From NCBI GenBank assembly GCA_013823945.1, contig PNMZ01000005.1, positions 124,001 to 188,000 of the forward strand: 64,000 nt of DNA, given 5' to 3'. The first letter of the stretch is position 1. Each line of letters starts with the position of its first letter. This document shows, piece by piece, positions 1-64,000 of this stretch. This DNA comes from a bacterium. GTDB taxonomy: Bacteria > Armatimonadota > Fimbriimonadia > Fimbriimonadales > Fimbriimonadaceae. The position numbers and the translations under genes are program-made. Under the pieces are notes generated by a model that did not search any database, had not been told where the DNA came from, and worked only from the letters and a program-made list of their open reading frames with translations.

Positions 1-73
1 CCCGTTCCGTCAGTATAGCGGTACAGGGCGCACAAATTCCACGCTTTTCGGTTCAGTTTAAGGGACGTACAGA

Positions 74-808
74 ATGGCGTTAAGGTCACGAGAAAATTAC
101 GAATCGGGATATGATGGGGCTGTGCGGCTGGTGTTGTGTTATCACAAGGTGGGGTCGGAATCGGTTGAAGGTCGGTGGATCAATGTTGCTCCGGATACCT
201 TGCGGAAACATATTTCGTTTTTTTTACGCCGGGGGTATGGGGTTTTGCCGGCTTCCGAAATTGGGGGGACGGGGGTTGATCGGGCAATTGCGGTGACGTT
301 TGATGATGGTTTTGTGAGCATGTTGGAGAATGGGCTCCCCGTGCTTGAGGAGTTGAAAGTGCCGGCGACAATCTATGCGGTGAGTGAATGTGTTGGGGGT
401 GGGGCGAATTGGGAGGGCAACAGCGGAGAGCCGCTGGCGGATTGGAGCGCACTGAGAAATGCGCAGCAAATGGGTATGGAGATTGGGAATCATACGGCGA
501 CGCATATGAGTTTTTTGAATCTTGATCAGGCGGGGCAAGTTGACGAAATTTCTCGGTGTCATAAACGGCTTGTTGACGAGGGGCTCGAACCCAAGACTTT
601 TTGCTTGCCCTATGGTCATTACACGAGTTTTTCATCAAAGGCAATTGCAGAGGCGGGATACGAGACTGGATTTACGGTTGAGAAAAGATGGGTGAGTGAC
701 CGGGACGATCGGCGGTTGTTACCAAGGTTTGCTATGAGCTACGGCGATGCTGTTCCGGGCCTTTTGTACAAGTTGTTTATTCGTCCTCGGATTCAAGGTC
801 AGCACTGA
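74..808 (+). CDS. Polysaccharide deacetylase (CE4/NodB fold)
   Basis: Predicted metal-dependent de-N-acetylase of the CE4 family, acting on an N-acetylated glycan such as peptidoglycan or an exopolysaccharide. The 244-residue protein shows the TFDDG motif at residues 75-79 (catalytic base and metal Asp) and an H-x3-H pair in NHTATH at residues 140-144 (metal ligands), followed by a LPYG segment near residue 197 that fits the family's third motif. No signal peptide or membrane segment is evident, so it is either cytoplasmic or exported by an unusual route. An AAGGGA stretch 8 bases before the ATG supports this start. It stands alone upstream of tRNA-Ile. The substrate cannot be read from the sequence. 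Confidence 0.85.
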   Translation: MALRSRENYESGYDGAVRLVLCYHKVGSESVEGRWINVAPDTLRKHISFFLRRGYGVLPASEIGGTGVDRAIAVTFDDGFVSMLENGLPVLEELKVPATIYAVSECVGGGANWEGNSGEPLADWSALRNAQQMGMEIGNHTATHMSFLNLDQAGQVDEISRCHKRLVDEGLEPKTFCLPYGHYTSFSSKAIAEAGYETGFTVEKRWVSDRDDRRLLPRFAMSYGDAVPGLLYKLFIRPRIQGQH

Positions 809-863
809 TCGGGTCCTTGGTTGTAGTTTTGAGATAGGAGTGGTAATATCTGTCCCTCTGACC

Positions 864-940
<77 letters not shown>

Positions 941-1120
941 ACTAAGTTTGGTTGCAATAAGTGTTTGTGACCCCTTGCGCGAGAATCTCAACGGATCAGA
1001 AAGAGAGATGGGCTTGCGCCGACCCGGTTCCGACCATTGCCTCGGTGAACCGAAGTTGACCAAGACCGGCAATCGTGCGTTTGCTTGTGCTGCGAATGCA
1101 ACCCTTGAGACAATCGAAAA

Positions 1121-3115
1121 ATGAACGAAACAGTAAGCAGTGGCTTTGTGGCGCTTGGCGTCCACAAGAATTTGGCGTGGCGCCTTGAGCAGCATGGGAT
1201 AATTATTCCGACACCGATCCAGGCGGGATCCATCCCGGTGGCATTGGGTGGACAAGACGTTATTGGGTTAGCGCAAACCGGGACAGGCAAGACATTGGCA
1301 TTTGGAATTCCGATGTCATTGAGTTTGGGCCGGGGCAAAGTGGGATTGGTTTTGGCTCCGACACGTGAGCTTGCTCAACAGATTTGTGAAAGTTTGGCGA
1401 TTTTAGATATGCAAACCGTATTGGTTGTTGGTGGTTCACCGATGGGACGACAAGTCCGCGAATTGCGGATGCCTCATGACGTTGTGGTTGCGACGCCCGG
1501 ACGCTTGATGGATCACATGCGCCAAAAGACGTACCGTTTGAACCGTGTTCAGATTGTCGTTTTGGACGAGGCAGACCGGATGCTGGACATGGGATTTGCA
1601 CCGGATATTGAGCAAATTTTGGCGGCAAGTCCGGATGAGCGGCAGACGATGCTCTTTTCGGCAACGATGCCTGGAGAGATTGATGATTTGTCGGGCAAGT
1701 ATTTGCGGTCACCGGAGCGGATTGAAGTTGCACCCCAGGGTTCTGCAAGCGAACTTGTTGACCAGGAATTGGTTTATTTGCGGCACGAAGCGAAGTTTGA
1801 GGCTTTGAACGACGCTTTAAGCAAGGCCGAGGGAACAGTTCTAGTGTTCACCCGGACACGACACGGGGCACGAAAATTGGCTCTTGGATTGCGCGAGTGG
1901 GGACACACGGCAGCAGAAATCCATGCTGATCGGACTTTGGCCCAGCGCCGCGAGGCCCTTGGCGGATTCAAGAATGGTCGCTATCGAATTCTTGTAGCCA
2001 CAGATATTGCTGCGCGTGGAATTGATGTTAAGGACATCTCCTTGGTTGTGAACTACGACGTTCCGGAGCACGCAGAAGACTATGTTCACAGGATCGGTCG
2101 AACTGGTCGCGCAGGAGCAAAAGGGCGTTCAGTGACTTTGGCACTGACTAACCAAAAGCGCTTGATTCGAAACATTGAGCGAGTGATGGGAGATCGGATT
2201 AAGGAAGTGAGAGAGGTTCTGGCCGACTTGGAACCGCATTCTGTTTTCCATCGTGAGCGACCGATAGTTGACGAGCGAGAAATGGATCGTCCGGCTCGGC
2301 AGGAACGTGAGGATCGTCCTTCGCGGCAAGAGCGAGATGAGCGGCACGAACGCGGTCGCTTTGAGCGACCGGAGCGACCAAGTTCGCGGAATCGAGATGA
2401 CCGACCGGCACCGCAGAGTCGGGAGCGATTTGACCGAAATGAACGGGCGATGAGGGAAGATTCTCGACCAGAACGTTTTGAGCGCTACGACCGACCGGTA
2501 CAGTTTGACCGCTCTGAGCGTAATGATCGTCCGCAACGATTTGAGCGAGACACTCGACCGGAGCGCGGACAATGGAGCAATCGAGAGCGCAATTCTCGTG
2601 GCAATGAGAACCGGGGATCTGATTCGCGAGGATTTCAGGATCGAGGATTTGATGATCGTGGTCGTGATGATCGGCGCAACGATCATCCCGCTTGGGATCA
2701 ATTTGACCGATCTCAGCGCGATGATCGGGGCGGTTACTCTGATAACCGTCGGCGGGATGAGCGACCGGATTACAGCCGTGGTCCGGGCGAGGTTCGGCGA
2801 AAGGTCACCCAAGGGAAAAATGGTCGGAAGTTTGTGACAGAGCGACCTGAAAAGCGCAAGACTTGGAACAAGGGTCCGGTTGATAAGGTTCGGCGTCAGA
2901 AAGGTGATGTCCTTTCTCCGAACGAGCGGTCAGGCGGTGCGCGTGATCTCTTGATTCCTGAATCGGGCGCTGAGGGCGTAAAGAAGGGTCATCGCAAGGG
3001 CGGTTTTGAAGCTTCGGCTCCGCCAAAGAAAGCTCGACACCGTGATGGTGGCAAGAAGGGTGGAAAGCCGGCTTGGGTCGGCAAGGCCGTCAAAGTAAAA
3101 CGCAAGAAGAAGTAA
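1121..3115 (+). CDS. DEAD-box ATP-dependent RNA helicase with long charged C-terminal tail
   Basis: Cytoplasmic ATP-dependent RNA helicase, RhlE/DeaD-like, expected to remodel RNA in ribosome assembly, mRNA turnover or cold response. Motifs in order are AQTGTGKT at 51-58 (Walker A), PTRELA at 80-85, TPGR near 125, DEAD at 149-152, SAT at 180-182, ATDIAARGID near 295 and HRIGRTGR near 328. The catalytic core ends near residue 370. The remaining 290 residues are low complexity: first an Arg/Asp/Glu-rich region with many R-x-E-R and D-R-P units to about residue 560, then a Lys-rich tail, probably RNA-binding. The ATG at 1121 follows a 180-base gap after tRNA-Ile and has no strong SD. A terminator follows directly. 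Confidence 0.95.
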   Translation: MNETVSSGFVALGVHKNLAWRLEQHGIIIPTPIQAGSIPVALGGQDVIGLAQTGTGKTLAFGIPMSLSLGRGKVGLVLAPTRELAQQICESLAILDMQTVLVVGGSPMGRQVRELRMPHDVVVATPGRLMDHMRQKTYRLNRVQIVVLDEADRMLDMGFAPDIEQILAASPDERQTMLFSATMPGEIDDLSGKYLRSPERIEVAPQGSASELVDQELVYLRHEAKFEALNDALSKAEGTVLVFTRTRHGARKLALGLREWGHTAAEIHADRTLAQRREALGGFKNGRYRILVATDIAARGIDVKDISLVVNYDVPEHAEDYVHRIGRTGRAGAKGRSVTLALTNQKRLIRNIERVMGDRIKEVREVLADLEPHSVFHRERPIVDEREMDRPARQEREDRPSRQERDERHERGRFERPERPSSRNRDDRPAPQSRERFDRNERAMREDSRPERFERYDRPVQFDRSERNDRPQRFERDTRPERGQWSNRERNSRGNENRGSDSRGFQDRGFDDRGRDDRRNDHPAWDQFDRSQRDDRGGYSDNRRRDERPDYSRGPGEVRRKVTQGKNGRKFVTERPEKRKTWNKGPVDKVRRQKGDVLSPNERSGGARDLLIPESGAEGVKKGHRKGGFEASAPPKKARHRDGGKKGGKPAWVGKAVKVKRKKK

Positions 3116-3141
3116 GTTTAAGCTCAAAAACCTAAATAAAT

Positions 3142-3178
3142 GCCGTGCCCGATTACAGATCGGGCACGGCTTTTTTTT
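3142..3178 (+). terminator. Rho-independent terminator after the helicase
   Basis: A perfect 12-base inverted repeat, GCCGTGCCCGAT with ATCGGGCACGGC, around a 5-base loop, followed by eight T residues. It sits 26 bases after the helicase stop codon. Confidence 0.93.
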
Positions 3179-3224
3179 AGTGTCATTGGGGTGATGCGTC
3201 ATTGACGAGCGAGCAAAATTGCTT

Positions 3225-3491
3225 CTATTGATTTTGAGATTCGAGGGCTTCGATTTTTGCTCTCAACCGGCTTTTCGCGTCTTCCGGCACGGGGTCGGAA
3301 GATTTCGTTTCTTTAAGGATGTCAAGGGTCACTTTGAGACGGGAGAGAAAGTTCCCGCATCCTTGACATTGCGCGGCATGAGCCACGGTGTAGAACTTCT
3401 TGATTCCAGTGAGTTTTCCGGTTGCGAGTTCTTGGAGGAGGAGCTCCATGTTCTTGCACGGAGGTTGTTCGGCGTTTTTGTGGAATTTCAT
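3225..3491 (-). CDS. Small zinc-binding anti-sigma factor-like protein
   Basis: An 88-residue soluble protein with the H-x3-C-x2-C signature of zinc-binding anti-sigma (ZAS) domains at His38, Cys42 and Cys45 (HAAQCQGC), plus a further Cys at 12. There is no membrane segment, so if it is an anti-sigma factor it would be a cytoplasmic, possibly redox-responsive one of the RsrA/ChrR N-domain type. It lies 12 bases downstream of the ECF sigma gene on the same strand, which is the usual place for the cognate anti-sigma. The motif and context are what I see; the anti-sigma role is inferred. Confidence 0.7.
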   Translation of the reverse strand: MKFHKNAEQPPCKNMELLLQELATGKLTGIKKFYTVAHAAQCQGCGNFLSRLKVTLDILKETKSSDPVPEDAKSRLRAKIEALESQNQ

Positions 3492-3503
3492 TGTTTTTCT
3501 CGG

Positions 3504-4019
3504 TTAATTGGCGGCGATGGCAATCAGTTTTGATCGGAGGATCTTTCGTCCCCGGAACAAACGGGATCGGAGGGTTGCGGGGGGTATTTCGAGGATCATT
3601 GCGACTTCGGCGTAGTCGAGTTCTTCAACGTCGCATAGGATGATTGCTTCTCGATACTCTTCGCTGACTCGGTCAAGGGCTTCGAGGATTAGGTCGGCTT
3701 CAAGTTTTTTGTCAACGGCATGCCAAAAATTGTCTTCGACTGGTTCGTTTGAATCATCAAGCGGGGCTTCATTTCTGGTTTTCGTCTTTCGAACTTGCTG
3801 AAAGAACTGGTTGCGCAAGATCTTGATGAGCCAGCTTTTGGGGAATTTGCCGTCGAAACTTGACCAGGCTCGGAATGCAATTTCGATCGTTTCGCTGACG
3901 AGGTCTTCGGCTTTGGTGGCGTTTCCGGTGAGCCGATTTGCCACGCGGTACAAGAGATCCAAGTTTTGTTCAAGCACTTCACCTGGTGAGTTCTGCTTTT
4001 GGCTTGGGGAGATTTGCAT
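3504..4019 (-). CDS. ECF-family RNA polymerase sigma factor
   Basis: Alternative sigma-70 of the ECF group, made only of region 2 and region 4. Region 2 runs over roughly residues 20-85 (LLYRVANRLTGNATKAEDLV, then WLIKILRNQFF). Region 4 covers the last 60 residues with a helix-turn-helix (ELDYAEVAMILEIPPATLRS). I place the start at the ATG at 4019, giving 171 residues: GGAAC lies about 9 bases upstream, while the alternative TTG at 4055 falls inside a perfect hairpin. The gene follows two DM13-domain genes and precedes a ZAS-type small protein, so all four may form one regulated unit. Confidence 0.88.
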   Translation of the reverse strand: MQISPSQKQNSPGEVLEQNLDLLYRVANRLTGNATKAEDLVSETIEIAFRAWSSFDGKFPKSWLIKILRNQFFQQVRKTKTRNEAPLDDSNEPVEDNFWHAVDKKLEADLILEALDRVSEEYREAIILCDVEELDYAEVAMILEIPPATLRSRLFRGRKILRSKLIAIAAN

Positions 4020-4041
4020 GGCAGTTCCGTTTTGAGATTTT

Positions 4042-4067
4042 GGCTCCTTCCTCAAGCGGAAGGAGCC
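4042..4067 (-). promoter_or_regulatory. Perfect 10-bp hairpin in the sigma-factor leader
   Basis: GGCTCCTTCC and GGAAGGAGCC form a perfect inverted repeat around a 6-base loop, 9 bases after the stop of the upstream DM13 gene and 22 bases before the sigma start. In the direction of transcription it is followed by AAAATCTCAAAA rather than a T run, so it is not a standard intrinsic terminator. It could protect or process the mRNA, or set the ratio of DM13 protein to sigma factor. Confidence 0.6.
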
Positions 4068-4076
4068 AATGTTTGA

Positions 4077-4526
4077 TCAGTTCGCTTTGACCGCCTTGGC
4101 GAAAGTGGCTTCACCGAGGTTGACTTCTGCGAATGAACACCAGATTTGGACTTTCTTGATGCTTTTGATGTGGCTGGGAACGATGATGTCTCGATTTTGC
4201 TTGTCGCCGGCGATTGTGAGGCGTTGAAGGAGATAGACCGTGCCTTTTTCGTCAACGATTTGCCAGTGGGGTGCTGGGGAGTTGGGAACGGTGAAATCAT
4301 CGCTCCACTTGATGTGCGTCTTACCATCTTTGACATAGGTGCTGACGGAGCCTTTGTTGACTTCGATGCCTTTGAACTGGCTGCTTTTTTGCATCATCAT
4401 GTCTTGACTCATCGATGTTATGGCCATGTTTTCGTGGTTATGGGTTGGGGCAACGTTGGCACCGGAGATTGCTACGGTGTTGACGAATGCGGCGAGGACG
4501 ATCATGTTTCGGAGTGTGTTGTTCAT
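4077..4526 (-). CDS. Secreted DM13-like protein
   Basis: A 149-residue exported protein. An N-terminal hydrophobic stretch (about residues 7-25) is followed by a His/Met-rich linker (THNHENMAITSMSQDMMMQ) that could bind metal. The C-terminal 95 residues resemble a DM13 domain: the pattern ends with V-x-I-W-C-SFAEVNLGEA-TF, matching the VSVWCERFSVGFGGATL end of the neighbouring clear DM13 protein. DM13 is a small beta-domain proposed to act in electron transfer through its conserved Cys. AAAGGA upstream of the ATG is a good ribosome site. It is probably cotranscribed with the next DM13 gene and the sigma factor. Confidence 0.65.
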   Translation of the reverse strand: MNNTLRNMIVLAAFVNTVAISGANVAPTHNHENMAITSMSQDMMMQKSSQFKGIEVNKGSVSTYVKDGKTHIKWSDDFTVPNSPAPHWQIVDEKGTVYLLQRLTIAGDKQNRDIIVPSHIKSIKKVQIWCSFAEVNLGEATFAKAVKAN

Positions 4527-4623
4527 TGTTTTTTCCTTTATTTGTTTGTGATTGGGTTGTTTGCCTGAGGCATAGTGGGGCCAAATCGCGGATTTTGGTG
4601 TCGTTTGAGTTGGCCCGGAGTGA

Positions 4624-5523
4624 CTAGATGATCTGGCCAGTGAAGTTGAGCGATTTGTTTCGCTCTTGATCGCTGCGCAAGTTGACGTAGCTCACAATTT
4701 TCTGCGTCTTGGAATCGACGATGGCAATGGAGCGGTAAAGCCAGAGATCAAGGCTCTTGCTTGCAGTAAATCGTTTCTTATTTTTGACCAAAGTACCGAT
4801 TTTTTCGAACGGCGTGCTGGTAGGAAAATCACCGACTTTGAGGGACTCCTTTTTGACCAATCGGATTTGGTATGAGCCAGAACCGATTTTTGTGAAATTG
4901 GTTTCGACGAAGCGCTTGTTGTTTTCTTCGATAATGGATGCACTTCCGGCGAATGCCCTTTCACCTTCCACTTTTCCGCTGGTCACGGTGATGGGTGCGC
5001 CGAGCCCAATGAGTTGGAATTGGAAACTCTGATTGTTGGACGTGACCTTGGGGGATTCGGCTTGAAGGGTTGCACCGCCAAATCCGACGGAGAACCGTTC
5101 ACACCAGACTGAGACCGATTGATATTCGTCCAGGTTTGTTCCAGCTGGGATTTCGTAATTTTGTGTGCCAATGTTGCCTTTGATGGGACCGAGTTCGATT
5201 CGGTCTGGGCTTTTTCCGTTGTTCGAGTCCGTTCCTTTGAGGAGGAGAATTCGGACGTCCGGTCCATTTGATGTGTGGAAATCGGTGAGTTGTAGGTAAG
5301 ACTTGGTGCCGACGCGGACGTATTGGGCTTCGCCTTTTGTTTCATGGGCGTAGGATTGAAATTGTCCAGTTGCCAGAATTTCAGTTGCTGATTGAGAATT
5401 GGTCGGGAGCTTTTCGTTGACTGTTTGGTTGACAAAAAGCAATTCGGGTCGGAACAATGCCCATCCGATGACGGTGACCGGGATGGCGATGGCTGTTGCG
5501 AGGATCAGTTTTTTCTTTTCCAT
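4624..5523 (-). CDS. Membrane-anchored DM13-domain protein
   Basis: A 299-residue protein with an N-terminal membrane anchor (residues about 5-24) and a DM13 domain at roughly residues 45-155. The domain has the family signatures: ATGQFQSYAHETKGEAQYVR, then LTDFHTSNGPDVRILLLKG, and a final SVWCERFSVGFGGATL with the single conserved Cys. The C-terminal half (about 160-299) is a second beta-rich region of unknown type. It is predicted to face the periplasm. It is the first gene of the DM13-DM13-sigma-ZAS string on the minus strand and is preceded by an inverted repeat and a -10-like box. Confidence 0.75.
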   Translation of the reverse strand: MEKKKLILATAIAIPVTVIGWALFRPELLFVNQTVNEKLPTNSQSATEILATGQFQSYAHETKGEAQYVRVGTKSYLQLTDFHTSNGPDVRILLLKGTDSNNGKSPDRIELGPIKGNIGTQNYEIPAGTNLDEYQSVSVWCERFSVGFGGATLQAESPKVTSNNQSFQFQLIGLGAPITVTSGKVEGERAFAGSASIIEENNKRFVETNFTKIGSGSYQIRLVKKESLKVGDFPTSTPFEKIGTLVKNKKRFTASKSLDLWLYRSIAIVDSKTQKIVSYVNLRSDQERNKSLNFTGQII

Positions 5524-5526
5524 GTT

Positions 5527-5581
5527 ACGGGAAGGAGTGAGAGGATTCTCCCGTTGCAGGAATTTTTGATAATGGACTATA
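5527..5581 (-). promoter_or_regulatory. Leader inverted repeat and -10-like box before the DM13 operon
   Basis: Reading toward the DM13 gene, TATAGT (5581-5576) could be a -10 element. An inverted repeat ACGGGA/TCCCGT (5527-5532 and 5549-5554) lies between it and the ATG at 5523. A TGAAC box further upstream is loosely like an ECF -35, which would allow autoregulation by the sigma factor, but this is weak. Confidence 0.35.
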
Positions 5582-5613
5582 TGGGGTGATTTAGGTTCAA
5601 AAACGGGATAGGA

Positions 5614-6240
5614 CTATCGAAGAAGATAGACCATTGTTGCGAAGTGGCATCCGGCTCCGCCGAGGACAAAGAGGTGCCAGAGTTCGTGGGAGGAGAATTT
5701 TCCGGGCCAGAGTTTGGGACGCTTTGTGCCATAGACAAGTGCACCAACCGTGTAGCACAGTCCACCAGCAACGAGCCAAGCGATTGCAGCGGGGGGAACC
5801 ACCTGGAATAGGGTGCCGATGACGGCAACAAGCATCCAGCCCATGGTGAGGTAGAGAGTGAGACGTAGCCAAGTTGGAGTTTTGTCGCGGGTGGCGGAGA
5901 CGAGGATTCCGACGAGAGCGAGGCTCCATTGAAGCCCAAGGACAATCCACTTTTGAGGAGTTGGCAAGGCGAGAAGACAGATGGGGGTGTACGACCCGGC
6001 GATCATGACATAGATCGCGCTGTGATCCATCCGCTGAAGCCATTGGTAGTCGAGTTTGAGCCAGTGATACAGACTGGAACTGGTGAACATAAAAATTGCG
6101 GCGAGTCCGAACACGATGAACGAGAATACGGCGATGGGAGAGGGGAGGGAGCCGATGACAAGCACGATGGTGCCGATTGCGATGAGAATTGCACCGACAA
6201 GATGGGAGATGGCGTTGAAGGGTTCGCGGATTTTTGCCAA
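5614..6240 (-). CDS. Hemolysin III / PAQR-family seven-helix membrane protein
   Basis: A 208-residue inner-membrane protein with about seven transmembrane helices, in the YqfA/YplQ/TrhA (hemolysin III) family of the CREST/PAQR superfamily. The conserved metal-type residues are present: S-x3-H in SSSLYH, D-H in RMDHSAIYVMIAGSYTP, and H-x3-H in HELWHLF near the C-terminus. Bacterial members are linked to membrane-fluidity control. The biochemical activity is unsettled, and haemolysis is not implied. The start codon is TTG, with TAAAAT nine bases upstream, like other apparently leaderless genes in this window. Confidence 0.9.
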   Translation of the reverse strand: MAKIREPFNAISHLVGAILIAIGTIVLVIGSLPSPIAVFSFIVFGLAAIFMFTSSSLYHWLKLDYQWLQRMDHSAIYVMIAGSYTPICLLALPTPQKWIVLGLQWSLALVGILVSATRDKTPTWLRLTLYLTMGWMLVAVIGTLFQVVPPAAIAWLVAGGLCYTVGALVYGTKRPKLWPGKFSSHELWHLFVLGGAGCHFATMVYLLR

Positions 6241-6334
6241 GCGGCTTCAATTTTACTACTTTGGTGTAGTAACCGTCTGAGGTTCCGAACAGTAACGATA
6301 CATCTTGGTCGTGAAATTGTATAGAATCATATTT

Positions 6335-7816
6335 ATGAAGAGTGGGATTTGGCGATTGCTGTTGCTGATCTTGATGGTGATGTCAGTTTGTCTGAGCTTT
6401 GCCCAAGTGACGAAGATGAATGTTGAGGTTACTTCGGGTAATCGTGGGTGTTCGGATAAGAACCGCGTGGTCTTCGAGTTCCTCGGCGGGCGAGATGGAA
6501 ATACTGTTCTCGCCAGCGGAGTCGTTGACCCGCCTACTGGTCCAGGGTTCGTTTACAATCAGCGCTCGAGTTTTTCGTTGACTTTGAACACAGATTTATC
6601 TGTGCGCAAAGTTAAGAATTTTCGGATTCGCCTTGAGGGTGAAAATCGAGCCGAAGGTGTTTTTGATAGCTGGGTGCTGCAGGGAGTTCGATTGAGTAAT
6701 CCCGACAACCGGCGAGTGATTTGGGAGGGGAATGGCTTGAACCGAACTTTGGACAACCGTACTCAAGCTTGGACAAGTGCTAATTGGACCACTTATGATG
6801 AAACGGGTCGTAATACGAAAACGAAAAATTGGACGGTGACGGTAGCGACCGGAAACGATGACCTGAGAGACGATAGCAGTGCAGGTCTTATCTTGGTTTT
6901 CAAGAATGGTGCCACCGCTAGAGTAAGCATTGGTCGGAGTCAAGGAATCCGTGGAAATGGAAGTGTCAATTTGCCGATTGAACTTGGGAATTACGAGCAG
7001 AGTCTGAGCGACTTGCAGCAGGCGTATTTGTTCAAGTCGGCGCATTGGATGTTTGGGAACTTTGGATACAAATTCCGATACTACGGTGAGCGCGATCTCA
7101 ATGCTGATGACTGGGATGTCCGGTCCGTCACATTATCTGCGGCGATTGGGGGAAGTCGCGATGTCGTAACTCAGGAGTTACCTCGTTTGGCAGGCAGGAT
7201 TACTCAAGGAGTGAAATCGTGGTCTTTGGGGAGTCGGTTCGATCTGACTGGGGTCCGCACTGCTCCTCGCGACATTCGCGGTCGTTTGGCGGTATTCATT
7301 GATGGTGAATATCGGATGGATGCTGATCGCAAGATGCCTGAAATTCACGCATACATCCGGCGGCAAGGGGAGACTACTTTCACCCGCGTCGCGGGAAGGA
7401 CAACGGCGGCCCAAAGTTACATCGATGCTGAGTCTGCTCGACCCGCGTGGATTGGAAGTCCATCATACGTTGCGGCAGAGCGTACCGGCCCAATCTATGA
7501 GGGATCTCAAGAATTCTATCAATCGTTTCCGCTTTACACCGGCACAGTCGCGGCTCCAATTGAAGAGGTTCGGCTGAGTTTGTACAACGGCCCTTTGCCG
7601 GGTGGTTCGGTTTCTTCGCCTTATTCAGGCGATCGGACCGTCTCAGTGCGCGGGATTTGGCTCGGATTAAGCGCGAACTATGGATTGAATTCTACTGCGA
7701 TCGTGAATAATCACCTGACTTTGGGATTCGACCTTTCGCGGGTTGTTACGCTGAGTCGAACCAATCGAGATGTGACTTACCGACTATCCAACTCGATTGG
7801 AGTTGTTACTCGCTAG
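6335..7816 (+). CDS. Secreted protein of unknown function
   Basis: A 493-residue protein starting at the ATG at 6335, where a signal peptide (MKSGIWRLLLLILMVMSVC, cleavage likely after SFA) begins. The mature part is rich in beta-type sequence with many Asn, Thr and Gly and no cysteine-rich or enzymatic motif that I recognise. Phrases such as DYSVRSVTL-type strands and repeated W-x-S/N motifs suggest a surface or periplasmic beta-sandwich protein. It ends 42 bases before the rnhC start. I cannot assign a family. Confidence 0.7.
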   Translation: MKSGIWRLLLLILMVMSVCLSFAQVTKMNVEVTSGNRGCSDKNRVVFEFLGGRDGNTVLASGVVDPPTGPGFVYNQRSSFSLTLNTDLSVRKVKNFRIRLEGENRAEGVFDSWVLQGVRLSNPDNRRVIWEGNGLNRTLDNRTQAWTSANWTTYDETGRNTKTKNWTVTVATGNDDLRDDSSAGLILVFKNGATARVSIGRSQGIRGNGSVNLPIELGNYEQSLSDLQQAYLFKSAHWMFGNFGYKFRYYGERDLNADDWDVRSVTLSAAIGGSRDVVTQELPRLAGRITQGVKSWSLGSRFDLTGVRTAPRDIRGRLAVFIDGEYRMDADRKMPEIHAYIRRQGETTFTRVAGRTTAAQSYIDAESARPAWIGSPSYVAAERTGPIYEGSQEFYQSFPLYTGTVAAPIEEVRLSLYNGPLPGGSVSSPYSGDRTVSVRGIWLGLSANYGLNSTAIVNNHLTLGFDLSRVVTLSRTNRDVTYRLSNSIGVVTR

Positions 7817-7844
7817 TTGGAATTCGTTGAATTGGGGCTGGGGT

Positions 7845-7850
7845 TATACT
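7845..7850 (+). promoter_or_regulatory. -10-like TATACT before rnhC
   Basis: TATACT lies 8 bases before the ATG at 7859. There is no clear SD between them, so transcription would begin at or very near the start codon. Confidence 0.45.
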
Positions 7851-7858
7851 CAGCCCCG

Positions 7859-8509
7859 ATGACAAGTTTGGTGGGCAGGATTGGGGTGGATGAGAGTGGG
7901 AAAGGGGATTACTTTGGGCCGCTGGTCATTGCGGCTTGTTTTGTTGCGCCTTGGCACGAGGAATTTTTGGAGGGGGTGATGGATTCCAAAAAGTTGACGG
8001 ATAAGAAAGCGTTGGCTTTGTCGGGAGTGATTAGGGAGCATTGTCCGCATTCGGTTATTGCGGTGGGGCCGGAACGTTACAACGAGATGCATGCGAAGAT
8101 GAAGAATCTGAATCGGATGCTGGAGTGGGGGCATGCGAAGGCGATTGAGAACGTTTTGGCATTGGAAGGCGTTGAAACGCGGGAGGTGATTAGTGATCAG
8201 TTCGCAAATCCAGCAGGATTGAAACGGGTTTTAGGTTTGAAGGGGTTAGATGTTGATTTGGAGAGTCGAGTCCGGGCGGAGAGTGATTTGGCGGTAGCGG
8301 CGGCAAGTGTTTTGGCTCGGGCGGAGTTCTTGCGGAAGTTGGAAAAATTGGGCGATGAGGTTGGGGTTCCGCTGATGAAAGGGGCAGGGCCGGGGGTTGA
8401 CCAGTTGGCCAAGAATTTGGTTCGTCAGCAAGGCGAATCGGTTCTGGCCAGGGTCGCTAAGGTTCACTTCAAGACGACGGAGAAAGTATTGGGCCGGGCT
8501 TGGGGTTAA
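7859..8509 (+). CDS. rnhC: Ribonuclease HIII, short form
   Basis: Cytoplasmic nuclease that removes RNA from RNA-DNA hybrids. The N-terminus carries the HIII-type active-site signature GVDESGKGDYFGPLV (residues 9-23), followed by DSKKLTDKKA, a further acidic residue in ISDQFANP and the RAESDLAVAAASVLARAEF helix. The start is set at 7859, because residues before it (from 7817) would include no family sequence and a -10-like TATACT lies in that stretch. At 216 residues it lacks the roughly 80-90-residue N-terminal TBP-like substrate-binding domain of well-studied RNases HIII such as those of Bacillus. It may bind hybrids differently. Confidence 0.85.
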   Translation: MTSLVGRIGVDESGKGDYFGPLVIAACFVAPWHEEFLEGVMDSKKLTDKKALALSGVIREHCPHSVIAVGPERYNEMHAKMKNLNRMLEWGHAKAIENVLALEGVETREVISDQFANPAGLKRVLGLKGLDVDLESRVRAESDLAVAAASVLARAEFLRKLEKLGDEVGVPLMKGAGPGVDQLAKNLVRQQGESVLARVAKVHFKTTEKVLGRAWG

Positions 8510-8626
8510 GTTTGCAATTGATCTGATGTTATGGATTCATTGTTCCAGGCTGAAAATTTGATTGTTTGGAACTCGGTCACTTACGTACTTTGTGTCAGCA
8601 TTTCTTTTAGAAGTCCCTGGTCAGTC

Positions 8627-8965
8627 TTAGAGGGCATCGGGGCCGCGTTCGCCGGTGCGAATGCGGATAGCATCGGTGACTTCAGAGACAAAGATTTTGC
8701 CATCGCCAAGTTCGCCCGTTTGGGCGGCGGAGATGATTGCCTCGAGGCAATCATTTAATTGGTCATCGGGGATGACGATGTCGAGTTTGACTTTGGGTAC
8801 GAGGTTGAGGGCGTAAGTGCTTCCACGGAATGTACTGGTTTGGCCTTGCTGTCTTCCGAATCCCCGCGTTTCGAGAACGCTCATCCCCAGGATGCCCCGA
8901 CTGGCGAGAGCGTCCTTGACGGGTTCGAGTTTGTTAAGGCGGATATAGGCCTGCACGCGCTTCAT
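8627..8965 (-). CDS. glnB: Nitrogen regulatory protein PII
   Basis: A 112-residue PII signal protein, of the usual length. Trimeric PII proteins bind ATP/ADP and 2-oxoglutarate and control glutamine synthetase, ammonium channels or kinases. The T loop GFGRQQGQTSTFRGSTYALN retains the Tyr of the uridylylation position in RGSTY. The B-loop region TGELGDGKIFVSEVTDAIRI is intact. GlnB and GlnK cannot be separated with confidence, and no amtB or glnA lies nearby. It is divergent from a PhoR-like kinase, with only 38 bases between the two starts. Confidence 0.93.
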   Translation of the reverse strand: MKRVQAYIRLNKLEPVKDALASRGILGMSVLETRGFGRQQGQTSTFRGSTYALNLVPKVKLDIVIPDDQLNDCLEAIISAAQTGELGDGKIFVSEVTDAIRIRTGERGPDAL

Positions 8966-8986
8966 GTTGTGAATTCGATTTTGGCA

Positions 8987-8997
8987 GGTATAAGGAG
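8987..8997. promoter_or_regulatory. Shared divergent promoter core between glnB and the kinase
   Basis: GGTATAAGGAG contains TATAAG for the plus strand (9 bases before the GTG at 9004) and TTATAC for the minus strand. AAGGAG also provides the SD for the kinase. The two promoters would overlap, so expression of the two genes may be mutually dependent. Confidence 0.4.
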
Positions 8998-9003
8998 TTG
9001 AGT

Positions 9004-10245
9004 GTGAATTGGCTGAAATTTGCTCCGGTCATGGGGGTGTTGGCGTTTTTGGCGGCAGCGGTAGGTTATTTTGTGCCAGAGGCGAGAGGGGTTGCGCTTG
9101 CGGCGGTGGCAGGATTTGGATTGGCTTCGCTATTGGGGTGGATTGAGACGGCCCGGCGTTATGATTTTGGATTGAAGGAGGGAGAACGTCTCCGGTCAGA
9201 GATTATGGGTTTGGAGTCGGAAGTTGTTCGGCATCGAGATGCCTTAGATGATTTAGCAGACGGACTTGATGCGATGATCTTTCTGCTTGACCAGAATTTG
9301 CGATTGCTTTATGCGAATTCGCGTGCTGCGGAGTTTTTTGGTATTACGGATCGAGATGGAGACTTGCTCAAAGCAATTACCCTGAGTGACGACTTGGATC
9401 AGCTCACTATGGAAGTTGTTCGTACACGGGTGGGATCGAGTCGGGAAGTTGTGTTGCATCATCCCCGGATGCGAATTGTCCAGGCCCAATGTTGGCCAGA
9501 AGAGTTCGGTCAAGATCGTTTGTTTTTGAGCTTGAGGGATGTGACGGAGTTGCGTCACTTGGAGACAGTTCGGCGTGATTTTGTGGCCAATGTCAGCCAT
9601 GAGTTGCGGACGCCGATGACAACGATTCGGGCGATGGCGGAGACTTTGGAGGAAGGGGAGGATGATGGGGAATTGCAGGTGCGGTATCTGGGCAAGATTA
9701 TTCGCGAAGTTGACCGATTGACGCGGATTACGGATGACTTGCTGACTTTGAGTATTGCGGAGAGTGGAACCGTCCAGAAAATTGAGTGTGATTTTGGGGA
9801 GATTGTTGGGAGCGTCGTTACCCAGCTAGAGAAGAAGGCCAAGGAAAAAGGACTGACTTTGAGCTTTGGCCGACCAGTCGGTTTGTTGGTGGATGGGAAC
9901 GAGACTCAGCTGACCCAAATCGTTTTCAATTTGGTTGATAATGCAATCAACTATTCAAACGAAGGCGAAGTTAAGGTTTCGACTACATTGGATCATGGAA
10001 TGGTTGAGTTTCGAGTTCAGGACTCGGGACTGGGGATTGGGAGTGAGCACTTGCCGCGGATTTTTGAGCGGTTCTATCGAGTGGACAAGGGGCGAAGTCG
10101 GGCGAGTGGCGGAACAGGGCTGGGTCTCGCCATCGTGAAGCACCTCGTGGAACTTCACGGCGGCGAGGTGGGAGTTGAGAGCGCGTTGAATCGGGGTTCG
10201 ACGTTTAGCGTTCGATTGCCTGGGCGGAGAGACGATAGCCTGTAA
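9004..10245 (+). CDS. PhoR-like sensor histidine kinase
   Basis: Membrane sensor kinase of 413 residues. Two closely spaced transmembrane helices (about 5-50) leave almost no periplasmic loop. A PAS-like domain follows (about 80-180), then HisKA with the phospho-accepting His in FVANVSHELRTPM near residue 199, and HATPase_c with the N box (NLVDNAINYS), G1 (DSGLGIG) and G2 (GGTGLGLAIVKH). The arrangement matches PhoR. I choose the GTG at 9004 because AAGGAG lies six bases upstream; the longer TTG start at 8998 would touch the SD. No response regulator is adjacent, so its partner is elsewhere. Its 3' end overlaps the convergent hydrolase gene by 41 bases. Confidence 0.92.
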   Translation: MNWLKFAPVMGVLAFLAAAVGYFVPEARGVALAAVAGFGLASLLGWIETARRYDFGLKEGERLRSEIMGLESEVVRHRDALDDLADGLDAMIFLLDQNLRLLYANSRAAEFFGITDRDGDLLKAITLSDDLDQLTMEVVRTRVGSSREVVLHHPRMRIVQAQCWPEEFGQDRLFLSLRDVTELRHLETVRRDFVANVSHELRTPMTTIRAMAETLEEGEDDGELQVRYLGKIIREVDRLTRITDDLLTLSIAESGTVQKIECDFGEIVGSVVTQLEKKAKEKGLTLSFGRPVGLLVDGNETQLTQIVFNLVDNAINYSNEGEVKVSTTLDHGMVEFRVQDSGLGIGSEHLPRIFERFYRVDKGRSRASGGTGLGLAIVKHLVELHGGEVGVESALNRGSTFSVRLPGRRDDSL

Positions 10246-11671
10246 AGGCTTTGAATTGTCCGAGTTTTCCGACTCGATCCATGATGCGGATGAAGACGGT
10301 GCTGTTGGCATCGCGCACGAGTTGAATTGCGCCTGGTTCACCGGTGGTTACCGCTCGATTGGTGGAATCTTGGAGAACGAAAAGTCCAACTCCTTTCGGG
10401 TTTGGCGCGCTGAAACGCAGGCTGGGCGGCATCTTCTTGTCCATGACGGCTTCGACGGTTCCTGGATTAGGGGATTTCATCCACGGCGATTCTGGAACGA
10501 TGGCAGTTTCGGAGTACGATTTTTTGAGGGCGTCGGCGATGCCGTTCCAGTTGTTTTGGATGGCTTTCATGCTGAAGTGAATGGTTCCCGTTGAGCCTCT
10601 GTCTTTGCGAACCAGTTCGATTTGGTCGGTGACTTCGGTGGCTTTCCAATTGCCGTCGGCGGGGTTGGTTCGGCTGGTGTATTGCCCGGGCCAAAGGTGA
10701 ATTTGCTTTTTATTGGATTGGCTCCACCATTTGAGTAGGACGGGGAATGCTTGGGGGGTTTGAGCGATCGGCCAATAGAGCTGAGGTGACATGTAATCGC
10801 ACCAGCCGAGTTCGTACCACTTGAGGGCGTCGGCGTAGAGCTCGTCATATTGGTCAATGCCAGCCTTGATGCCTTCGGGGATTCCTGGTCGGTAGATGCC
10901 GAATGGAGATATTCCGAATTGGACGTGAGGGGCATCTCTTTTGAGTCCTTCGTGGACGCGGAGGACAAAATCATCCACGCCTTTTCGACGCCAGTCAGAT
11001 TTACTTAGGCGACCTTCGGACTGAAGGTAGCTCGCATAAAATTCGGCATCGGGGAAGTCAACTTTTTTACCGTCAGTGGTGACAGGGTAGGGGTAAAAGT
11101 AATCGTCTATGTGGATTCCATCGACATCGTATTTTGTGGCGACTTCCATGAAAACGTTGTATGAGCGGTCTTGGACTTCCTTTGCGGTGGGGATCATCCA
11201 CTTGAATGTGCCGTATGGTTTGACGAGGTCGGGCCGGGTGACGGCGATGTTATCTTTTGTCAATTCTGACTTGTGCGACGGGTGATCGGCACGGTAGGGA
11301 TTGAACCAGGCGTGAACTTGGATTCCGCGTTTGCGGGCTTCGGCGATTGTGAATGCGAGGGGATCAAATCCGCCGGATGGGGCCTGGCCTTGCTTTCCGG
11401 TGAGATAGTAGCTCCAAGGCTCATAGCTAGATTTGTAGAGGGCATCAGCGTGGGGGCGCACCTGGAAAATAATTGCGTTCATTTTGAGTTCTGCGCATTT
11501 ATCTAGGATGGCGACCATTTCTGATTTCATTTGATCGACAGAGAGGCCAGGTTTTGTGGGGTAGTCGATGTTTGCAACTGTGGCGACCCAGGCAGCTCGG
11601 AATTCACGTTTGAGTTCGGGCGGAGCGGCTTGGGTTGTGGTTGTTGACATGGCGAGGAGGGCGGCGATCAT
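10205..11671 (-). CDS. Secreted GHL10/DUF187-family glycoside hydrolase-like protein
   Basis: A 488-residue exported protein with a short signal peptide ending near QAA. It belongs to the glycosyl hydrolase-like 10 (YngK, DUF187) group: FRAAWVATVANIDYP opens the TIM-barrel domain, followed by NAIIFQVRPHADALY, GIQVHAWFNPYRA, DGIHIDDYFYPYP and GWCDYMSPQLYWPI. The barrel extends to about residue 380, and the last 100 residues look like a beta domain. Relatives are thought to cleave peptidoglycan or other polysaccharides. TAAAGT lies 7 bases before the ATG. The last 13 codons overlap the kinase gene on the opposite strand. Confidence 0.88.
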   Translation of the reverse strand: MIAALLAMSTTTTQAAPPELKREFRAAWVATVANIDYPTKPGLSVDQMKSEMVAILDKCAELKMNAIIFQVRPHADALYKSSYEPWSYYLTGKQGQAPSGGFDPLAFTIAEARKRGIQVHAWFNPYRADHPSHKSELTKDNIAVTRPDLVKPYGTFKWMIPTAKEVQDRSYNVFMEVATKYDVDGIHIDDYFYPYPVTTDGKKVDFPDAEFYASYLQSEGRLSKSDWRRKGVDDFVLRVHEGLKRDAPHVQFGISPFGIYRPGIPEGIKAGIDQYDELYADALKWYELGWCDYMSPQLYWPIAQTPQAFPVLLKWWSQSNKKQIHLWPGQYTSRTNPADGNWKATEVTDQIELVRKDRGSTGTIHFSMKAIQNNWNGIADALKKSYSETAIVPESPWMKSPNPGTVEAVMDKKMPPSLRFSAPNPKGVGLFVLQDSTNRAVTTGEPGAIQLVRDANSTVFIRIMDRVGKLGQFKAFTGYRLSAQAIER

Positions 11672-11721
11672 GGCTGTTACTTTACTCGGTTATGGCATCA
11701 GACGGCTTAACGAGGAGATGG

Positions 11722-11841
11722 TTATTTGGCGTTGAAGAGCCAGATTGCAATCATGACAATCATAGCGATGATGAAGACTTTTTCGACGGCGAACCGACGG
11801 GTTTGATCTTGAAGTTCAGGGATTGTGGGTTTACGCTTCAC
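11722..11841 (-). CDS. 39-residue single-pass membrane microprotein
   Basis: A short frame starting at GTG 11841, seven bases after the stop of the helix-hairpin-helix gene. The N-terminal half is charged (MKRKPTIPELQDQTRRFAVE) and the C-terminal half is a clean hydrophobic helix (KVFIIAMIVMIAIWLFNAK). Small size, tight spacing and the amphipathic-then-hydrophobic layout suggest a real membrane peptide coexpressed with the upstream gene. The ribosome site is poor, so translation may be coupled. No family is recognised. Confidence 0.5.
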   Translation of the reverse strand: MKRKPTIPELQDQTRRFAVEKVFIIAMIVMIAIWLFNAK

Positions 11842-11847
11842 TTTGGT

Positions 11848-12528
11848 CTAGTCGGGATCCCAGGGCATTTTCTGCTTGTGAGAAGTCGGGGTTGGGGCTT
11901 GTTGTGTTGAACTTATGATGACGTTTGTGGTGGGAGGTTCAGAATTTGATGATGCTTGTGCGTGTTCTTGTTCAGGTTCGGCGAGATTCGTTGAAGGGGG
12001 AAGTTGAGGGGCTGTCTTTTGAGGAGTTTTTGCGAACGCTATCCAGGCTTCTGGTTCGAGGTTGTCCCAGGGTTGGGCGTTCGCGGCGGCGGCGAGTTGG
12101 TCTGGAGTCGCGGTGGCTATCTTGGCAAAAGTGTTGAATTGAGAATGTTTGAGATTGTTCGCGTGACCAGGGGAGATGCCGGGAAGGTCGGAGAGGTCTT
12201 CTGGAGTCACTTCGGACGGAGATGACGGTGAGTTGAATGGATTCTCGGTTTTTTGGGCCGATTCGAGAGGGATTGTGATTGTAGGTTGGGCGGTCGATTT
12301 TGTGGCAAGTTGGGCCAATTCTGCTTTGAGCTTTGGAATGGCAAGAGTCTGGTTTTGGAGATCGGCAACTTGATTTTTGAGGCGTTCAATCTCGCGGGAT
12401 TGACCGTCAAAATTTGCCTGCACTTTGGGGAGTTGAGCGAGTGCATTGAGAATAGGGCGATGGCGGAGCCATTCGACGGCGATACCACCAGCTAATCCTA
12501 CGAGAATCCATGGGAGGGCTTCGACCAT
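11848..12528 (-). CDS. Membrane-anchored coiled-coil protein with helix-hairpin-helix domain
   Basis: A 226-residue protein beginning at the ATG at 12528, with GGAAG nine bases upstream. Order: one transmembrane helix (LPWILVGLAGGIAVEWL), a short coiled coil of about 45 residues (QSREIERLKNQVADLQNQ), a Pro/Ser/Thr-rich linker, then a helix-hairpin-helix region (LSDLPGISPGHANNLKHSQF followed by FAKIATATPDQLAAAA) of the kind seen in DUF4332 and RuvA-like proteins. The tail is Pro/Gln/Thr-rich and disordered. It could link DNA or a nucleoprotein complex to the membrane, but that is inference. Confidence 0.65.
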   Translation of the reverse strand: MVEALPWILVGLAGGIAVEWLRHRPILNALAQLPKVQANFDGQSREIERLKNQVADLQNQTLAIPKLKAELAQLATKSTAQPTITIPLESAQKTENPFNSPSSPSEVTPEDLSDLPGISPGHANNLKHSQFNTFAKIATATPDQLAAAANAQPWDNLEPEAWIAFAKTPQKTAPQLPPSTNLAEPEQEHAQASSNSEPPTTNVIISSTQQAPTPTSHKQKMPWDPD

Positions 12529-12567
12529 TTGACTTCCGTTAGGATACTCGGTTAATGTTGCGGGTCG

Positions 12568-12573
12568 TATACT
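12568..12573 (+). promoter_or_regulatory. -10-like TATACT before the serine deaminase gene
   Basis: TATACT ends 6 bases before the GTG at 12580 and 12 before the in-frame ATG at 12586. The placement points to a leaderless mRNA starting at the GTG. Confidence 0.45.
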
Positions 12574-12579
12574 GGGAGC

Positions 12580-13992
12580 GTGGCGATGTTGCGCGAAGCG
12601 ATCAGTGTTTTTGACATTTTCAAGATTGGAGTGGGGCCGAGTAGCTCGCATACACTTGGGCCGTGGAGGGCGGCGATGATCTTTCTGCGGGATTTGGGGA
12701 TTACTGATATTGAGCGGGTGCAGATTGACCTTTACGGAAGCTTAGCAAAGACGGGAAAGGGGCACGGAACGGACATTGCGGTTCAGTTAGGGCTGATGGA
12801 GTGGGATCCGAAGAGTTGTGATGTTGAAGCCATATCGGGAGCAATTAGCAATATTTCGGAAACCAAACGGTTGACCGTTCGCGGTAAGGAAATTGTATTT
12901 GATCCGAAGCAAGATATCGTATTTCACATGGATGAAAGTTTGCCATTCCATCCAAATGGTGTAAGGTTCACGGCTTGGGGTGATGGGAGAGAAGAGAGTA
13001 GCACTCAGTACTCCGTTGGGGGCGGATTTGTTGTTACTGAGAATGAGGAACTGAAGGGGGCGAGGTGTTTGATTTTGCCTTACCCGGTAGAGAGTGCGGG
13101 GGAGCTTGAGGGACATTGTGCGCGTTCGGGGCTGGACATTCCGGGGGTGAGTCTAGCTAATGAAGACCGATGGCGAAAACGAGATGAGACCGAATCGGGC
13201 TTGGACGAGATTTGGGAGACGATGAAGGCGTGCATTTACCGTGGTTGTCACACGGATGGAGTTTTGCCGGGTGGGTTAAACGTGACGCGAAGGGCGAAAG
13301 CCCAAAATGCGGAGTTGATTGGGGCGAGGAGTTACTCTGATTTTGAAGGCTGGGTTGCGGCGATGCGCTACGCGAGCCCAAATTTCCAGCAGACACTCCG
13401 ATGGATCAGTGTATTTGCCCTGGCAGTGAACGAAGAGAATGCGGCGTTTGGTCGGGTTGTCACAGCTCCGACAAATGGGGCGGCGGGGGTGATTCCGGCA
13501 GTGATGATGTACGGACATACATTTCTGGGTTATACGGATTTGCAGTTGCGGGATTTTATATTGGTGGCAGCGGAGATTGGTTGTTTGTTCAAAAAGGGGG
13601 CGACGATCAGTGCGGCGATGGGTGGGTGTATGGCTGAGATAGGTGTGAGTTCTGCGATGGCAGCGGGCGCCCATGCCTACATGTTAGGGTGCGATACGGC
13701 GCGGGTTTTGATGGCGGCCGAGATTGCGATGGAGCATCATTTAGGCTTGACTTGCGATCCGGTGGGTGGGTTGGTTCAGGTGCCTTGTATTGAGCGGAAC
13801 ACGATGGGGGCAATGAAGGCGATCACCGCGGCGAATATTGCCGTGGGGAGTGATCCGAGCCTGGCGAAGATCAGTTTGGACGACGTCATTGTGACGATGT
13901 GGGAGACGGCCCTTGATATGAATAGTCGGTACAAGGAAACGAGCGAAGGGGGGTTGGCTTTGCGAGTCAGCGTTGTGGTTCCTGAATGCTAG
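12580..13992 (+). CDS. sdaA: L-serine ammonia-lyase (iron-sulfur, single chain)
   Basis: Cytoplasmic enzyme converting L-serine to pyruvate and ammonia. The 470-residue single chain holds both domains found separately in Bacillus. The N-terminal part has [20 protein letters not shown]. The catalytic part has [13 protein letters not shown] and the cysteines of the 4Fe-4S cluster: one in [11 protein letters not shown] and a C-x10-C pair in [13 protein letters not shown]. Length matches E. coli SdaA (454). Start: GTG 12580 is favoured by the TATACT box; ATG 12586 would be two codons shorter. The gene overlaps trhO on the other strand by four bases. Confidence 0.95.
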
Positions 13993-14717
13993 GTTTTTGG
14001 TGTTTCGGTGTAAGTGGGTTTGAGGTCGTGATCGAGGGTGCGGCGATCATCGAAGATGAAGCAGGTGCCTTGAAACAGTGATTCTTGGGGAGGGATTTCC
14101 TCGAGGTATTTGAGGATGCCTCCTTGGAGATGAAAAACTTGGTTGTGTCCGAGTTGGCGGAGGTACGCGGTCGCTTTTTCGCATCGGATCCCGCCGGTAC
14201 AAAACATGGCAACCTTTTGGTTAGTGTCTTTCAGATTTTGATTGATGAATTCTGGGAATTGCGTGAAAGTTTCTGTCTCTGGGTTGATTGCGCCATCAAA
14301 TGTACCTTGGATAAATTCGTAATCGTTTCGGCAGTCGATGAGTATGACATTGGGGTCTTGAATGAGGGTATTCCACTCCGTGGGTGAGACGTATGAGCCG
14401 ACCAATTGGTTGGGGTCGATGCTTGGTATACCCATGGTGACAATTTCTGGCTTAACTTTGACTTTCCATCGGTGGAAGGGACTTTCTTCGGTTTCCGAAT
14501 ATTTAATTGTGAGCGAGTTTATCTCTGGGTGGCTTTCGAGTTCTTGGAAAAACGTTTCAATGCTTGCGGGCTCGCCGGAGAGGGTTGAGTTGATTCCTTC
14601 GTTTGCGATGAGTACGGTGCCAAGGAGGTTGAGTTGTTCTCCGAGAGATTTGATGAATTCACGGAGAACTAAAGGTTCTGCGATCGGCGTGAACTTATAG
14701 AACGCGGCGACGAGCAT
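13989..14717 (-). CDS. trhO: tRNA uridine-34 hydroxylase, rhodanese domain
   Basis: TrhO (formerly YceA, UPF0176) catalyses oxygen-dependent formation of 5-hydroxyuridine at position 34 of some tRNAs. The 242-residue protein has an N-terminal ferredoxin-like region (YKFTPIAEPLVLREFIKSL, GTVLIANEGINSTLSG) and a C-terminal rhodanese domain with the loop CTGGIRCEKATAYL, whose first Cys is the rhodanese-type active residue. It lies 8 bases downstream of the AlkD-like gene with no promoter visible between them, so the two are probably one transcript. Both act on nucleic acid. Confidence 0.92.
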   Translation of the reverse strand: MLVAAFYKFTPIAEPLVLREFIKSLGEQLNLLGTVLIANEGINSTLSGEPASIETFFQELESHPEINSLTIKYSETEESPFHRWKVKVKPEIVTMGIPSIDPNQLVGSYVSPTEWNTLIQDPNVILIDCRNDYEFIQGTFDGAINPETETFTQFPEFINQNLKDTNQKVAMFCTGGIRCEKATAYLRQLGHNQVFHLQGGILKYLEEIPPQESLFQGTCFIFDDRRTLDHDLKPTYTETPKT

Positions 14718-14725
14718 GATTGAAC

Positions 14726-15391
14726 TTATGCTTTGGCGAGGAACTCGCGGATTGCATTTGCGGCGTTCGGGGTTTCTTGTCCACTTTGACCGTGATCAAC
14801 TTTGACTTCTCCGATGACTTCGGCCGCTTTGATGGCGATTTCCGTCAAGGATTTTCGATGTCGTCCGATGGCGATGAGGGCTGAGTTCATGGCATATCGG
14901 GTTCGGTTGGGGGCGTGGTGGATATTTTTGATAATGAAATCGATCAGGGGTCGGAATTCGGAGTCGGCTCTACGCGTTGCCTTTGCGGCAAAGATTGAAA
15001 CGGCATTCCACCCAATGGTTGAGACTGATTCCATTGGGGATTCAATCCAGGCTTGTGTTGTGATCCATGAGTTGGGATAGCGAACCATGAGCCCGGCAAC
15101 TGAGCCACAGAGAACGTAATTTTCGGCTTCTTCGGCCCAAAGCGTGAGTTCATCCATGCTTAGGTCGGTGGGGCTGGCAACAAGGGTTGCGAGCATCCGC
15201 GCATCGTGGTTCTCGGTGTTCCAGAGCAGGGTTGCTTGGCGTGAGCTATTGCGGAATTCTCCGGCGATGCGTTTGAGGTTAGTGAAGCTGACTCCGAACA
15301 TGGGTTCTTTGATGCCATGCGATTTGTATACAGCGCAGTTCTTTTTCGATCCACTGCGTTCCAGTTCCTCCATCATTTCCTCAAATTTCAT
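14726..15391 (-). CDS. DNA alkylation repair enzyme, AlkD-like HEAT-repeat protein
   Basis: A 221-residue all-helical protein resembling DNA-alkylation-repair (AlkD/AlkC) HEAT-repeat glycosylases. Recognisable stretches are GVSFTNLKRIAGEFR near the N-terminus, the helical repeats LLWNTENHDARMLATLVA and YVLCGSVAGLMVRYPNSW, and a conserved-looking FIIKNIHHAPNRTRYAMNSA. AlkD-type enzymes excise 3-methyl and 7-methyl purines. The catalytic Asp cannot be placed with certainty here. TAAAAT lies 8 bases before the ATG. It heads a two-gene unit with trhO. Confidence 0.8.
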   Translation of the reverse strand: MKFEEMMEELERSGSKKNCAVYKSHGIKEPMFGVSFTNLKRIAGEFRNSSRQATLLWNTENHDARMLATLVASPTDLSMDELTLWAEEAENYVLCGSVAGLMVRYPNSWITTQAWIESPMESVSTIGWNAVSIFAAKATRRADSEFRPLIDFIIKNIHHAPNRTRYAMNSALIAIGRHRKSLTEIAIKAAEVIGEVKVDHGQSGQETPNAANAIREFLAKA

Positions 15392-15466
15392 AATCGTTGA
15401 TTTTACTGGAATTGGGTTTTAGCCCCTCCGCCTTGATTTTCCGGAACGAAAGGGATTCGGTTAGCA

Positions 15467-15472
15467 TATAAT
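15467..15472 (+). promoter_or_regulatory. Consensus -10 TATAAT before the redoxin gene
   Basis: A perfect TATAAT sits 9 bases before the ATG at 15482. GTTAGG between them is not a convincing SD, so this is among the best cases for a leaderless mRNA here. Confidence 0.6.
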
Positions 15473-15481
15473 AGAGTTAGG

Positions 15482-16060
15482 ATGAAAGCGTTTGCTTTCT
15501 CTGCTCTCGTCGCGGGTGCTGTGGCAGCCTTAGTTGTTGCCGGTTCCCGGGTTGATGCCTCCAGTTTGGAGACGGTTGAGACGCAGAATGTTAAGGCTCC
15601 TAGTTTTAGCTTGAAGACGGCGGATGGCAAGGCTCACACGCTGGAAAGCTTGACTAAGGATGCTGACGAGGTTGTTTTCTACTTCATTGGTCACACCTGC
15701 CCGATCAATACCAAGGCTTACCCTTACGTTCACCAGTTTGCGAATACTGCAAATGGTAAGAAGGTGAAGTTCGTTGGAATCCTTGATGGTGGAAAGGCTG
15801 AAACCGAAGCTTGGACCAAAAAGAGCGGAGCGAAGTATCCGATTTTGATGGATGCAGAGAAGAACACGATTGCCGCTTTTGGCGCTCAGCGATCACCTTG
15901 GTTCGTGGTCGTTGACAAGAAGGGCAACGTTGTTCACGCTGATAAGGGTTATTCGGCGGATCAGTTGAAGTCACTCAGTGATCGCATTGCGAAGGTTGAA
16001 GGAAAGACGGCTCCGACTCTCAAGCTAGAGGGTGCGCCGACTCGCCTCACCTATGGCTGA
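15482..16060 (+). CDS. Exported thioredoxin-fold protein (AhpC/TSA-type redoxin)
   Basis: A 192-residue periplasmic or secreted protein with a signal peptide (AFSALVAGAVAALVVAG, cleavage near VDA). The redoxin domain covers residues 38-175: APSFSLKTADGKAHTLESL is the typical strand-turn opening, and FIGHTCPINTKAYPY holds the only Cys, at the peroxidatic position of the AhpC/TSA family. There is no CxxC pair, so a peroxidase or 1-Cys role is likelier than a disulfide oxidoreductase. A single-gene transcript is indicated by the TATAAT upstream and the terminator downstream. Confidence 0.88.
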   Translation: MKAFAFSALVAGAVAALVVAGSRVDASSLETVETQNVKAPSFSLKTADGKAHTLESLTKDADEVVFYFIGHTCPINTKAYPYVHQFANTANGKKVKFVGILDGGKAETEAWTKKSGAKYPILMDAEKNTIAAFGAQRSPWFVVVDKKGNVVHADKGYSADQLKSLSDRIAKVEGKTAPTLKLEGAPTRLTYG

Positions 16061-16111
16061 CCGTTTTAGGTTTTTGCTCTCCGTGTGAGAGCATTTGATC
16101 TGAAATCCGAG

Positions 16112-16145
16112 AATCCCTGGCTTTTGCGAGCCGGGGATTTTTGTT
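16112..16145 (+). terminator. Rho-independent terminator after the redoxin gene
   Basis: AATCCCTGGCT pairs with AGCCGGGGATT (one T-G pair) around a 6-base loop and runs into a T-rich tract. Confidence 0.88.
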
Positions 16146-16207
16146 GAGTCTTTGCGGGTCTTTGGGAGGGGGATTGGTGGGCGAGAAAGGGTGAGGGGTA
16201 ACCTGGT

Positions 16208-17515
16208 GTGACGATTATGGGAACTCCGATTACGAAGTCCGCGACGGGTTTGAACGTGCCGAATGATCCAATCATTCCGTTTATTGAGGGTGACGGAACC
16301 GGGCCGGATATTTGGCGTGCGAGCCAACGTGTTTTTGATGCGGCAGTTGAGAAGGCTTACGGTGAAACGCGGCGCGTTGAGTGGAAGGAGGTTTTGGCGG
16401 GACAGAAGGCATTTGACACGACGGGGGATTGGTTGCCTCAGGAGACTCTGGATGTTTTTAGCGAGTATTTGATTGGGATTAAAGGGCCGCTGACCACTCC
16501 GGTTGGTGGAGGAATTCGGTCAATTAATGTTGCATTGCGCCAGATTCTGGACTTATATGTGTGTTTGCGTCCGGTGCGCTGGTTCACAGGTGTTCCGAGT
16601 CCGGTGAAGGAGCCGAACTTGGTGGACATGGTGATTTTCCGTGAGAACACGGAAGACATCTACGCGGGGATGGAGTTCGTTGGGGGGAGTGACGATGCGG
16701 CAAAGTTCCTGGCGTTTTTGGAAACGGAGTTTCCGGATCGATTTAAGAAGATTCGATTTGGGACGAAAGAGAAAGTTGACGGCTGGAACAAGGAGCTTGA
16801 GGCGATTGGATCGCCGGCACGTGATTTGGCGGTGGAAGTCGGTCTTGGAATTAAGCCAGTGAGTTTTAGCGGCACAGAACGAATTGTTCATTCGGCGATG
16901 GAATACGCGATTGCGAATAGTCGGAAGAGCGTGACGCTGGTTCACAAGGGGAACATCATGAAGTTCACGGAGGGTGCGTTCATGGAGTGGGGTTACCAGG
17001 TCGCGCGGGATAACTTTGGCGCGGTTCCACTGGATGGCGGGCCATGGCATGTGATTCCGGAAGGAAAGCCGGGGGCAGGGATCGTGATCAAGGATGTGAT
17101 TGCGGATGCGTTCTTGCAACAGATTTTGCTCCGCCCGGCGGAATACGACGTAGTTGCAACCCTGAATCTGAATGGTGATTACGTGAGTGACGCGCTGGCA
17201 GCTCAGGTCGGAGGAATTGGGATTGCACCGGGTGCAAATATTAATTATGTTAGCGGTCACGCGATTTTTGAGGCAACCCACGGTACGGCTCCAAAATATG
17301 CGAATCAGGACAAGGTGAATCCGAGTTCGGTGATATTGAGCGGCGAGATGATGTTCCGGTACCTGGGATGGAATGAGGTGGCAGACATGATCATCAAAGG
17401 TGTTGAGGGCGCGATTGGGGCGAAGACGGTGACTTACGATTTTGAGCGGCTGATGACCGGGGCGACTTTGGTGAGTTGTTCGGGGTTTGGCGACGAAATT
17501 GTTAAGCACATGTAG
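16208..17515 (+). CDS. icd: Isocitrate dehydrogenase (NADP+)
   Basis: TCA-cycle enzyme converting isocitrate to 2-oxoglutarate and CO2. The 435-residue protein matches the E. coli Icd type throughout: [14 protein letters not shown], the substrate-binding [13 protein letters not shown] with the regulatory Ser, [41 protein letters not shown] and [16 protein letters not shown]. The Lys-Tyr in APKYA is the pair that selects NADP+ over NAD+. GAGGGG seven bases before GTG 16208 supports this start; ATG 16217 would be three codons shorter. Confidence 0.97.
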
Positions 17516-17564
17516 TCTGCGCTATAAAAGTTACGCATAGTGCTTGTATGCCATGCCCCGGCTC

Positions 17565-17573
17565 TGTTAGAGT
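17565..17573 (+). promoter_or_regulatory. Extended -10 element TGTTAGAGT
   Basis: TGTTAGAGT is followed after six bases by ATGATG. The identical element with identical spacing occurs at 55480-55488 before another ATGATG start, which argues that it is functional. Confidence 0.5.
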
Positions 17574-17579
17574 AGGGGC

Positions 17580-19427
17580 ATGATGATTTGGGCGGTTGCG
17601 GCGTCGGCAGTATCGACTGGTTGGATTGACAATGACTTTCGGGATGTGCCGATCAGTGTCTACACGATTGACATGAAGACCGTTTCTGAATCGCGGGTGA
17701 TTGACGGGATGACGTTAACTCTCCCAGTTCAATATCGCGCTACGTTTTCTTCTGATTTTGATGAGTTTAACGATGTCCAGAATCGGCCGTATCGCACTCT
17801 TCGGCTACGCCCAGATCAGAAATCGGAGCCTCGAGACTCACTTGAGTTAAGGGCGGCGCTGGAGCGGGTTGAAGTTGTTCAGAGCGAAGTGAATTCTCTC
17901 TTTACTTCACTTAGTGAAATTGGAGGGCGTTCGGATTTAGGCTTACAGGTCAATACGGCGATTGATAAGTGTCTCGATTCCGCGCGAATGGAGACGGGTT
18001 CATTTGAGCCAGTGATGATTAATACCAAAGCAGATTTGCAGCCGGGAGGTTGGACGGTACGAACTTACGGGCACGAGTTGGTTGACTTCTCGATGGATTA
18101 TTCGATTGAGGCGAAGTTTGAGTACGGTGGGAAGACTTACTCTGAGGCCGAATTGAGTGGTTCGGTGAGTTTGGGTGCAGCGTTTGCGCCACGTTTTAGC
18201 GCGCTCGATCAGTATTATGTGCCGGATGGTAGTCCGGAGAAGAAACTCCAGGAAGCGTTTGGTGGGGGGATATTTCGGAAAGACGGTCAGGACAGCACTA
18301 TTCAAGTGCAGTTACCCGAGTACGAATATCCGTCAGTTTTTGAGGATCGGACAGTTGGAGACTACGTCGCCGATTTGACTAAAGCGAATGGTTCGGGTCT
18401 TATCTCCAATTTGCAGACGCAGGGATACACGATTCCAGAGTTGTCCAAGACACTTGATCGACTCGCACCCCAGGGTACGGATATGAACCGTTTGAATTTT
18501 GGGGATTGGGATGAGAGTGATTGCGAAGCGGACTTAGATTTTCCACCGGGGACAGTTTGGTTGCCATCCAACAAGGGTTACCAGGCGATGATGACGGGGG
18601 TGAGATTTGACTATATGACGCCGGGTTTTGATCTCCTTGCGAGTATTGTTGGGGAGGGTAATCAAGCTCCTTCCATGCGGGTTCTTTGCATGAATATGAA
18701 CAAGAAGGAGCCAGCGGCGGGCATCAAATACTTTCCTTATGTTCCAAAAGATCCGGTGATTCCGATGCTGGCGAAAAGGATGGACGAGTCGAATTTCCGG
18801 GGGCCGTGGGATCAGGCGCGGCTTTGGATTTATACGGATAAGGCGTCACTTGATGACCTTAACAAGAGGTTGGTCCAACAACTCCCGATTTCGAGTTATG
18901 TGATGGCGTTAGCGGATGTTGATTGGGTGGGCGGCCTTGACGAGAAGATGGTAAAGGACGCAAAGATTGTTCGACCAGAATTTTTGGCGGGCAATGCGGC
19001 TCCGGCATATGCAACGAGCTTTTTGTTGGAGGCACTCAACCGGTTTCATGGAAAGAAGGCGGGGGAGTGGCTACGAAAAAATCCTGATCGGCTTGTTCAG
19101 ATCGCCCGCACAGAGATGGATGATTATGACCGGGCTCATTTGAAGCTGGTTTTTGGGAGGATGTTGACGTTTGAAATGAGTGAAGATCGGCTTGCCGCGT
19201 TGCAGATTTTGTCTTCTAATCAAAAAGAGTTTGCGTTTTTGAAGGGTGGGCTTGGTTCGGGACGTCAATCGCTCTATTCTGCAAACCGAACGGAAATTGA
19301 GGCAGCACTTGGATTGGTCGAATCAGGAATGCTGGAGGTTGCCCAAGACGCAATGGATCACCTTTCGACACAAGGGCCAGGTGATGCGATCAAAGCTCGT
19401 GCGAGAGCGTTGTTGAAGGCGAATTAG
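17580..19427 (+). CDS. Protein of unknown function, 615 residues
   Basis: A long intact frame with promoter-like sequence directly upstream. The first 12 residues are hydrophobic (MMIWAVAASAVSTGW) and could be a short signal peptide, in which case the protein is exported. The middle part has many charged, loop-rich segments and a proline-rich stretch (IKYFPYVPKDPVIPML). The last 150 residues are helical (FLLEALNRFHGKKAGEWLRK onward) and reminiscent of HEAT- or TPR-type repeats. No catalytic motif is recognised. The stop overlaps the convergent gene by four bases. Confidence 0.7.
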   Translation: MMIWAVAASAVSTGWIDNDFRDVPISVYTIDMKTVSESRVIDGMTLTLPVQYRATFSSDFDEFNDVQNRPYRTLRLRPDQKSEPRDSLELRAALERVEVVQSEVNSLFTSLSEIGGRSDLGLQVNTAIDKCLDSARMETGSFEPVMINTKADLQPGGWTVRTYGHELVDFSMDYSIEAKFEYGGKTYSEAELSGSVSLGAAFAPRFSALDQYYVPDGSPEKKLQEAFGGGIFRKDGQDSTIQVQLPEYEYPSVFEDRTVGDYVADLTKANGSGLISNLQTQGYTIPELSKTLDRLAPQGTDMNRLNFGDWDESDCEADLDFPPGTVWLPSNKGYQAMMTGVRFDYMTPGFDLLASIVGEGNQAPSMRVLCMNMNKKEPAAGIKYFPYVPKDPVIPMLAKRMDESNFRGPWDQARLWIYTDKASLDDLNKRLVQQLPISSYVMALADVDWVGGLDEKMVKDAKIVRPEFLAGNAAPAYATSFLLEALNRFHGKKAGEWLRKNPDRLVQIARTEMDDYDRAHLKLVFGRMLTFEMSEDRLAALQILSSNQKEFAFLKGGLGSGRQSLYSANRTEIEAALGLVESGMLEVAQDAMDHLSTQGPGDAIKARARALLKAN

Positions 19428-20125
19428 GCAGCAAGGATGTCGTTAACGTTTTTGTTCCAAACCGGGCGGAAGTGTTCCATGAGGGTCGGGAATAGCCCAG
19501 CGCAGAGACTGATGCGGAAATCTGTATATTTGAGTCCACCGGGGTCTTTAAGGATGTAGATTTGGACATGGCGTCCGCGCTGGAGGGTAGCGCGGAGGTA
19601 GGTGTTGTATCTTTGGAGATGGGCGGGTGGAGAATTGCCGCTGATCGTAGCGAGAGTCTGTCCGAGGGATCGTGGGGAATTTTGGATGTATACAACTGCT
19701 CCGTCAATGGTCAAGACCAGCAGAATGTCATTGATGTCATTACTTTCCCCTACGAAAAATGTTGGGGTGTTATCGGTGAGGGTGAAATCTCCGACCCATT
19801 TGAAGCCGAGTTTCAGGAGTTCTTTGACATGTTCTTGGCCCTTGGGGATGTCGGGTAGTTCGTCGTCGGTCGGCAGAGTGATGTCGAGAGTGGGGGAGAC
19901 ATCGACCGGGACGAGCTGGGATTCGTCGGTGATGACGTAGTTGCCGTGCGGTTTGCCGACGCGTTTGATCCGCTTGAGGACGCCTTCGGTTTCGAGTTGT
20001 CGGCAGATGAGGCTGACGGCTTGGGTGGAGGGGACATATTGACGCAGAGCGTATGCGAGCTCTTCATCATTGAGCCCGTTGTTTTCCTTCAGGTAGTCGT
20101 GGACCATGTTGCGGAGTGAGTTCAT
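19424..20125 (-). CDS. Winged-helix N-terminal domain protein of unknown function
   Basis: A 233-residue soluble protein. Residues 1-70 look like a winged helix-turn-helix (LNDEELAYALRQYVPSTQAV, then LICRQLETEGVLKRIKRVGK and a GNYVI wing). Residues about 95-230 form an alpha/beta region with FKWVGDFTLTDNTPTFFVGE and RYNTYLRATLQRGRHVQIYI, which could be a nuclease-like or ligand-binding domain; the latter segment is loosely GIY-YIG-like, but I could not confirm the motif. A DNA-binding role is suggested by the N-terminus only. It is divergent from the small gene at 20179. Confidence 0.65.
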   Translation of the reverse strand: MNSLRNMVHDYLKENNGLNDEELAYALRQYVPSTQAVSLICRQLETEGVLKRIKRVGKPHGNYVITDESQLVPVDVSPTLDITLPTDDELPDIPKGQEHVKELLKLGFKWVGDFTLTDNTPTFFVGESNDINDILLVLTIDGAVVYIQNSPRSLGQTLATISGNSPPAHLQRYNTYLRATLQRGRHVQIYILKDPGGLKYTDFRISLCAGLFPTLMEHFRPVWNKNVNDILAA

Positions 20126-20164
20126 GGTTTAACGCTATGATTTTCGGTTAATGTTAAGTTTTTC

Positions 20165-20170
20165 TATAAT
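20165..20170 (+). promoter_or_regulatory. Consensus -10 TATAAT before a small gene
   Basis: A perfect TATAAT lies 8 bases before the ATG at 20179. The only purine-rich run between them is AGGGG at the -10 edge, so a leaderless start is likely. Confidence 0.5.
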
Positions 20171-20178
20171 AGGGGCAG

Positions 20179-20448
20179 ATGGTGGAGAGGTTTGAGTTAG
20201 TTGGGGTTTCGACGGCGGACGTTTTGAGGATGGCGGACGAGCTGGGTTTGGTGGTGCGGGAAATGGGAGTTCTTCGAGGTACTGGAGCCAGGCATTGGCA
20301 TCTGACAAAAGCGGGGGAACGAGGGGTTTTGGAAGTGAGTGAGTTGGCGGAAGTGGTTTGGTTGGAGGTACGGAGTAATCGGCGAGGGGATTGGATTGGA
20401 GGGGTGATTGCGGCATTGACCCACACCCCCCAACCCCCCTCTCCCTAA
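20179..20448 (+). CDS. Small hypothetical protein, 89 residues
   Basis: A compact alpha/beta-type sequence (VERFELVGVSTADVLRMADE and LTKAGERGVLEVSELAEVVW). The balanced composition and the perfect -10 element just upstream make it a plausible gene. Its last seven residues and the stop codon come from a palindromic repeat element (20425-20470), so the present C-terminus may have been created or extended by that insertion. No family is recognised. Confidence 0.5.
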   Translation: MVERFELVGVSTADVLRMADELGLVVREMGVLRGTGARHWHLTKAGERGVLEVSELAEVVWLEVRSNRRGDWIGGVIAALTHTPQPPSP

Positions 20449-20470
20449 TAAAAGTCAGGGAAAGGGGGGT
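20425..20470 (+). repeat. Palindromic C-rich/G-rich repeat, copy 1a
   Basis: ACCCCCCTCTCCCT (20433-20446) pairs with AGGGAAAGGGGGGT (20457-20470) at 13 of 14 positions around a 10-base loop. It is a degenerate member of the repeat family seen at ten places in the window, and it supplies the stop codon of the small gene at 20179. Confidence 0.7.
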
Positions 20471-20504
20471 CAAGATGACTCTACAGAATTTAGAATGTAG
20501 ACAA

Positions 20505-20530
20505 GCCCCACCCCTCCCCATGGGGAGGGA
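20505..20530 (+). repeat. Palindromic C-rich/G-rich repeat, copy 1b
   Basis: A GCCCCACCCC lead-in is followed by the uninterrupted palindrome CCCTCCCCATGGGGAGGG (20512-20529). It ends 10 bases beyond the proS stop codon, so it is likely transcribed as the 3' end of that mRNA. The minus strand carries three runs of four G. Confidence 0.85.
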
Positions 20531-20539
20531 GGAACGAGC

Positions 20540-22054
20540 TTAATATGCTTTGGCGAAGATGACGCGTTTTTGGCTGGGTTTGCCGCTGTAGACACAGACG
20601 CCAGGTTCGTTGTCGCTCGGGTCGAGGGGGATCAGGGGAATGCAACGGATAGTTGCCTTGGTCGCGGCACTGATGGCGTCTTCGGTTTCTTGGGTGCCGT
20701 CCCAGTGGGCAAGGATGAATCCGCCTCCGCCTCCTTCTTGGGCGAAAGCGGCCTGGAACTCTTCCCAAGTATCCACTCGGTGGGTGTTGGCTTCGCGGAG
20801 GGCGAGGGCGCGCTGGTAGAGTGAGCTTTGGAAAAGGTCGAGTTCGGTGGCGATGGTCGAGATGATGTGATCGAGCTGGACTTCTTTTTTGTCTCCACCC
20901 AGGCGAGACGCGACGACTACTTTGCCTTCGGCGAGATCGCGGGGGCCGATTTCGATTCGGAGGCAAACGCCACGCATTTCCCAGTAGTTGTACTTGAATC
21001 CAGGGGATTCCTTTTCTCGGTCGTCAACTTTGACTCTGATGGGGAGGCCGGCCCAGGAAGTTGCTTTGAGATCGGCGGCAATTTTGTCGGTGGCGTCCAT
21101 TACGGCGGCTCGGTCGTCGCCTCGACCAATGGGAACGATAACGATTTGGATGGGGGCGAGTTTGGGGGGGCAGACAAGGCCCTGGTCGTCGCTGTGGGCC
21201 ATGATCATGGTGCCGATGAGGCGGGTGCTGACGCCCCATGAAGTTGCGTAGACGTATTCGCGCTTACCTTCGGCGGATTGGAAGGTGACGTCGAAGGCTT
21301 TGGCGAAGTTTTGACCGAGGTGGTGGGAGGTTCCGGCTTGGATCGCACGGAAATCTTGGGTCATGGCTTCGATGGTGTAGGTGTGGTCGGCTCCGGCAAA
21401 CTTTTCGCCGTCGGACTTAATACCATCAATGACGGGGACGCACATCCACTCTTCGGCGAATCGCTTGTAGATTTCGAGAATAGTCAGAGTTTCTTGTTCG
21501 GCTTCCTCGTAAGTAGCGTGAGCGGTGTGGCCCTCTTGCCAAAGGAATTCCGCCGTGCGGAGGAAAAGGCGGGGGCGAAGTTCCCAGCGCATGACGTTGG
21601 CCCATTGGTTGATGAGGAGGGGGAGGTCACGGTAGCTTTGAATCCAGTTTTTGTAGCTATGCCAGATGATGGTTTCGCTTGTGGGGCGAATGATGAGTTC
21701 CTCTTCGAGTTTGGCTTCGGGATCAACGATGACACCTTTTCCGTTGGGGTCGTTCATCAGACGATGATGGGTGACGATCGCGCATTCTTTGGCGAAACCT
21801 TCAACGTGTTCGGCTTCTTTGCTCAGGAATGACTTGGGGATGAGGAGAGGGAAGTAGGCGTTGACGTGTCCAGTTTCTTTGAACATGCGGTCGAGGGCGT
21901 CGCGCATGTGTTCCCAGATGGCATAGCCGTGGGGTTTGATGACCATGCAACCGCGAACAACGCTGTTGTCAGCGAGGTCGGCGCGTTTGACGACTTCGTT
22001 GTACCAATCCGCGTAATTTTCTTCTCTGCTCGTGACGCCCAAATCCTTTGCCAT
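20540..22054 (-). CDS. proS: Prolyl-tRNA synthetase (short archaeal/eukaryote-like type)
   Basis: Class II aminoacyl-tRNA synthetase that charges tRNA-Pro. At 504 residues and without the editing insertion, it is the type 3 (archaeal/eukaryotic-like) form found in some bacteria, not the E. coli type. Diagnostic parts are the N-terminal FADWYNEVV-like region ([20 protein letters not shown]), motif 1 area [20 protein letters not shown], motif 2 [20 protein letters not shown], motif 3 [20 protein letters not shown] and the C-terminal domain ending in FAKAY. The ATG at 22054 gives the usual [10 protein letters not shown] start region. Confidence 0.97.
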
Positions 22055-22105
22055 GGGGTTGATTTTGGCAGGTTGTGGGGAGTTGGGCTTGGGCGTCAGA
22101 TTTGA

Positions 22106-24763
22106 TTAGTTTCCGGGTTTGATTTTGACGGGTTCTTTTCGGAGCGATTCGATGAAATCGGGATCATCGAGCGGTGTGAACGAGCGGGACAAACGCTTGA
22201 GGAATTTGGGGTCTTCGGCGTCCATAGCGTTTTCGGGGATGAAAACACGCTTGTCGACGGGGACATGGGCGTATGGGGTGAAGTCGGGTTTGTCGGTAAA
22301 CATGTCATCGAGTGGGGTGGCAACGGCATCGAACATGTTGTTGGGGCCGAGTCCGAAGATTCCGTAGATTGTTCGGATGATGCTCATGATGCTTGTGTGC
22401 TCGGAGCTGACATAGTTTCGTTTGGCGTAGGGGGAGATCACCTGGACAAAAGATCGGTGGCGATCTATATGGTCGTTGTCTCCGCCGGGATCATCTTGGG
22501 TGACAAAAATGGCCATATTTTTCCATTCAGGTCGTCTTGAGAGGTATTCCACGATGCGTCCAAGGGCGAGGTCATTGTCGGCCATGAAGCTGGAGAGGTA
22601 GGGATAACCTTCATTGGGTCGAGGGCTATCGCCGTGGTCATTGCAGATGGCGATATTGAGGAATTGAGGGAGGCCCTTACCTTGGCTGAAGTAGGTTTTT
22701 TCGAGGTCTTCAAAGAACCACTGGGCGCGGGCGATGTCGGGAATGTTGGTGTTATAGGCCGGGAATTCAAAGCAAGTGTTATCGTGCAGTACTTTGGGCA
22801 TGGGCATGTTGTGAGGATAGTACGTGCCGGATTTTGAAGTGTCTTTGCCTTCGTCAGTGCGAGGGAGTTCATAGCCTTCGCCATAGTTGCGGAAAGTGAT
22901 TCCGGATCGGTGGAGATGCTCGAACATGGAGCCATTTTCAAGATAGTCTTCGGGAATCTGGGAGCCATCGGAGCCAAAGGAGATCATTCGTCCAGGAGTT
23001 TTGTTGTCGAGTCGGTAGTTCCATCCGGCGTAGAAAACACGGGATGTCCAGAGGCTGGGGTAGACGCCGACGAGCCAGCGGTGCCCGTCGCCTGAGGCTT
23101 GGGGCTCCATGTAGAAGTTGTCACTGATTGCGAATTGTTCGGCGAGAACTATGTGGTTCGGCATGATCGCGAGGCGCTCATCTTTGCCTTTCTCTCTGAT
23201 CCAGCCTTGCTTGCCGAATTCGGCGTAAGAGGGTTCGGATTTTGCGTTGGCGAGTCCACCGAAAATGCCGTCGAATGTGTGGTTTTCTTTTGTGATGAAG
23301 ACGACGTACTTGATTTGATCGGACGGTTTGCCAGGGATGTGGGGGATCACGGGGCTGGCCGGTCGAGTGGTTTTGACCATTCCGTTGTTGCGGATGACGG
23401 TTTGAGTTGATTGGGTCAGGGACTTGGGGATTTCAAGGACGTTGATCATGCCAGGCATGGCGGATAGTCCATATCGTTCATCTCCGGGTTGTCGCTGACC
23501 GAGAGGTCCTTGCGGTCCACGTCCGAGTCCTTTTTGAGTGGCGACGACGAGGGATTTGGCATTGTTGGCAAGGCGGACTTGCATCGGGAACCAGCCAGTT
23601 GGAATGTAACCTAGGACACGGTTTGATTTGAGATTGATGACGGCGATGGCGTTGATCCCCGAGCAGCAGACGTATAGCGTTTCTGATTTGGAGTCGAGAG
23701 CCATTCCGGTTGGAATGGTCCCTCGGAGTCCGGCGAGTTCGGGGACTGGGGCGAGGCGGATTTGCGCTTTGGATTTGAGGCTTTTGGGGTCAAAGATTTG
23801 GACAGTGTCATTGTTGGCATTGCTGACAATGATGCCCTTTGAAGTGGTGATGACCGCATTGGGGGAACTGCCACCGACGGCTTTACCGGCGGTGGTTGGA
23901 GAGTGGATCAGGAGACCGGTTTTTGCGGACGATTTAAGTTTAGGTGCCCTTGGATTGGTGAGAGTGTATTGGAAGAGGGAGTGAGCATCGGGGACGTACG
24001 GGCTGCCGAGTCCGGGGACGAATCTGCCTTCTTTGTAAACGCCTTTTTCGCTTTCTTCGGTAGGAAAGGCAAAGGCGGGGGTGTTGAGTCCGCGGGGGTT
24101 GCCTTTTCCGTCTTCGGGTGCGGGAACCTTGCTGTAATTGAAGATGCCGATGTTTGCGACAAAGAGTTGTTTGGTTTTGGGATCGAAGGAGAGAGCGTAG
24201 GGTTGTCGACCGGCGGTGGTTCGGTGGAGGAGTTGCCGGGTTTTGAGGTCAAACGTGACGACGTCCTGGTATGAGATGTCGACTCCGTAGGCGAGCATCG
24301 TACTGGGGTCAATGACGACATCGTTGATGTAGGGGTAGGGGTGGGTATCGGTTTTGAGGTTGATGAAGCCCAGAGATTCCCAGGTGTTGGCTTTGAGGAG
24401 TTCAAGTTGGTAGCCGTCGCCGAGGCTCACGAGGAGGTCACCGTTCGGAAGGAAAGCGCCGGCGGGGGCGATGGCTTTTCGTTCCAGCCGGGTGGACTTT
24501 TTGGTTTTTAGATCGTAGATGGTCATTCCGCCATCGTGGAATCCGACGGCGTGGGTTTCAGTGGGGTTCACGAGGACGTTCCAGAGGTCTTCGCCGGTGT
24601 AGAGGCGATCGCCGAGGGGAGTGAGAAATCGGCCGTTGGGGAGGATGGTTGTTCCGCCGGGGACGACTTTGGCATAGGCGAATTTGGCGGGGGCTTGGTA
24701 GGTGGTGATTGTGCCAGGGTTGGTGACAAGGATTTGGGTGAGGAGCGTGAGGCCAGCAATCAT
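22106..24763 (-). CDS. Beta-propeller plus phosphoesterase-domain exported protein
   Basis: An 885-residue protein with an N-terminal signal-like segment. Residues about 40-440 are YncE-like/Lp repeats (PYALSFDPKTKQLFVANIG, NAVITTSKGIIVSNANNDTV, IPTGMALDSKSETLYVCCSG), forming a seven-bladed-type propeller. Residues about 480-850 are an alkaline-phosphatase-superfamily phosphoesterase, opening with YVVFITKENHTFDGIFGG, where the Thr is the likely nucleophile. The later DDPGGDNDHIDRHRSF has the Asp/His metal ligands. This domain pairing recurs in soil bacteria and the family includes phospholipase C-like and acid phosphatase enzymes. The substrate is unknown, although phosphate or phosphonate scavenging is plausible. 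Confidence 0.88.
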   Translation of the reverse strand: MIAGLTLLTQILVTNPGTITTYQAPAKFAYAKVVPGGTTILPNGRFLTPLGDRLYTGEDLWNVLVNPTETHAVGFHDGGMTIYDLKTKKSTRLERKAIAPAGAFLPNGDLLVSLGDGYQLELLKANTWESLGFINLKTDTHPYPYINDVVIDPSTMLAYGVDISYQDVVTFDLKTRQLLHRTTAGRQPYALSFDPKTKQLFVANIGIFNYSKVPAPEDGKGNPRGLNTPAFAFPTEESEKGVYKEGRFVPGLGSPYVPDAHSLFQYTLTNPRAPKLKSSAKTGLLIHSPTTAGKAVGGSSPNAVITTSKGIIVSNANNDTVQIFDPKSLKSKAQIRLAPVPELAGLRGTIPTGMALDSKSETLYVCCSGINAIAVINLKSNRVLGYIPTGWFPMQVRLANNAKSLVVATQKGLGRGPQGPLGQRQPGDERYGLSAMPGMINVLEIPKSLTQSTQTVIRNNGMVKTTRPASPVIPHIPGKPSDQIKYVVFITKENHTFDGIFGGLANAKSEPSYAEFGKQGWIREKGKDERLAIMPNHIVLAEQFAISDNFYMEPQASGDGHRWLVGVYPSLWTSRVFYAGWNYRLDNKTPGRMISFGSDGSQIPEDYLENGSMFEHLHRSGITFRNYGEGYELPRTDEGKDTSKSGTYYPHNMPMPKVLHDNTCFEFPAYNTNIPDIARAQWFFEDLEKTYFSQGKGLPQFLNIAICNDHGDSPRPNEGYPYLSSFMADNDLALGRIVEYLSRRPEWKNMAIFVTQDDPGGDNDHIDRHRSFVQVISPYAKRNYVSSEHTSIMSIIRTIYGIFGLGPNNMFDAVATPLDDMFTDKPDFTPYAHVPVDKRVFIPENAMDAEDPKFLKRLSRSFTPLDDPDFIESLRKEPVKIKPGN

Positions 24764-24839
24764 ACGGTGAGTGTGGTTGCTCGGTTAGCGTCGTTGCTGG
24801 TTTTGTGGCGATTGTTAACCGAAGGATAATCAGGAAAAT

Positions 24840-25445
24840 TTAGTTGGGATTTGGTTGGCCGTAGGTTGTGATTTTGTTTTGCCAGGGTTGGCGGATAGAG
24901 TCGGGCCAGTGGATGGCGGGGTATCCGCAGTAGAAGAATCCGAGGAGTTCGGACGGGGGAGTGAGTCCGATGGCTTGGGCGATGTGGGGGTGGACGGCAA
25001 CGGTTCCGGAGGTCCATTTTCCGCAAATTCCGTGGGTGGTTAGGGCAAGGTGAAGGTTTTGGATGGCGCAGGCTACAGCCATGATTTCTTCGTCACGGGG
25101 TTTCTTGCGGTCGCCATTGGGATGAAGGGCGGGGGTCATACCGATGGAAATCCAGACGGGGGCTTGGGTGGCGCGGGCGCGTTGGGCTTCGGCGGTTTCT
25201 GGCTTGAACGGGTGGGATTCGATAGCGGAGAGTTCGTAGGCTTCGGCGAAGAGTTGACCGAGGTTGTGGCGTGCTTCTCCGGTGAAGAGGGTGAATCGCC
25301 ACGGTTCGGTTTCACCGTGAGAGGGTGCCCAATTGGCGGCTTCGAGAGCTTGGTCGATGATTTCTTGGGGGACGGGATCGGGTTTGAGATGGTTGAGCTT
25401 GATGGAGCGGCGGGTGCGGATGGTCTGAAGGATTGGGTTTTCCAT
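24840..25445 (-). CDS. Nitroreductase-family flavoprotein
   Basis: A 201-residue FMN-dependent NAD(P)H oxidoreductase of the nitroreductase superfamily. The N-terminal RTRRSIKLNHLKPDPVPQEI carries the Arg-Arg-Ser FMN-phosphate motif, followed by ALEAANWAPSHGETEPWRF. The C-terminal ICGKWTSG and LGFFYCGYP segments match the usual flavin and substrate contacts. Length is typical. These enzymes reduce nitro, quinone or flavin-like compounds, and the native substrate is not evident. It stands alone, with repeat-rich DNA upstream. Confidence 0.9.
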   Translation of the reverse strand: MENPILQTIRTRRSIKLNHLKPDPVPQEIIDQALEAANWAPSHGETEPWRFTLFTGEARHNLGQLFAEAYELSAIESHPFKPETAEAQRARATQAPVWISIGMTPALHPNGDRKKPRDEEIMAVACAIQNLHLALTTHGICGKWTSGTVAVHPHIAQAIGLTPPSELLGFFYCGYPAIHWPDSIRQPWQNKITTYGQPNPN

Positions 25446-25614
25446 CGGTTGTTGGGTTTACCTGGCGTGATGCGGAAGTCCCAAACTTCCAGATGCACCT
25501 TATATTGAACTTTTCACGATCTCTTGCACATTTGCTTATATGATTAGTAGAACTTAGTCGACAATGGGTGTTCAATCGGGGTTTGTTGAATATTATGTCA
25601 TTCGAGTGGTGTCT

Positions 25615-25647
25615 CCCCACCCCAGCCCCTCCCCATCAGGGGAGGGA
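25615..25647 (+). repeat. Palindromic C-rich/G-rich repeat, copy 2a
   Basis: Best copy of the family: a lead-in CCCCACCCCAGC followed by CCCTCCCC-ATCA-GGGGAGGG (arms 25627-25634 and 25639-25646). On the minus strand it reads as four consecutive runs of four G separated by one or two bases, a classical G-quadruplex motif next to a hairpin. Confidence 0.9.
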
Positions 25648-25712
25648 TTAACGAAAAAACTCTCAGCGTACAACCATGGTTTTGTCCTCTCCAAAGTCCC
25701 TATGTTCAAGCT

Positions 25713-25749
25713 AGGGGCAGGCTCTTCCCCAATGGGTGAGGGGATGGGA
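25713..25749 (-). repeat. Palindromic repeat, copy 2b (inverted)
   Basis: Read on the minus strand, CCCATCCCCTCACCC-ATT-GGGGAAG is a degenerate copy in the opposite orientation to copy 2a. The adjacent AGGGGCAGG is shared with copy 7b near 59505. Copies 2a and 2b together resemble an inverted-repeat composite unit. Confidence 0.6.
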
Positions 25750-25758
25750 TAACTGAAG

Positions 25759-27150
25759 TTAGTTGTCAATAATGACGCTGATGGGGTAGCGGCCGAGGGT
25801 TTTGCCGGAGCGTTCGGCGACGAGTTCAAGTTTGAGTCGACCGTTCGTGAATTGGGTGGTATCGAATTCGTAAAACCACTCATCTTTGGTGTAGCCGACA
25901 TGGACTTTATTGTCATTGATGAAGAAATGCATGTTGGCGGCTCCGGTGGGATCTTCGATCCAACCCGAGAGGCGGACGATCCCGCTGAGTTCTTGCTTTT
26001 GAACTATGGGCTTGGGTTGGAGAGGGTAGAGGCTGGGGGGATGTTCGCCGGATACTGGAATTTGGACGGCAGCGTCGGCGAGAAATCCTTGGTTGTCGGT
26101 AGGTTGAGAAAGGAAGTAGTCTTGGCTGATGATGCGGCGGTACAGGTTGAGGACTTCTGGGTTTTGGGTGACGGCGTAGTTATTGTTCTTTCTGTGTTCG
26201 AGGGTGAGGTTATTGGTGTTGAAATAGTTGATGCACTTGACACGCGGATACTTTCGCGGTAGGGACTCATACATTCCCATAATGGATTTCTTTGCGAATT
26301 CTGTGGTGGATGTGTTTTCGAGGGCGGAGAAGTGGGTTGCGCCGTACTCTCCGATCATGATGGGTTTCTTCTTGGCGTATCGGTTGTAGATGTAGTCGAG
26401 TTTTTCGACGGGGTGAACACCTTTACCGCTCATTCGGGGGTCTTGGTTGTAGAACGTGACGCTGTAGATATTCACGCCAACCCAATCCACGTATTCGTCT
26501 CCGGGATAGTAGCTGGGGATGGGGTTTGTCGGGGTGGCGTAGGGGCACCACACCATGGCCACATTGGGGGCGAATTCTCGCATTTTTTTGGCTACGAGGC
26601 GGAATTTTTCGATGTACTGTTTGGGGTTGCCGTGGTATTTGACCCAAGGGCCGTTCATTTCGCTGGCGAATCGGAGGAAGATGGGGGTTTTGGTTTGTCC
26701 CATTTCTTTAGCAAGAGTTGTCAGGTAGGCGTCATCCATCACCAGGTTGAGGCCATCATTTGGCTCGAGGGCGATGTGGACAATTTTTCCATCTTGCCCG
26801 AGCTTGGTGATCCAGTCGGAGGCGAGTTTGCGGCCATATCCCATGTAATAGAAGTAAGTGGCGTGGGTTTTTCCGACGACGGATTCGAACGCCCAGGGGA
26901 GGCGGCGGACTTTGCCGGTGGAATCTTTGAACGTCTCGAGGATGGTGTTGTCGAGGTCGATGAATGCGCCGGCGTAGCACCCGGTTCTCGGTTCAAATTT
27001 GGCGTTGGTGAAATTGGCTTGGGCTTCAGCGTCTGTGGGATGGCGGTCAGCGTAAAGTGCGAACCCGTCGGCTCGCTGGGCGAAAGTTGTAGATGAAATT
27101 GCTGCGGCAATAATCAGGGTGAGGATTTTTGGGAAAATCGAGCCGCGCAT
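25759..27150 (-). CDS. Secreted GH26-type beta-mannanase-like glycoside hydrolase
   Basis: A 463-residue exported enzyme with a signal peptide (ILTLIIAAAISSTTFAQ). Residues about 55-355 fit the GH26 TIM barrel: FLRFASEMNGPWVKYHG carries the acid/base Glu164, with the Arg-x4-Glu-Met-Asn-Gly pattern of the family, and KKPIMIGEYGATHF carries the nucleophile Glu268. The barrel also shows VDWVGVNIYS. The last 100 residues are a beta-sandwich domain, possibly carbohydrate-binding. GH26 members hydrolyse beta-1,4-mannan or beta-1,3-xylan. TATACA lies 8 bases before the ATG. Confidence 0.88.
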   Translation of the reverse strand: MRGSIFPKILTLIIAAAISSTTFAQRADGFALYADRHPTDAEAQANFTNAKFEPRTGCYAGAFIDLDNTILETFKDSTGKVRRLPWAFESVVGKTHATYFYYMGYGRKLASDWITKLGQDGKIVHIALEPNDGLNLVMDDAYLTTLAKEMGQTKTPIFLRFASEMNGPWVKYHGNPKQYIEKFRLVAKKMREFAPNVAMVWCPYATPTNPIPSYYPGDEYVDWVGVNIYSVTFYNQDPRMSGKGVHPVEKLDYIYNRYAKKKPIMIGEYGATHFSALENTSTTEFAKKSIMGMYESLPRKYPRVKCINYFNTNNLTLEHRKNNNYAVTQNPEVLNLYRRIISQDYFLSQPTDNQGFLADAAVQIPVSGEHPPSLYPLQPKPIVQKQELSGIVRLSGWIEDPTGAANMHFFINDNKVHVGYTKDEWFYEFDTTQFTNGRLKLELVAERSGKTLGRYPISVIIDN

Positions 27151-27222
27151 GACTGCGTTGTATACCTGGGTTCGGTGGTTGTTGAGGGTTGGTCGGGGGT
27201 CAATTTTTCCAGAGAATTTTTA

Positions 27223-28566
27223 TCAAGTTGTTGGTGAGGCGAGGTGCCGTGATCGGTGCCAAGCGATGGCAAGGGTTGCGAGTTCGACGAGGTGCGAGAG
27301 AGTGAGTGCAGCGGCGGCAAGAACTACGGTGAGAATGCCGATTCTGAGTCCGAGGGTGAGCGTGATGGCAAGCGCGGCCAAGGCAATGATAATTGCGTAG
27401 AGCCGGGCGGAAGTGATGTGGTGGCTGGTGAGGACACCTCGGTAGTAGGCCATGAGGGCGTTGAGAAGGGGTAAGAATGAACACCACAGAAAAGCTGTAG
27501 CAGCGCGATCTGCGACCAGGGGTTCAGATTTGAAAATTGCGCGGAAGACGTAAAGGTCGAATTGGAAAGCATGTACGGCGAGCATCGTGAGGGTGATTCC
27601 ACCGCCCACTTTGATGCAAAAAGAGCCAAGGTATCGTTCGCGACCCGGTTTGTAGAGAGCAATCACCGCTTCGGGAAGGGCGAAAGTGATGGTTCGGAAC
27701 AGCCAGACGACGGTTGACGAAACCTGCCACGCGGCCATTGCAATGATTGGTTCCGGTCCTTCGTTGAGGGCCCTGGTCATGAGGACGGGCGCGGTGAGCA
27801 TGAGCATGGTGCTCGCGGTAAGCGGAAAGTGAAATTTAGCGAGTTGGGAGAGGGTGAGATTATCGATGTTCGTCGGATCTGTTTCAGTTAACTCGGCAAT
27901 GACGGGTTTTGATACGATGTGGATGTAAAGGGCTTCGGCAAAAACGGCGATTGTGAAAGAGAGGCCGATGACCCCGAGGCCGATCATGGTGCCACTGACG
28001 TAGAGAGCCAGCCCGGAGATCATCATGGCGACAATGCGGACTAATGTGCCCCATGAGATGGGGCCGGTTCTTCCGGCCCGGATCATGATGCCTTGACGAT
28101 AGCGACGCCATCCGACGCACGCCGACCAGACGGGCATCCAGGCGAGGCCGTACCAAGCCGCTGTAGCGACTTCGGGACGGGCACCGAGAAGGGTTTCGGC
28201 AACGAAAGTGTAGATGGGCGGGGTGAAGACGACAATGCAATGAGCAACGGTGACCCAAGTCATGAGGATCAGCGTGAATCGGGTGATTTGCTCGAATCGC
28301 TTTTTGGTTGTGCCAAGGGTGGTACCGGTGCTGAGGAGATCAATGACGGGGCTTTCGATGAAGATTGCGATTCCGAAGACGATAAGGAAGCCCGCTTGAT
28401 AGATTTTGTTGTCGGGCATGAGGCCGATTAGCCACATCGCAAGTTGTCCTTCCCATGCCATAAAGAACCAACTGAGAGCGAGTGGCCAGTAGACTTTGGT
28501 AATTGAGGCGGATGTAGTTTTGTGCTCTTGTGATTTTTCCGGTTTTGGCCGGGAGAGCAACTTCAT
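27223..28566 (-). CDS. Polytopic MATE/ANKH-like membrane transporter
   Basis: A 447-residue inner-membrane protein with about 12 hydrophobic segments and no soluble domain. The opening VYWPLALSWFFMAWEGQLAM, the RRYRQGIMIRAGRTGPISWG loop and the internal two-half layout recall the MOP flippase superfamily (MATE and the ANK/ANKH progressive-ankylosis group). MATE proteins export drugs or metabolites, and ANKH relatives move pyrophosphate, ATP or citrate. I cannot say which. It is not linked by overlap to neighbours and sits upstream of GH26 on the same strand with 72 bases between. Confidence 0.65.
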   Translation of the reverse strand: MKLLSRPKPEKSQEHKTTSASITKVYWPLALSWFFMAWEGQLAMWLIGLMPDNKIYQAGFLIVFGIAIFIESPVIDLLSTGTTLGTTKKRFEQITRFTLILMTWVTVAHCIVVFTPPIYTFVAETLLGARPEVATAAWYGLAWMPVWSACVGWRRYRQGIMIRAGRTGPISWGTLVRIVAMMISGLALYVSGTMIGLGVIGLSFTIAVFAEALYIHIVSKPVIAELTETDPTNIDNLTLSQLAKFHFPLTASTMLMLTAPVLMTRALNEGPEPIIAMAAWQVSSTVVWLFRTITFALPEAVIALYKPGRERYLGSFCIKVGGGITLTMLAVHAFQFDLYVFRAIFKSEPLVADRAATAFLWCSFLPLLNALMAYYRGVLTSHHITSARLYAIIIALAALAITLTLGLRIGILTVVLAAAALTLSHLVELATLAIAWHRSRHLASPTT

Positions 28567-28634
28567 TGGGTTGAGGGTACCGGTTGAAGGTTGATTTGTC
28601 TTGGGATTGATTTTGAGGTTATGGGCAGTGTTGC

Positions 28635-28663
28635 TTGACTTTATGATAGAAATCCTCTATAGT
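28635..28663 (+). promoter_or_regulatory. Sigma-70-type promoter of the PEP-CTERM gene
   Basis: TTGACT at 28635-28640 and TATAGT at 28658-28663 are separated by exactly 17 bases, the best -35/-10 pair found in this window. It gives a leader of about 55 bases with a GGAG ribosome site before the ATG at 28724. Confidence 0.8.
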
Positions 28664-28723
28664 GGCTAGTGAAGTGCCATTGAATTGGGCGGGTTATGCC
28701 CGGATTTGGCTTTGGAGTGGATT

Positions 28724-29473
28724 ATGAAAATGAATCGAATGCTGACCGCTAGTGCGGTGTTATTGACGTTGGGCTCGGTTGCGAGTGCGCAGTTTGAGTT
28801 GACCTCCCGCTATTCAAAGGTGAACTACGATTACTTTGCGGGCTTTGCCAACCAATCTGAGAGCGTAAGCGACTTTTTGGTTGAGACGACTTTGGATGTT
28901 ACGGATAGTACGGCGTTGGCTGGGTCGGAAGATAGTTCAGGATTTTATGTTCCTTCGGGGACGGCCTGGTCTGCAAATGGATCTTGGAATATTGGTCATC
29001 AGTATTCGTTGATTGGTAGCGCGGCATCGGCGACGAAGTTGACTGCTTCTGGTTCTTCAACTGTTTCGATCACTTCTTCGAATGCAACAGCCCAGGTAGC
29101 GTCTTCGTTGCCAGGAAGTGAATTCTCGATTGAGATAGCGCTTAACTCGGCTCAGCAGGTGCGATTTATGGGTTCTCACACTGCAGACGGGCCATTGAAC
29201 CAGACGACGGGGAACACTTTTGGCTATTTTTGGAACGGTTCGACTTGGCAAATATTTTTGGTGAAGCAAGTGAACACAAACTGGGATGATTTGTTGAATT
29301 TGGGAGCAGGTACATACCGATTTGAGACTTTTTCGATTGCTCAGGCAAATCAAAATGCGACCAAGAGTTCAAGCTGGGAGTACAGTATTGAGGCTGTACC
29401 GGAGCCAGGAACAATGATTGCTCTTGGAATTGGCGCGTTAGCAGTTGCGGCTCGCAAACGGAACAAGAACTAA
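28724..29473 (+). CDS. PEP-CTERM sorted surface/secreted protein
   Basis: A 249-residue exported protein. The signal peptide is at the N-terminus (MKMNRMLTASAVLLTLGSVA, cleavage after ASA). The body is Ser/Thr/Ala-rich beta-type sequence with no cysteine. The C-terminus has the sorting signal VPEPGTMIALGIGALAVAAR followed by a basic tail KRNKN: PEP motif, one transmembrane helix, then Arg/Lys. Such proteins are cut by exosortase (XrtA/EpsH) and often go to an extracellular matrix. The ATG at 28724 has GGAG six bases upstream; a longer frame from 28685 would lack this. Strong promoter upstream and terminator downstream. Confidence 0.92.
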   Translation: MKMNRMLTASAVLLTLGSVASAQFELTSRYSKVNYDYFAGFANQSESVSDFLVETTLDVTDSTALAGSEDSSGFYVPSGTAWSANGSWNIGHQYSLIGSAASATKLTASGSSTVSITSSNATAQVASSLPGSEFSIEIALNSAQQVRFMGSHTADGPLNQTTGNTFGYFWNGSTWQIFLVKQVNTNWDDLLNLGAGTYRFETFSIAQANQNATKSSSWEYSIEAVPEPGTMIALGIGALAVAARKRNKN

Positions 29474-29492
29474 ACGGTTTTGAGTTATCAAG

Positions 29493-29520
29493 CGCCCCCC
29501 TTTTGGGGGCGTTGTTCTTA
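29493..29520 (+). terminator. Terminator between the PEP-CTERM gene and the carotenoid cluster
   Basis: CGCCCCC pairs with GGGGGCG around a CTTTT loop, followed by TTGTTCTTATTT. It ends at the stop codon region of the convergent desaturase gene, so it may serve both directions. Confidence 0.75.
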
Positions 29521-31059
29521 TTTGAGGAGGTCTACGGCAAACTTCCCGCTGAGGGTGACCATGGGAAGTCCGGCACCGGGTTGGACAGCTCCGCCGCAAT
29601 AGGCAAGATTTTTGACCTTGGGGTCGATGTTGACGGGCGGGAAAATGCCCCATTGACGGAATTGCTCGTCGCCACCATAGAGCGAGCCCCGGAAGTTGCC
29701 GTCTCGTTGGGCGAAGAGATCGGGAGTTTGGATTCTCTCAAAGACGATGTCTTCGTCGTTGAATGAGATATTGTGGAGTGCAAGTTCGTGGCGAATTCTT
29801 TGAACGTATTCCGGGGTCTGAGCTAGCCATTTGATGTGAGGTTCTTGACTGGGGGCAGTGATGACGGCAAAGATAAGTGACTTTCCTCCATCAATTTGCT
29901 CACCTAGATTCTCCCCACCCCTCCCCATAAGGGGAGGGAGTTCCTCGCGAAACTCTTTTGCTGAATGAGGTGCGTCTGATGAAGGGGTTTGTTTTGGTAA
30001 GGAGGCAGGATCATGCGCATGAGTGTCGTTGACATAGACGATGGGGCGGGTGGGGAACTGGCGGTCGGCGTAGAGTTCGCGGAATGATTCTTCATAGGTT
30101 TTTGGGACGAATAGTGTGTGGTGGTCGAGTCCTTCGACGGGTTTGTTGAGACCCCAATGGGCAGTGAAGTAGCTGAAGCTGGCGGGTTTTGTCGGGGGTT
30201 GTTTTTGCGGGCCGAGCGTCCAAGGATCAACGTTTGAGATGATGGCGTCAGCGGTGATTCGTTCGTTTTGGTCGGTGATGACAGCAGTGACTCGGTCATT
30301 TGTCGTTTCTATTTCTGAGATTCCGGTGTTGAACCGGAATTCGACGCCGAGTTCGATAGCAAGACGATGGAATGCAGCAGGGATCGCTCGGACTCCGCCG
30401 ACGGGGAAGGAGACACCGTGCTCGATCATGTAGAAGGGGATTAGGAAAGCACCGGGGGCTTTGCTGTGGTAGCTTTGTCCGCCGTAACTTGGGAATCCGT
30501 AGAAGAAGCTGCGGAGGAGATCGGACTTAAAGTATTGGTCAACGAGGGTTTTGTAATCTCGGAAAGGGTTGAAGTGGAACCCGAATTTGAGAAGAGCGGG
30601 GGAAAGGAGATCTTTGGGGTCGCGGAAAGGTTGGGCGAATACCGACTTATCGACGAGGGGGGCGGCTTTTCTCAGGGTGGCATAGAGTTTGTCGAACCCC
30701 GCGAGGTCTTGGGGTGCGACTTGTCGAAGAAGAGAGCGGCAGGCATCGAGATCGGAGGGGAGATCGATCATCGATTGGCCTTCAAAGTAGACTCGGCTCA
30801 GGGTGGGGAGGGGTGTGAAATTGAGATAATCGCGGGGGTTTCGTCCGGCGGCTTGGAAGACTTGGTCGTAAAGGTGAGTGAGAATAATGATGCTCGGGCC
30901 TGGATCAAGTTGGAATCCTAAGTTCTCGATTTGAGCAGCTTTACCGCCTGGAAGGTCTCGTTTTTCGATGACTAGAACATCCCAACCCTGGAGCTTGGCG
31001 TAAATGCTTGCGGAGAGTCCGCCTTGTCCGGCGCCGATTATAACGAGTTGTTTGCTCAT
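29518..31059 (-). CDS. CrtI-family carotenoid desaturase/oxidase (CrtD-like)
   Basis: A 513-residue FAD enzyme of the phytoene-desaturase family. The N-terminal dinucleotide fold is VIIGAGQGGLSASIYAKLQG, with GGKAAQIENLGFQLDPGPS next. The middle part (SYGGQSYHSKAPGAFLIPF, VSFPVGGVRAIPAAFHRLA) looks closer to CrtD/CrtP-type enzymes than to CrtI, so a 3,4-desaturation or terminal oxidation after CruF hydration is likely. The C-terminal AYCGGAVQPGAGLPMVTLSG matches the family. Repeat copy 3 is inserted in frame near residues 374-383 in a loop between conserved strands. The gene overlaps crtB by four bases (ATGA). Confidence 0.85.
   Translation of the reverse strand: MSKQLVIIGAGQGGLSASIYAKLQGWDVLVIEKRDLPGGKAAQIENLGFQLDPGPSIIILTHLYDQVFQAAGRNPRDYLNFTPLPTLSRVYFEGQSMIDLPSDLDACRSLLRQVAPQDLAGFDKLYATLRKAAPLVDKSVFAQPFRDPKDLLSPALLKFGFHFNPFRDYKTLVDQYFKSDLLRSFFYGFPSYGGQSYHSKAPGAFLIPFYMIEHGVSFPVGGVRAIPAAFHRLAIELGVEFRFNTGISEIETTNDRVTAVITDQNERITADAIISNVDPWTLGPQKQPPTKPASFSYFTAHWGLNKPVEGLDHHTLFVPKTYEESFRELYADRQFPTRPIVYVNDTHAHDPASLPKQTPSSDAPHSAKEFREELPPLMGRGGENLGEQIDGGKSLIFAVITAPSQEPHIKWLAQTPEYVQRIRHELALHNISFNDEDIVFERIQTPDLFAQRDGNFRGSLYGGDEQFRQWGIFPPVNIDPKVKNLAYCGGAVQPGAGLPMVTLSGKFAVDLLK
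29912..29939 (+). repeat. Palindromic C-rich/G-rich repeat, copy 3, inside a CDS
   Basis: CCCTCCCC-ATAA-GGGGAGGG (arms 29919-29926 and 29931-29938) with the lead-in CCCCA. It lies in frame inside the CrtD-like gene and encodes about ten residues around ELPPLMGRGGEN. Flanking bases after the palindrome (TTCCTCGCGAAACTC) resemble those after copy 2a. Confidence 0.88.
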
Positions 31060-31967
31060 TGGGATTGGAGGGAATCGAGGAGTTTTCGTGGGTTGGTAGC
31101 AACTTGGTAAGCGGCCTGAATTTTCTCGACTTTGGTGGTTCGGGCGCGCGCCGTGAAGGGGTTCAGGTCTTGTTCTTCGAGTTTGGTAAGAATTTTGGAA
31201 TAAAGGACTCGGGCGAGGAGAACGGCTTGAAGGGCGTGATCGGGGAGAGAGGCGATTCCAGGATCAGCTGCTTTGTAAAGTGCGCGGGTGCGGGCGATTT
31301 GGAATTCCATGAGGCGTTTGAAGTTTGAGTCGAAGATTTGTTGGGGGATTTGGTCGGGATTAACGTTGAAAGTGCTCAGGTCTTCGAGAGGGATGTAAAT
31401 TCGGTTTCGGGTTTGGATGTCTTCGCTGATGTCGCGGAGGAAATTGGTCATTTGCATTGCATAACCGAGAGTTTTGGCGGCGGTGTACTGCTCTGCGGTT
31501 TGCTGGGGGACAAGGATTTGAAGCATCATGATGCCGACGGCGGCGGCAGAGCCGCGCATATAACCTTCTAGTTCTGAGTAGGTTTGATAGCGATTTTTAG
31601 TGACATCCATTTCCATAGCGTGGATAAAGACGCTGGCTTCGCATGGAGAGACTCGGGTTGTGGTGACGGTGTCAACGAAGGCTCTCATGACAGGATGGGC
31701 GGGGCTGATGCCTTCGATGCCTTGATTGAGTTGGATCCGCCAATCGGAGAGGAGGCTGAGCTGATCTTCTGGTGTAATGTTGCCCGGGTTGTCCACCCAT
31801 TCGTCGGGGACACGAACGAATCCGTAGACGGCATGGGTGTGGCGTTGGATTTCAGCGGGGAATTTCTTGGTTGCAAAATAGTAGGTGGTGCCGAATTTAC
31901 GATGAAGTTGCTCGCACAGCGCGTAGTCGGCGGTTGAGGCGAAGTTCGTGGGAGCGACTTGGATCAT
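31056..31967 (-). CDS. crtB: Phytoene synthase
   Basis: Head-to-head prenyl synthase joining two geranylgeranyl diphosphates to phytoene, the committed step of C40 carotenoids (a C30 dehydrosqualene role cannot be excluded from sequence alone). Both Mg-binding motifs are present: DEWVD in YGFVRVPDEWVDNPG and DISED in MTNFLRDISEDIQTR, each DxxxD. The Tyr-rich substrate region FGTTYYFATKKFP is typical. I use the ATG at 31967 (303 residues); a GTG at 31991 adds eight residues and is possible. It ends in a four-base ATGA overlap with the CrtD-like gene. Confidence 0.92.
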   Translation of the reverse strand: MIQVAPTNFASTADYALCEQLHRKFGTTYYFATKKFPAEIQRHTHAVYGFVRVPDEWVDNPGNITPEDQLSLLSDWRIQLNQGIEGISPAHPVMRAFVDTVTTTRVSPCEASVFIHAMEMDVTKNRYQTYSELEGYMRGSAAAVGIMMLQILVPQQTAEQYTAAKTLGYAMQMTNFLRDISEDIQTRNRIYIPLEDLSTFNVNPDQIPQQIFDSNFKRLMEFQIARTRALYKAADPGIASLPDHALQAVLLARVLYSKILTKLEEQDLNPFTARARTTKVEKIQAAYQVATNPRKLLDSLQSQ

Positions 31968-32067
31968 CGGCGACCCCAGATTTTCAAACACGAGCTGACC
32001 TGTTTTTTACATCCACGCCAAGAATTCTGACTGTCTATGTTCCGAGCGCACTTTGGCAATACTTCTC

Positions 32068-32100
32068 CCCACCCCATCCCCTCCCCATCAGGGGAGGGAT
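32068..32100 (+). repeat. Palindromic C-rich/G-rich repeat, copy 4
   Basis: CCCCACCCCATC then CCCTCCCC-ATCA-GGGGAGGG (arms 32080-32087 and 32092-32099), nearly identical to copy 2a. It lies in the only gap within the carotenoid gene string, between the acyltransferase stop and the crtB start. Confidence 0.9.
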
Positions 32101-32139
32101 TTGCAATGAAAGATGAATCTTGAAAATCAGAGGATATCG

Positions 32140-32817
32140 TCATTTGATCCATGTTGGTGGTTTCATTCTTTCGTTGATGTCGTGGGTGCCTTGCACGAGG
32201 GTTTTGAAGGTTGTGTGGTCAGGATTTTGGGCAGCGGATCGGATTGTCTGGAGGAGGGATGTGAGGGAACAATGTGCGTCGTCGAGCAGGTTTGGGGTGT
32301 TGGGGATGGGAGGGGCAAAGGCGATGAAAGCTTCAGGGCGCTCGTGCAATGACTGTTGATAGTGGATGGCGGTGGGGATCAGGGTTGCATCGGGGACTTG
32401 CCGGGCAACAAGGGAAAGGGATTTCCCTATAGGGAGGATTTCATGTGGAGGATGGAGGATGCCTTCAGCGAAGAGGATGAGGGATTTGCTTTCTTCGCGC
32501 ATGAGTCGGATGGTTTGGCGGATGGTCTTTGCGCGAGCTTGGGGATCACTCGCGGGGTATGGCATTCCCCCGACTTTTGCGAAAAGGGGAAAAGAATCGA
32601 ACTCTTGGATCCAATCCAGACTGGGGAGCTTGAGAGCTTTTACAACGTGGTACATGAGGTAGCCGTCGTGCCAGCCATGGTGATTGGTAATGAAGATTGC
32701 TGGTGGTGTGATTGCGAAACAGGGAGGAATCCAATGGACGGTATGGAACCGTTTTTTGACATTGGAGTGGATCATTTTGCCGACGAGACGCCCGGCGAGT
32801 CCCTGTTCTTGGCTCAC
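32140..32817 (-). CDS. PlsC-type acyltransferase of the carotenoid cluster
   Basis: A 225-residue acyltransferase. The catalytic H-x4-D motif is ITNHHGWHDG (His46, Asp51) and the second motif is ILFAEGILHPP, equivalent to the FPEGT block of 1-acylglycerol-phosphate acyltransferases. It overlaps crtI by four bases and is embedded among carotenoid genes, so a role in acylating a carotenoid glycoside is more likely than general phospholipid synthesis. In staphyloxanthin synthesis the equivalent step uses the unrelated CrtO. A housekeeping PlsC role remains possible. Confidence 0.8.
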   Translation of the reverse strand: MSQEQGLAGRLVGKMIHSNVKKRFHTVHWIPPCFAITPPAIFITNHHGWHDGYLMYHVVKALKLPSLDWIQEFDSFPLFAKVGGMPYPASDPQARAKTIRQTIRLMREESKSLILFAEGILHPPHEILPIGKSLSLVARQVPDATLIPTAIHYQQSLHERPEAFIAFAPPIPNTPNLLDDAHCSLTSLLQTIRSAAQNPDHTTFKTLVQGTHDINERMKPPTWIK

Positions 32818-34406
32818 GTTTTGACCTCAGTTGTTGGATGTTCGTTTAGTTCTAATTTTTTATTGACGTCAACCCCGCCCTGCCCTCCCCAATCTTGTGG
32901 AGGGAAATTAGATTCTGATTTGTTTCGGTCAGACGCAAACTTGAGAGACTTGTCCTGGGCTATCGAAGCGAGTTTGAGCCGTCGTTCGAGAAGTTCGGCG
33001 GAGATCAGCACCATAGGGAGGCCGTTTCCGGGGGCGGTTGAAGCACCAACGTAGTAAAGATTCTTTTGAGTTTTGCTTTGGTTTTTGGGGCGGAAGAATG
33101 CGCTTTGGAACAGATCGTGGCTGATGCCGAATGCGGCACCTTGGTGGAGCCCGAGTTCGGATTGCCAATCTCGGGGAGTACGCTGCTTCATGGCGCGCAC
33201 TTTGGAGCGGTCAAAGGATGAAATTTCGGCGAGCCGAGCGAAGACTTTTTCTTGGAGGATTTTTTCGTCAGATTCGGACCAGGGGTGTTCGAGGTGAGGA
33301 ACGGGGATGAGAATGAAGAGGTTGGAGTTTCCGAAAGGCGCACGAGATGGCTCGGTCTTTGAGGAGATGGCGGCATAGAAAGCCGGGTCGGACGGGAGTT
33401 CTTTGGCGTTGAAAAGGGAGTCAAAGTTTCCTTTATAATCTTTGCCGAAGATCACGTTATGATGGAGGAGCTCGGGAAGCTCGCCGGCGTAGTCTATATA
33501 GAGGCAGTAGGCGGAGCAAGAGTTACGGAATTTGGTTTTGCGGGGTTTGGCGAGAAGCTTTTCTTCGGTGGTAGGAAGGTCTGCGTTTGAGATGATGATG
33601 TCAGCGGGGATGGTTTCGCCGGACATGAGTTCGATTGAGTGGGTATTGATTTTTCGGACGGGGGAATTGAGGTGAATTTTTGCGCCTCGTTCGGTGGCAA
33701 GTTTGGCGATGGCGTCAGAAATTGCGGGGAGCCCCCCTTTGGAGTACCAAATGCCTTCGCCGTATTCCATGTAAGTGAGGGTGCCGTAGACCCATGGTGC
33801 GTCGTACGGGCTGAGGCCGAGATACATCGTCTGAAAGCTAAAAAGCATGCGGAGGCGTTCGTCGCGGAAGGTACGGTTGACGCGTTTGGCGAGATTGCCG
33901 AGCATGTTATGCTTGATGACGCGAGCGAGTTGGAGCGGGGATATGATATCGAAGGGATTTGTGTAGTTTGTACGGACAAAATTTGGAATCGACGTGTGGT
34001 AAAGCTCGGCAAGGTCGCCGAGGAACTTGGGGTATTTGGCGGCTTCTTCGGCGGAGATTTGGGATTCGATTTGGGCGAGCATTCGGGCGACGTTGGGGGT
34101 TCCGTCGATTGTGTCATAGCCTCGGAAGAAAACGCGGTAGCTGGGGTCGCAGAGGGTGATGTCGAGGTGATCTTCCATTCGCTCACCAAGATCGGCGAAA
34201 AGCTTTCGGAAGGGGTCGAGCATCATCATGAGAGTGGGGCCACCATCGAAGGTGCAGTTGTTGACTTGCTCGTGGCGGTTCCGGCCGCCGATTTGGTTGG
34301 TTTGTTCGAAGATTGTGACTTGGTGACCGAGATGGGCGAGTCGAGCGGCGGTGGCAAGGCCACCGACTCCGGCTCCGATGATGACGATTCTTTGAGGGGT
34401 GGTCAT
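32814..34406 (-). CDS. crtI: Phytoene desaturase, CrtI type
   Basis: A 530-residue FAD-dependent desaturase. The Rossmann motif VIIGAGVGGLATAARLAHLG is followed by QIGGRNRH. The middle blocks SFQTMYLGLSPYDAPWVYG, LTYMEYGEGIWYSKGGLP and the C-terminal YYVGASTAPGNGLPMVLISA are characteristic of bacterial CrtI, which introduces up to four double bonds into phytoene. After residue about 480 there is a polar tail absent from most CrtI proteins. Residues about 501-512 are encoded by a degenerate repeat copy (copy 5), so the tail looks like repeat-driven extension. Four-base overlaps join it to both cruF and the acyltransferase. Confidence 0.9.
   Translation of the reverse strand: MTTPQRIVIIGAGVGGLATAARLAHLGHQVTIFEQTNQIGGRNRHEQVNNCTFDGGPTLMMMLDPFRKLFADLGERMEDHLDITLCDPSYRVFFRGYDTIDGTPNVARMLAQIESQISAEEAAKYPKFLGDLAELYHTSIPNFVRTNYTNPFDIISPLQLARVIKHNMLGNLAKRVNRTFRDERLRMLFSFQTMYLGLSPYDAPWVYGTLTYMEYGEGIWYSKGGLPAISDAIAKLATERGAKIHLNSPVRKINTHSIELMSGETIPADIIISNADLPTTEEKLLAKPRKTKFRNSCSAYCLYIDYAGELPELLHHNVIFGKDYKGNFDSLFNAKELPSDPAFYAAISSKTEPSRAPFGNSNLFILIPVPHLEHPWSESDEKILQEKVFARLAEISSFDRSKVRAMKQRTPRDWQSELGLHQGAAFGISHDLFQSAFFRPKNQSKTQKNLYYVGASTAPGNGLPMVLISAELLERRLKLASIAQDKSLKFASDRNKSESNFPPQDWGGQGGVDVNKKLELNEHPTTEVKT
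32872..32905 (+). repeat. Palindromic repeat, copy 5, inside the crtI 3' end
   Basis: CCCCGCCCTGCCCTCCCC then AATCTTGT and GGAGGG: a degenerate copy with imperfect arms. It is in frame inside crtI and encodes about residues 501-512, around NFPPQDWGGQGG. Confidence 0.75.
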
Positions 34407-35209
34407 GGTTGTTTAGTGGACATTCTTGTTGGGCTTTGGCGGACAAGTCCAATGGCCATCGAAGCGGTTGCGAAAACAAACGTTATGAAATAGAGTCCGA
34501 CCAGTGGAATTTGGTTAAGTTGTGAAACCGTGCCAATGACCAGCATGAGCCAAAGGTGACCAAAAAGGGTGAGTATGCCGGCGTCAACCGTTAAAGCCTT
34601 CTGTTCCGACTTTGCGAGCGATAATGCGAAAGGAATGACCCCGAGAGCGGAGACGAGGAACCATCCGACGGCGTTTTGGTACGGTGCTTCAAATGAGTGG
34701 GTAGGCGATTGCCATGACCAATAGTTTAGTGACTTGACCATGACCGGCTCCATGAAGAAGTCTACGTGAGTGGCGAGGGCGGCGGTGGCGAGGATGATGA
34801 GAATTGGTCTTTTGAGGGCGGCGACGGCGAGAGCGGCGGCACCGACGATCATAGTCCAGGCAAAGGGGAGGAGGAGAGGATAATTTTTGTCTCCCGGGAG
34901 GGGGACGGTCGGGAACCAGTTCGCGGTATATGTGTACTCTCCAAAGGGAAAACCTGTATAAAGGCCAATGATTTCGGATGCGCCGCCGAGAGCAAAAAGG
35001 AATCCGAGGGATTGGGTTGCGGACTTAGGGGAAGTGAGTCGGGCCGCTTCTGTCCAGACTGCCCAACACCCTGACAAGATGAGGGCGATGCTGGCGGCGG
35101 GTTTGATGGGGCCGGGGTCGAGGCCAGTGAAATGAGAGAGAATTGTTCCGAAAATGCTGAATAAGGTGAGGCCAAGGAAGATTTTGAGGGGGCGGGACAG
35201 GAGGCTCAC
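34403..35209 (-). CDS. cruF: Carotenoid 1,2-hydratase, CruF family
   Basis: A 268-residue polytopic membrane protein of the CruF/DUF422 group, which adds water across the terminal 1,2 double bond of acyclic carotenoids. About eight hydrophobic segments are visible. The conserved blocks are IGLYTGFPFGEYTYTANW, VPLPGDKNYPLLLPFAWTMI, THVDFFMEPVMVK and the Asn/Trp-rich NYWSWQSP. A GTG start with TATACT ten bases upstream is used. It is the first gene of the minus-strand carotenoid string and faces the GT2 gene across 54 bases. Its product would carry the hydroxyl that the transferase glycosylates. Confidence 0.88.
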   Translation of the reverse strand: MSLLSRPLKIFLGLTLFSIFGTILSHFTGLDPGPIKPAASIALILSGCWAVWTEAARLTSPKSATQSLGFLFALGGASEIIGLYTGFPFGEYTYTANWFPTVPLPGDKNYPLLLPFAWTMIVGAAALAVAALKRPILIILATAALATHVDFFMEPVMVKSLNYWSWQSPTHSFEAPYQNAVGWFLVSALGVIPFALSLAKSEQKALTVDAGILTLFGHLWLMLVIGTVSQLNQIPLVGLYFITFVFATASMAIGLVRQSPTRMSTKQP

Positions 35210-35263
35210 GTTACAGACGAGTATACGGGTTTGGGGGAGTGTGGTTAGCGGGGGGCGGATAGA

Positions 35264-36325
35264 ATGGGGTTTGTGACGATTTCGTTCTGGATTTTGACGG
35301 GGTTTTGGATTTTGATGGCGGTCGTTGCGGTGACAAATGCGGTTCTCATTCCTCGAGTGAGGAAGGGGACGGCGCAGTGGGGGACGGTTTTGATTCCGGC
35401 ACGAGATGAGGCGGAGAACTTGCGGCGATTGTTACCTCAGTTGGTGAAAGAGGTAGAGCAGGTCATTGTTTTTGATGACGGCTCGACTGATGGGACAGGG
35501 GATGTAGCGCGAGAGCTTGGGGCGACGGTGGTGCGCGGGAGCGGAAAATTACCGGAAGGTTGGACGGGGAAGAACCATGCTTGTTGGCAATTGGCGAAGA
35601 TTGCCGCTGAAACTGCGGTTTGTGATTGGTGGCTTTTTTTGGATGCGGATACGCAGGTGGAGTCGGGATTTGGAGGGGCGATGCGCGGGATGGTTGAGAA
35701 ATACGGAGCAAAGTATCCGGTAATGACGGGCTTTCCGAAGATGCTTCCGGGAGCCTTTCCGGAGCCGATCTATCTATTTTGGGTGCCGTGGATATTGATT
35801 TCGACGATTCCTTTCGGATTGGTCTTTGCGAGTGGGATGGGGCATACTCGATTTACGAATGGACAGTTTGTTATGTGGAACTCTGCCCGCTATTTTGATA
35901 TTAATCCTCATGAGCGGAACAAGGGTGAGGTTTTGGAAGATATCAAAATCGGTCGGATGTTGGCAAGAGATGGGGTGCGAGTTTTGACGGTGGATGTGAG
36001 CCGGGTATTTTCAGTTCAAATGTATCGAAATTTGGGTGAGGCGTGGCGGGGGATGCTCAAGAACTCGTTTTATGTGACGGGGAAAGTTTGGGGGGCGGGG
36101 TTGTTGGCTTTGCTGATGTTTGGGTTGTTGGGAGTGATGCTAGTGAGTCCAGTGGCGTTTTTGGCGAGTGCGGTAACGGCGGTGGTATGTTTGGTTGGGA
36201 CGAGGTTGCCGATTTGGTGCTTGCTGTTTTATCCGGTGAGCGTTTTATTTGCGGGAGTGACGCAGATTGCGTCTGCTTGGGCGGTTCGGCGGGGAAAGGT
36301 GGCTTGGAAAGGTCGGGTTTATTGA
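35264..36325 (+). CDS. Family 2 glycosyltransferase, CruG/CrtQ-like
   Basis: A 353-residue membrane glycosyltransferase. An N-terminal membrane helix is followed by the GT-A domain: VLIPARDEAENLRRLLPQL, VFDDGSTDGTGDVARELG, LPEGWTGKNHACWQLAK, and the DxD motif in WLFLDADTQV. The C-terminal third has three to four membrane helices. The GWTGKNHACW block is typical of CrtQ and CruG-type carotenoid glycosyltransferases. Divergent to cruF, so it very likely glycosylates the hydroxyl introduced by CruF. The GT2 role in the cluster is inferred from motif and context; the sugar is unknown. Confidence 0.85.
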   Translation: MGFVTISFWILTGFWILMAVVAVTNAVLIPRVRKGTAQWGTVLIPARDEAENLRRLLPQLVKEVEQVIVFDDGSTDGTGDVARELGATVVRGSGKLPEGWTGKNHACWQLAKIAAETAVCDWWLFLDADTQVESGFGGAMRGMVEKYGAKYPVMTGFPKMLPGAFPEPIYLFWVPWILISTIPFGLVFASGMGHTRFTNGQFVMWNSARYFDINPHERNKGEVLEDIKIGRMLARDGVRVLTVDVSRVFSVQMYRNLGEAWRGMLKNSFYVTGKVWGAGLLALLMFGLLGVMLVSPVAFLASAVTAVVCLVGTRLPIWCLLFYPVSVLFAGVTQIASAWAVRRGKVAWKGRVY

Positions 36326-37359
36326 CTCGCGCAAAATCTGGGATAGGCGGATGGATGGAGTTTTGATTCGGCGAAATCGGTGAGGCGTTCTCCGATCCAT
36401 GGGCCGAATTTGAATCCGTGACCGGAGCATGGAGATGCCCAAAAGATACCGGGGGAATATTCTCCCCAGAGGAAGTCGGTGGTTGCGGTGTTAGTATAAA
36501 GGCAGGATTGGGGGTTGATGAGTTCGGGATTTGTGATATTGAATTTAGATTGTGCGAATTGGCGGAGAAGGTCGATTTTTTCTTCGGAGACGGGGCGAAT
36601 GGGATTGGCGGGATCGACTTCGGGGCCGGGGGAATGAACGCCGAATTTAATTAGGTCGGTGGAAGAGGATTCGGGCGGGAACCCGTAGATGCCATGTTCG
36701 CTGGATTCGATCCAGACTTTGGTGTGTTCGGCGGGATTGGGGACTCGAAGATATGCAAAGGTTTGGCAGTTGATGGTGACGGGGAGGTTCAGGTGTTGTT
36801 TTGACCATGCACCCAGAGTGAGGATGAGGGCGTCGTGGTCTTTTTTGAACAGGGTGGGATCGGGGAGGTGGGTTTGGATGCGTTGGTGTCCGTGGGTGAG
36901 GAGAAAATCGGTTGAGGATTGGCGGAAGAGGTCGGCGTTTGCCCATCCGGCAACGGGGTTATGGATAGCGATTTCGTTCTCGGTTAGGCGGAGAGCGGGA
37001 AAGATGGTTTGGGTGTGATCAAGGCGATCGTAAGGGATTTTGTTGGAGATTAGGCCCTGTTCGAGGGTTTGGAGGTCAGGTGTTTTCGGGTCGCCGAAGG
37101 TGACGATGCCGGATTCGGTGAAGATGGGTTTTTGGAGGAGGAGGTTGATGTTTTTCCAAAGAGGGTAGCCCTGGAGCATGATTTCGAGATAGAAGGGGTC
37201 GGGGTAGTCGAGGCGGACGATGCGGGAGTTGCCGTGGGACGAGCCTTGAGTATGGAGCGGGGGGTGTTGGTCATAGAGTGTGACTTTGTGACCTCTCTGG
37301 TGGCATGCGAGGGCGGTGGAGAGTCCCATTACTCCCGTGCCGACGATGCCGATGTTCAT
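36319..37359 (-). CDS. FAD-dependent amine oxidoreductase, monomeric sarcosine oxidase-like
   Basis: A 346-residue FAD enzyme of the MSOX/SolA group within the DAO family, oxidising secondary amino acids such as sarcosine or N-methyl-tryptophan. It has GIVGTGVMGLSTALACHQRG at the N-terminus, NSRIVRLDYPDPFY, and the C-terminal SGHGFKFGPWIGERL. The Cys in SCLYTNTATTDF sits where MSOX attaches FAD covalently. I start it at the ATG at 37359, 10 bases after the lepB stop, because 34 extra residues upstream (to 37461) are unlike the family and lie inside lepB. It overlaps the GT2 gene's 3' end by seven bases. Confidence 0.85.
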   Translation of the reverse strand: MNIGIVGTGVMGLSTALACHQRGHKVTLYDQHPPLHTQGSSHGNSRIVRLDYPDPFYLEIMLQGYPLWKNINLLLQKPIFTESGIVTFGDPKTPDLQTLEQGLISNKIPYDRLDHTQTIFPALRLTENEIAIHNPVAGWANADLFRQSSTDFLLTHGHQRIQTHLPDPTLFKKDHDALILTLGAWSKQHLNLPVTINCQTFAYLRVPNPAEHTKVWIESSEHGIYGFPPESSSTDLIKFGVHSPGPEVDPANPIRPVSEEKIDLLRQFAQSKFNITNPELINPQSCLYTNTATTDFLWGEYSPGIFWASPCSGHGFKFGPWIGERLTDFAESKLHPSAYPRFCASQ

Positions 37360-37369
37360 GGCAGAGAGT

Positions 37370-38335
37370 TTACTTGGCGAGGGGGTTGGTGAGTTTTTTG
37401 GCGCGGCTGATGGGCATCCAAGTGAATTCAGCGCGACCGACGATTTGGGAACGGTGGACAAGGCCCCAGTAGCGTCCGTCGTTGGAGCCGTTGCGGTTGT
37501 CGCCGATCATGAGATAGTAGTCTTTGGGGATACGCTGGGCGGGGAGTTCGACGGCCTCGTTAGTGTCCATCATCGGGTTGTAGAGACTGCCACCCCGGGG
37601 GGCGAAGTTGTGCTGATCTGACCACTGATCTTTTTTGAAGATGAATGGAACGACGCCTTCTGGGTTTCCTGGTTCGGTTGGATCGGTTGTTTTGTAGTTG
37701 TCGAGCTGAATGAACTTGAAATCTTCTTGCTGGTCAATGTAGGGCTGCCATTCTTCTTTGGCGAGGGGGAGCTGATTTCCTCTGGTTGGGTCGGAGATGG
37801 TTTTGTAAGGCTCTTCTACGGGTTTACCATTGCGGAAGACTTGCCAGTCTTTAATCTCGATCAGATCACCGGGGACGCCGAGACAGCGTTTGATGAAGTC
37901 AGCATCTGGGGAATCGGCGGGTCGAGCGTAAACGGAGGGTTTGAAGACCACGATGTCGCCGAATTTCGGGTCGGATGTTCGGTAAACAAATTTGTTAGCG
38001 ACGATGTAGTCGTTGGTGCGCAGGGTGTCCACCATGGAGGGGCTGGGAATGTAAAACGTTTGGATGCCGAATGGTCGGACGAGCATAAACACTACGATTG
38101 CGGCGTAGATCAAGGCGTCGGCGAGGTCATTGATGATGCGGGCAAAATTGTAGATTCCGGAGCGAAGGTGGATTGGTGTGTTTTTGAGATAGGGGTAGAG
38201 GACGAGCCGGACGGCAGTGAGGACGGCGGCGAAAATAACGATCTGGCTGATCGGCGTTCTCGCAAGCCGATCAACCAGAAGGATAAGGTTATTGGGTTGG
38301 CTCTGGGCCAACAAGAATCCAGCCCAGGTAAGCAT
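37370..38335 (-). CDS. lepB: Signal peptidase I
   Basis: Membrane serine protease that removes signal peptides from secreted proteins. The 321-residue protein has membrane helices near residues 10-25, 30-50 and 75-90, then the catalytic Ser100 in YIPSPSMVDTL and the general-base Lys149 in DFIKRCLGVPGD. Box E is YLMIGDNRNGSNDGRYWG. An insertion of about 60 residues lies between these blocks, common in larger bacterial LepB. It follows rplS by three bases, and the trmD-rplS-lepB order is a typical gene neighbourhood. Confidence 0.95.
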   Translation of the reverse strand: MLTWAGFLLAQSQPNNLILLVDRLARTPISQIVIFAAVLTAVRLVLYPYLKNTPIHLRSGIYNFARIINDLADALIYAAIVVFMLVRPFGIQTFYIPSPSMVDTLRTNDYIVANKFVYRTSDPKFGDIVVFKPSVYARPADSPDADFIKRCLGVPGDLIEIKDWQVFRNGKPVEEPYKTISDPTRGNQLPLAKEEWQPYIDQQEDFKFIQLDNYKTTDPTEPGNPEGVVPFIFKKDQWSDQHNFAPRGGSLYNPMMDTNEAVELPAQRIPKDYYLMIGDNRNGSNDGRYWGLVHRSQIVGRAEFTWMPISRAKKLTNPLAK

Positions 38336-38338
38336 TGA

Positions 38339-38689
38339 TTATCGCTTTTCCGCGATTCGTGCAGCTTTCCCGACTTTTCCTCGGATGTAGTAGAGCTTGG
38401 CTCGTCGTACTTTTCCGTGGCGGAGGACTTCAAATTTCTCGACGTTTGGGCTATGGAGGAGGAGAGTTCGCTCGACCCCGACGCCGTTACTGATTTTGCG
38501 GAGGGTGACGTTTTTGGCGATACCACCGTTCTTGACGGCAATGGCGAGACCTTCGAAGATTTGAATTCGTTCTTTGCCGCCTTCGCGGACTTTCACGTGG
38601 GCTCGGACGGTGTCTCCGGGCTTGATGACCGGGAGGTCACTTTTCAGGTTGGGTTCAGCAACGCTGGCGAGAATCGCTTGCTTAGACAT
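38339..38689 (-). CDS. rplS: 50S ribosomal protein L19 (bL19)
   Basis: A 116-residue ribosomal protein at the 30S-50S interface. The sequence is standard: [56 protein letters not shown] and [20 protein letters not shown]. The start is the ATG at 38689 with AGGA nine bases upstream; the longer frame from 38845 runs into the trmD end and is not family-like. It lies between trmD and lepB on one transcript. Confidence 0.97.
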
Positions 38690-38748
38690 AGTTTCGTTGT
38701 TTCCTGCTTGGCATGAGTAGGCCGGGATGGCGTGACTCAGGAAGCAGA

Positions 38749-39459
38749 TTATAGCAAATCGATATCGGTTGGTTGCAGGTCGGCCCGGGCGAATAGGTCT
38801 GGTCGCCGGGATTTTGTGCGAATCAGCTGTTGTTGGCGGCGCCATTCGGCGATTTTTTTGTGGTCACCGGAACGGAGAACGGGCGGTACTTCTTCGCCAA
38901 GGAATTCAACCGGGCGTGTGTAGAGAGGAAAACCGAGGAGTCCGGAATTGGAGTGGGAGTCGTCTTGGTGAGATTCTGGAGAGCCGAGGACACCGGGGAG
39001 GAGGCGAACGATGCTGTCGGTCATGGCGAGAGCAGGAAGTTCTCCTCCGGTGAGGACGAAATCGCCAATAGTGAGGATATGGGTGGCGATTTGGGTTGCG
39101 ACGCGCTCATCAATCCCTTCGTAATGACCACAAATGAAAATGATGTGTTCGGCTTGGCTGAATTGCTCGGCGTGGGACTGAGTAAAAAGTTCGCCTGCGG
39201 GATCGGTGAGGATGATTTTTGTTTGGGAATTAGGCGAGTAGGATTGTACTGCTAGGTGGATGAGAGGAGCCATCATGACCATCCCGGGGCCTCCGCCATA
39301 GGGAGAATCATCAACGGTACGGTGATTGTCGGTGGCGAAGTCACGAGGGTTTTGGGTGGAGAAAGTGACAAGGTTTTGGGTTTGTGCGCGGGCGATGATG
39401 CTGTGATTTAGGGTGGGTAGAACAAGGTCGGGGAAAAGGGTTACGAAGTCTATTTTCAT
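38749..39459 (-). CDS. trmD: tRNA (guanine-37-N1)-methyltransferase
   Basis: SpoU-TrmD (SPOUT) knotted methyltransferase that makes m1G37 in tRNAs, preventing frameshifts. At 236 residues it is standard, with the start [13 protein letters not shown], the [14 protein letters not shown] block, [27 protein letters not shown] and the SAM-binding knot [20 protein letters not shown]. It heads the trmD-rplS-lepB-oxidase string. rimM and rpsP, often upstream, are not present here. Confidence 0.97.
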
Positions 39460-39545
39460 TGCCAGTTGGTTGAGGTTACCGTGAAGCTGGAGAAGTCAGG
39501 GGAATTGCCCGATATTTTTACTGGGAAATTGAATCTGAACTCGTG

Positions 39546-41003
39546 ATGAAGCGGCGCGGCTGGACTCTGGTGGAGAACTTGACGGCGGCAACCTGTTTGG
39601 TTGTTGTGGCGGCTTCGGTTGGAAATGCGGTGGGGTTTAGTGCCGCCCGGACGAACTTTGAGAAGCAGCGCAGCGTGGTTGTGAGCCGAGTGAGGTCGGA
39701 TATTGGGGAAACGGAAGCAATGTCGCGATTGGGGGCGGCTCCGGTGAGTGGGGTGACTCAGATATCGAGTTTGTACGGAGTACCGGCGGGATTTTCACTA
39801 GCAAGAACAGTTACTGAAGATACGGCAAACAAGGGTCGCTATTTTGTGGAATGGGAGGGGAAATGGACGACGGATCGCGAGAATGTGGTTCGGGTGAGTT
39901 CTGCGGTTACAGTGAGTTTGGGGCAGATTGTTACAGTGAATCCCAAATCGACTTTTGGCGTGAATTACAACATTCCGGCGGACATGCCAGTCGCAATTGA
40001 TTTGGAGGCGCGAGGGATAGTGCCGGGGGATCGGATCACTTTAGCTCCTGTGAACACTTGGACGGCGTGGGGGAGTAATCCCCCACCGGCGTGGCTGGCG
40101 GGGCTGGTAGCACTTTTCAGTTCGACGAACGAAGTCTTGCCAGCTTTTAGTTTGGTAGAGCGGGTACCGGGTGCAGTTCCGGTTGCGGCCGGGCCGGGGT
40201 TTGTGACTGGGGATCGTTGGAGTTTGGCGGCGGGCTTTCCGACGGCGACATTCCAGGTGAGTTCGAATAATCCCGGGCTCCGGAGTAGCACTTCGGTGGT
40301 TGTTCCGGCGGGGGCGCGGTACCTGTTTGTGGGCGTGGGGGATATCCCTTATCACACGGATAACCGGAGTAGTTTGGAGGGATTTGGGGTTCGGATTGCG
40401 AAGATCGCTTCGGGGGTATCGGGCGGGGCTGAAGTTCTGGTTGACTCCCGTTGGATGTACGGTAGTCAGGGGTTCAATGGGATGTCATTCGGATATTTTG
40501 AAGCGGCGACCCTTGCGGCAGTTGATGAAAAGATGTGGCGGTTCATGCGCAAGAACAATGACGCGCAGTTTAATGATTCCGCTTATTCGGTTGATGGGGG
40601 GTTGGTCAGTGGATCGAGTCCGACTCCGAGTGCATTTTGGAATCTGCAAGGGGTGACTTGGATGCACCCAAGCGGAGGTGGAAGTCGGACGGGAGGGAGT
40701 TTCCATATTGCGGCGCGCCGATGGACGGCGGCAATTGGGGCGACGAATGCAGTTCTGACGGCCAATTGGACACGAAATGATGCTTCCAGCTCCGGCGTGG
40801 AGCTGTCCATTGTCAAGAATGGCGTGGCGATTTGGTCGGACTCTTTTTCGAGGCGGGAAGCAGCGGGAGTGAGCAAGCCAGTGAGCTTAAACCTTGGGCG
40901 ACTGAATGCTGGGGATTGGTTTGAATTTCGGCTGGGGCCAGGATCCAACGATTCATATGATTCGACGGTGGTGTGGTTCCAGTTGTCGGGGGTGCCGGAT
41001 TGA
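39546..41003 (+). CDS. Prepilin-like protein with C-terminal lectin-type beta-sandwich domains
   Basis: A 485-residue protein beginning with a type IV prepilin motif: basic RRG then WTLVENLTAATCLVVVAASV, where cleavage after Gly and a Glu at +5 are expected. The hydrophobic helix is followed by a head of two beta domains. The first, at about residues 140-290, has PGDRITLAPVNTW and PAGARYLFVGVGD then DNRSSLEGFGVRI, resembling the PA-IL/LecA lectin fold. The second, at about 350-485, ends in GDWFEFRLGPGSND. The size and domains suggest a pilus-associated adhesin rather than a major pilin. It overlaps the next gene by four bases (TTGA). The lectin assignment is inference. Confidence 0.7.
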   Translation: MKRRGWTLVENLTAATCLVVVAASVGNAVGFSAARTNFEKQRSVVVSRVRSDIGETEAMSRLGAAPVSGVTQISSLYGVPAGFSLARTVTEDTANKGRYFVEWEGKWTTDRENVVRVSSAVTVSLGQIVTVNPKSTFGVNYNIPADMPVAIDLEARGIVPGDRITLAPVNTWTAWGSNPPPAWLAGLVALFSSTNEVLPAFSLVERVPGAVPVAAGPGFVTGDRWSLAAGFPTATFQVSSNNPGLRSSTSVVVPAGARYLFVGVGDIPYHTDNRSSLEGFGVRIAKIASGVSGGAEVLVDSRWMYGSQGFNGMSFGYFEAATLAAVDEKMWRFMRKNNDAQFNDSAYSVDGGLVSGSSPTPSAFWNLQGVTWMHPSGGGSRTGGSFHIAARRWTAAIGATNAVLTANWTRNDASSSGVELSIVKNGVAIWSDSFSRREAAGVSKPVSLNLGRLNAGDWFEFRLGPGSNDSYDSTVVWFQLSGVPD

Positions 41004-42367
41004 GATTGAATCGAGGCGGGGCGATGCTCTGGGTGGTTGTGACAGCAGCGATTTTGGCGGTCGCAACGGGGGGAATGTTGCGGCTAAATGCAATGGCGAG
41101 TCAGACGGTGAGTCGGAGCGAAGAGCGAGCCCAAGCTGAGGCGGCCCTGGATGGATGGGTGAGTTTGGTCAAGGCTCAAGCGCAAAACCGATTGCTTTTG
41201 ATGCCGAGTTCCCCGAGTGCTACATTTGGCGGAGTCTTAGTCACGGGATCGGTGACAGATACAAGTTCCGTGATGGCGAGAACGGCTCAGGCTACCGCAG
41301 TGGCAGTCGTGAAGGGGAGGAGTTATAGGAGGACGGTCACTGTCGGATTGCCATTGAAGGAGACTACGGAAGCAGTTGGACTCTTTGGTACGTATTGGCA
41401 AACGAATGGGACGGACAGTTGGTGGGAATGGCCGCCCAAGCTGACGGATTCACCGACTTTGATGAGGGTTGACACACAGTTTGAATATTCCGGCCAAACG
41501 ATGAGTTTTATGCCGGATGCTCCGAGTCCGTTTGTGATTTGGGAGGGGACATTAGTTGTGCCTGAGACGGGAACATATACTTTTTCGATTAGCGCGGATA
41601 ACTGTTGGAGTTTGTGGATCAATGGATCAAATGTTTACGATGCGTTTTATGCAGGATTTTCTCACGAGGGGTATCGGAGTTCGCCTGTCAATCGGGGATT
41701 GACTTTTAACTGGACGAAGGGTCAGCGATTGCCATTTCGGTTTTATTTTATGGATTATGGCGGAGCCGGTCGGCTGATATTTCGGTGGCAGGCGCCGGGG
41801 AATACAGCTTATGTTCCTGTTCCGGCGGACGTTTTCCGTCCGGCAAATTTTGTGGGAGGAACCCGCAGGACATTTACGATCCCTTGGCGGGCCAATGCGG
41901 TTTATAACACAACCTTGGAGGACTCGCCGACGGTTGTGAGTGCGACGCCGATTGATTTGCAGAGCTTGGGTTTTTATCCGGGGGATCGGATTCGGTTGAG
42001 TATGAGTGGAGGTTGGAACGCTTGGAGTTGGCCAGCGAATCGCGAGTACATTTTTCAGAATATGTCGGCGGTAATTTCTAGTTCGAGAGCGATTAATCGT
42101 AATCCAAGGGCAACGAATCGTGTACCGAGTGCATTGAATACGGGATTAGGACAAATCACAAATCCTCATGCAGACCAAGCAAATGACTTTTGGGGGGATC
42201 AAGGCTACTTTGATGGAGCGACTTGGAGTGGTCAGCTGGGGCCGCAAGGAGTGACGATTCCGGCTGGTGGACGCTACTTATTTGTTCAGGGTTGGGACAG
42301 CTATTGGGGTGATAATGGAATTTCGCGTTTGGGTCTGAACAATGTTGTGATTGAAAGAGCGAACTGA
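41000..42367 (+). CDS. PilX-like membrane protein with PA14 and lectin-type domains
   Basis: A 455-residue protein coupled to the preceding prepilin-like gene. I set the start at TTG 41000, which overlaps the upstream TGA as TTGA; the longer frame to 40973 would read into the neighbour. The N-terminus RLNRGGAMLWVVVTAAILAV is a single membrane helix like PilX-type minor pilins. A PA14 domain follows at about 140-265 (EGTLVVPETGTYTFSISADN, GRLIFRWQAPGN). The C-terminal 150 residues contain a second copy of the module seen in the previous gene, with PGDRIRLSMSGGW and IPAGGRYLFVQGWD. It likely binds sugars at the cell surface. Confidence 0.7.
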   Translation: MRLNRGGAMLWVVVTAAILAVATGGMLRLNAMASQTVSRSEERAQAEAALDGWVSLVKAQAQNRLLLMPSSPSATFGGVLVTGSVTDTSSVMARTAQATAVAVVKGRSYRRTVTVGLPLKETTEAVGLFGTYWQTNGTDSWWEWPPKLTDSPTLMRVDTQFEYSGQTMSFMPDAPSPFVIWEGTLVVPETGTYTFSISADNCWSLWINGSNVYDAFYAGFSHEGYRSSPVNRGLTFNWTKGQRLPFRFYFMDYGGAGRLIFRWQAPGNTAYVPVPADVFRPANFVGGTRRTFTIPWRANAVYNTTLEDSPTVVSATPIDLQSLGFYPGDRIRLSMSGGWNAWSWPANREYIFQNMSAVISSSRAINRNPRATNRVPSALNTGLGQITNPHADQANDFWGDQGYFDGATWSGQLGPQGVTIPAGGRYLFVQGWDSYWGDNGISRLGLNNVVIERAN

Positions 42368-42395
42368 TTGAGATCGTTGGGGGTAAATTTGGTTT

Positions 42396-42776
42396 ATGAG
42401 CGTTCCAGCTGATTTGAAATATACAAAGTCACACGAGTGGGTGAAAGTAGATGGTGATACGGTGACGATTGGAATCACCGATCATGCGCAGAGTGAGCTG
42501 GGCGACATTGTGTTTGTTGACTTGCCGACGGTGGGCCGAGCCCTGGGTGCCTCGGATAGTTTTGGGACAGTTGAAAGTGTGAAGACGGTGAGCGACATTT
42601 ATGCACCAGTTGGGGGTGAGGTGGTCGCCGTGAACGAAACATTGGGTGCGCAGAGCGAGCTCGTCAATTCCGATCCTTATGGTGACGGATGGTTGGTCAA
42701 GTTGAAGCTGGCTGATGCAGGTGAGTTGGATGGTTTGTTGAGTGCGGAAGGGTACGAAGCAAGCTTGAACGACTAG
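42396..42776 (+). CDS. gcvH: Glycine cleavage system H protein
   Basis: Lipoyl carrier that shuttles the aminomethyl group between P and T proteins of glycine cleavage. At 126 residues it is standard, with the lipoyl-lysine Lys63 in ESVKTVSDIYAP and the N-terminal KYTKSHEWVKVDGD. gcvP and gcvT are not in this window. TAAATT lies 6 bases before the ATG, another close -10-like element. Confidence 0.95.
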   Translation: MSVPADLKYTKSHEWVKVDGDTVTIGITDHAQSELGDIVFVDLPTVGRALGASDSFGTVESVKTVSDIYAPVGGEVVAVNETLGAQSELVNSDPYGDGWLVKLKLADAGELDGLLSAEGYEASLND

Positions 42777-42864
42777 AGGAATCTGGTCAACAGATTGGGC
42801 CCCGATTAGCGACGGTCAGGTCTTTTGTTCTCTTTTTCCGATATGTGAAACGGATGGTTTCGTA

Positions 42865-43356
42865 ATGGCGTTTGGTAAATCTATGGAAAATGAGAATCGA
42901 GACTTCGGTTGGGCTCTAGCGCGTATTGCGACAGGCATTGTTATGGCGTATTATGGATCGCAGAAGGCGTTAGGGTTGTTTGGTGGGTCAGGATTTTCGG
43001 CGACAGTAGAGGGGATGTCAAGCAACATGGGAATTCCTGAACCGCTCGTTGTTTTGGCGATATTGGCGGAATTTTTGGGCGGCTTGGGATTAGTGGTTGG
43101 CTTGCTGAGTCGAGTGGCAGGATTTGGGGTCTTCGTGACGATGATGGTTGCGATGGTTGTGAATGCTAATCGAGTCGGCGGGTTTGGTGTGTTAGCAACA
43201 GGAATTCATGATTCGGTGAATTTAATTTTTTATACTTTTGTTTTGGGAATGGTTGCATTGGGAGTCGTGATTCAGGGGGCGGGGGCGTTTTCATTGGATA
43301 CGCGCCTTGGGATTGAGTCGCGCATTGGGCAGGTCTTCAGCCGAAAATCGGCCTAG
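42865..43356 (+). CDS. DoxX-family membrane protein
   Basis: A 163-residue integral membrane protein with four hydrophobic segments. It matches DoxX/DoxD-type proteins: FGWALARIATGIVMAYYGSQ, then VVLAILAEFLGGLGLVVGLL and GFGVFVTMMVAMVVNANRVG. Family members are named for a terminal quinol oxidase subunit, but most bacterial ones are of unknown function and many are linked to redox stress. It stands 88 bases after gcvH and 33 before an exporter, without overlap. Confidence 0.85.
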   Translation: MAFGKSMENENRDFGWALARIATGIVMAYYGSQKALGLFGGSGFSATVEGMSSNMGIPEPLVVLAILAEFLGGLGLVVGLLSRVAGFGVFVTMMVAMVVNANRVGGFGVLATGIHDSVNLIFYTFVLGMVALGVVIQGAGAFSLDTRLGIESRIGQVFSRKSA

Positions 43357-43389
43357 GTTTGGTAGGTTGTGTGCCGTAGGATAGGGGCT

Positions 43390-44676
43390 GTGTTTAGCAC
43401 TTCCGCCCTGCGGCACAAATCTTTTCGTGATTTGTGGATTGGTCAGACGATTTCTCAGCTTGGGGACTCGACGTACTATCTTGTTTTCTTGTTTGTTGTG
43501 GATCACATCACCAAAAATCCAATGATGGTGGGATTGGTCGGAATGTTTTCGGCCATTCCTTTTGTTATTTTTGGACCTTTTGCGGGGGTTTTGGTTGACC
43601 GGGTTGACCGAAGGAAGTTGATGCTCGGATCGGAGCTTTGGAGCGCGGGGATCACACTTGGTTTGGCGGTTTATGCTTGGATGAGGCCGGAGCCCGAGGT
43701 TTGGGTGATGTGTGCGGCGGCATTTTTGATGAGTATCGTGAATACGGTTTTCTTTCCAGCTCGTTCGGCCTCCATTCCTCGACTAGTTCCTGCCGAAGAT
43801 GTAGTTAAGGCGAATGCATTGAGTGAAGCGACTCGGCAAGTGGTTTCGATGTTGGGGATTGGTTTTTCAGCGGTTGCGCTCGGTGCTTTGTATAAGATTA
43901 ATCCGGATTATTTCTTTTTTTCGGCGGTCTTGGTTAATGGTCTGACATTTTTGGCATCGGCGTTTTTTGTGCGAAAGTTGCCGGAGCTTTTGCCTTTGCG
44001 AGAAGAGATTGAAGAGGTTGAAGCGACCGGGGTCAAAGGAAATTGGGAACGAGTGAAGAAGGATTTGCGCGAAGGGATTCGGGCGATTTTAGATGATCCG
44101 GTTGTTCGGAGAGCGTTGCCGATCAATATGATTTCGACCATTGGGGTTGCGGGATTTTTTGTGGTTTATTTGGCTTTGAATCGGGAGTGGTATGGGGGTG
44201 GTTACAACACGTTGGCGTGGATTGAATTTAGCTTTATCTTTCCAACGATGCTCGCAAGTTTGTACGTTGGTCGGGCAACGGTCGTCCACCCGGGACGATG
44301 GTTGTTGCTTGGTCAGTTCTTGATCGGATTAACGGTTGTTTTGATGGCGTTCAGTAAGCCTTATTGGATGATGTTGCTGGCAAACGTTTTGTGCGGACTG
44401 ACCTTGCCATTTATGATTATTCCGTTGCAGAGCTACTTGCAATTGGCGATTCCTGATCAGTTAAGGGGCCGGGTGAATTCGGCTTGGTTGATGATTAGTC
44501 AGGCGATGAATCCGGTTGGTGTCGTTCTTGTGGGTCCGATCTTGGCTTGGCTAGGAATAGAGGGGACTCTGATTATCATGGGATTGATCTTGTCAGGGGC
44601 GTGTTTGGTTGGCGTGTTCAGTCGGTCATTTATGAACACCCGGATGCCAGTAACTGAATCTTCTCAGGCGGCGTAG
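43390..44676 (+). CDS. MFS exporter (EntS-like MFS_3)
   Basis: A 12-helix major facilitator superfamily protein of 428 residues, of the group that includes the enterobactin exporter EntS. Signatures: FRDLWIGQTISQLGDS near the start, RLVPAEDVVKANALSE in the cytoplasmic loop and PDQLRGRVNSAWLMISQAM in the second half. It probably exports a small hydrophobic or siderophore-like compound. I start it at GTG 43390, nine bases after AGGAT; the longer frame begins at 43369. The 3' end overlaps the convergent gene by 13 bases. A second exporter of the same group lies at 48441. Confidence 0.85.
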   Translation: MFSTSALRHKSFRDLWIGQTISQLGDSTYYLVFLFVVDHITKNPMMVGLVGMFSAIPFVIFGPFAGVLVDRVDRRKLMLGSELWSAGITLGLAVYAWMRPEPEVWVMCAAAFLMSIVNTVFFPARSASIPRLVPAEDVVKANALSEATRQVVSMLGIGFSAVALGALYKINPDYFFFSAVLVNGLTFLASAFFVRKLPELLPLREEIEEVEATGVKGNWERVKKDLREGIRAILDDPVVRRALPINMISTIGVAGFFVVYLALNREWYGGGYNTLAWIEFSFIFPTMLASLYVGRATVVHPGRWLLLGQFLIGLTVVLMAFSKPYWMMLLANVLCGLTLPFMIIPLQSYLQLAIPDQLRGRVNSAWLMISQAMNPVGVVLVGPILAWLGIEGTLIIMGLILSGACLVGVFSRSFMNTRMPVTESSQAA

Positions 44677-45185
44677 AGACCTGCTTTGCGGCCAACTTGG
44701 CCGAGGATGAAGGCATAATCGGGAAAGCCCTGGCTAAGGTTTGAAAATGTGGGGGCTTCACGGTCAAAGGGTGGATGATTGAAGCTGGAGACCAGGCTGT
44801 AGCTTTGAATTCCTTGGCGAGTGTAGTCGCAAGTGAGGTCGGTGATTTGGTTCAGTTTGAACTTGTGGAGATGCTCCGGATACAGCCCTGACCAAAACAG
44901 GATGAAGTCGCCGATGTGTTTATGGACTTGACGCTCTCTTTCAAATGAATCAGCGCGGAGGCGGACATCGCCTTCGGCGAGCATTTCGATGATGCTGGTG
45001 ATTGGGTGTCCATCGGGATCTCGGAGGGAATACAGCCGATCGGTGCGAATGAAGTCGAGGAGGAGATGGGTGAGATATTCTTCGGATTCGGTGGTGTAGC
45101 CCGAACCGATATGGTGGTTGAGCTCTTGATTGACGAGCTCAGCCATCATCTTGTAGAGAGGATGATCTTGACTGATTCTTGCCAT
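44664..45185 (-). CDS. Hypothetical protein, 173 residues
   Basis: A soluble protein with no hydrophobic segments. It starts at the ATG at 45185, where AGGA lies seven bases upstream; a longer frame from 45317 would add 44 unlikely residues. It is helix-rich (LYKMMAELVNQELNHHIGSG, LTHLLLDFIRTDRLYSLRD) and has a His-rich stretch in the centre. The conserved-looking RLRADSFERERQVHKHIGDF may mark an unrecognised family. No function is proposed. Confidence 0.7.
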   Translation of the reverse strand: MARISQDHPLYKMMAELVNQELNHHIGSGYTTESEEYLTHLLLDFIRTDRLYSLRDPDGHPITSIIEMLAEGDVRLRADSFERERQVHKHIGDFILFWSGLYPEHLHKFKLNQITDLTCDYTRQGIQSYSLVSSFNHPPFDREAPTFSNLSQGFPDYAFILGQVGRKAGLYAA

Positions 45186-45349
45186 TTGTTTTCCTAGACG
45201 TGCAGGTTTGAGAATTGTTCCTGCAGTAATCGGTGATTTTTGGTGGAATTCGTCGGATTCGTTAGGTTTTTGATGCGGAAACTCTGGTGATAGTGCGAGC
45301 ATCTGAACATTGGGCAACCTTGGCGAGGGTTTGGCGTCTATAAAGAGGT

Positions 45350-46144
45350 ATGCAACCCGATCCTTATGCGAATGAGACGAAGAAGTCGGCGATGGCTTTG
45401 GGGATTGGGATCGGGGTTTTGGCGACTTTGATTTTGGTAGGGGGTGGCTTGGCGGCTCTGGGTTTATTGGGGCCGAAGAACGAGGTTGTGACGGTGAAAG
45501 CTCCAGCGGAGACGAGTCCAGTTTTGCCGAAGGTAGTCGAGAATGCGCCGGTTTTGCCTAAGCCAGACGAGGCATTGCAGATGCCAGATGATGTTTATCA
45601 GTGGTTGGAGCATTTGAGGCGAACTGAGGAGGCGCGGAAGTCGATGTCCGCGGATCAAATTGGCGAGTTGACGGTGATGATGGCGCAGATGAAGGGGCAG
45701 GGCATTACGGATGCGATGAAAAGCCTGTTCACTCCAGATGAATCGCCGATACCGATTGATGAAGGGCCTTCGAAGACTGAAAGTTTGGCGATGAGCGCGG
45801 AGGACAAGCGGCGAGAATGGCGCGAACTCAATGACTATTTTATGAGCGTCCCGGCTCCATCGGAGTGCGCTCCGATTCAGGCAAGTTATGCGCAAGCACT
45901 AGGAGAAACGGGAGCGATGATTGTTGAAATTTTGGAGGCAGTTGAGATGGCGAATGAATCTCCAGAGAAGGCAGTTGCCGCTCTGACTAAAATGCAGGGG
46001 ACGAGCGGGAGCCGGATTGATAGTTTGGCGAAGCAGACGGATACACAAGTTGGGGAAATTTGCCGAAAGTACGAGACCAGAAAGTGGTTCGACATTCAGG
46101 GTGATGTTGGGGGCGGATTCCTGACAGGTTTGGGTGGTTTCTGA
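45350..46144 (+). CDS. Single-pass membrane protein of unknown function
   Basis: A 264-residue protein with one N-terminal transmembrane helix (about 17-40, LGIGIGVLATLILVGGGLAA), a proline-rich linker (PVLPKVVENAPVLPKPDE) and a helical, Met/Glu-rich periplasmic or cytoplasmic domain. The end region is Gly-rich (GGGFLTGLGGF). No motif is recognised. TATAAA lies 5 bases before the ATG; the GAGGT next to the ATG is too close to act as an SD, so the mRNA is probably leaderless. Confidence 0.65.
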   Translation: MQPDPYANETKKSAMALGIGIGVLATLILVGGGLAALGLLGPKNEVVTVKAPAETSPVLPKVVENAPVLPKPDEALQMPDDVYQWLEHLRRTEEARKSMSADQIGELTVMMAQMKGQGITDAMKSLFTPDESPIPIDEGPSKTESLAMSAEDKRREWRELNDYFMSVPAPSECAPIQASYAQALGETGAMIVEILEAVEMANESPEKAVAALTKMQGTSGSRIDSLAKQTDTQVGEICRKYETRKWFDIQGDVGGGFLTGLGGF

Positions 46145-46159
46145 TATGCTTTTGAGTTG

Positions 46160-46939
46160 ATGAGCCAGAAGCGAACCGCGCCGAAATTGTTGGGGATGAA
46201 GGGAGGGGATCGGGTTGTTTGTTTGACCGCTTATGACTTTATGTCCGCTCAAATGGCGGATGCAGCGGGGGTTGATTTAGTGTTAGTGGGTGATTCGCTG
46301 GGGAATGTAATTTTGGGATATGAGACCACGATTCCGGTTGAATTGGAAGATGTGGGCTATCACGTCCGTGCGGTCAAACGGGGACTAAAAAATGCACTAC
46401 TGGTGGCAGATTTGCCGTTTGGGAGCTACCAGACTGGGGTGGAACAGGCGGTTGACAGTGCGGTTTATTTGATGAAATGCGGGGCGGAGGCGGTGAAGTT
46501 GGAAGGGGATTATCCGGAAGCGATTGAGGCGTGCGTGAAGGCGGGGATTCCGGTGATGGGTCACGTTGGATTTACTCCGCAAAGTGTGCATGGATTTGGA
46601 GGATTTAAGGTTCAGGGTCGGACTGGGGGAGATGAGATTTTGGAGGTAGCGCGGCGGTTGAGTGATGCGGGGGCGTTTGGGGTGGTTTTGGAACTGATGC
46701 CGGCGGAGCTGGCGGGCCGGATCACGGCCGCGGTTGAGTGTTTGACGATTGGAATTGGAGCGGGATTAGAGTGCGATGGGGAGATTCAGGTTTGGCATGA
46801 CGTTTTGGGCTTGAGCGAACATTCGTTTAAGCATGCGCTGCGGTTTGTTGAAGGGCGGGGGATATTTGTCGAAGGTTTGAAGGACTATGTGGCGGGAGTG
46901 CGAGACCGAACATTTCCGGGTGCGGAGAACTCGTTTTGA
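46160..46939 (+). CDS. panB: 3-methyl-2-oxobutanoate hydroxymethyltransferase
   Basis: First step of pantothenate (coenzyme A) synthesis: transfers a hydroxymethyl group from 5,10-methylene-THF to 2-oxoisovalerate, giving ketopantoate. At 259 residues it is standard, with VCLTAYDFMSAQMADAAGVD, VGDSLGNVILGYETTIPVEL, VKLEGDYPEA and VMGHVGFTPQSVHGFGGF. Start: the ATG at 46160; the frame from 46157 would use a TTG. panC follows with a four-base overlap. Confidence 0.95.
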   Translation: MSQKRTAPKLLGMKGGDRVVCLTAYDFMSAQMADAAGVDLVLVGDSLGNVILGYETTIPVELEDVGYHVRAVKRGLKNALLVADLPFGSYQTGVEQAVDSAVYLMKCGAEAVKLEGDYPEAIEACVKAGIPVMGHVGFTPQSVHGFGGFKVQGRTGGDEILEVARRLSDAGAFGVVLELMPAELAGRITAAVECLTIGIGAGLECDGEIQVWHDVLGLSEHSFKHALRFVEGRGIFVEGLKDYVAGVRDRTFPGAENSF

Positions 46940-47763
46940 TCGTTCTGCGGACCGTCGCGGAGGTTCGGGAGTTTCGTTTGACATGTGAGTCGGTAGGTTT
47001 TGTGCCGACGATGGGGGCACTTCATGCTGGTCATTTGAAACTCATGGAAAGTGCGGTTGAAGAGAACGTAGTGGGGATTGGGAGTATTTTTGTAAATCCT
47101 TTGCAATTTGGGGCTGGAGAGGATTTGGGAAACTATCCTCGCAGAGAGGCGGAAGATATTGCTTTGGCGGAAGGGGTTGGGATGCGGGCGATGTTTTGCC
47201 CAAGCGTGGAGGAGATGTTGGGTCGGAGCTCGACTCGCGTGACGGTGAGTGGGGTAAGTGACTTGTTTGAAGGAGAACGTCGCCCGGGTCACTTTGAGGG
47301 TGTAGCTACTATCGTTGCTCAGTTGTTTGGAATTGTGCGCCCAACTAGGGCATATTTTGGATTGAAAGATTTGCAGCAGTGTGCGGTTGTTCGGCAGATG
47401 GTTGCGGATTTGTGTATGGATATTGATTTGCAATTTATTGAGACGATTCGGGAAGAGAGCGGCTTGGCAATGAGTAGTCGGAATGGCTACTTTAGTGAAT
47501 CTGACCGGGCTTGGGCGGCTCATTTGAACCGGATTTGCCGTGTTGTTGCGGAACGATTGGTGGAGGGTCGAGATGACTTTAATTCAGTCTTTGGGTGGGG
47601 CAAGAATGAATTATCGCGCCATAGATTTGAAGTTGAGTACTTGGATGTTGTTGATTTTCGCACTATGCGTCCGGTTCAAAGTGTAGACATATATTCACGG
47701 TTAGTGGTTGCGGCCCGTTTTGCCGGGGTGCGATTGATTGACAATCTTGCGGTAATTGAATAG
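46936..47763 (+). CDS. panC: Pantoate-beta-alanine ligase
   Basis: ATP-dependent ligase making pantothenate from pantoate and beta-alanine, via a pantoyl-adenylate. At 275 residues, it shows VPTMGALHAGHLKLMESAV (HIGH-like), IFVNPLQFGAGEDLGNYPR, FGLKDLQQCAVVRQMVADL and EESGLAMSSRN. It starts with TTG overlapping the panB stop (TTGA), so the two are translationally coupled. The panB-panC order matches their joint role. Confidence 0.95.
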   Translation: MIVLRTVAEVREFRLTCESVGFVPTMGALHAGHLKLMESAVEENVVGIGSIFVNPLQFGAGEDLGNYPRREAEDIALAEGVGMRAMFCPSVEEMLGRSSTRVTVSGVSDLFEGERRPGHFEGVATIVAQLFGIVRPTRAYFGLKDLQQCAVVRQMVADLCMDIDLQFIETIREESGLAMSSRNGYFSESDRAWAAHLNRICRVVAERLVEGRDDFNSVFGWGKNELSRHRFEVEYLDVVDFRTMRPVQSVDIYSRLVVAARFAGVRLIDNLAVIE

Positions 47764-47851
47764 GGATTTTATCTCGATTGTTAAATGTATATGAAATGTG
47801 TGGGATAATGCGGGGGTATTTGCAGTTGAATGCGAAACAGGAATTTGAGAA

Positions 47852-48253
47852 ATGGCTAAGAGCTTAGATCAAGTAAAGGCTTCACTGAAGTTGAAGACCA
47901 GTGCCCGCGAAGGCGTTTTGAGTTTGCGTGTCGGCAAGCGGAAAGTTGTTCTTCCGTTTGAAGTTCGGATGTTGGAAAGTGACAACTATGTGTTCGTTCA
48001 CATTCCTCCGGCGGCTGAAGTGATGAAGACTTCTGACTTCACAATTGTCACGGATGCGGCCGAGGCAACGACAGCAGCGAACGAATTCAAGAAGAGCCGC
48101 CGCCGCAAGCGCGGGGCGAACAAGTCGGCAGCGGAGATGCCGGACGAACTGAAGGCAGCGTTGGAGAAGGTTCCGGCTGGGTTCAAGTTGACTTACGGTC
48201 CGGACGGGACTCCTCGCTTGGCGAAGAAGCGCGTTCGCCGATCTAAGAAGTAA
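47852..48253 (+). CDS. Small basic protein of unknown function
   Basis: A 133-residue protein with no membrane segment. The first 75 residues look like a beta-barrel-type fold (REGVLSLRVGKRKVVLPFEV, DNYVFVHIPPAAEVMKTSDF). The rest is rich in Lys/Arg with KKSRRRKRGANKS and a basic tail (KKRVRRSKK), so nucleic-acid binding is plausible. GATAAT lies 42 bases before the ATG and AGGA ten bases before it. A terminator follows, so it is a one-gene unit. Confidence 0.75.
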   Translation: MAKSLDQVKASLKLKTSAREGVLSLRVGKRKVVLPFEVRMLESDNYVFVHIPPAAEVMKTSDFTIVTDAAEATTAANEFKKSRRRKRGANKSAAEMPDELKAALEKVPAGFKLTYGPDGTPRLAKKRVRRSKK

Positions 48254-48271
48254 CTTTTGGGGAATGAGCTG

Positions 48272-48313
48272 CGACCCGCCCAGCGAGATTTTGGGCGGGT
48301 CGGGTACTTTTTG
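48272..48313 (+). terminator. Rho-independent terminator after the small basic protein
   Basis: CGACCCGCCCA pairs with TGGGCGGGTCG (11 bp) around a 9-base loop and is followed by GGTACTTTTT. It ends 10 bases before tRNA-Thr. Confidence 0.9.
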
Positions 48314-48322
48314 CGTTGTTGG

Positions 48323-48397
48323 GCCCGATTAGCTCAGTGGTAGAGCAACCGCCTTGTAAGCGGTAGGTCATCAGTTCGACTCTGTTATCGGGCTCCA
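48323..48397 (+). tRNA. tRNA-Thr (anticodon UGU)
   Basis: A 75-base cloverleaf. The acceptor GCCCGAT pairs with ATCGGGC, the anticodon stem ACCGC/GCGGT encloses CTTGTAA with anticodon TGT, and the 3' CCA is encoded. The T stem ATCAG/CTGTT has a T-T mismatch at its second pair, which is unusual for a functional tRNA. Confidence 0.95.
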
Positions 48398-48440
48398 GAG
48401 AGAATACTAATTATGGAAACTAACACACTATTTTATGATT

Positions 48441-49718
48441 TCAGATTTGGTTTTCGCTCATCACTTGTGGTTCTTTAAGTTGTTTTCGATTGAAAAAGGC
48501 GATGATGGTGCCCAGGAATACAGCGGTTCCACCGAAGGCAAGGGCGGGGGTGAGGCCGATGAGGTCACCGAGTCCGCCGATAAGGAGGTTGCCGAGGGGA
48601 GCGAGGCCGGCGATGGCCCAGAGGTGCATGCTGAGAACTCGACCGCGGAGGGCTTGGGGGCTGAGGAGTTGGAAGAGGGTGTTGGTGGTGTTGAATTGGG
48701 CGATTTGGCAAAAACCAGTCACGAAGAAGAGAGGGGCAGCAAAGTAGATGCTTTTTGTGAAAGCGAGGGTGGTGAGGGCAAGTCCAAAAGTGAACATCGC
48801 GATGCCGACGATGCGGGTTTTGAAGGGGCGGTTTGAAATTGTCGCGATGGTGACGAGTCCGGTGAGGGCTCCGATTCCGATGGCGGAGTAGCAGATTCCG
48901 AGTCCGGCGGGGTCGAGACCGAGTTGGTCGGCGGCGATTGCGGGCATCTGGAAGATGTAGGGGACGCCAAACAGTGAAAGGGTGCCTTCCATGAGGAACA
49001 GGGTGCGGAGGGACGAGTCTCGCCAGGTGAAGAGCATTCCTTCGAAGATCAGGTCTTTGATGGGTTGCCCGCGCCGAGCACCGGGGGGAACGACAGTTTT
49101 GAGAGCGATGGCGGCGTAGAGTATGGCGATATAGCTGACAGCATTGACCCAAAAGCAAACGGCGATGCCAAATGCCGCAGTGAGGATTCCCCCGATAGCG
49201 GGCCCGATGGTTCGGGCAAGGTTGAATGTCATCGCTTGGAGGGGGACAGCGGCGGCGAGGTCATCTTCGCCAACGACTTCCCGGACAATGGTTTGGCGGG
49301 AGGTGGGTTCAACGGTTTGGACGAGTCCGCCGATGAGAGCGATGGCGAGGATTTGGACAAAGGTGAGCGTTCCGATCGAGGCGGCCGTGGCGTTGAAAAC
49401 GGTCGCAATCATGAGAATGACCGAAGTTGTGATTAGGATTTTTCTTCGGTCGAGCATGTCGACGAGGACAGCGGAGAATGGCCCGAGGATTGTCACGGGG
49501 ATCATTGAAAAGAAAGCTACGAGGCCGAGAGCGGTTTTTTTCCCTGTGAGGTCATAGACGTATGCGCCTTGAGCAACCATCTGGACTTGGGCGCCGGTGA
49601 ATGAGATGAGGGCACCGAACCAAAGGAGTCGAAAATCGCGGTGGCGGAAGACTCGGAAAGCGGGCCAGGACTGGATGAATGCGTACGCTCTCTCCAAAGG
49701 GCCTGACATGAAATTCAT
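48441..49718 (-). CDS. MFS exporter (MFS_3 group)
   Basis: A 425-residue 12-helix transporter, same group as the one at 43390. Blocks: FRHRDFRLLWFGALISFTGA, VEPTSRQTIVREVVGEDDLA, RTIGPAIGGILTAAFGIAVC and LSPQALRGRVLSMHLWAIAG. It probably exports a hydrophobic small molecule. AGG five bases before the ATG (MNFM start) serves as a weak ribosome site. The two exporters are too distant to form a complex and may differ in substrate. Confidence 0.88.
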   Translation of the reverse strand: MNFMSGPLERAYAFIQSWPAFRVFRHRDFRLLWFGALISFTGAQVQMVAQGAYVYDLTGKKTALGLVAFFSMIPVTILGPFSAVLVDMLDRRKILITTSVILMIATVFNATAASIGTLTFVQILAIALIGGLVQTVEPTSRQTIVREVVGEDDLAAAVPLQAMTFNLARTIGPAIGGILTAAFGIAVCFWVNAVSYIAILYAAIALKTVVPPGARRGQPIKDLIFEGMLFTWRDSSLRTLFLMEGTLSLFGVPYIFQMPAIAADQLGLDPAGLGICYSAIGIGALTGLVTIATISNRPFKTRIVGIAMFTFGLALTTLAFTKSIYFAAPLFFVTGFCQIAQFNTTNTLFQLLSPQALRGRVLSMHLWAIAGLAPLGNLLIGGLGDLIGLTPALAFGGTAVFLGTIIAFFNRKQLKEPQVMSENQI

Positions 49719-49754
49719 GTTAACCTAGTTTGGTGCCGAAGCTTAGGTAGGGAT

Positions 49755-49763
49755 TGGTATAAT
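49755..49763 (+). promoter_or_regulatory. Extended -10 element TGGTATAAT
   Basis: TGGTATAAT is the extended -10 form, also found before secDF on the other strand. It is placed about 27 bases before the chosen start of the glycosyltransferase. Confidence 0.55.
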
Positions 49764-49789
49764 TGCGAGTGGGAAAAAGGGCAATTTCT

Positions 49790-50878
49790 GTGCGTCCAAT
49801 GAGGATTCTGCAAGTGATTTCCAGCTCCGCGACTTCGGGAGCTGAAAAGCATTCAGTCGCGCTTGCGCGACGTTTGCAGGCTAACGGTCACCAAGTGGAT
49901 TTTGCTTGTCCGGATTTGTCATGGGTGAGGGACGATTTGGCGGGGACTGGGGTTCAGGTTCACCAGGTGGATATGCGCGGGGGGTGGGGGGTTCCGGGAT
50001 GGCGTCACTTAACGCGGTTGGGACGAGACCGGAAATATGATCTCGTTCATGCTCACTTGAGCCGAGCGGCATATTTGAGTTTGGTGGCGACGGCCTTCAC
50101 GGGCACTCCACTTGTGTGCAGTGTTCATGTCAAAACTCATTACTTGGTTTATCGGCTTGCGGCGCGGAAGTCGAATCGAGTTGTGGCAGTGAGCAACTAT
50201 ATTCAGGGTTTGCTGGAGGGGTCAAAAGTTCCAGCGGGTCATATTGATGTTGTTCATAACGGGACGGACTTTCACGATTTCAACTATTCGTCGGATCGGG
50301 ATGTTAAGGCGGAATTCCAGTTGCCGGAGGATCGGCGGCTTTTTGGTTTGGTGGGTCGAGTAGCCGAAGAAAAGGGACACCAGATTGCGGTAAACGCTTT
50401 TCCGGACGTGTTGGATCGTCATCCGAATGCTCATATGCTTTTTGTTGGGCGGAGCGAGGGTGAGTTTGCGGAATACATCCAAAAGCAAGTCAAGTCCCGG
50501 GAATTAGATCAACGTATTACGTTTACAGGGAATCGACCGGATGTCGCGCGGATGTTGGATGCGATGGAATTTTCGATTTTGCCGAGTTCGGCGGAGGCTT
50601 GTCCGCTGGCGGTTTTGGAAAGCATGGCTCGGAAGCGTCCGGTAGTGGGGGCACGGATTGGGGGAGTGGATGAGTTGGTTATTCACGGGGAAACGGGATT
50701 GTTGGCGGAGCAGACGGCGGAAGAGTTTAGTGCGGGAATTAACTATCTGCTAGATCATGAAGACGACCGGTTGAGAATGGGGAGCAATGCCTTGCAATTG
50801 ATCCACGAGCGGTTTACATTTAATCAAATGATGGAGCGGATGGAAGCTGTTTATGAACGGGCCGTTCGGGGGGCCTAG
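49790..50878 (+). CDS. Family 4 glycosyltransferase (GT-B)
   Basis: A 362-residue sugar transferase acting on a glycan precursor. The GT-B signature is complete: ISSSATSGAEKHSVALARRL, DLVHAHLSRAAY, VVHNGTDFHDFN, LVGRVAEEKGHQIAVNAF and the EX7E motif EACPLAVLE followed by SMARKRPVVG. Start at GTG 49790, with AAGGG eight bases upstream, gives MRPMRILQV; longer frames from 49763 or 49769 are possible. The Kef gene follows after eight bases. Likely used in LPS, capsule or exopolysaccharide assembly. Confidence 0.88.
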   Translation: MRPMRILQVISSSATSGAEKHSVALARRLQANGHQVDFACPDLSWVRDDLAGTGVQVHQVDMRGGWGVPGWRHLTRLGRDRKYDLVHAHLSRAAYLSLVATAFTGTPLVCSVHVKTHYLVYRLAARKSNRVVAVSNYIQGLLEGSKVPAGHIDVVHNGTDFHDFNYSSDRDVKAEFQLPEDRRLFGLVGRVAEEKGHQIAVNAFPDVLDRHPNAHMLFVGRSEGEFAEYIQKQVKSRELDQRITFTGNRPDVARMLDAMEFSILPSSAEACPLAVLESMARKRPVVGARIGGVDELVIHGETGLLAEQTAEEFSAGINYLLDHEDDRLRMGSNALQLIHERFTFNQMMERMEAVYERAVRGA

Positions 50879-50886
50879 CGAGGCTA

Positions 50887-52575
50887 ATGTCGGGTTGGGG
50901 ACTGATTTATGACTTGCTGCTTTCTTTGTCGGCAGCGCTTGTCATGGGGTTGTTTTTTGAGAAGCTCAAGCTGAGTGCAATCACAGGCTATTTGTTGGCG
51001 GGAGCCTTGGTGGGGGCAGGGGGATTGGGTTTGTTGCAACGTCCGGACGAAGTAGACGTCATTGCGGAGATTGGGGTCGCTTTGCTTTTGTTTACGATTG
51101 GGTTGGAGTTTAGTTTTCGGAGTTTGATTCGGCTTGGTGCGGGGGTTCTGATGGGCGGGGTGACGATGGTTCTCGCTTGCACGGCGGTCCTGACGGGGGT
51201 CGGCGTTTCTTTTGGGCTCGATTGGCGGGCGGCGGTGATTATTGGGGCAGCCGGGAGTTTGAGTTCGACGGCGATTGTGATGCGGGTTCTTCGTCAGCAG
51301 AATGAGCTTGATTCGGTTCACGGAAAGAGCTCACTTGGGGTTTTGCTGGTGCAGGATATTGCGATGGTTCCACTTGTTTTGGCAGTGAGTTTTTTGGCCA
51401 CTGGGAGCGGAGAACTTGGCAAAGAATTGGGGCGAGCGTTGTGGGGGGTTGCGATTCTGGTGCTCGTCTTGGTGGTTTTTGTGAGTCAGGTTGTGCCGCG
51501 TTTGCTTGATGAGAAAATCGTGGCACGGAATCGGGAATTGCCGATCATTTTGGCAGTTGTGACTTGTGTAGGTGCAACGTGGGCGGCGCATGAGCTGAAG
51601 ATTTCTCCGGCTTTGGGGGCGTTTTTTGCGGGGATGTTGCTGGCTGATTCTAAGTTTAGTGAGCAGATGCGGGCGGATGTTTTGCCTTTGCGAACTTTGT
51701 TTGTGACGATTTTCTTTGTGAGTGTTGGGCTGTTGGTGGATTTGAGCTGGATGGCAGCAAATTTGCCGCTGGTTATTGGCTCAACGGTTGTTGTGATTTC
51801 TGTGAAGACGGTGGCGACTTATCTGGCTATGCGACCGTTTGTGCGGGGGATTATTGAGGTGTTGGCGGTGGCGATCGCGCTGAGTCAGGTGGGTGAGTTT
51901 TCGTTTGTTTTGTTGACGATTGGACGGGATTCTGGGGTTTTGGATTCGGATTTGTTCCAGCTTGTGATCTCGACAATCATGCTGACGCTCCTTGTTGCGC
52001 CGGTGATGGTTTCGCGGTCGTTGTTGATCGCTCGATTTTTGGCTAAACGGTTGGTTCCGGCGAGGAAGCTTGCCAGGAGTGAGCGCGAAGCGCACCCTAA
52101 GTCAATTCGGGGTCATATTTTGATCATTGGATATGGAGAAGCAGGACAAGCGACTTGCGAGGCTCTCACTGGCCTTGATTGTCCAACGATGGTGATTGAA
52201 CTTGATCCGAGGTTGGTTCAGCTTGCTGAGTCGAATGGGAATATGGCGGTGATTGGGGATGCAACGAGTACAGACTTTTTGCATGAAGTGGCTCACGTTG
52301 ACCAGGCGAAGGTGGTTTTGGTGACGGTGAGTGATCACCTGATTTGTCGTCGGGTGGTCTCGCTGGTTAAATCGTTAGCTCCAAAAGTGCCATTGATAAC
52401 GCGAAGCCGTTATCACGTTTATTCTTTGGAATTGGATATGGTGGGGGCGGACGAGGTGGTTGACGAGGAAATGCTTGTCGGAAAGCAGATGGGGGATCGC
52501 GTCCGCTCGCTTTTGGGTGAAGAAGGGAAGAAGCAGAAGAAGTTTAAGTGGGATTCTGATGTGCCATACGCCTGA
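50887..52575 (+). CDS. Kef-type cation/proton antiporter with TrkA-N domain
   Basis: A 562-residue inner-membrane protein. The N-terminal 380 residues have about 12 helices of the CPA2 (Kef/RosB) family, with ITGYLLAGALVGAGGLGLL and VALLLFTIGLEFSFRSLI. A RCK/TrkA-N domain follows at about 405-540 (ILIIGYGEAGQATCEALTGL, GDATSTDFLHEVAHV), which binds NAD(H) and gates the antiporter. It probably exchanges K+ or Na+ for protons. It lies 8 bases after the glycosyltransferase, a spacing that suggests cotranscription without a shared function. Confidence 0.92.
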   Translation: MSGWGLIYDLLLSLSAALVMGLFFEKLKLSAITGYLLAGALVGAGGLGLLQRPDEVDVIAEIGVALLLFTIGLEFSFRSLIRLGAGVLMGGVTMVLACTAVLTGVGVSFGLDWRAAVIIGAAGSLSSTAIVMRVLRQQNELDSVHGKSSLGVLLVQDIAMVPLVLAVSFLATGSGELGKELGRALWGVAILVLVLVVFVSQVVPRLLDEKIVARNRELPIILAVVTCVGATWAAHELKISPALGAFFAGMLLADSKFSEQMRADVLPLRTLFVTIFFVSVGLLVDLSWMAANLPLVIGSTVVVISVKTVATYLAMRPFVRGIIEVLAVAIALSQVGEFSFVLLTIGRDSGVLDSDLFQLVISTIMLTLLVAPVMVSRSLLIARFLAKRLVPARKLARSEREAHPKSIRGHILIIGYGEAGQATCEALTGLDCPTMVIELDPRLVQLAESNGNMAVIGDATSTDFLHEVAHVDQAKVVLVTVSDHLICRRVVSLVKSLAPKVPLITRSRYHVYSLELDMVGADEVVDEEMLVGKQMGDRVRSLLGEEGKKQKKFKWDSDVPYA

Positions 52576-52625
52576 GAGTTTGGGATGGGATTTGAGTTCA
52601 AATGATGTAGAATAAGGGGTTCGTT

Positions 52626-53093
52626 ATGTCCAACGATTCAATGCTATCTCAAGAGGGATTTGACAAACTGACGAAAGAACTAGAGTTCTTGAAGGGGCCG
52701 GAACGTCAACGGATTGCGGAGAATATTCGCGAGGCGAAGTCTCACGGCGATTTGAAAGAAAACGCTATGTATCATGAGGCAAAGTTAAATCAAACACGAC
52801 TTGAATCGCGGATCGCGGAGCTTGAGCGAGTATTGATGCATGCCCAAATTATTGATATGGAGCACGAAGAGGGGACGGCGCATTTGGGCTCGAAGATCGT
52901 TCTTGAGGATTTGGAATGGGGTGACAAAATGAATATTGAGCTTGTGGGAGCATTTGAAGCTGATCCGATCAATGATTTGATTTCGGTTGCGGCTCCGATG
53001 GGCGCGGCATTGCTGGGAAAGCGTACCGGTGAAGAAATCGAGGTTGAAGCTCCGGCGGGAACCCAAAGGTATAAGATTTTGAGCGTGGATTGA
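52626..53093 (+). CDS. greA: Transcription elongation factor GreA
   Basis: Stimulates the RNA polymerase nuclease activity that rescues backtracked complexes. At 155 residues it is standard: an N-terminal coiled coil (TKELEFLKGPERQRIAENIR, AKSHGDLKENAMYHEAK) with the catalytic acidic pair near the coil tip, and a C-terminal FKBP-like domain ending in APAGTQRYKILSVD. The lipoprotein gene starts one base after the stop. Confidence 0.95.
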   Translation: MSNDSMLSQEGFDKLTKELEFLKGPERQRIAENIREAKSHGDLKENAMYHEAKLNQTRLESRIAELERVLMHAQIIDMEHEEGTAHLGSKIVLEDLEWGDKMNIELVGAFEADPINDLISVAAPMGAALLGKRTGEEIEVEAPAGTQRYKILSVD

Positions 53094-53094
53094 A

Positions 53095-53754
53095 ATGCGA
53101 AAGTGGCAACTTTTTGCGGGGCTGGTTTTTGGACTTTTGCTTTCGGGTTGCGATGTTTCGGGTTTGGCGATCGATGGCAAAGAAGGCGGAAGTTTGCTCG
53201 AAGTTGTCGATGTTACGATTGATCGGGATGCTTTGACCAGCAATTTGGCGTTAATGAAGCCGAATACGGCGATTCGCGTGGGTCAGAAACTGAATACGGC
53301 TTTGGTGGGTGATTATCGCAAGCCGACAAGGGGGGTCACTTTGAAAGAGCTTCCGCCTGGTCTCAGTGCGGATTTTGAAGGTTTAGGTTGGGAGACACCA
53401 GAGCGGTCGGTGAATTTGGTCGGGTTGGAGGAGGACATTATTCTGGCCCTGGATCTGCTTAATAAGGCTTCTGCGGAGGATCGTGATCAGGCGATCGAGC
53501 GCTATAAATTCGTTTTTGGGGATTCGGATGCGATTGTGAAAGGGGAAACGGCGGAGTATTGGTTTTGGGAAGATGGCCCCGTTCGGCTGATGGTCTGCGC
53601 GGTGAAAGTCTCGAATGATCGGTTTCGGCTTACTTCGGTTTTGGGATTGAAATCGGTGATGGATCGGTTGAGAATGGATCGAGATTCGGCAACGCGCGAT
53701 GTCGCGGCGGCTCGGCAGATCGCTTTAGAATCTGCGGAATCAGATACGAAATAG
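53095..53754 (+). CDS. Lipoprotein of unknown function
   Basis: A 219-residue exported lipoprotein: the signal sequence ends in the lipobox LLLSGC with Cys19 as the lipidated residue. The Asp at +2 could retain it in the inner membrane by the Lol avoidance rule. The mature part is mixed alpha/beta with no known domain. It starts one base after greA, so it is probably cotranscribed with it. Confidence 0.8.
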   Translation: MRKWQLFAGLVFGLLLSGCDVSGLAIDGKEGGSLLEVVDVTIDRDALTSNLALMKPNTAIRVGQKLNTALVGDYRKPTRGVTLKELPPGLSADFEGLGWETPERSVNLVGLEEDIILALDLLNKASAEDRDQAIERYKFVFGDSDAIVKGETAEYWFWEDGPVRLMVCAVKVSNDRFRLTSVLGLKSVMDRLRMDRDSATRDVAAARQIALESAESDTK

Positions 53755-53779
53755 TTGAGTGGGGGAAACTTTATTTGTT

Positions 53780-53899
53780 ATGGGGACGTTATTAGGAGTG
53801 TCGGCTCTTTCGGGAGCGGGCAAATCTACAAACAAAAGGAGGTGGTGCCCAAAAATGGATAACCATAAACAACACTGCCTCGGAGATTCTGGGTTTTAG
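53780..53899 (+). CDS. Possible 39-residue leader or small protein
   Basis: A short frame from ATG 53780 to TAG 53899. Its first half (GVSALSGAGKSTN) vaguely resembles a P-loop. An internal ATG at 53855 has a perfect SD (AAGGAGGTG, 53836-53844) ten bases upstream and would give a 14-residue peptide ending in the same stop. The stop falls in a hairpin loop of the structured region that follows. It may be a leader peptide, a toxin-like peptide or not translated. Confidence 0.3.
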   Translation: MGTLLGVSALSGAGKSTNKRRWCPKMDNHKQHCLGDSGF

Positions 53900-53985
53900 C
53901 GAATCCAGATGACTGATCTGGTTCGTCATGAACTGGATCTCCGAGGTCTAAAAAAAGTGCCCCGGCCTTTTCGGTCGGGGTTTCT
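53836..53985 (+). ncRNA. Candidate structured RNA with terminator
   Basis: The only long gap without a conventional gene after 25.7 kb (53755-54117). A 10-bp stem CCTCGGAGAT/ATCTCCGAGG (53878-53887 and 53937-53946) encloses two hairpins: CTGGGTT/AATCCAG (53889-53908) and ATGAC/GTCAT (53909-53929). A perfect SD lies 34 bases upstream and an intrinsic terminator 13 bases downstream. No plus-strand gene follows until 55495, so it is not a simple attenuator for a neighbour. It may be an independent small RNA or a peptide-coding leader. The fold was drawn by eye. Confidence 0.5.
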
Positions 53986-53990
53986 TCATT
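53960..53990. terminator. Bidirectional terminator
   Basis: CCCCGGCC pairs with GGTCGGGG around a TTTTC loop. On the plus strand it is followed by TTTCTTCATTTT; on the minus strand by CACTTTTTTT. It can end the structured RNA and also the minus-strand transcript of the copper monooxygenase gene. Confidence 0.85.
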
Positions 53991-54069
53991 TTAAAGAGTC
54001 AATACGAATTTTAACTATTGACAGGACGGATTCTTGCAATGCTGGACTCTAGCGATTCCGTTCAATTAA

Positions 54070-54107
54070 CCCCTCCCTTTCTCCCTCCCCATTACATTGG
54101 GGAGGGA
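54070..54107 (+). repeat. Palindromic C-rich/G-rich repeat, copy 6
   Basis: CCCTCCCC-ATTACATT-GGGGAGGG (arms 54083-54090 and 54099-54106), preceded by CCCCTCCCTTTCT. It ends 10 bases beyond the stop of the copper monooxygenase gene, the same relation to a 3' end as copy 1b has to proS. Confidence 0.88.
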
Positions 54108-54117
54108 AGACCATTTG

Positions 54118-55437
54118 TTACTCGGGGATGATTGTGAATGCAGCGACGAGGAGCATCATTTCGTCATCGGTTTCTTCTCCCCAGCGCACCCATTTGGGTG
54201 GGTCGTTGGGCTGGAATGGGTTATCGGTTGAGTTGTCGTAGACCGCTTCGATTCGGATTTTGGTTCCTCCGGGGAGGTCAATGGGTTTGACGGGGGTGTA
54301 GATCAGTTGCCAGTTGAAGTCCCAGTCTTTGAGGTCAATGAGGGTTTTCTCGGAACCGTTGGGAAGAACCGCCGTGGCCTTCATCTCTTTACCCAAGAGG
54401 TGCATGTGAGGCATGAGATTGTAGAATCTGAAATTCACTTTCTTGCCGCCAACCTGAGCGGGGAGCGGGAGGTTTTGGGTGAATTTCTGATTGGCAAGGC
54501 CGGGTTTGATGGCGATGAGAGGGTTGGGGATGAAAGCCAGCTCGACGCTGTGTTCGGGTTTTGATTTATTGGTGTAGACCGCGATTTGGGTTTTATCTTT
54601 TTCGGGCTTGCCGGATTTATTGTAGTGGAGCTGGATGATCACGTCGGTTCCGGGTTTGAGAAGGAACCCGGCATCGGAGGGGAGAAGGTGTCCGTGGGCA
54701 CCCGGTGCCCATCCACCGAGGGCACCATCGGGGTTGAAGCCAACACCGCCGCCGGATGAGCGGTAGCCGAGTTTGCCATCTCCGCGTGGACCTTGGGCAA
54801 GTTTTTTACCTTGGCCCTTCTCGTCAAGGAAGACGATGACGTGATGGACGATATTCTTGTTGCCGGGTTGGACGTCGATTCCGCTGATCCAGGTGGGCTC
54901 GGTGATTTTGGGCGAATAGACGAAGTTCCAGTACTCATCGTCGCCGTCGGCAGAAAGGGTGTGCTCGTACGGCATCTCCCAGATCATGTCCGGGGTGCCG
55001 TTGGCCCATCCGCTTTGGAATTTTGGAGTTGCGGGTTCTTTGCTTGAATCACCGCGCGGAGCACCCGCTTCGGCCCAGGTGGCTAAGGTTGCGATGGCTT
55101 CTTCACTTAGGTGGGCATCGTCGCGAAATTGGACGTCGCCGGGCAGGACTTTCCAGGGGGGCATTCGCTTCTTGCTGGTTGCGAGTGCGATCATATCGCT
55201 GTAGCGTTTAGCATTGGCGTACCCTTCAAGGCTGAATGGTGCATTTTCGCCAACGCGGTGACATTTGACACAGTTGTTATTGAGGATGGGGGCGACGTGT
55301 TCGGCGTAGGTTACTTGCTTGATTTCAGTTTTTACATCCGGCGTTGTTTTTGGGGAAGTAGGTGCCGGGAAAAGGGCTAGTCCAAAAATACCGAGGGCTG
55401 GTATGAGTGCGGAGATGAGCTTTGGTGAGAGATTCAT
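54118..55437 (-). CDS. Exported cytochrome c / copper monooxygenase fusion protein
   Basis: A 439-residue exported protein. After the signal sequence comes a cytochrome c-type heme site, NNNCVKCHRVGE (Cys56, Cys59, His60), in a short domain to about residue 130. The C-terminal part resembles peptidylglycine-type copper monooxygenases: the NIVHHVIVFLDE His-His pair and the His in IIQLHYNKSG suit the first copper, and NLMPHMHLLGKEM (H-x-H) with a Met in DEMMLLVAAF suits the second. It may oxidise a substrate with heme supplying electrons. Such fusions are common in Planctomycetes-type genomes. The substrate is unknown. AGAGGA lies before the ATG. Confidence 0.8.
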   Translation of the reverse strand: MNLSPKLISALIPALGIFGLALFPAPTSPKTTPDVKTEIKQVTYAEHVAPILNNNCVKCHRVGENAPFSLEGYANAKRYSDMIALATSKKRMPPWKVLPGDVQFRDDAHLSEEAIATLATWAEAGAPRGDSSKEPATPKFQSGWANGTPDMIWEMPYEHTLSADGDDEYWNFVYSPKITEPTWISGIDVQPGNKNIVHHVIVFLDEKGQGKKLAQGPRGDGKLGYRSSGGGVGFNPDGALGGWAPGAHGHLLPSDAGFLLKPGTDVIIQLHYNKSGKPEKDKTQIAVYTNKSKPEHSVELAFIPNPLIAIKPGLANQKFTQNLPLPAQVGGKKVNFRFYNLMPHMHLLGKEMKATAVLPNGSEKTLIDLKDWDFNWQLIYTPVKPIDLPGGTKIRIEAVYDNSTDNPFQPNDPPKWVRWGEETDDEMMLLVAAFTIIPE

Positions 55438-55479
55438 GCGTTCCTCTGAACTAGTTTAGGTTATTGACGAGTTAAATTG

Positions 55480-55488
55480 TGTTAGAGT
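55480..55488 (+). promoter_or_regulatory. Extended -10 element TGTTAGAGT (second copy)
   Basis: Same nine bases and same six-base spacing to ATGATG as the element at 17565-17573. Confidence 0.5.
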
Positions 55489-55494
55489 TTAGGA

Positions 55495-56238
55495 ATGATG
55501 AAGAAAAGGGTTCTGGTGACGGGATCAAGCCGGGGAATTGGGAAGGCGATTGCGCTGAGATTGGCGACCGATGGCTGGGATGTTGCCGTGCATTTTCATG
55601 AGCGGGCACAGGCGGCGGAAGAGGTTGTTCAGTTGCTGGGAGATCGCGCGGCGGGGGTTTATGAGGCGAATTTGGGGGACGTGAAGTTGGCGCGCAAGTT
55701 GGTGAGCCGAGTGGTGAAAGATGGGCCGTTGCATGCGGTTGTGAATAATGCGGGGGTTTATGTGACGATGGACTTTGCTGGTTGTTCGGACGCAAGTTTT
55801 GATGCAGCGCTTAGTCGGTGCATGACGGTCAATTTTGAGTCACCAGCTTGGATTGTTCGCGAGGCATCGCAACACTTTATCAAGAATGGGGGAGGAACGG
55901 TTGTGAATGTTTGTAGTCGTGTAGGGCACAGGGGCGAGCCCGGGGCGGCGTTTTATTCGGCTTCTAAGGCGGCCTTGTTGAACTTGACAAAAGCTCTTGC
56001 AGCTGAGCAGGCGAAAGAGAATGTGCGACATTTTGCGATTGCCCCGGGTTGGGTGAATACGGCGATGGCTCGGGATGGCATGGGTGACCGAGAGGCGGAA
56101 ATTTTGGCATCCATTCCGCTCGGTCGGATGGCATCGCCGGAAGACTGCGCGGCAGCGGTTTCTTTCTTGGTGCGGGATGATGCGGCTTACATGAGTGGGA
56201 ATGTCATTGATATCAATGGAGCGAGTTACCTCCGCTGA
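55495..56238 (+). CDS. Short-chain dehydrogenase/reductase
   Basis: A 247-residue NAD(P)-dependent SDR, FabG-like. Motifs: TGSSRGIGKAIALRLATDGW (cofactor-binding), NNAGVYVTMDF, the catalytic Ser in VCSRVGHRGEPG and YSASKAALLNLTKAL (Tyr and Lys). The C-terminal SGNVIDINGASYLR is typical. A role in fatty-acid synthesis cannot be told from other SDR roles. The start is the ATG at 55495, with a second ATG at 55498. Its stop shares a base with the M16 gene start (TGATG). Confidence 0.9.
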   Translation: MMKKRVLVTGSSRGIGKAIALRLATDGWDVAVHFHERAQAAEEVVQLLGDRAAGVYEANLGDVKLARKLVSRVVKDGPLHAVVNNAGVYVTMDFAGCSDASFDAALSRCMTVNFESPAWIVREASQHFIKNGGGTVVNVCSRVGHRGEPGAAFYSASKAALLNLTKALAAEQAKENVRHFAIAPGWVNTAMARDGMGDREAEILASIPLGRMASPEDCAAAVSFLVRDDAAYMSGNVIDINGASYLR

Positions 56239-57386
56239 TGTTGGGCTTAATTTGTAGCTTTGCAATACTGGGTCAGGCTGAGGGTTCGGTTGTTCAGAAA
56301 GAATTGCCGAACGGGGCGAAGTTCCGGATTGAAGCAACTCCGGGATCGGGCACTTTGATGATTGCTCTGTATGCGAGCGAGGCTGGTTTGCCGAACGATG
56401 GAGGGGTGCCGGGTACGAGGCATTTGCTGGAACATTTGATTGCCAAGGGTGGGGATCGCTTGCTCGACACGAAACTGGAATCAGTAGGTTTATCGCTAAC
56501 AGCTTTTACAGAACGAGACGGGACGGCGTTTGTGGTGATGGGGTCTTCTCGGCAGAGTGTTCTGGGAATTGAGAGCCTTCGGGACTTGCTTGAGCCGCTT
56601 CGGGTTGATAGCGAGGAGTTGGCGATCGAACTCAAGATTTTGGAACAGGAATCTGCGTTGCGGGCAGATTACGAACCATTCTTGGATCGGGCTTGGTTGG
56701 AGCTGTTTGAGCCGGGGGTTGGAAGTGTCTTTGGTGATTTGAAAGCGGTGGCCCAATTGACTCCGGATCAGTTAATGGGCGGGGCCGAGGCGTTGATGAG
56801 CTCAGGTGGGCTAACCGTTTATGTTCGGGGGGATGTTGATGCCGATGTTACGGCTTTACGGCTCACTGAAGTATTGAATTCGGCAACCCGTGGGCAAGTG
56901 AATTTTGCGCCGCGTGGGGTACTGGAATCGATTGGTCGGAAGGAGACAGTGGCTGGGAAAGGACGAGCCCGCGCCGTAGTCGCGGCGGGTCTTGATCGCC
57001 CGATGACTTTGGCAAGACTGGGCGTTGCATTGGCGATTATGCGGCTGGAGCCAGGGTTTGAGGTTGTCTATGAGCCGAGTTTTGATCGCGGACCAGTTTT
57101 GCTTTATTCGCGGTCTGGAGATGGATTTGGAGCACTTGAGAAGTACGATCAAGCAGGCCTTTCGCGGTTTGCGGCTCTGGCTCGATTGCAGGCGGTGCGA
57201 CTTGTGAATGGTTGGAAATTGGAAGGGCCAAGGTTTGGCGTATTGCGAGCGAAGAAACTGCGCCAAGCTTCAGCATTTAATTTGGATCAATTAGAAAGTA
57301 CGGCGCGTGGATTGACAGATAACGAGATTTGGTCGGCCCTGCAAGATTGGCGCGGTGGGGCGATGCACTTGGAGGGAACGCGATGA
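56238..57386 (+). CDS. M16 family zinc metallopeptidase
   Basis: A 382-residue exported protease. After a short signal-like start, the inverted zinc motif H-x2-E-H is present in TRHLLEHLIAKGG (His, Glu, His), and a distal Glu in KILEQESALRADYE is the expected third ligand. The domain is one M16 half (about 220 residues) followed by a second half-like region. It overlaps the next gene, which is an inactive-type partner, by four bases, so the pair resembles the two-subunit M16B proteases (pitrilysin and YmxG-like). The target is unknown. Confidence 0.82.
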   Translation: MLGLICSFAILGQAEGSVVQKELPNGAKFRIEATPGSGTLMIALYASEAGLPNDGGVPGTRHLLEHLIAKGGDRLLDTKLESVGLSLTAFTERDGTAFVVMGSSRQSVLGIESLRDLLEPLRVDSEELAIELKILEQESALRADYEPFLDRAWLELFEPGVGSVFGDLKAVAQLTPDQLMGGAEALMSSGGLTVYVRGDVDADVTALRLTEVLNSATRGQVNFAPRGVLESIGRKETVAGKGRARAVVAAGLDRPMTLARLGVALAIMRLEPGFEVVYEPSFDRGPVLLYSRSGDGFGALEKYDQAGLSRFAALARLQAVRLVNGWKLEGPRFGVLRAKKLRQASAFNLDQLESTARGLTDNEIWSALQDWRGGAMHLEGTR

Positions 57387-58597
57387 TTTCGGCGATTTTG
57401 GCAGTTGCGATTGGGCAGTATCCAATGAAGATCAGCGTTTTGGAGTTACCTGATCCGGGGGCAGATACGGTGGCGATTCATGCCTATCTCTGGCGGGATC
57501 AAAACTTGACCCAAGAGGAAGATTCATGGCGAGTGATTTGTGATACTATTGGGATTAATTCTACTACTTATGCAGCGGATGAAGTTTCGTTTTTTGGGGG
57601 AACGACAGGAGTGTTACCCCGGGTGGTTTCGGCTCCGGACTTTTTGCGGTTAGAAGTTGTTTCGACTCCGGAGAAGTGGCGAGAGTCGGTTGCATTGGCC
57701 GCGAGTTTGGTTGCGCAGCCGAATTGGCGGTCAAATCAGTGGCAAGAGCGTGAGAAAGTGCTCCGGGGATCGGTGGATGATCCTTGGGAATATGCATTGT
57801 GGCCCAAGCGGCCCTGGAGTTCCGAAGCATTACAGGTTGATGAACCAAGCAGTGTACACGCTCGATTGTTGGACAAAGGTGGCTTGCGGATCGTAGTTTC
57901 TGGGCCGATCGAGCAGGGACTCGTTAAGGAAGAATTGGATCGAGTGTCCAGAACTTGGTCGATTCCGGAATATAGAAAAGTCTCGAGATTTGCTGAGGAA
58001 ACGGTTGCGCCGGAACGACAACCTTATGGAGTTTCGACATTTGAGTTGTCGGGTCGCCCTATTAGAATAGGTGAGAAAGGCTCGGGAGCACAATTTTTGG
58101 CGGCAGTTGCCTTGGGGGTTGGCAAAGGCGCGTCAATTTGGCAAACAGTGCGCGAACGTGATGGATTTGCTTATCGGGTGGAAGGAGTTTTCTGGCCAAG
58201 TCGCTCGGGTTTTGTGCCGCGGTTCTTGATGCTTCGCTCTTCTGAAGAATCGGAACTGAAATACGGTGGGGATTTGATCGCGGCTTTGAAGGAATCGGCG
58301 ACTTCGTTGGACGTTGTGGAGTTTGCAAGGGCCAAAGTGATGGCAGAACAGGTTTTGATGCATCCTAATGCCTTTGCTTCAGTCTATGTTGATGGTGAGT
58401 CGCCGCTGTTTGGATTGCCGCATGATGATGTGCGGTGGCGGGGGCTTTTGAATGGAATGGGTTTGCCTTCTTTGCCTTTGGCCCGATGGTCGGAAACGCT
58501 TAACGAAGTCAGCCTAGACGATTTCAGGTCGGCGGCGGTTGAGATGGTCGATCGGGCAGATATCAGGATCACGCGCGGTTATCCAGGACTGGATTAG
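57383..58597 (+). CDS. M16 family partner protein lacking the zinc motif
   Basis: A 404-residue protein. The start is the ATG at 57383, overlapping the M16 stop (ATGA). The fold looks like the M16 C-terminal half, with FLAAVALGVGKGASIWQTVR near the family's R/Y substrate-binding region, and RERDGFAYRVEGVFW. I see no HxxEH, so it should be the non-catalytic partner of the preceding gene. A short hydrophobic N-terminus may direct export. It ends with a four-base convergent overlap with kdsB. Confidence 0.75.
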   Translation: MISAILAVAIGQYPMKISVLELPDPGADTVAIHAYLWRDQNLTQEEDSWRVICDTIGINSTTYAADEVSFFGGTTGVLPRVVSAPDFLRLEVVSTPEKWRESVALAASLVAQPNWRSNQWQEREKVLRGSVDDPWEYALWPKRPWSSEALQVDEPSSVHARLLDKGGLRIVVSGPIEQGLVKEELDRVSRTWSIPEYRKVSRFAEETVAPERQPYGVSTFELSGRPIRIGEKGSGAQFLAAVALGVGKGASIWQTVRERDGFAYRVEGVFWPSRSGFVPRFLMLRSSEESELKYGGDLIAALKESATSLDVVEFARAKVMAEQVLMHPNAFASVYVDGESPLFGLPHDDVRWRGLLNGMGLPSLPLARWSETLNEVSLDDFRSAAVEMVDRADIRITRGYPGLD

Positions 58598-59349
58598 CGC
58601 TCGGTTTCCTGAGCTTTGCGGAGGAGTTCTCGTACAGCTTCGGCTTGTTCGGGGGTGTCTACGGCGAGGGCCGAACCGTTCCCGTGGGCCATGCGGATTC
58701 TGACTCCGTTTTCCATGAATCGAAGTTGTTCGAGCGATTCCGATTGTTCGAGGGGTGATTGTGGCCAAGTGGCAAAATCCTGAACAACGGCATGGCGGTA
58801 TGCATAGAGGCCGATATGCTTGAAAACGGGCGTTTGGCGGGGATTTCGAGGATAAGGGATCGGGTGCCGCGAGAAGTAGAGGGCATTGCTTTGGAGGTCA
58901 GTGACCACTTTGACAACAGCTGGATTTTCGATTTCGTTTTCGTTGCACTCGGTCATGAGGGACGCCATTTGGATATTGGGGTCGGAAAATAGTGGTGCGG
59001 CACAGGCGATGAGGTCTTCGGTTTGGATGAGAGGCTCGTCGCCTTGGACATTGAGGTAGAAGTCGTGGGGCATTTTCTGGGCGACTTCGGCGATGCGGTC
59101 GGTTCCGCTGGGGTGGTCAGGCGAAGTTAGGATAGCGGGGGCGTTGAATGCTTGGCAGGCGTCAATGATTTCTTGGTCGGGAGTGGCGACAACGATGTTG
59201 GGGGAGATGTTGGCGCGGAGAGCGGCTTCGTAAACCCACTGCACCATCGGTTTTCCGAGGAGATCGGTGAGGGGCTTACCGGGGAATCGAGTTGATCCCA
59301 TCCGACTTGGGATGACGATAAGGCAGGAGGCTCTCTTCAATTTGGTCAC
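58594..59349 (-). CDS. kdsB: 3-deoxy-manno-octulosonate cytidylyltransferase
   Basis: Activates Kdo with CTP to give CMP-Kdo for lipid A-core synthesis, which is good evidence for an LPS-bearing outer membrane. At 251 residues it is standard: LIVIPSRMGSTRFPGKPL, MVQWVYEAAL, LTSPDHPSGTDRIAEVAQ, VQGDEPLIQ and SLEQLRFMENGVRIRMA. The start is a GTG, five bases after TATAAA, probably leaderless. Copy 7a of the repeat lies directly upstream. Confidence 0.95.
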   Translation of the reverse strand: MTKLKRASCLIVIPSRMGSTRFPGKPLTDLLGKPMVQWVYEAALRANISPNIVVATPDQEIIDACQAFNAPAILTSPDHPSGTDRIAEVAQKMPHDFYLNVQGDEPLIQTEDLIACAAPLFSDPNIQMASLMTECNENEIENPAVVKVVTDLQSNALYFSRHPIPYPRNPRQTPVFKHIGLYAYRHAVVQDFATWPQSPLEQSESLEQLRFMENGVRIRMAHGNGSALAVDTPEQAEAVRELLRKAQETER

Positions 59350-59364
59350 ATCTCTTTATAGTCA

Positions 59365-59400
59365 ACCCCACCCCTGCCCTTCCCCAAACTTGGGGAGGGA
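59365..59400 (+). repeat. Palindromic C-rich/G-rich repeat, copy 7a
   Basis: CCCCACCCCTG then CCCTTCCCC-AAACTT-GGGGAGGG (59377-59399), one base longer in the left arm than copy 2a. It adjoins the kdsB -10-like box TATAAA. Confidence 0.85.
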
Positions 59401-59460
59401 GAAAACGAATTGACAGACATTTTCTTGGAGGTGTTCATTTTCATAGCCGGTATTTCAACT

Positions 59461-59515
59461 CCTTCCTTGCCCTACCCCATCCCCACCCTCGCTAAACCAG
59501 GGGCAGGAAGGAAGT
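59461..59515 (+). repeat. Degenerate repeat-like palindrome, copy 7b
   Basis: CCTTCCTTGCCC on the left and GGGGCAGGAAGGAAG on the right enclose ACCCCATCCCCACCC. It shares the pyrimidine-rich/purine-rich palindrome design and the AGGGGCAGG motif with copy 2b, but is clearly diverged from copy 7a. Confidence 0.5.
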
Positions 59516-59540
59516 TCACCGAACTCATGATTACTTAAGG

Positions 59541-62063
59541 TTACTCTTCGTCGTCGACTTTGTGGGAGGCTTGCTCTTTGACCGATTGCTTGCGCTTGAT
59601 GGTGCCGTAAGCACTGGTGTCAATTTCTGCGCCGGTAGTCGGGGCAGCGACGACCTGGGCCGCGCGAAGTTTGGACTCGTGCTGAGCTTCGGCGACAAGG
59701 CCCTCTTTCTCGCCTTTGCGTTTGATGACGGCTTTGTTCCAGAGCCAGAGGATCGGTGAAGCGTTAAAGATGGAGCTATATGTTCCTACGGCGATGCCAA
59801 AGAACATAACGAGCATCATGAATTTGAGATCGGGGGTAGGGGAACCCATGAAGAAGAGGAGAGCCATCGGGAGCATCGCAGTGAACGATGTGTTGATGGA
59901 GCGAGCGATGGTTTGAGTGACGGATCGGTCACAGATTTGGTCGAAGGTGACGGCTCCCCGGGAACGGCGGAGGTTCTCTCGGATACGGTCAAAAATGATG
60001 ATCGTATCGTGGACGGAGAACCCGACGACGGTGAGAAGCGCAGTGATGAACATCGAGCTGACTTCCCAGCCGAGGGCAAACCCGACGAGTCCGGCGAATC
60101 CGACGATGAACAAAACGTCGTGAAGAAGAGCGGCGACGGCACTTAACCCGAACTTGATTCCGTTCTTCATTCCACCAAGGGCGAATCCGAACCGGAGAGC
60201 CATATAGAGGACAATGAGGCTGGCAGAGATGAGAACGCCGTAGATTGCGTTGTTGGTGGTTTCAGCTCGGACGGAGGGGCCGACTTCGCTGATTCCGGAA
60301 TTTTCATCTACCGTTAGTCCAGCGGCCTCGCCGATCTTGTTGAGAGCGGCGGTTCCGCCTTCGGTGATCCCAGCACTGGTTGGTACGGTGATGTAGACCT
60401 GGCGAACATTATCAACTGCGGCAAATTTGATGTTTGCACCTTCGATGTCGTTCTTTGCCAGATTTTCAGCAATTTGGGCAGAAGTGACATTGGCATCGAC
60501 AGCAAAGCTGGCTTCAAATCCACCTTGGAATTCGACGTTTGGCTTGATTCCTCCCATGAAGACGAAGATGTAGAGGGGAAGGATGATGACTGCGGAGATC
60601 AGGAACCAACGTTTGGCTTTTCCGATAACTTGAATCGTTTTCTCTCCGGCACCGGCTTCGAGCTTTTCGCCGAAGAGGCTCCGATTTAGGGCATACCACT
60701 TGATGTCCGTACCGATACCGACGGACGTGAGTCCAATGAGAAGGGATCGGGTGACGAAGACGGCGGTGAAGAAGCTCACGAGCACCCCGATGACGAGGGC
60801 AGTTGCAAAGCCTTTGACGGCACTAGTGCCCATGATGAACAGGACGGTGCTCGTGATGACGGTACAGGCGTTTGAGTCAAGGATTGAACTGAGGGCGCGT
60901 TTGAATCCAAGTTCGATGGCGGTCATGAGCTTGCGACCAGCGCGGAGTTCTTCTTTGATCCGCTCGAAGACAAGGATGTTCGCGTCTACGGCCATCCCGG
61001 CGCTCAGAATGAACGCGGCGAGGGAGGCGAGGCTGAAGGTTGCGCCGATCGCTTTCATCATGGTGATGGTGAAGAGGCAATAGAGCACCATGGCAATGGC
61101 AGCAATGACTCCAGGGAAAGCGTAGTAGCCGATTAGATAGAGAATGATGATTCCCATTGCAACGGCCCCGGCGAACACCATTTGATCGAATGCTTTTTCG
61201 CCGATCGTGGGGGAAATTTTTTCTGATGCTTCGACAGTGAGGTCAACGGGGAGGGAGCCGGATTTGATGATGCTGCTCAGTTCACGGACGTATGAGGCTT
61301 CGAATTCGCCATTGATGAACGCACCATCTGAGAGGATCGCTCCATCTTCTTTTGGTGAGATTTGGAGGACACGACCCCCCATGACGAAGGCGAGATTTTC
61401 TCCTTCGTTGAGGTAGCGGCGCGACCATGCGGACATTTTCTTGGAACCGGCATCGCTGAAACGGAAGTTGGGCCGAGCTTTTCCGGAGGCAAGGGTTTCG
61501 GCGAATGCGTCTACGACTTCATCGCCTTCGAGGATTGGGTCGCCCCATGATTCGATAATTCGTTCGTAAGCAGGGTCTTTGGGGGTGATGATGGTGTCGG
61601 GAGCGGAGCGGCGGATAAATGTCGCGTAAGGGGCTCCGGTTTCGTCGATTACCTGATTTTCGGCGACATCGTATGTTTTTGATCGCTTTTGGGTAGTGAC
61701 GGTTTTGGCGTGGAAGACTTGGACTTTTGCAGTGCTCGAAAGGAGGGCTTTTGCTTGTTCTATGTTGGTTGCGCCGGGGAGTTCGATAACGAATTGGCGG
61801 TCACCTTTGGTGGCAACGGTGCCTTCGTTGACGCCAAGGCCTTGTCCTACTCTTCGTTCTAGGTTGTCTTGAACTTTGGCTTGGACAATGCTGATTTCGT
61901 CTTTCTGTTCTTCGGTGAGGGACTCCTCGTCAATTTGCATTGTGAGGCGGATACCGCCGGCGACGTCAAGCCCTTTTTTGAGTTTGGTTTGGGTGAAACC
62001 GTAAATCGACGCCGCGGTGAGTGCGACGACTAGGGCGAGAAACCATATGTTTCGATTCTGCAA
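59541..62063 (-). CDS. secDF: Fused protein-export membrane proteins SecD-SecF
   Basis: An 840-residue inner-membrane protein that uses the proton gradient to help complete Sec export. The SecD half (to about residue 478) has an N-terminal helix, a large periplasmic domain with KKGLDVAGGIRLTMQID and the SecD helices including AFILSAGMAVDANILVFERI. The SecF half has EVSSMFITALLTVVGFSVHD and a HDTIIIFDRIRENLRR block. Fusion of the two is the rule in Gram-positives and found in several other phyla. TTG start with AAGAGG eight bases upstream, inside a hairpin. The tail after about 760 is charged. Confidence 0.96.
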   Translation of the reverse strand: MQNRNIWFLALVVALTAASIYGFTQTKLKKGLDVAGGIRLTMQIDEESLTEEQKDEISIVQAKVQDNLERRVGQGLGVNEGTVATKGDRQFVIELPGATNIEQAKALLSSTAKVQVFHAKTVTTQKRSKTYDVAENQVIDETGAPYATFIRRSAPDTIITPKDPAYERIIESWGDPILEGDEVVDAFAETLASGKARPNFRFSDAGSKKMSAWSRRYLNEGENLAFVMGGRVLQISPKEDGAILSDGAFINGEFEASYVRELSSIIKSGSLPVDLTVEASEKISPTIGEKAFDQMVFAGAVAMGIIILYLIGYYAFPGVIAAIAMVLYCLFTITMMKAIGATFSLASLAAFILSAGMAVDANILVFERIKEELRAGRKLMTAIELGFKRALSSILDSNACTVITSTVLFIMGTSAVKGFATALVIGVLVSFFTAVFVTRSLLIGLTSVGIGTDIKWYALNRSLFGEKLEAGAGEKTIQVIGKAKRWFLISAVIILPLYIFVFMGGIKPNVEFQGGFEASFAVDANVTSAQIAENLAKNDIEGANIKFAAVDNVRQVYITVPTSAGITEGGTAALNKIGEAAGLTVDENSGISEVGPSVRAETTNNAIYGVLISASLIVLYMALRFGFALGGMKNGIKFGLSAVAALLHDVLFIVGFAGLVGFALGWEVSSMFITALLTVVGFSVHDTIIIFDRIRENLRRSRGAVTFDQICDRSVTQTIARSINTSFTAMLPMALLFFMGSPTPDLKFMMLVMFFGIAVGTYSSIFNASPILWLWNKAVIKRKGEKEGLVAEAQHESKLRAAQVVAAPTTGAEIDTSAYGTIKRKQSVKEQASHKVDDEE

Positions 62064-62069
62064 TTGGGA

Positions 62070-62104
62070 GCCTCTTGGCCTGGGGCCAGAGGCGGATTAT
62101 ACCA
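62070..62104 (-). promoter_or_regulatory. Extended -10 promoter and SD-sequestering hairpin before secDF
   Basis: On the minus strand, TGGTATAAT (62104-62096) is an extended -10. The 5' leader then forms GCCTCTGGCC/GGCCAAGAGGC (62093-62070, one bulge, 3-base loop), and the 3' arm contains AAGAGG, the secDF ribosome site. Opening of this hairpin would control translation. Confidence 0.65.
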
Positions 62105-62177
62105 GTGTGGTTTGGGTTCGGATTTGGGCGTGATGGGTCGGAATTTTATGGCTGACAGATGTTCACGCTGGCACTGA

Positions 62178-62873
62178 TTATCGTCGATTTGTGGTCGCCA
62201 TAGTCCAGGGGTTCTGCTCGACAGAGAGTCGTACCGATTCTTCAAGGTCAAGCTTCGACCTGTAGGTCAGAAATACAGCGGCTTGATTCGGCACAACCCA
62301 TTCCATGGATGTAGGTCGGAATGTGTTTTTATCAAATGCTTGATAGAGTTTGATTGGACTATTTCTTCTCGAGTCAAGGTGAGTGTGGAAAAACCAGTGA
62401 TTCGATTTTGTTGACTTGGGAGTGTTTCTATGAAGACTTTTTTGTCCTGGCTCAAGCCCCCTGAGAAATACTCCTTCATTGGATATGTCAAGGAACAGGG
62501 TATTGCTCCAGTCAAGTTCTTCATCGGGCAAGTTCTGGAAATTCAGACCTTTGAGGTTTCCTTTTAAGGAGTAGAGACTTGGATTGCTGACAGAGATTTT
62601 CAATTCACTGCCTGTCGCGACCATCCTTGAGCTGAATCCATTATTTTTACTAATCGTGACGCTTGATTTTGCACGATCGGAGGAAAGTACAGCGGATATT
62701 TGAGTGAATGACATTGACGAACTATCCGGATACGAAATGAAGATCTCTATCATTTCTTCAGTCTGGCGAGAGTTTGAGAAGTACACCCGCTTTCGATTCT
62801 CTAGTTCCTGCAGTGTCGCTGGCAGACCAGAACTAGAGGTGACGGCGATGAGCGAAGCAACACACGTTAGCAT
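62178..62873 (-). CDS. Secreted protein of unknown function
   Basis: A 231-residue exported protein with a short signal peptide (MLTCVASLIAVTSSS). The mature part is Ser/Asn-rich beta-type sequence without a recognised domain; a faint resemblance to the LolA-like neighbour downstream in coordinates (62877) is seen in overall layout only. Base composition differs from the rest: low GC and little strand skew in several 60-base samples, so it may be recently acquired. It starts 3 bases after the 62877 gene's stop, so the two may be coexpressed. Confidence 0.65.
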   Translation of the reverse strand: MLTCVASLIAVTSSSGLPATLQELENRKRVYFSNSRQTEEMIEIFISYPDSSSMSFTQISAVLSSDRAKSSVTISKNNGFSSRMVATGSELKISVSNPSLYSLKGNLKGLNFQNLPDEELDWSNTLFLDISNEGVFLRGLEPGQKSLHRNTPKSTKSNHWFFHTHLDSRRNSPIKLYQAFDKNTFRPTSMEWVVPNQAAVFLTYRSKLDLEESVRLSVEQNPWTMATTNRR

Positions 62874-62876
62874 AAG

Positions 62877-63650
62877 TTATTGTGGCGTGATTTTGCGGAA
62901 AGTGTTTGCATATTTGGAGGGGAAATCGAATTCGGAGATCGGGACGGCGGAATTGATTTGATCGTTGACGAGGTAGCCGAGAATGCGGCTTGTGCGTCCT
63001 TTGGTGGTTTTGGTGATCTCAAATTGGCGGAGGATGTATGAACCGGAGTCGAACCACTGGGTGATTTGGACTTGGGAATCGGAGCCAGGGTTGAGGGCTT
63101 TGGCGTCGTAACGCGTGACTTTTTTCCCGTTGAGGGTTTCCGGAACAGCGGGGGCGACGACGGGAGAGGGGTTGGTAGCGAATCGGACGCCAAGATCATC
63201 GATGGTGAGCGACATTTGACCTTCAGCAGGCCGGAGCGGTGGAGTGATTGGAGGGAGTGGATAGCCTTCTTCGGGGACGGTGAGTTCGTAGACTTTTTCG
63301 GTGAGATAAGCCGTCCACTTTTGTTTTTTGTTGTAGGCGGATTCGGCGACGTCTTGTCCGTTGACATTCAGCTTGGTGCGTCGTCCGTCGGGAGAAATGA
63401 CGAGGCCGACTTCTTGACGAGTTCCGGTGCCTTCTTGGGGGATCGAGACCATTACATAAGTGCCACGAAATCCGGTGAGTTTGTTGATGGCTTCGGTTTT
63501 CTGGGTTTCGATTTGCTCAAATGAGGGGGCTTGGAGGAGATTTAGCGATGTTGTGATTAGGACGACCCCTCCCTGAATCCCTCCCCAAGTTGGTGAGGGA
63601 GAGGCGAATGATACGCCGGCAAGTGCTACTGATGCGAGAAATGGGGTCAT
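62877..63650 (-). CDS. Exported LolA-like outer-membrane lipoprotein-carrier-type protein
   Basis: A 257-residue exported protein. The signal peptide (MTPFLASVALAGVSFA) is followed directly by about 13 residues encoded by a repeat element (copy 8). The rest has the LolA/LolB/RseB-type half-barrel pattern: INKLTGFRGTYVMVSIPQEG, RRTKLNVNGQDVAESAYNKK and VTRYDAKALNPGSDSQVQIT, FDSGSYILRQFEITKTTKGR. LolA-fold proteins carry lipoproteins or sense envelope stress. Which role applies is open. It is probably the first gene of a two-gene unit. Confidence 0.7.
   Translation of the reverse strand: MTPFLASVALAGVSFASPSPTWGGIQGGVVLITTSLNLLQAPSFEQIETQKTEAINKLTGFRGTYVMVSIPQEGTGTRQEVGLVISPDGRRTKLNVNGQDVAESAYNKKQKWTAYLTEKVYELTVPEEGYPLPPITPPLRPAEGQMSLTIDDLGVRFATNPSPVVAPAVPETLNGKKVTRYDAKALNPGSDSQVQITQWFDSGSYILRQFEITKTTKGRTSRILGYLVNDQINSAVPISEFDFPSKYANTFRKITPQ
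63566..63600 (+). repeat. Palindromic repeat, copy 8, inside a signal-peptide junction
   Basis: CCCTCCCCAA and TTGGTGAGGG (63579-63599, one mismatch) with a CCCCTCCCTGAAT lead-in. It lies in frame in the LolA-like gene and encodes residues about 17-29 (SPSPTWGGIQGGV), directly after the predicted signal-peptide core. Confidence 0.8.
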
Positions 63651-63739
63651 GGCGGTGGCTAATGATATTGACGAATTGGCGGGGGTGATGGTTTTTGACT
63701 AATTTTGGAATTTGGGATCGTTTTTAAGAATTCGGCTTT

Positions 63740-64000
63740 TTAGGCACCGTAGGGTGTCCAGATGTTTTTGATTTGGGTTGATCGGCGAAGGAATTCGGTG
63801 TGGGGCTGGGTGAAGTCAATGGAATCCGTGACGCACCAGGTTTGTTTGAGGTTTCCGGAGCTGAGCGACTGAATGGTATGGGCTCCTACTTCGCCGGAAA
63901 AATGCCAAACGAGGTCGATGCCGAGGTGATCGGCGACAGTTTTTTCGAGGTCGGCGTGCGGAGCGGTCAGGATATTGAAGACTCCGGCGGGGACATCCGA
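63740..64000 (-). CDS. Aldehyde dehydrogenase family protein, C-terminal part (partial)
   Basis: The frame is open to the window edge and ends at TAA 63740-63742, giving the last 86 residues. DVPAGVFNILTA matches the P-A-G-V-x-N-x-L/V-T block of the aldehyde dehydrogenase superfamily. A following H/W-rich SLSSGNLKQTWCVTDSIDF and the end RRSTQIKNIWTPYGA are like the C-terminal region of ALDH16-type proteins. The catalytic Cys/Glu part is outside the window. Oxidises aldehydes with NAD(P); substrate unknown. Confidence 0.7.
   Translation of the reverse strand, partial: SDVPAGVFNILTAPHADLEKTVADHLGIDLVWHFSGEVGAHTIQSLSSGNLKQTWCVTDSIDFTQPHTEFLRRSTQIKNIWTPYGA

Follow-up and report, generated by a model that had tools for sequence, protein, structure and literature searches.

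The window, by which we mean the whole 64,000-nucleotide stretch of DNA that was analyzed, comes from a 3.16-Mb genome of the Armatimonadota and contains two overlapping plus-strand genes whose products are putative modular minor prepilins. Gene 1 (39546..41003; protein P0001) encodes 485 residues and is probably of the PilV/GspI type, a V/I assignment taken from its orthologues; an alternative GTG start lies at 39543, three bases upstream on the same strand. Gene 2 (41000..42367; protein P0002) has a TTG start, encodes 455 residues and is probably of the PilX/GspK type. The two are joined by a TTGA start/stop overlap at 41000..41003 on the plus strand. A first-pass annotation of this DNA had described both reading frames, an RRG/WTLVE prepilin motif, a PilX-like helix at the N-terminus of the second protein and the TTGA overlap, all of which were confirmed. 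Both genes are under strong purifying selection: against the orthologues (93–97% identical) in Armatimonadetes bacterium Uphvl-Ar1, a very close relative whose gene 2 is 97% identical, Ka/Ks is 0.078 for gene 1 and 0.030 for gene 2, with zero nonsynonymous changes in residues 1–125 of gene 2. The orthologues in genome G006 are 93% (gene 1) and 97% (gene 2) identical to the window copies. The overlap is kept in four genomes (G000, G006, G002 and G008): it reads TTGA both here and in the close relative, reads ATGA in G002 and spans 11 nt in G008. Because Ka/Ks is low and the overlap is kept, we conclude that the two genes are real and coupled.

The pair is flanked by trmD on the minus strand and gcvH on the plus strand, both visible within positions 39459–42396 of the window. 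Five genomes of the same genus without the pair have trmD directly beside gcvH, leaving an empty site, and on this ground we read the pair as behaving like a two-gene cassette that is gained or lost as a unit. It is missing from five of the seven other genomes of the genus, a patchy spread from which it follows that the pair is dispensable for filament assembly in general. In G002 the pair lies downstream of a carA-like gene and upstream of gcvH, with gene 2 split over two contig ends whose joint we infer. A scan for promoters and terminators found no excess over shuffled sequence.

The N-termini of both proteins are supported as pilin-type by several lines of sequence comparison. Residues 1–127 of gene 1 (39546..39926, plus strand) form a predicted stalk that opens with MKRRG/WTLVE, with Gly at −1, Glu at +5 and a hydrophobic helix. 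Residues 1–117 of gene 2 (41000..41350, plus strand) open with NRGG/AMLWV, again with Gly at −1 and, as in K-type pilins, with no Glu5, and a low-confidence model of this stalk places four predicted strands after a long helix. AlphaFold2 runs from four-sequence alignments gave pLDDT values of 39 and 43 for the two proteins, values too low for a pilin fold to be judged. The window copies score weakly against pilin families: gene 1 reaches 13.1 bits with N_methyl, below the cut-off of 21.2, and the best pilin match of P0002 is GspK (E=0.025, 14.1 bits), far below the cut-off of 130. The gene 1 orthologue in G029 passes the cut-offs of N_methyl (25.3 bits) and TIGR02532, and that in G008 matches PilV (E=0.003, 18.1 bits, below the cut-off of 52.2) and GspI (E=0.011, below cut-off). 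Homologues of gene 2 in G002 (E=0.055, 14.1 bits, far below the cut-off of 40) and G013 (E=0.098, also far below) match ComGG. The curated cut-offs of the I/V and K/X families were reached by neither gene and by none of the orthologues; PilV, GspK and ComGG were the best matches.

Gene order in relatives adds to this picture. The stalk of gene 2 is homologous to X-position genes of relatives that lie upstream of PilM/PilN-like genes; the order is V-W-X followed by a PilM-like gene in G019 and W-X followed by PilM/PilN-like genes in G013 (gene names in both assigned by eye), and G029 holds a complete V-W-X cluster. No PilW/J-type gene adjoins the window pair, which, judged from these comparisons, is best read as a V/I-type and an X/K-type gene without an adjacent W/J. 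Because orthologues of gene 1 match pilin models and the gene 2 stalk resembles X-position genes, a pilus role for the pair is likely. The pilin roles proposed at first pass thus stand as far as the N-termini are concerned, through those orthologue matches and the gene 2 stalk alignment, but the window copies themselves fall below the curated cut-offs. Plain signal peptides were also considered for these N-termini and rejected on the strength of the Gly−1/Glu5 motif of gene 1, the cut-offs passed and the V-W-X order seen in G029, and the homology of the gene 2 stalk.

The genome also holds the machinery that such proteins would need, as the first-pass annotation had proposed to check. Selected stretches of the genome were read for these genes, and they contain one prepilin peptidase (Peptidase_A24), several full-length T2SSE assembly ATPases together with PilT-like ATPases, and a PilM/N/O/Q/B/C-type cluster that has no V-W-X set just upstream. 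A second locus combines PilD with three very large V/W/X-like pilins: at C1:329884-337497 (L078), pilins of 700, 756 and 1100 residues adjoin the prepilin peptidase gene, with N_methyl as their only Pfam match. A further stretch (L082, C2:67000-77000) has repeated minor-pilin sets, including two X-like proteins of about 655 residues with no Pfam match. There is in addition a T2SS-type cluster that includes I, J and K-like genes of its own, and about 64 N_methyl matches exceed the cut-off across the genome. For Fimbriimonas ginsengisoli, 79 pseudopilin genes have been reported, of which 65 have N_methyl (PMC4072686), so that an abundance of pilin genes is a known trait of that class.

Beyond the stalks, both proteins are built from further domains. 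By profile match, the presence of a PA14 domain in gene 2 (residues 140–273, 41417..41818, plus strand), as annotated at first pass, is certain: P0002 scores 50.3 bits (E=2.9e-13) against a Pfam gathering cut-off of 24. A fold search with the low-confidence model of gene 2 returned PA14 structures, some of them sugar-bound, as its best matches, and from this search we used only the PA14 part, as agreement with Pfam. The sugar/Ca2+ motif of MpPA14-type lectins is Asp-Asp (PMC8092209). The alignment of P0002 shows Asp200-Asn201 at this DcisD motif, whereas the gene 2 orthologue in G008 retains Asp-Asp; the structure 6qdi has Asp-Asp in one PA14 repeat of the alignment. The domain resembles the PA14 lectin domains of MpAFP and the yeast Epa/Flo adhesins (PMC8092209) in family, with a score over the Pfam cut-off and a place among the top fold-search matches, but differs from them in carrying Asp-Asn where they have Asp-Asp. 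Four further PA14 matches lie elsewhere in the genome (C4 and C6), in open frames of 780 to 1964 residues. The X-type homologue in G029 (L038:3-548, minus strand, C386) has a different head, cut by a contig end, that resembles the start of a C-type lectin domain, a likeness that Pfam and PDB searches of the truncated head did not confirm.

A module of about 150 residues is common to both proteins, in gene 1 at residues 129–286 (39930..40403, plus strand) and in gene 2 at residues 298–455 (41891..42364, plus strand). The copies are 33% identical over 142 residues (blastp, E=2e-9), and a module HMM trained only on six secreted or exported non-pilin relatives matches P0001 at 129–286 and P0002 at 298–439, with E about 1e-16 each, compared with a best score of 5.8 bits among 500 control shuffles. 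The sharing of this module, described at first pass as C-terminal in both proteins, therefore holds, but in gene 1 the module is internal and is followed by a domain of its own at residues 290–485 (about 195 residues; 40413..41000, plus strand). This C-terminal domain has no Pfam or NCBIfam match, is found in 15 of 61 genomes and recurs on further proteins of the family, among them a PEP-CTERM-like protein of G005. A long polyglutamine tract separates the module from this domain in the gene 1 homologue of G008 (L036:1-75, L037:2-150), at a point where the assembly breaks.

Across 14 module sequences, Leu43, Gly51, Arg104, Pro164, Phe171 and Asp182 (alignment columns) are invariant, and Asp176 and Asn183 are present in 13. 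Near the module end lies a near-invariant D-x(4-6)-DN motif (D266...D272-N273 in gene 1; D433...D438-N439 in gene 2), which is a candidate metal site. The module is present in 11 of 291 Armatimonadota genomes. It occurs on pilin-like proteins in G000, G006, G002, G008 and G029, and, judged by eye, on exported proteins with PEP-CTERM-like ends (G170 and G240), with dockerin-like ends (G037, twice, and G031) and with glycine-rich repeats (G030, cut by a contig end). Because exported PEP-CTERM-like and dockerin-like proteins also carry it, the module is an extracellular domain. Pfam and NCBIfam searches with the module consensus and Pfam scans of ten members returned nothing significant, and the module is an unnamed family; a plasmid search with the consensus found none.

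Taken together, we favor, with a probability of about 0.6, a reading in which the two genes, translationally coupled, encode modular minor pilins that pair up at the tip of a type IV filament and would act there as an adhesin. The N-terminal helix of each protein would insert it in the inner membrane, and the prepilin peptidase of the genome would trim it, after which the I/PilV-type and K/PilX-type subunits would assemble as initiating, tip-located subunits, with coupled translation favoring matched amounts of both. From the tip would project a K-type head made of PA14 and the shared module and an I-type head made of the shared module and the C-terminal domain, and the ligand of these heads would most probably be a polysaccharide or lie on a cell surface, bound possibly through Ca2+. 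The role in tip initiation is suggested by the parallel to the H-I-J-K tip complex and to PilA/PilB/PilC of Streptococcus sanguinis (PMC9934059); processing, tip location, the pairing of the two proteins and the class of ligand are inferred. Sugar binding is a putative function of the heads. Against the tip-adhesin reading stand the weak pilin scores of the window copies, the Asp-Asn in PA14, the lack of an adjacent PilW/J and the patchy spread of the pair.

The pair could instead be minor pseudopilins of a type II secretion system or a competence-type pseudopilus, with heads that recognize exported substrates or DNA and no role as an adhesin. GspK and GspI are indeed among the weak best matches, the genome has a T2SS-type cluster and the K subunit of the T2SS also bears an extra domain (PMC8179133). 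We consider this unlikely, since I, J and K-like genes are already present within that cluster, the X-position relatives of gene 2 adjoin PilM/PilN-like and not T2SS genes, and PA14 on pilins is classed as a carbohydrate-binding module (PMC8179133). Rather improbable, too, is a reading without any filament, in which an uncleaved N-terminal signal anchor keeps both surface proteins in the inner membrane and their heads, outside the membrane, bind sugar or Ca. The Gly−1/Glu5 motif in gene 1, the G029 orthologue with its scores over curated cut-offs and its V-W-X order, and a gene 2 stalk homologous to the X genes that precede PilM/PilN-like genes all argue against such an anchor, although it would suit the weak scores of the window N-termini and the presence of the same module on exported non-pilin proteins.

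The weakest candidate is the identity proposed at first pass, namely that the module is a genuine LecA/PA-IL lectin in both proteins, which we regard as very improbable: the D-x(4-6)-DN motif near the module end recalls the LecA calcium site, but PF07828 matched neither the module nor, over cut-off, anything in 61 and then 291 Armatimonadota genomes, PDB profile searches with the module (10, then 14 sequences) returned no lectin up to E=10, and the Pfam scans of ten members and the consensus gave nothing significant. The assignment to LecA is unsupported by these comparisons and amounts to a motif impression with no backing from PF07828, PDB profile, Pfam or NCBIfam searches; the low-confidence AlphaFold2 models (pLDDT 39 and 43) are of a kind from which a PA-IL beta-sandwich cannot be read. 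A distant structural relation to LecA is still conceivable. Near the domain end, the module and LecA/PA-IL both have a D...DN motif and then a short strand, but the module has no detectable sequence or profile similarity to LecA/PA-IL. The calcium-site residues of LecA include Asp100 and Asn107 (PMC12684298).

The pair has clear parallels among known systems, and the first-pass suggestion of a new type of surface adhesin system was overstated. Modular pilins on record number more than 1,200 and fall into 264 architectures, with PA14-bearing ones among the 15 commonest architectures (PMC8179133), a glycan-binding complex of two minor pilins has been described (PMC9934059) and modular pilins with lectin heads are published (PMC8179133, PMC9934059). 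The window proteins likewise join a stalk to domains that are not pilus-specific, namely PA14 in gene 2 and a module also found on exported non-pilins. Like PilB and PilC of S. sanguinis (PMC8179133, PMC9934059), they appear to combine a pilin stalk with a grafted functional module, as minor pilins of a putative tip complex; unlike them, they belong to the Armatimonadota, are encoded by overlapping genes, have copies of one unnamed module on each partner and combine PA14 with that module on one subunit. With the I/K minor pilins of the H-I-J-K tip complex (PilV/PilX, GspI/GspK and ComGE/ComGG) they appear to share stalks of types I and K, a K subunit without Glu5 and neighboring genes, whereas their heads are larger than those of the canonical V/X pilins and no J/W-type gene is adjacent (G029 does have one). 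The novelty lies in finding one unnamed module on each of the two partners, and in the module family as such.

These findings carry the concept of modular pilins, whose details come from a Gram-positive streptococcus, over to a poorly explored phylum rich in pilin genes, and suggest that the same candidate ligand-binding module can be present on both tip subunits and not just on one. They also point to an exported, still unnamed domain family that has a conserved candidate metal site and is open to direct cloning and testing. A more speculative possibility, which we hold to be doubtful, is that the module represents a new family of Ca2+-dependent glycan-binding domains, that the I- and K-type tip subunits hold two copies plus PA14 side by side as a multivalent sugar clamp and that the K-type head has been swapped between lineages, with PA14 in most and a C-type-lectin-looking head in G029. 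G107, which belongs to a different family of the phylum, carries the module on a W-like pilin that is followed by an X-like gene (L068:2578-4441, minus strand; names assigned by eye), which suggests a second, independent grafting.
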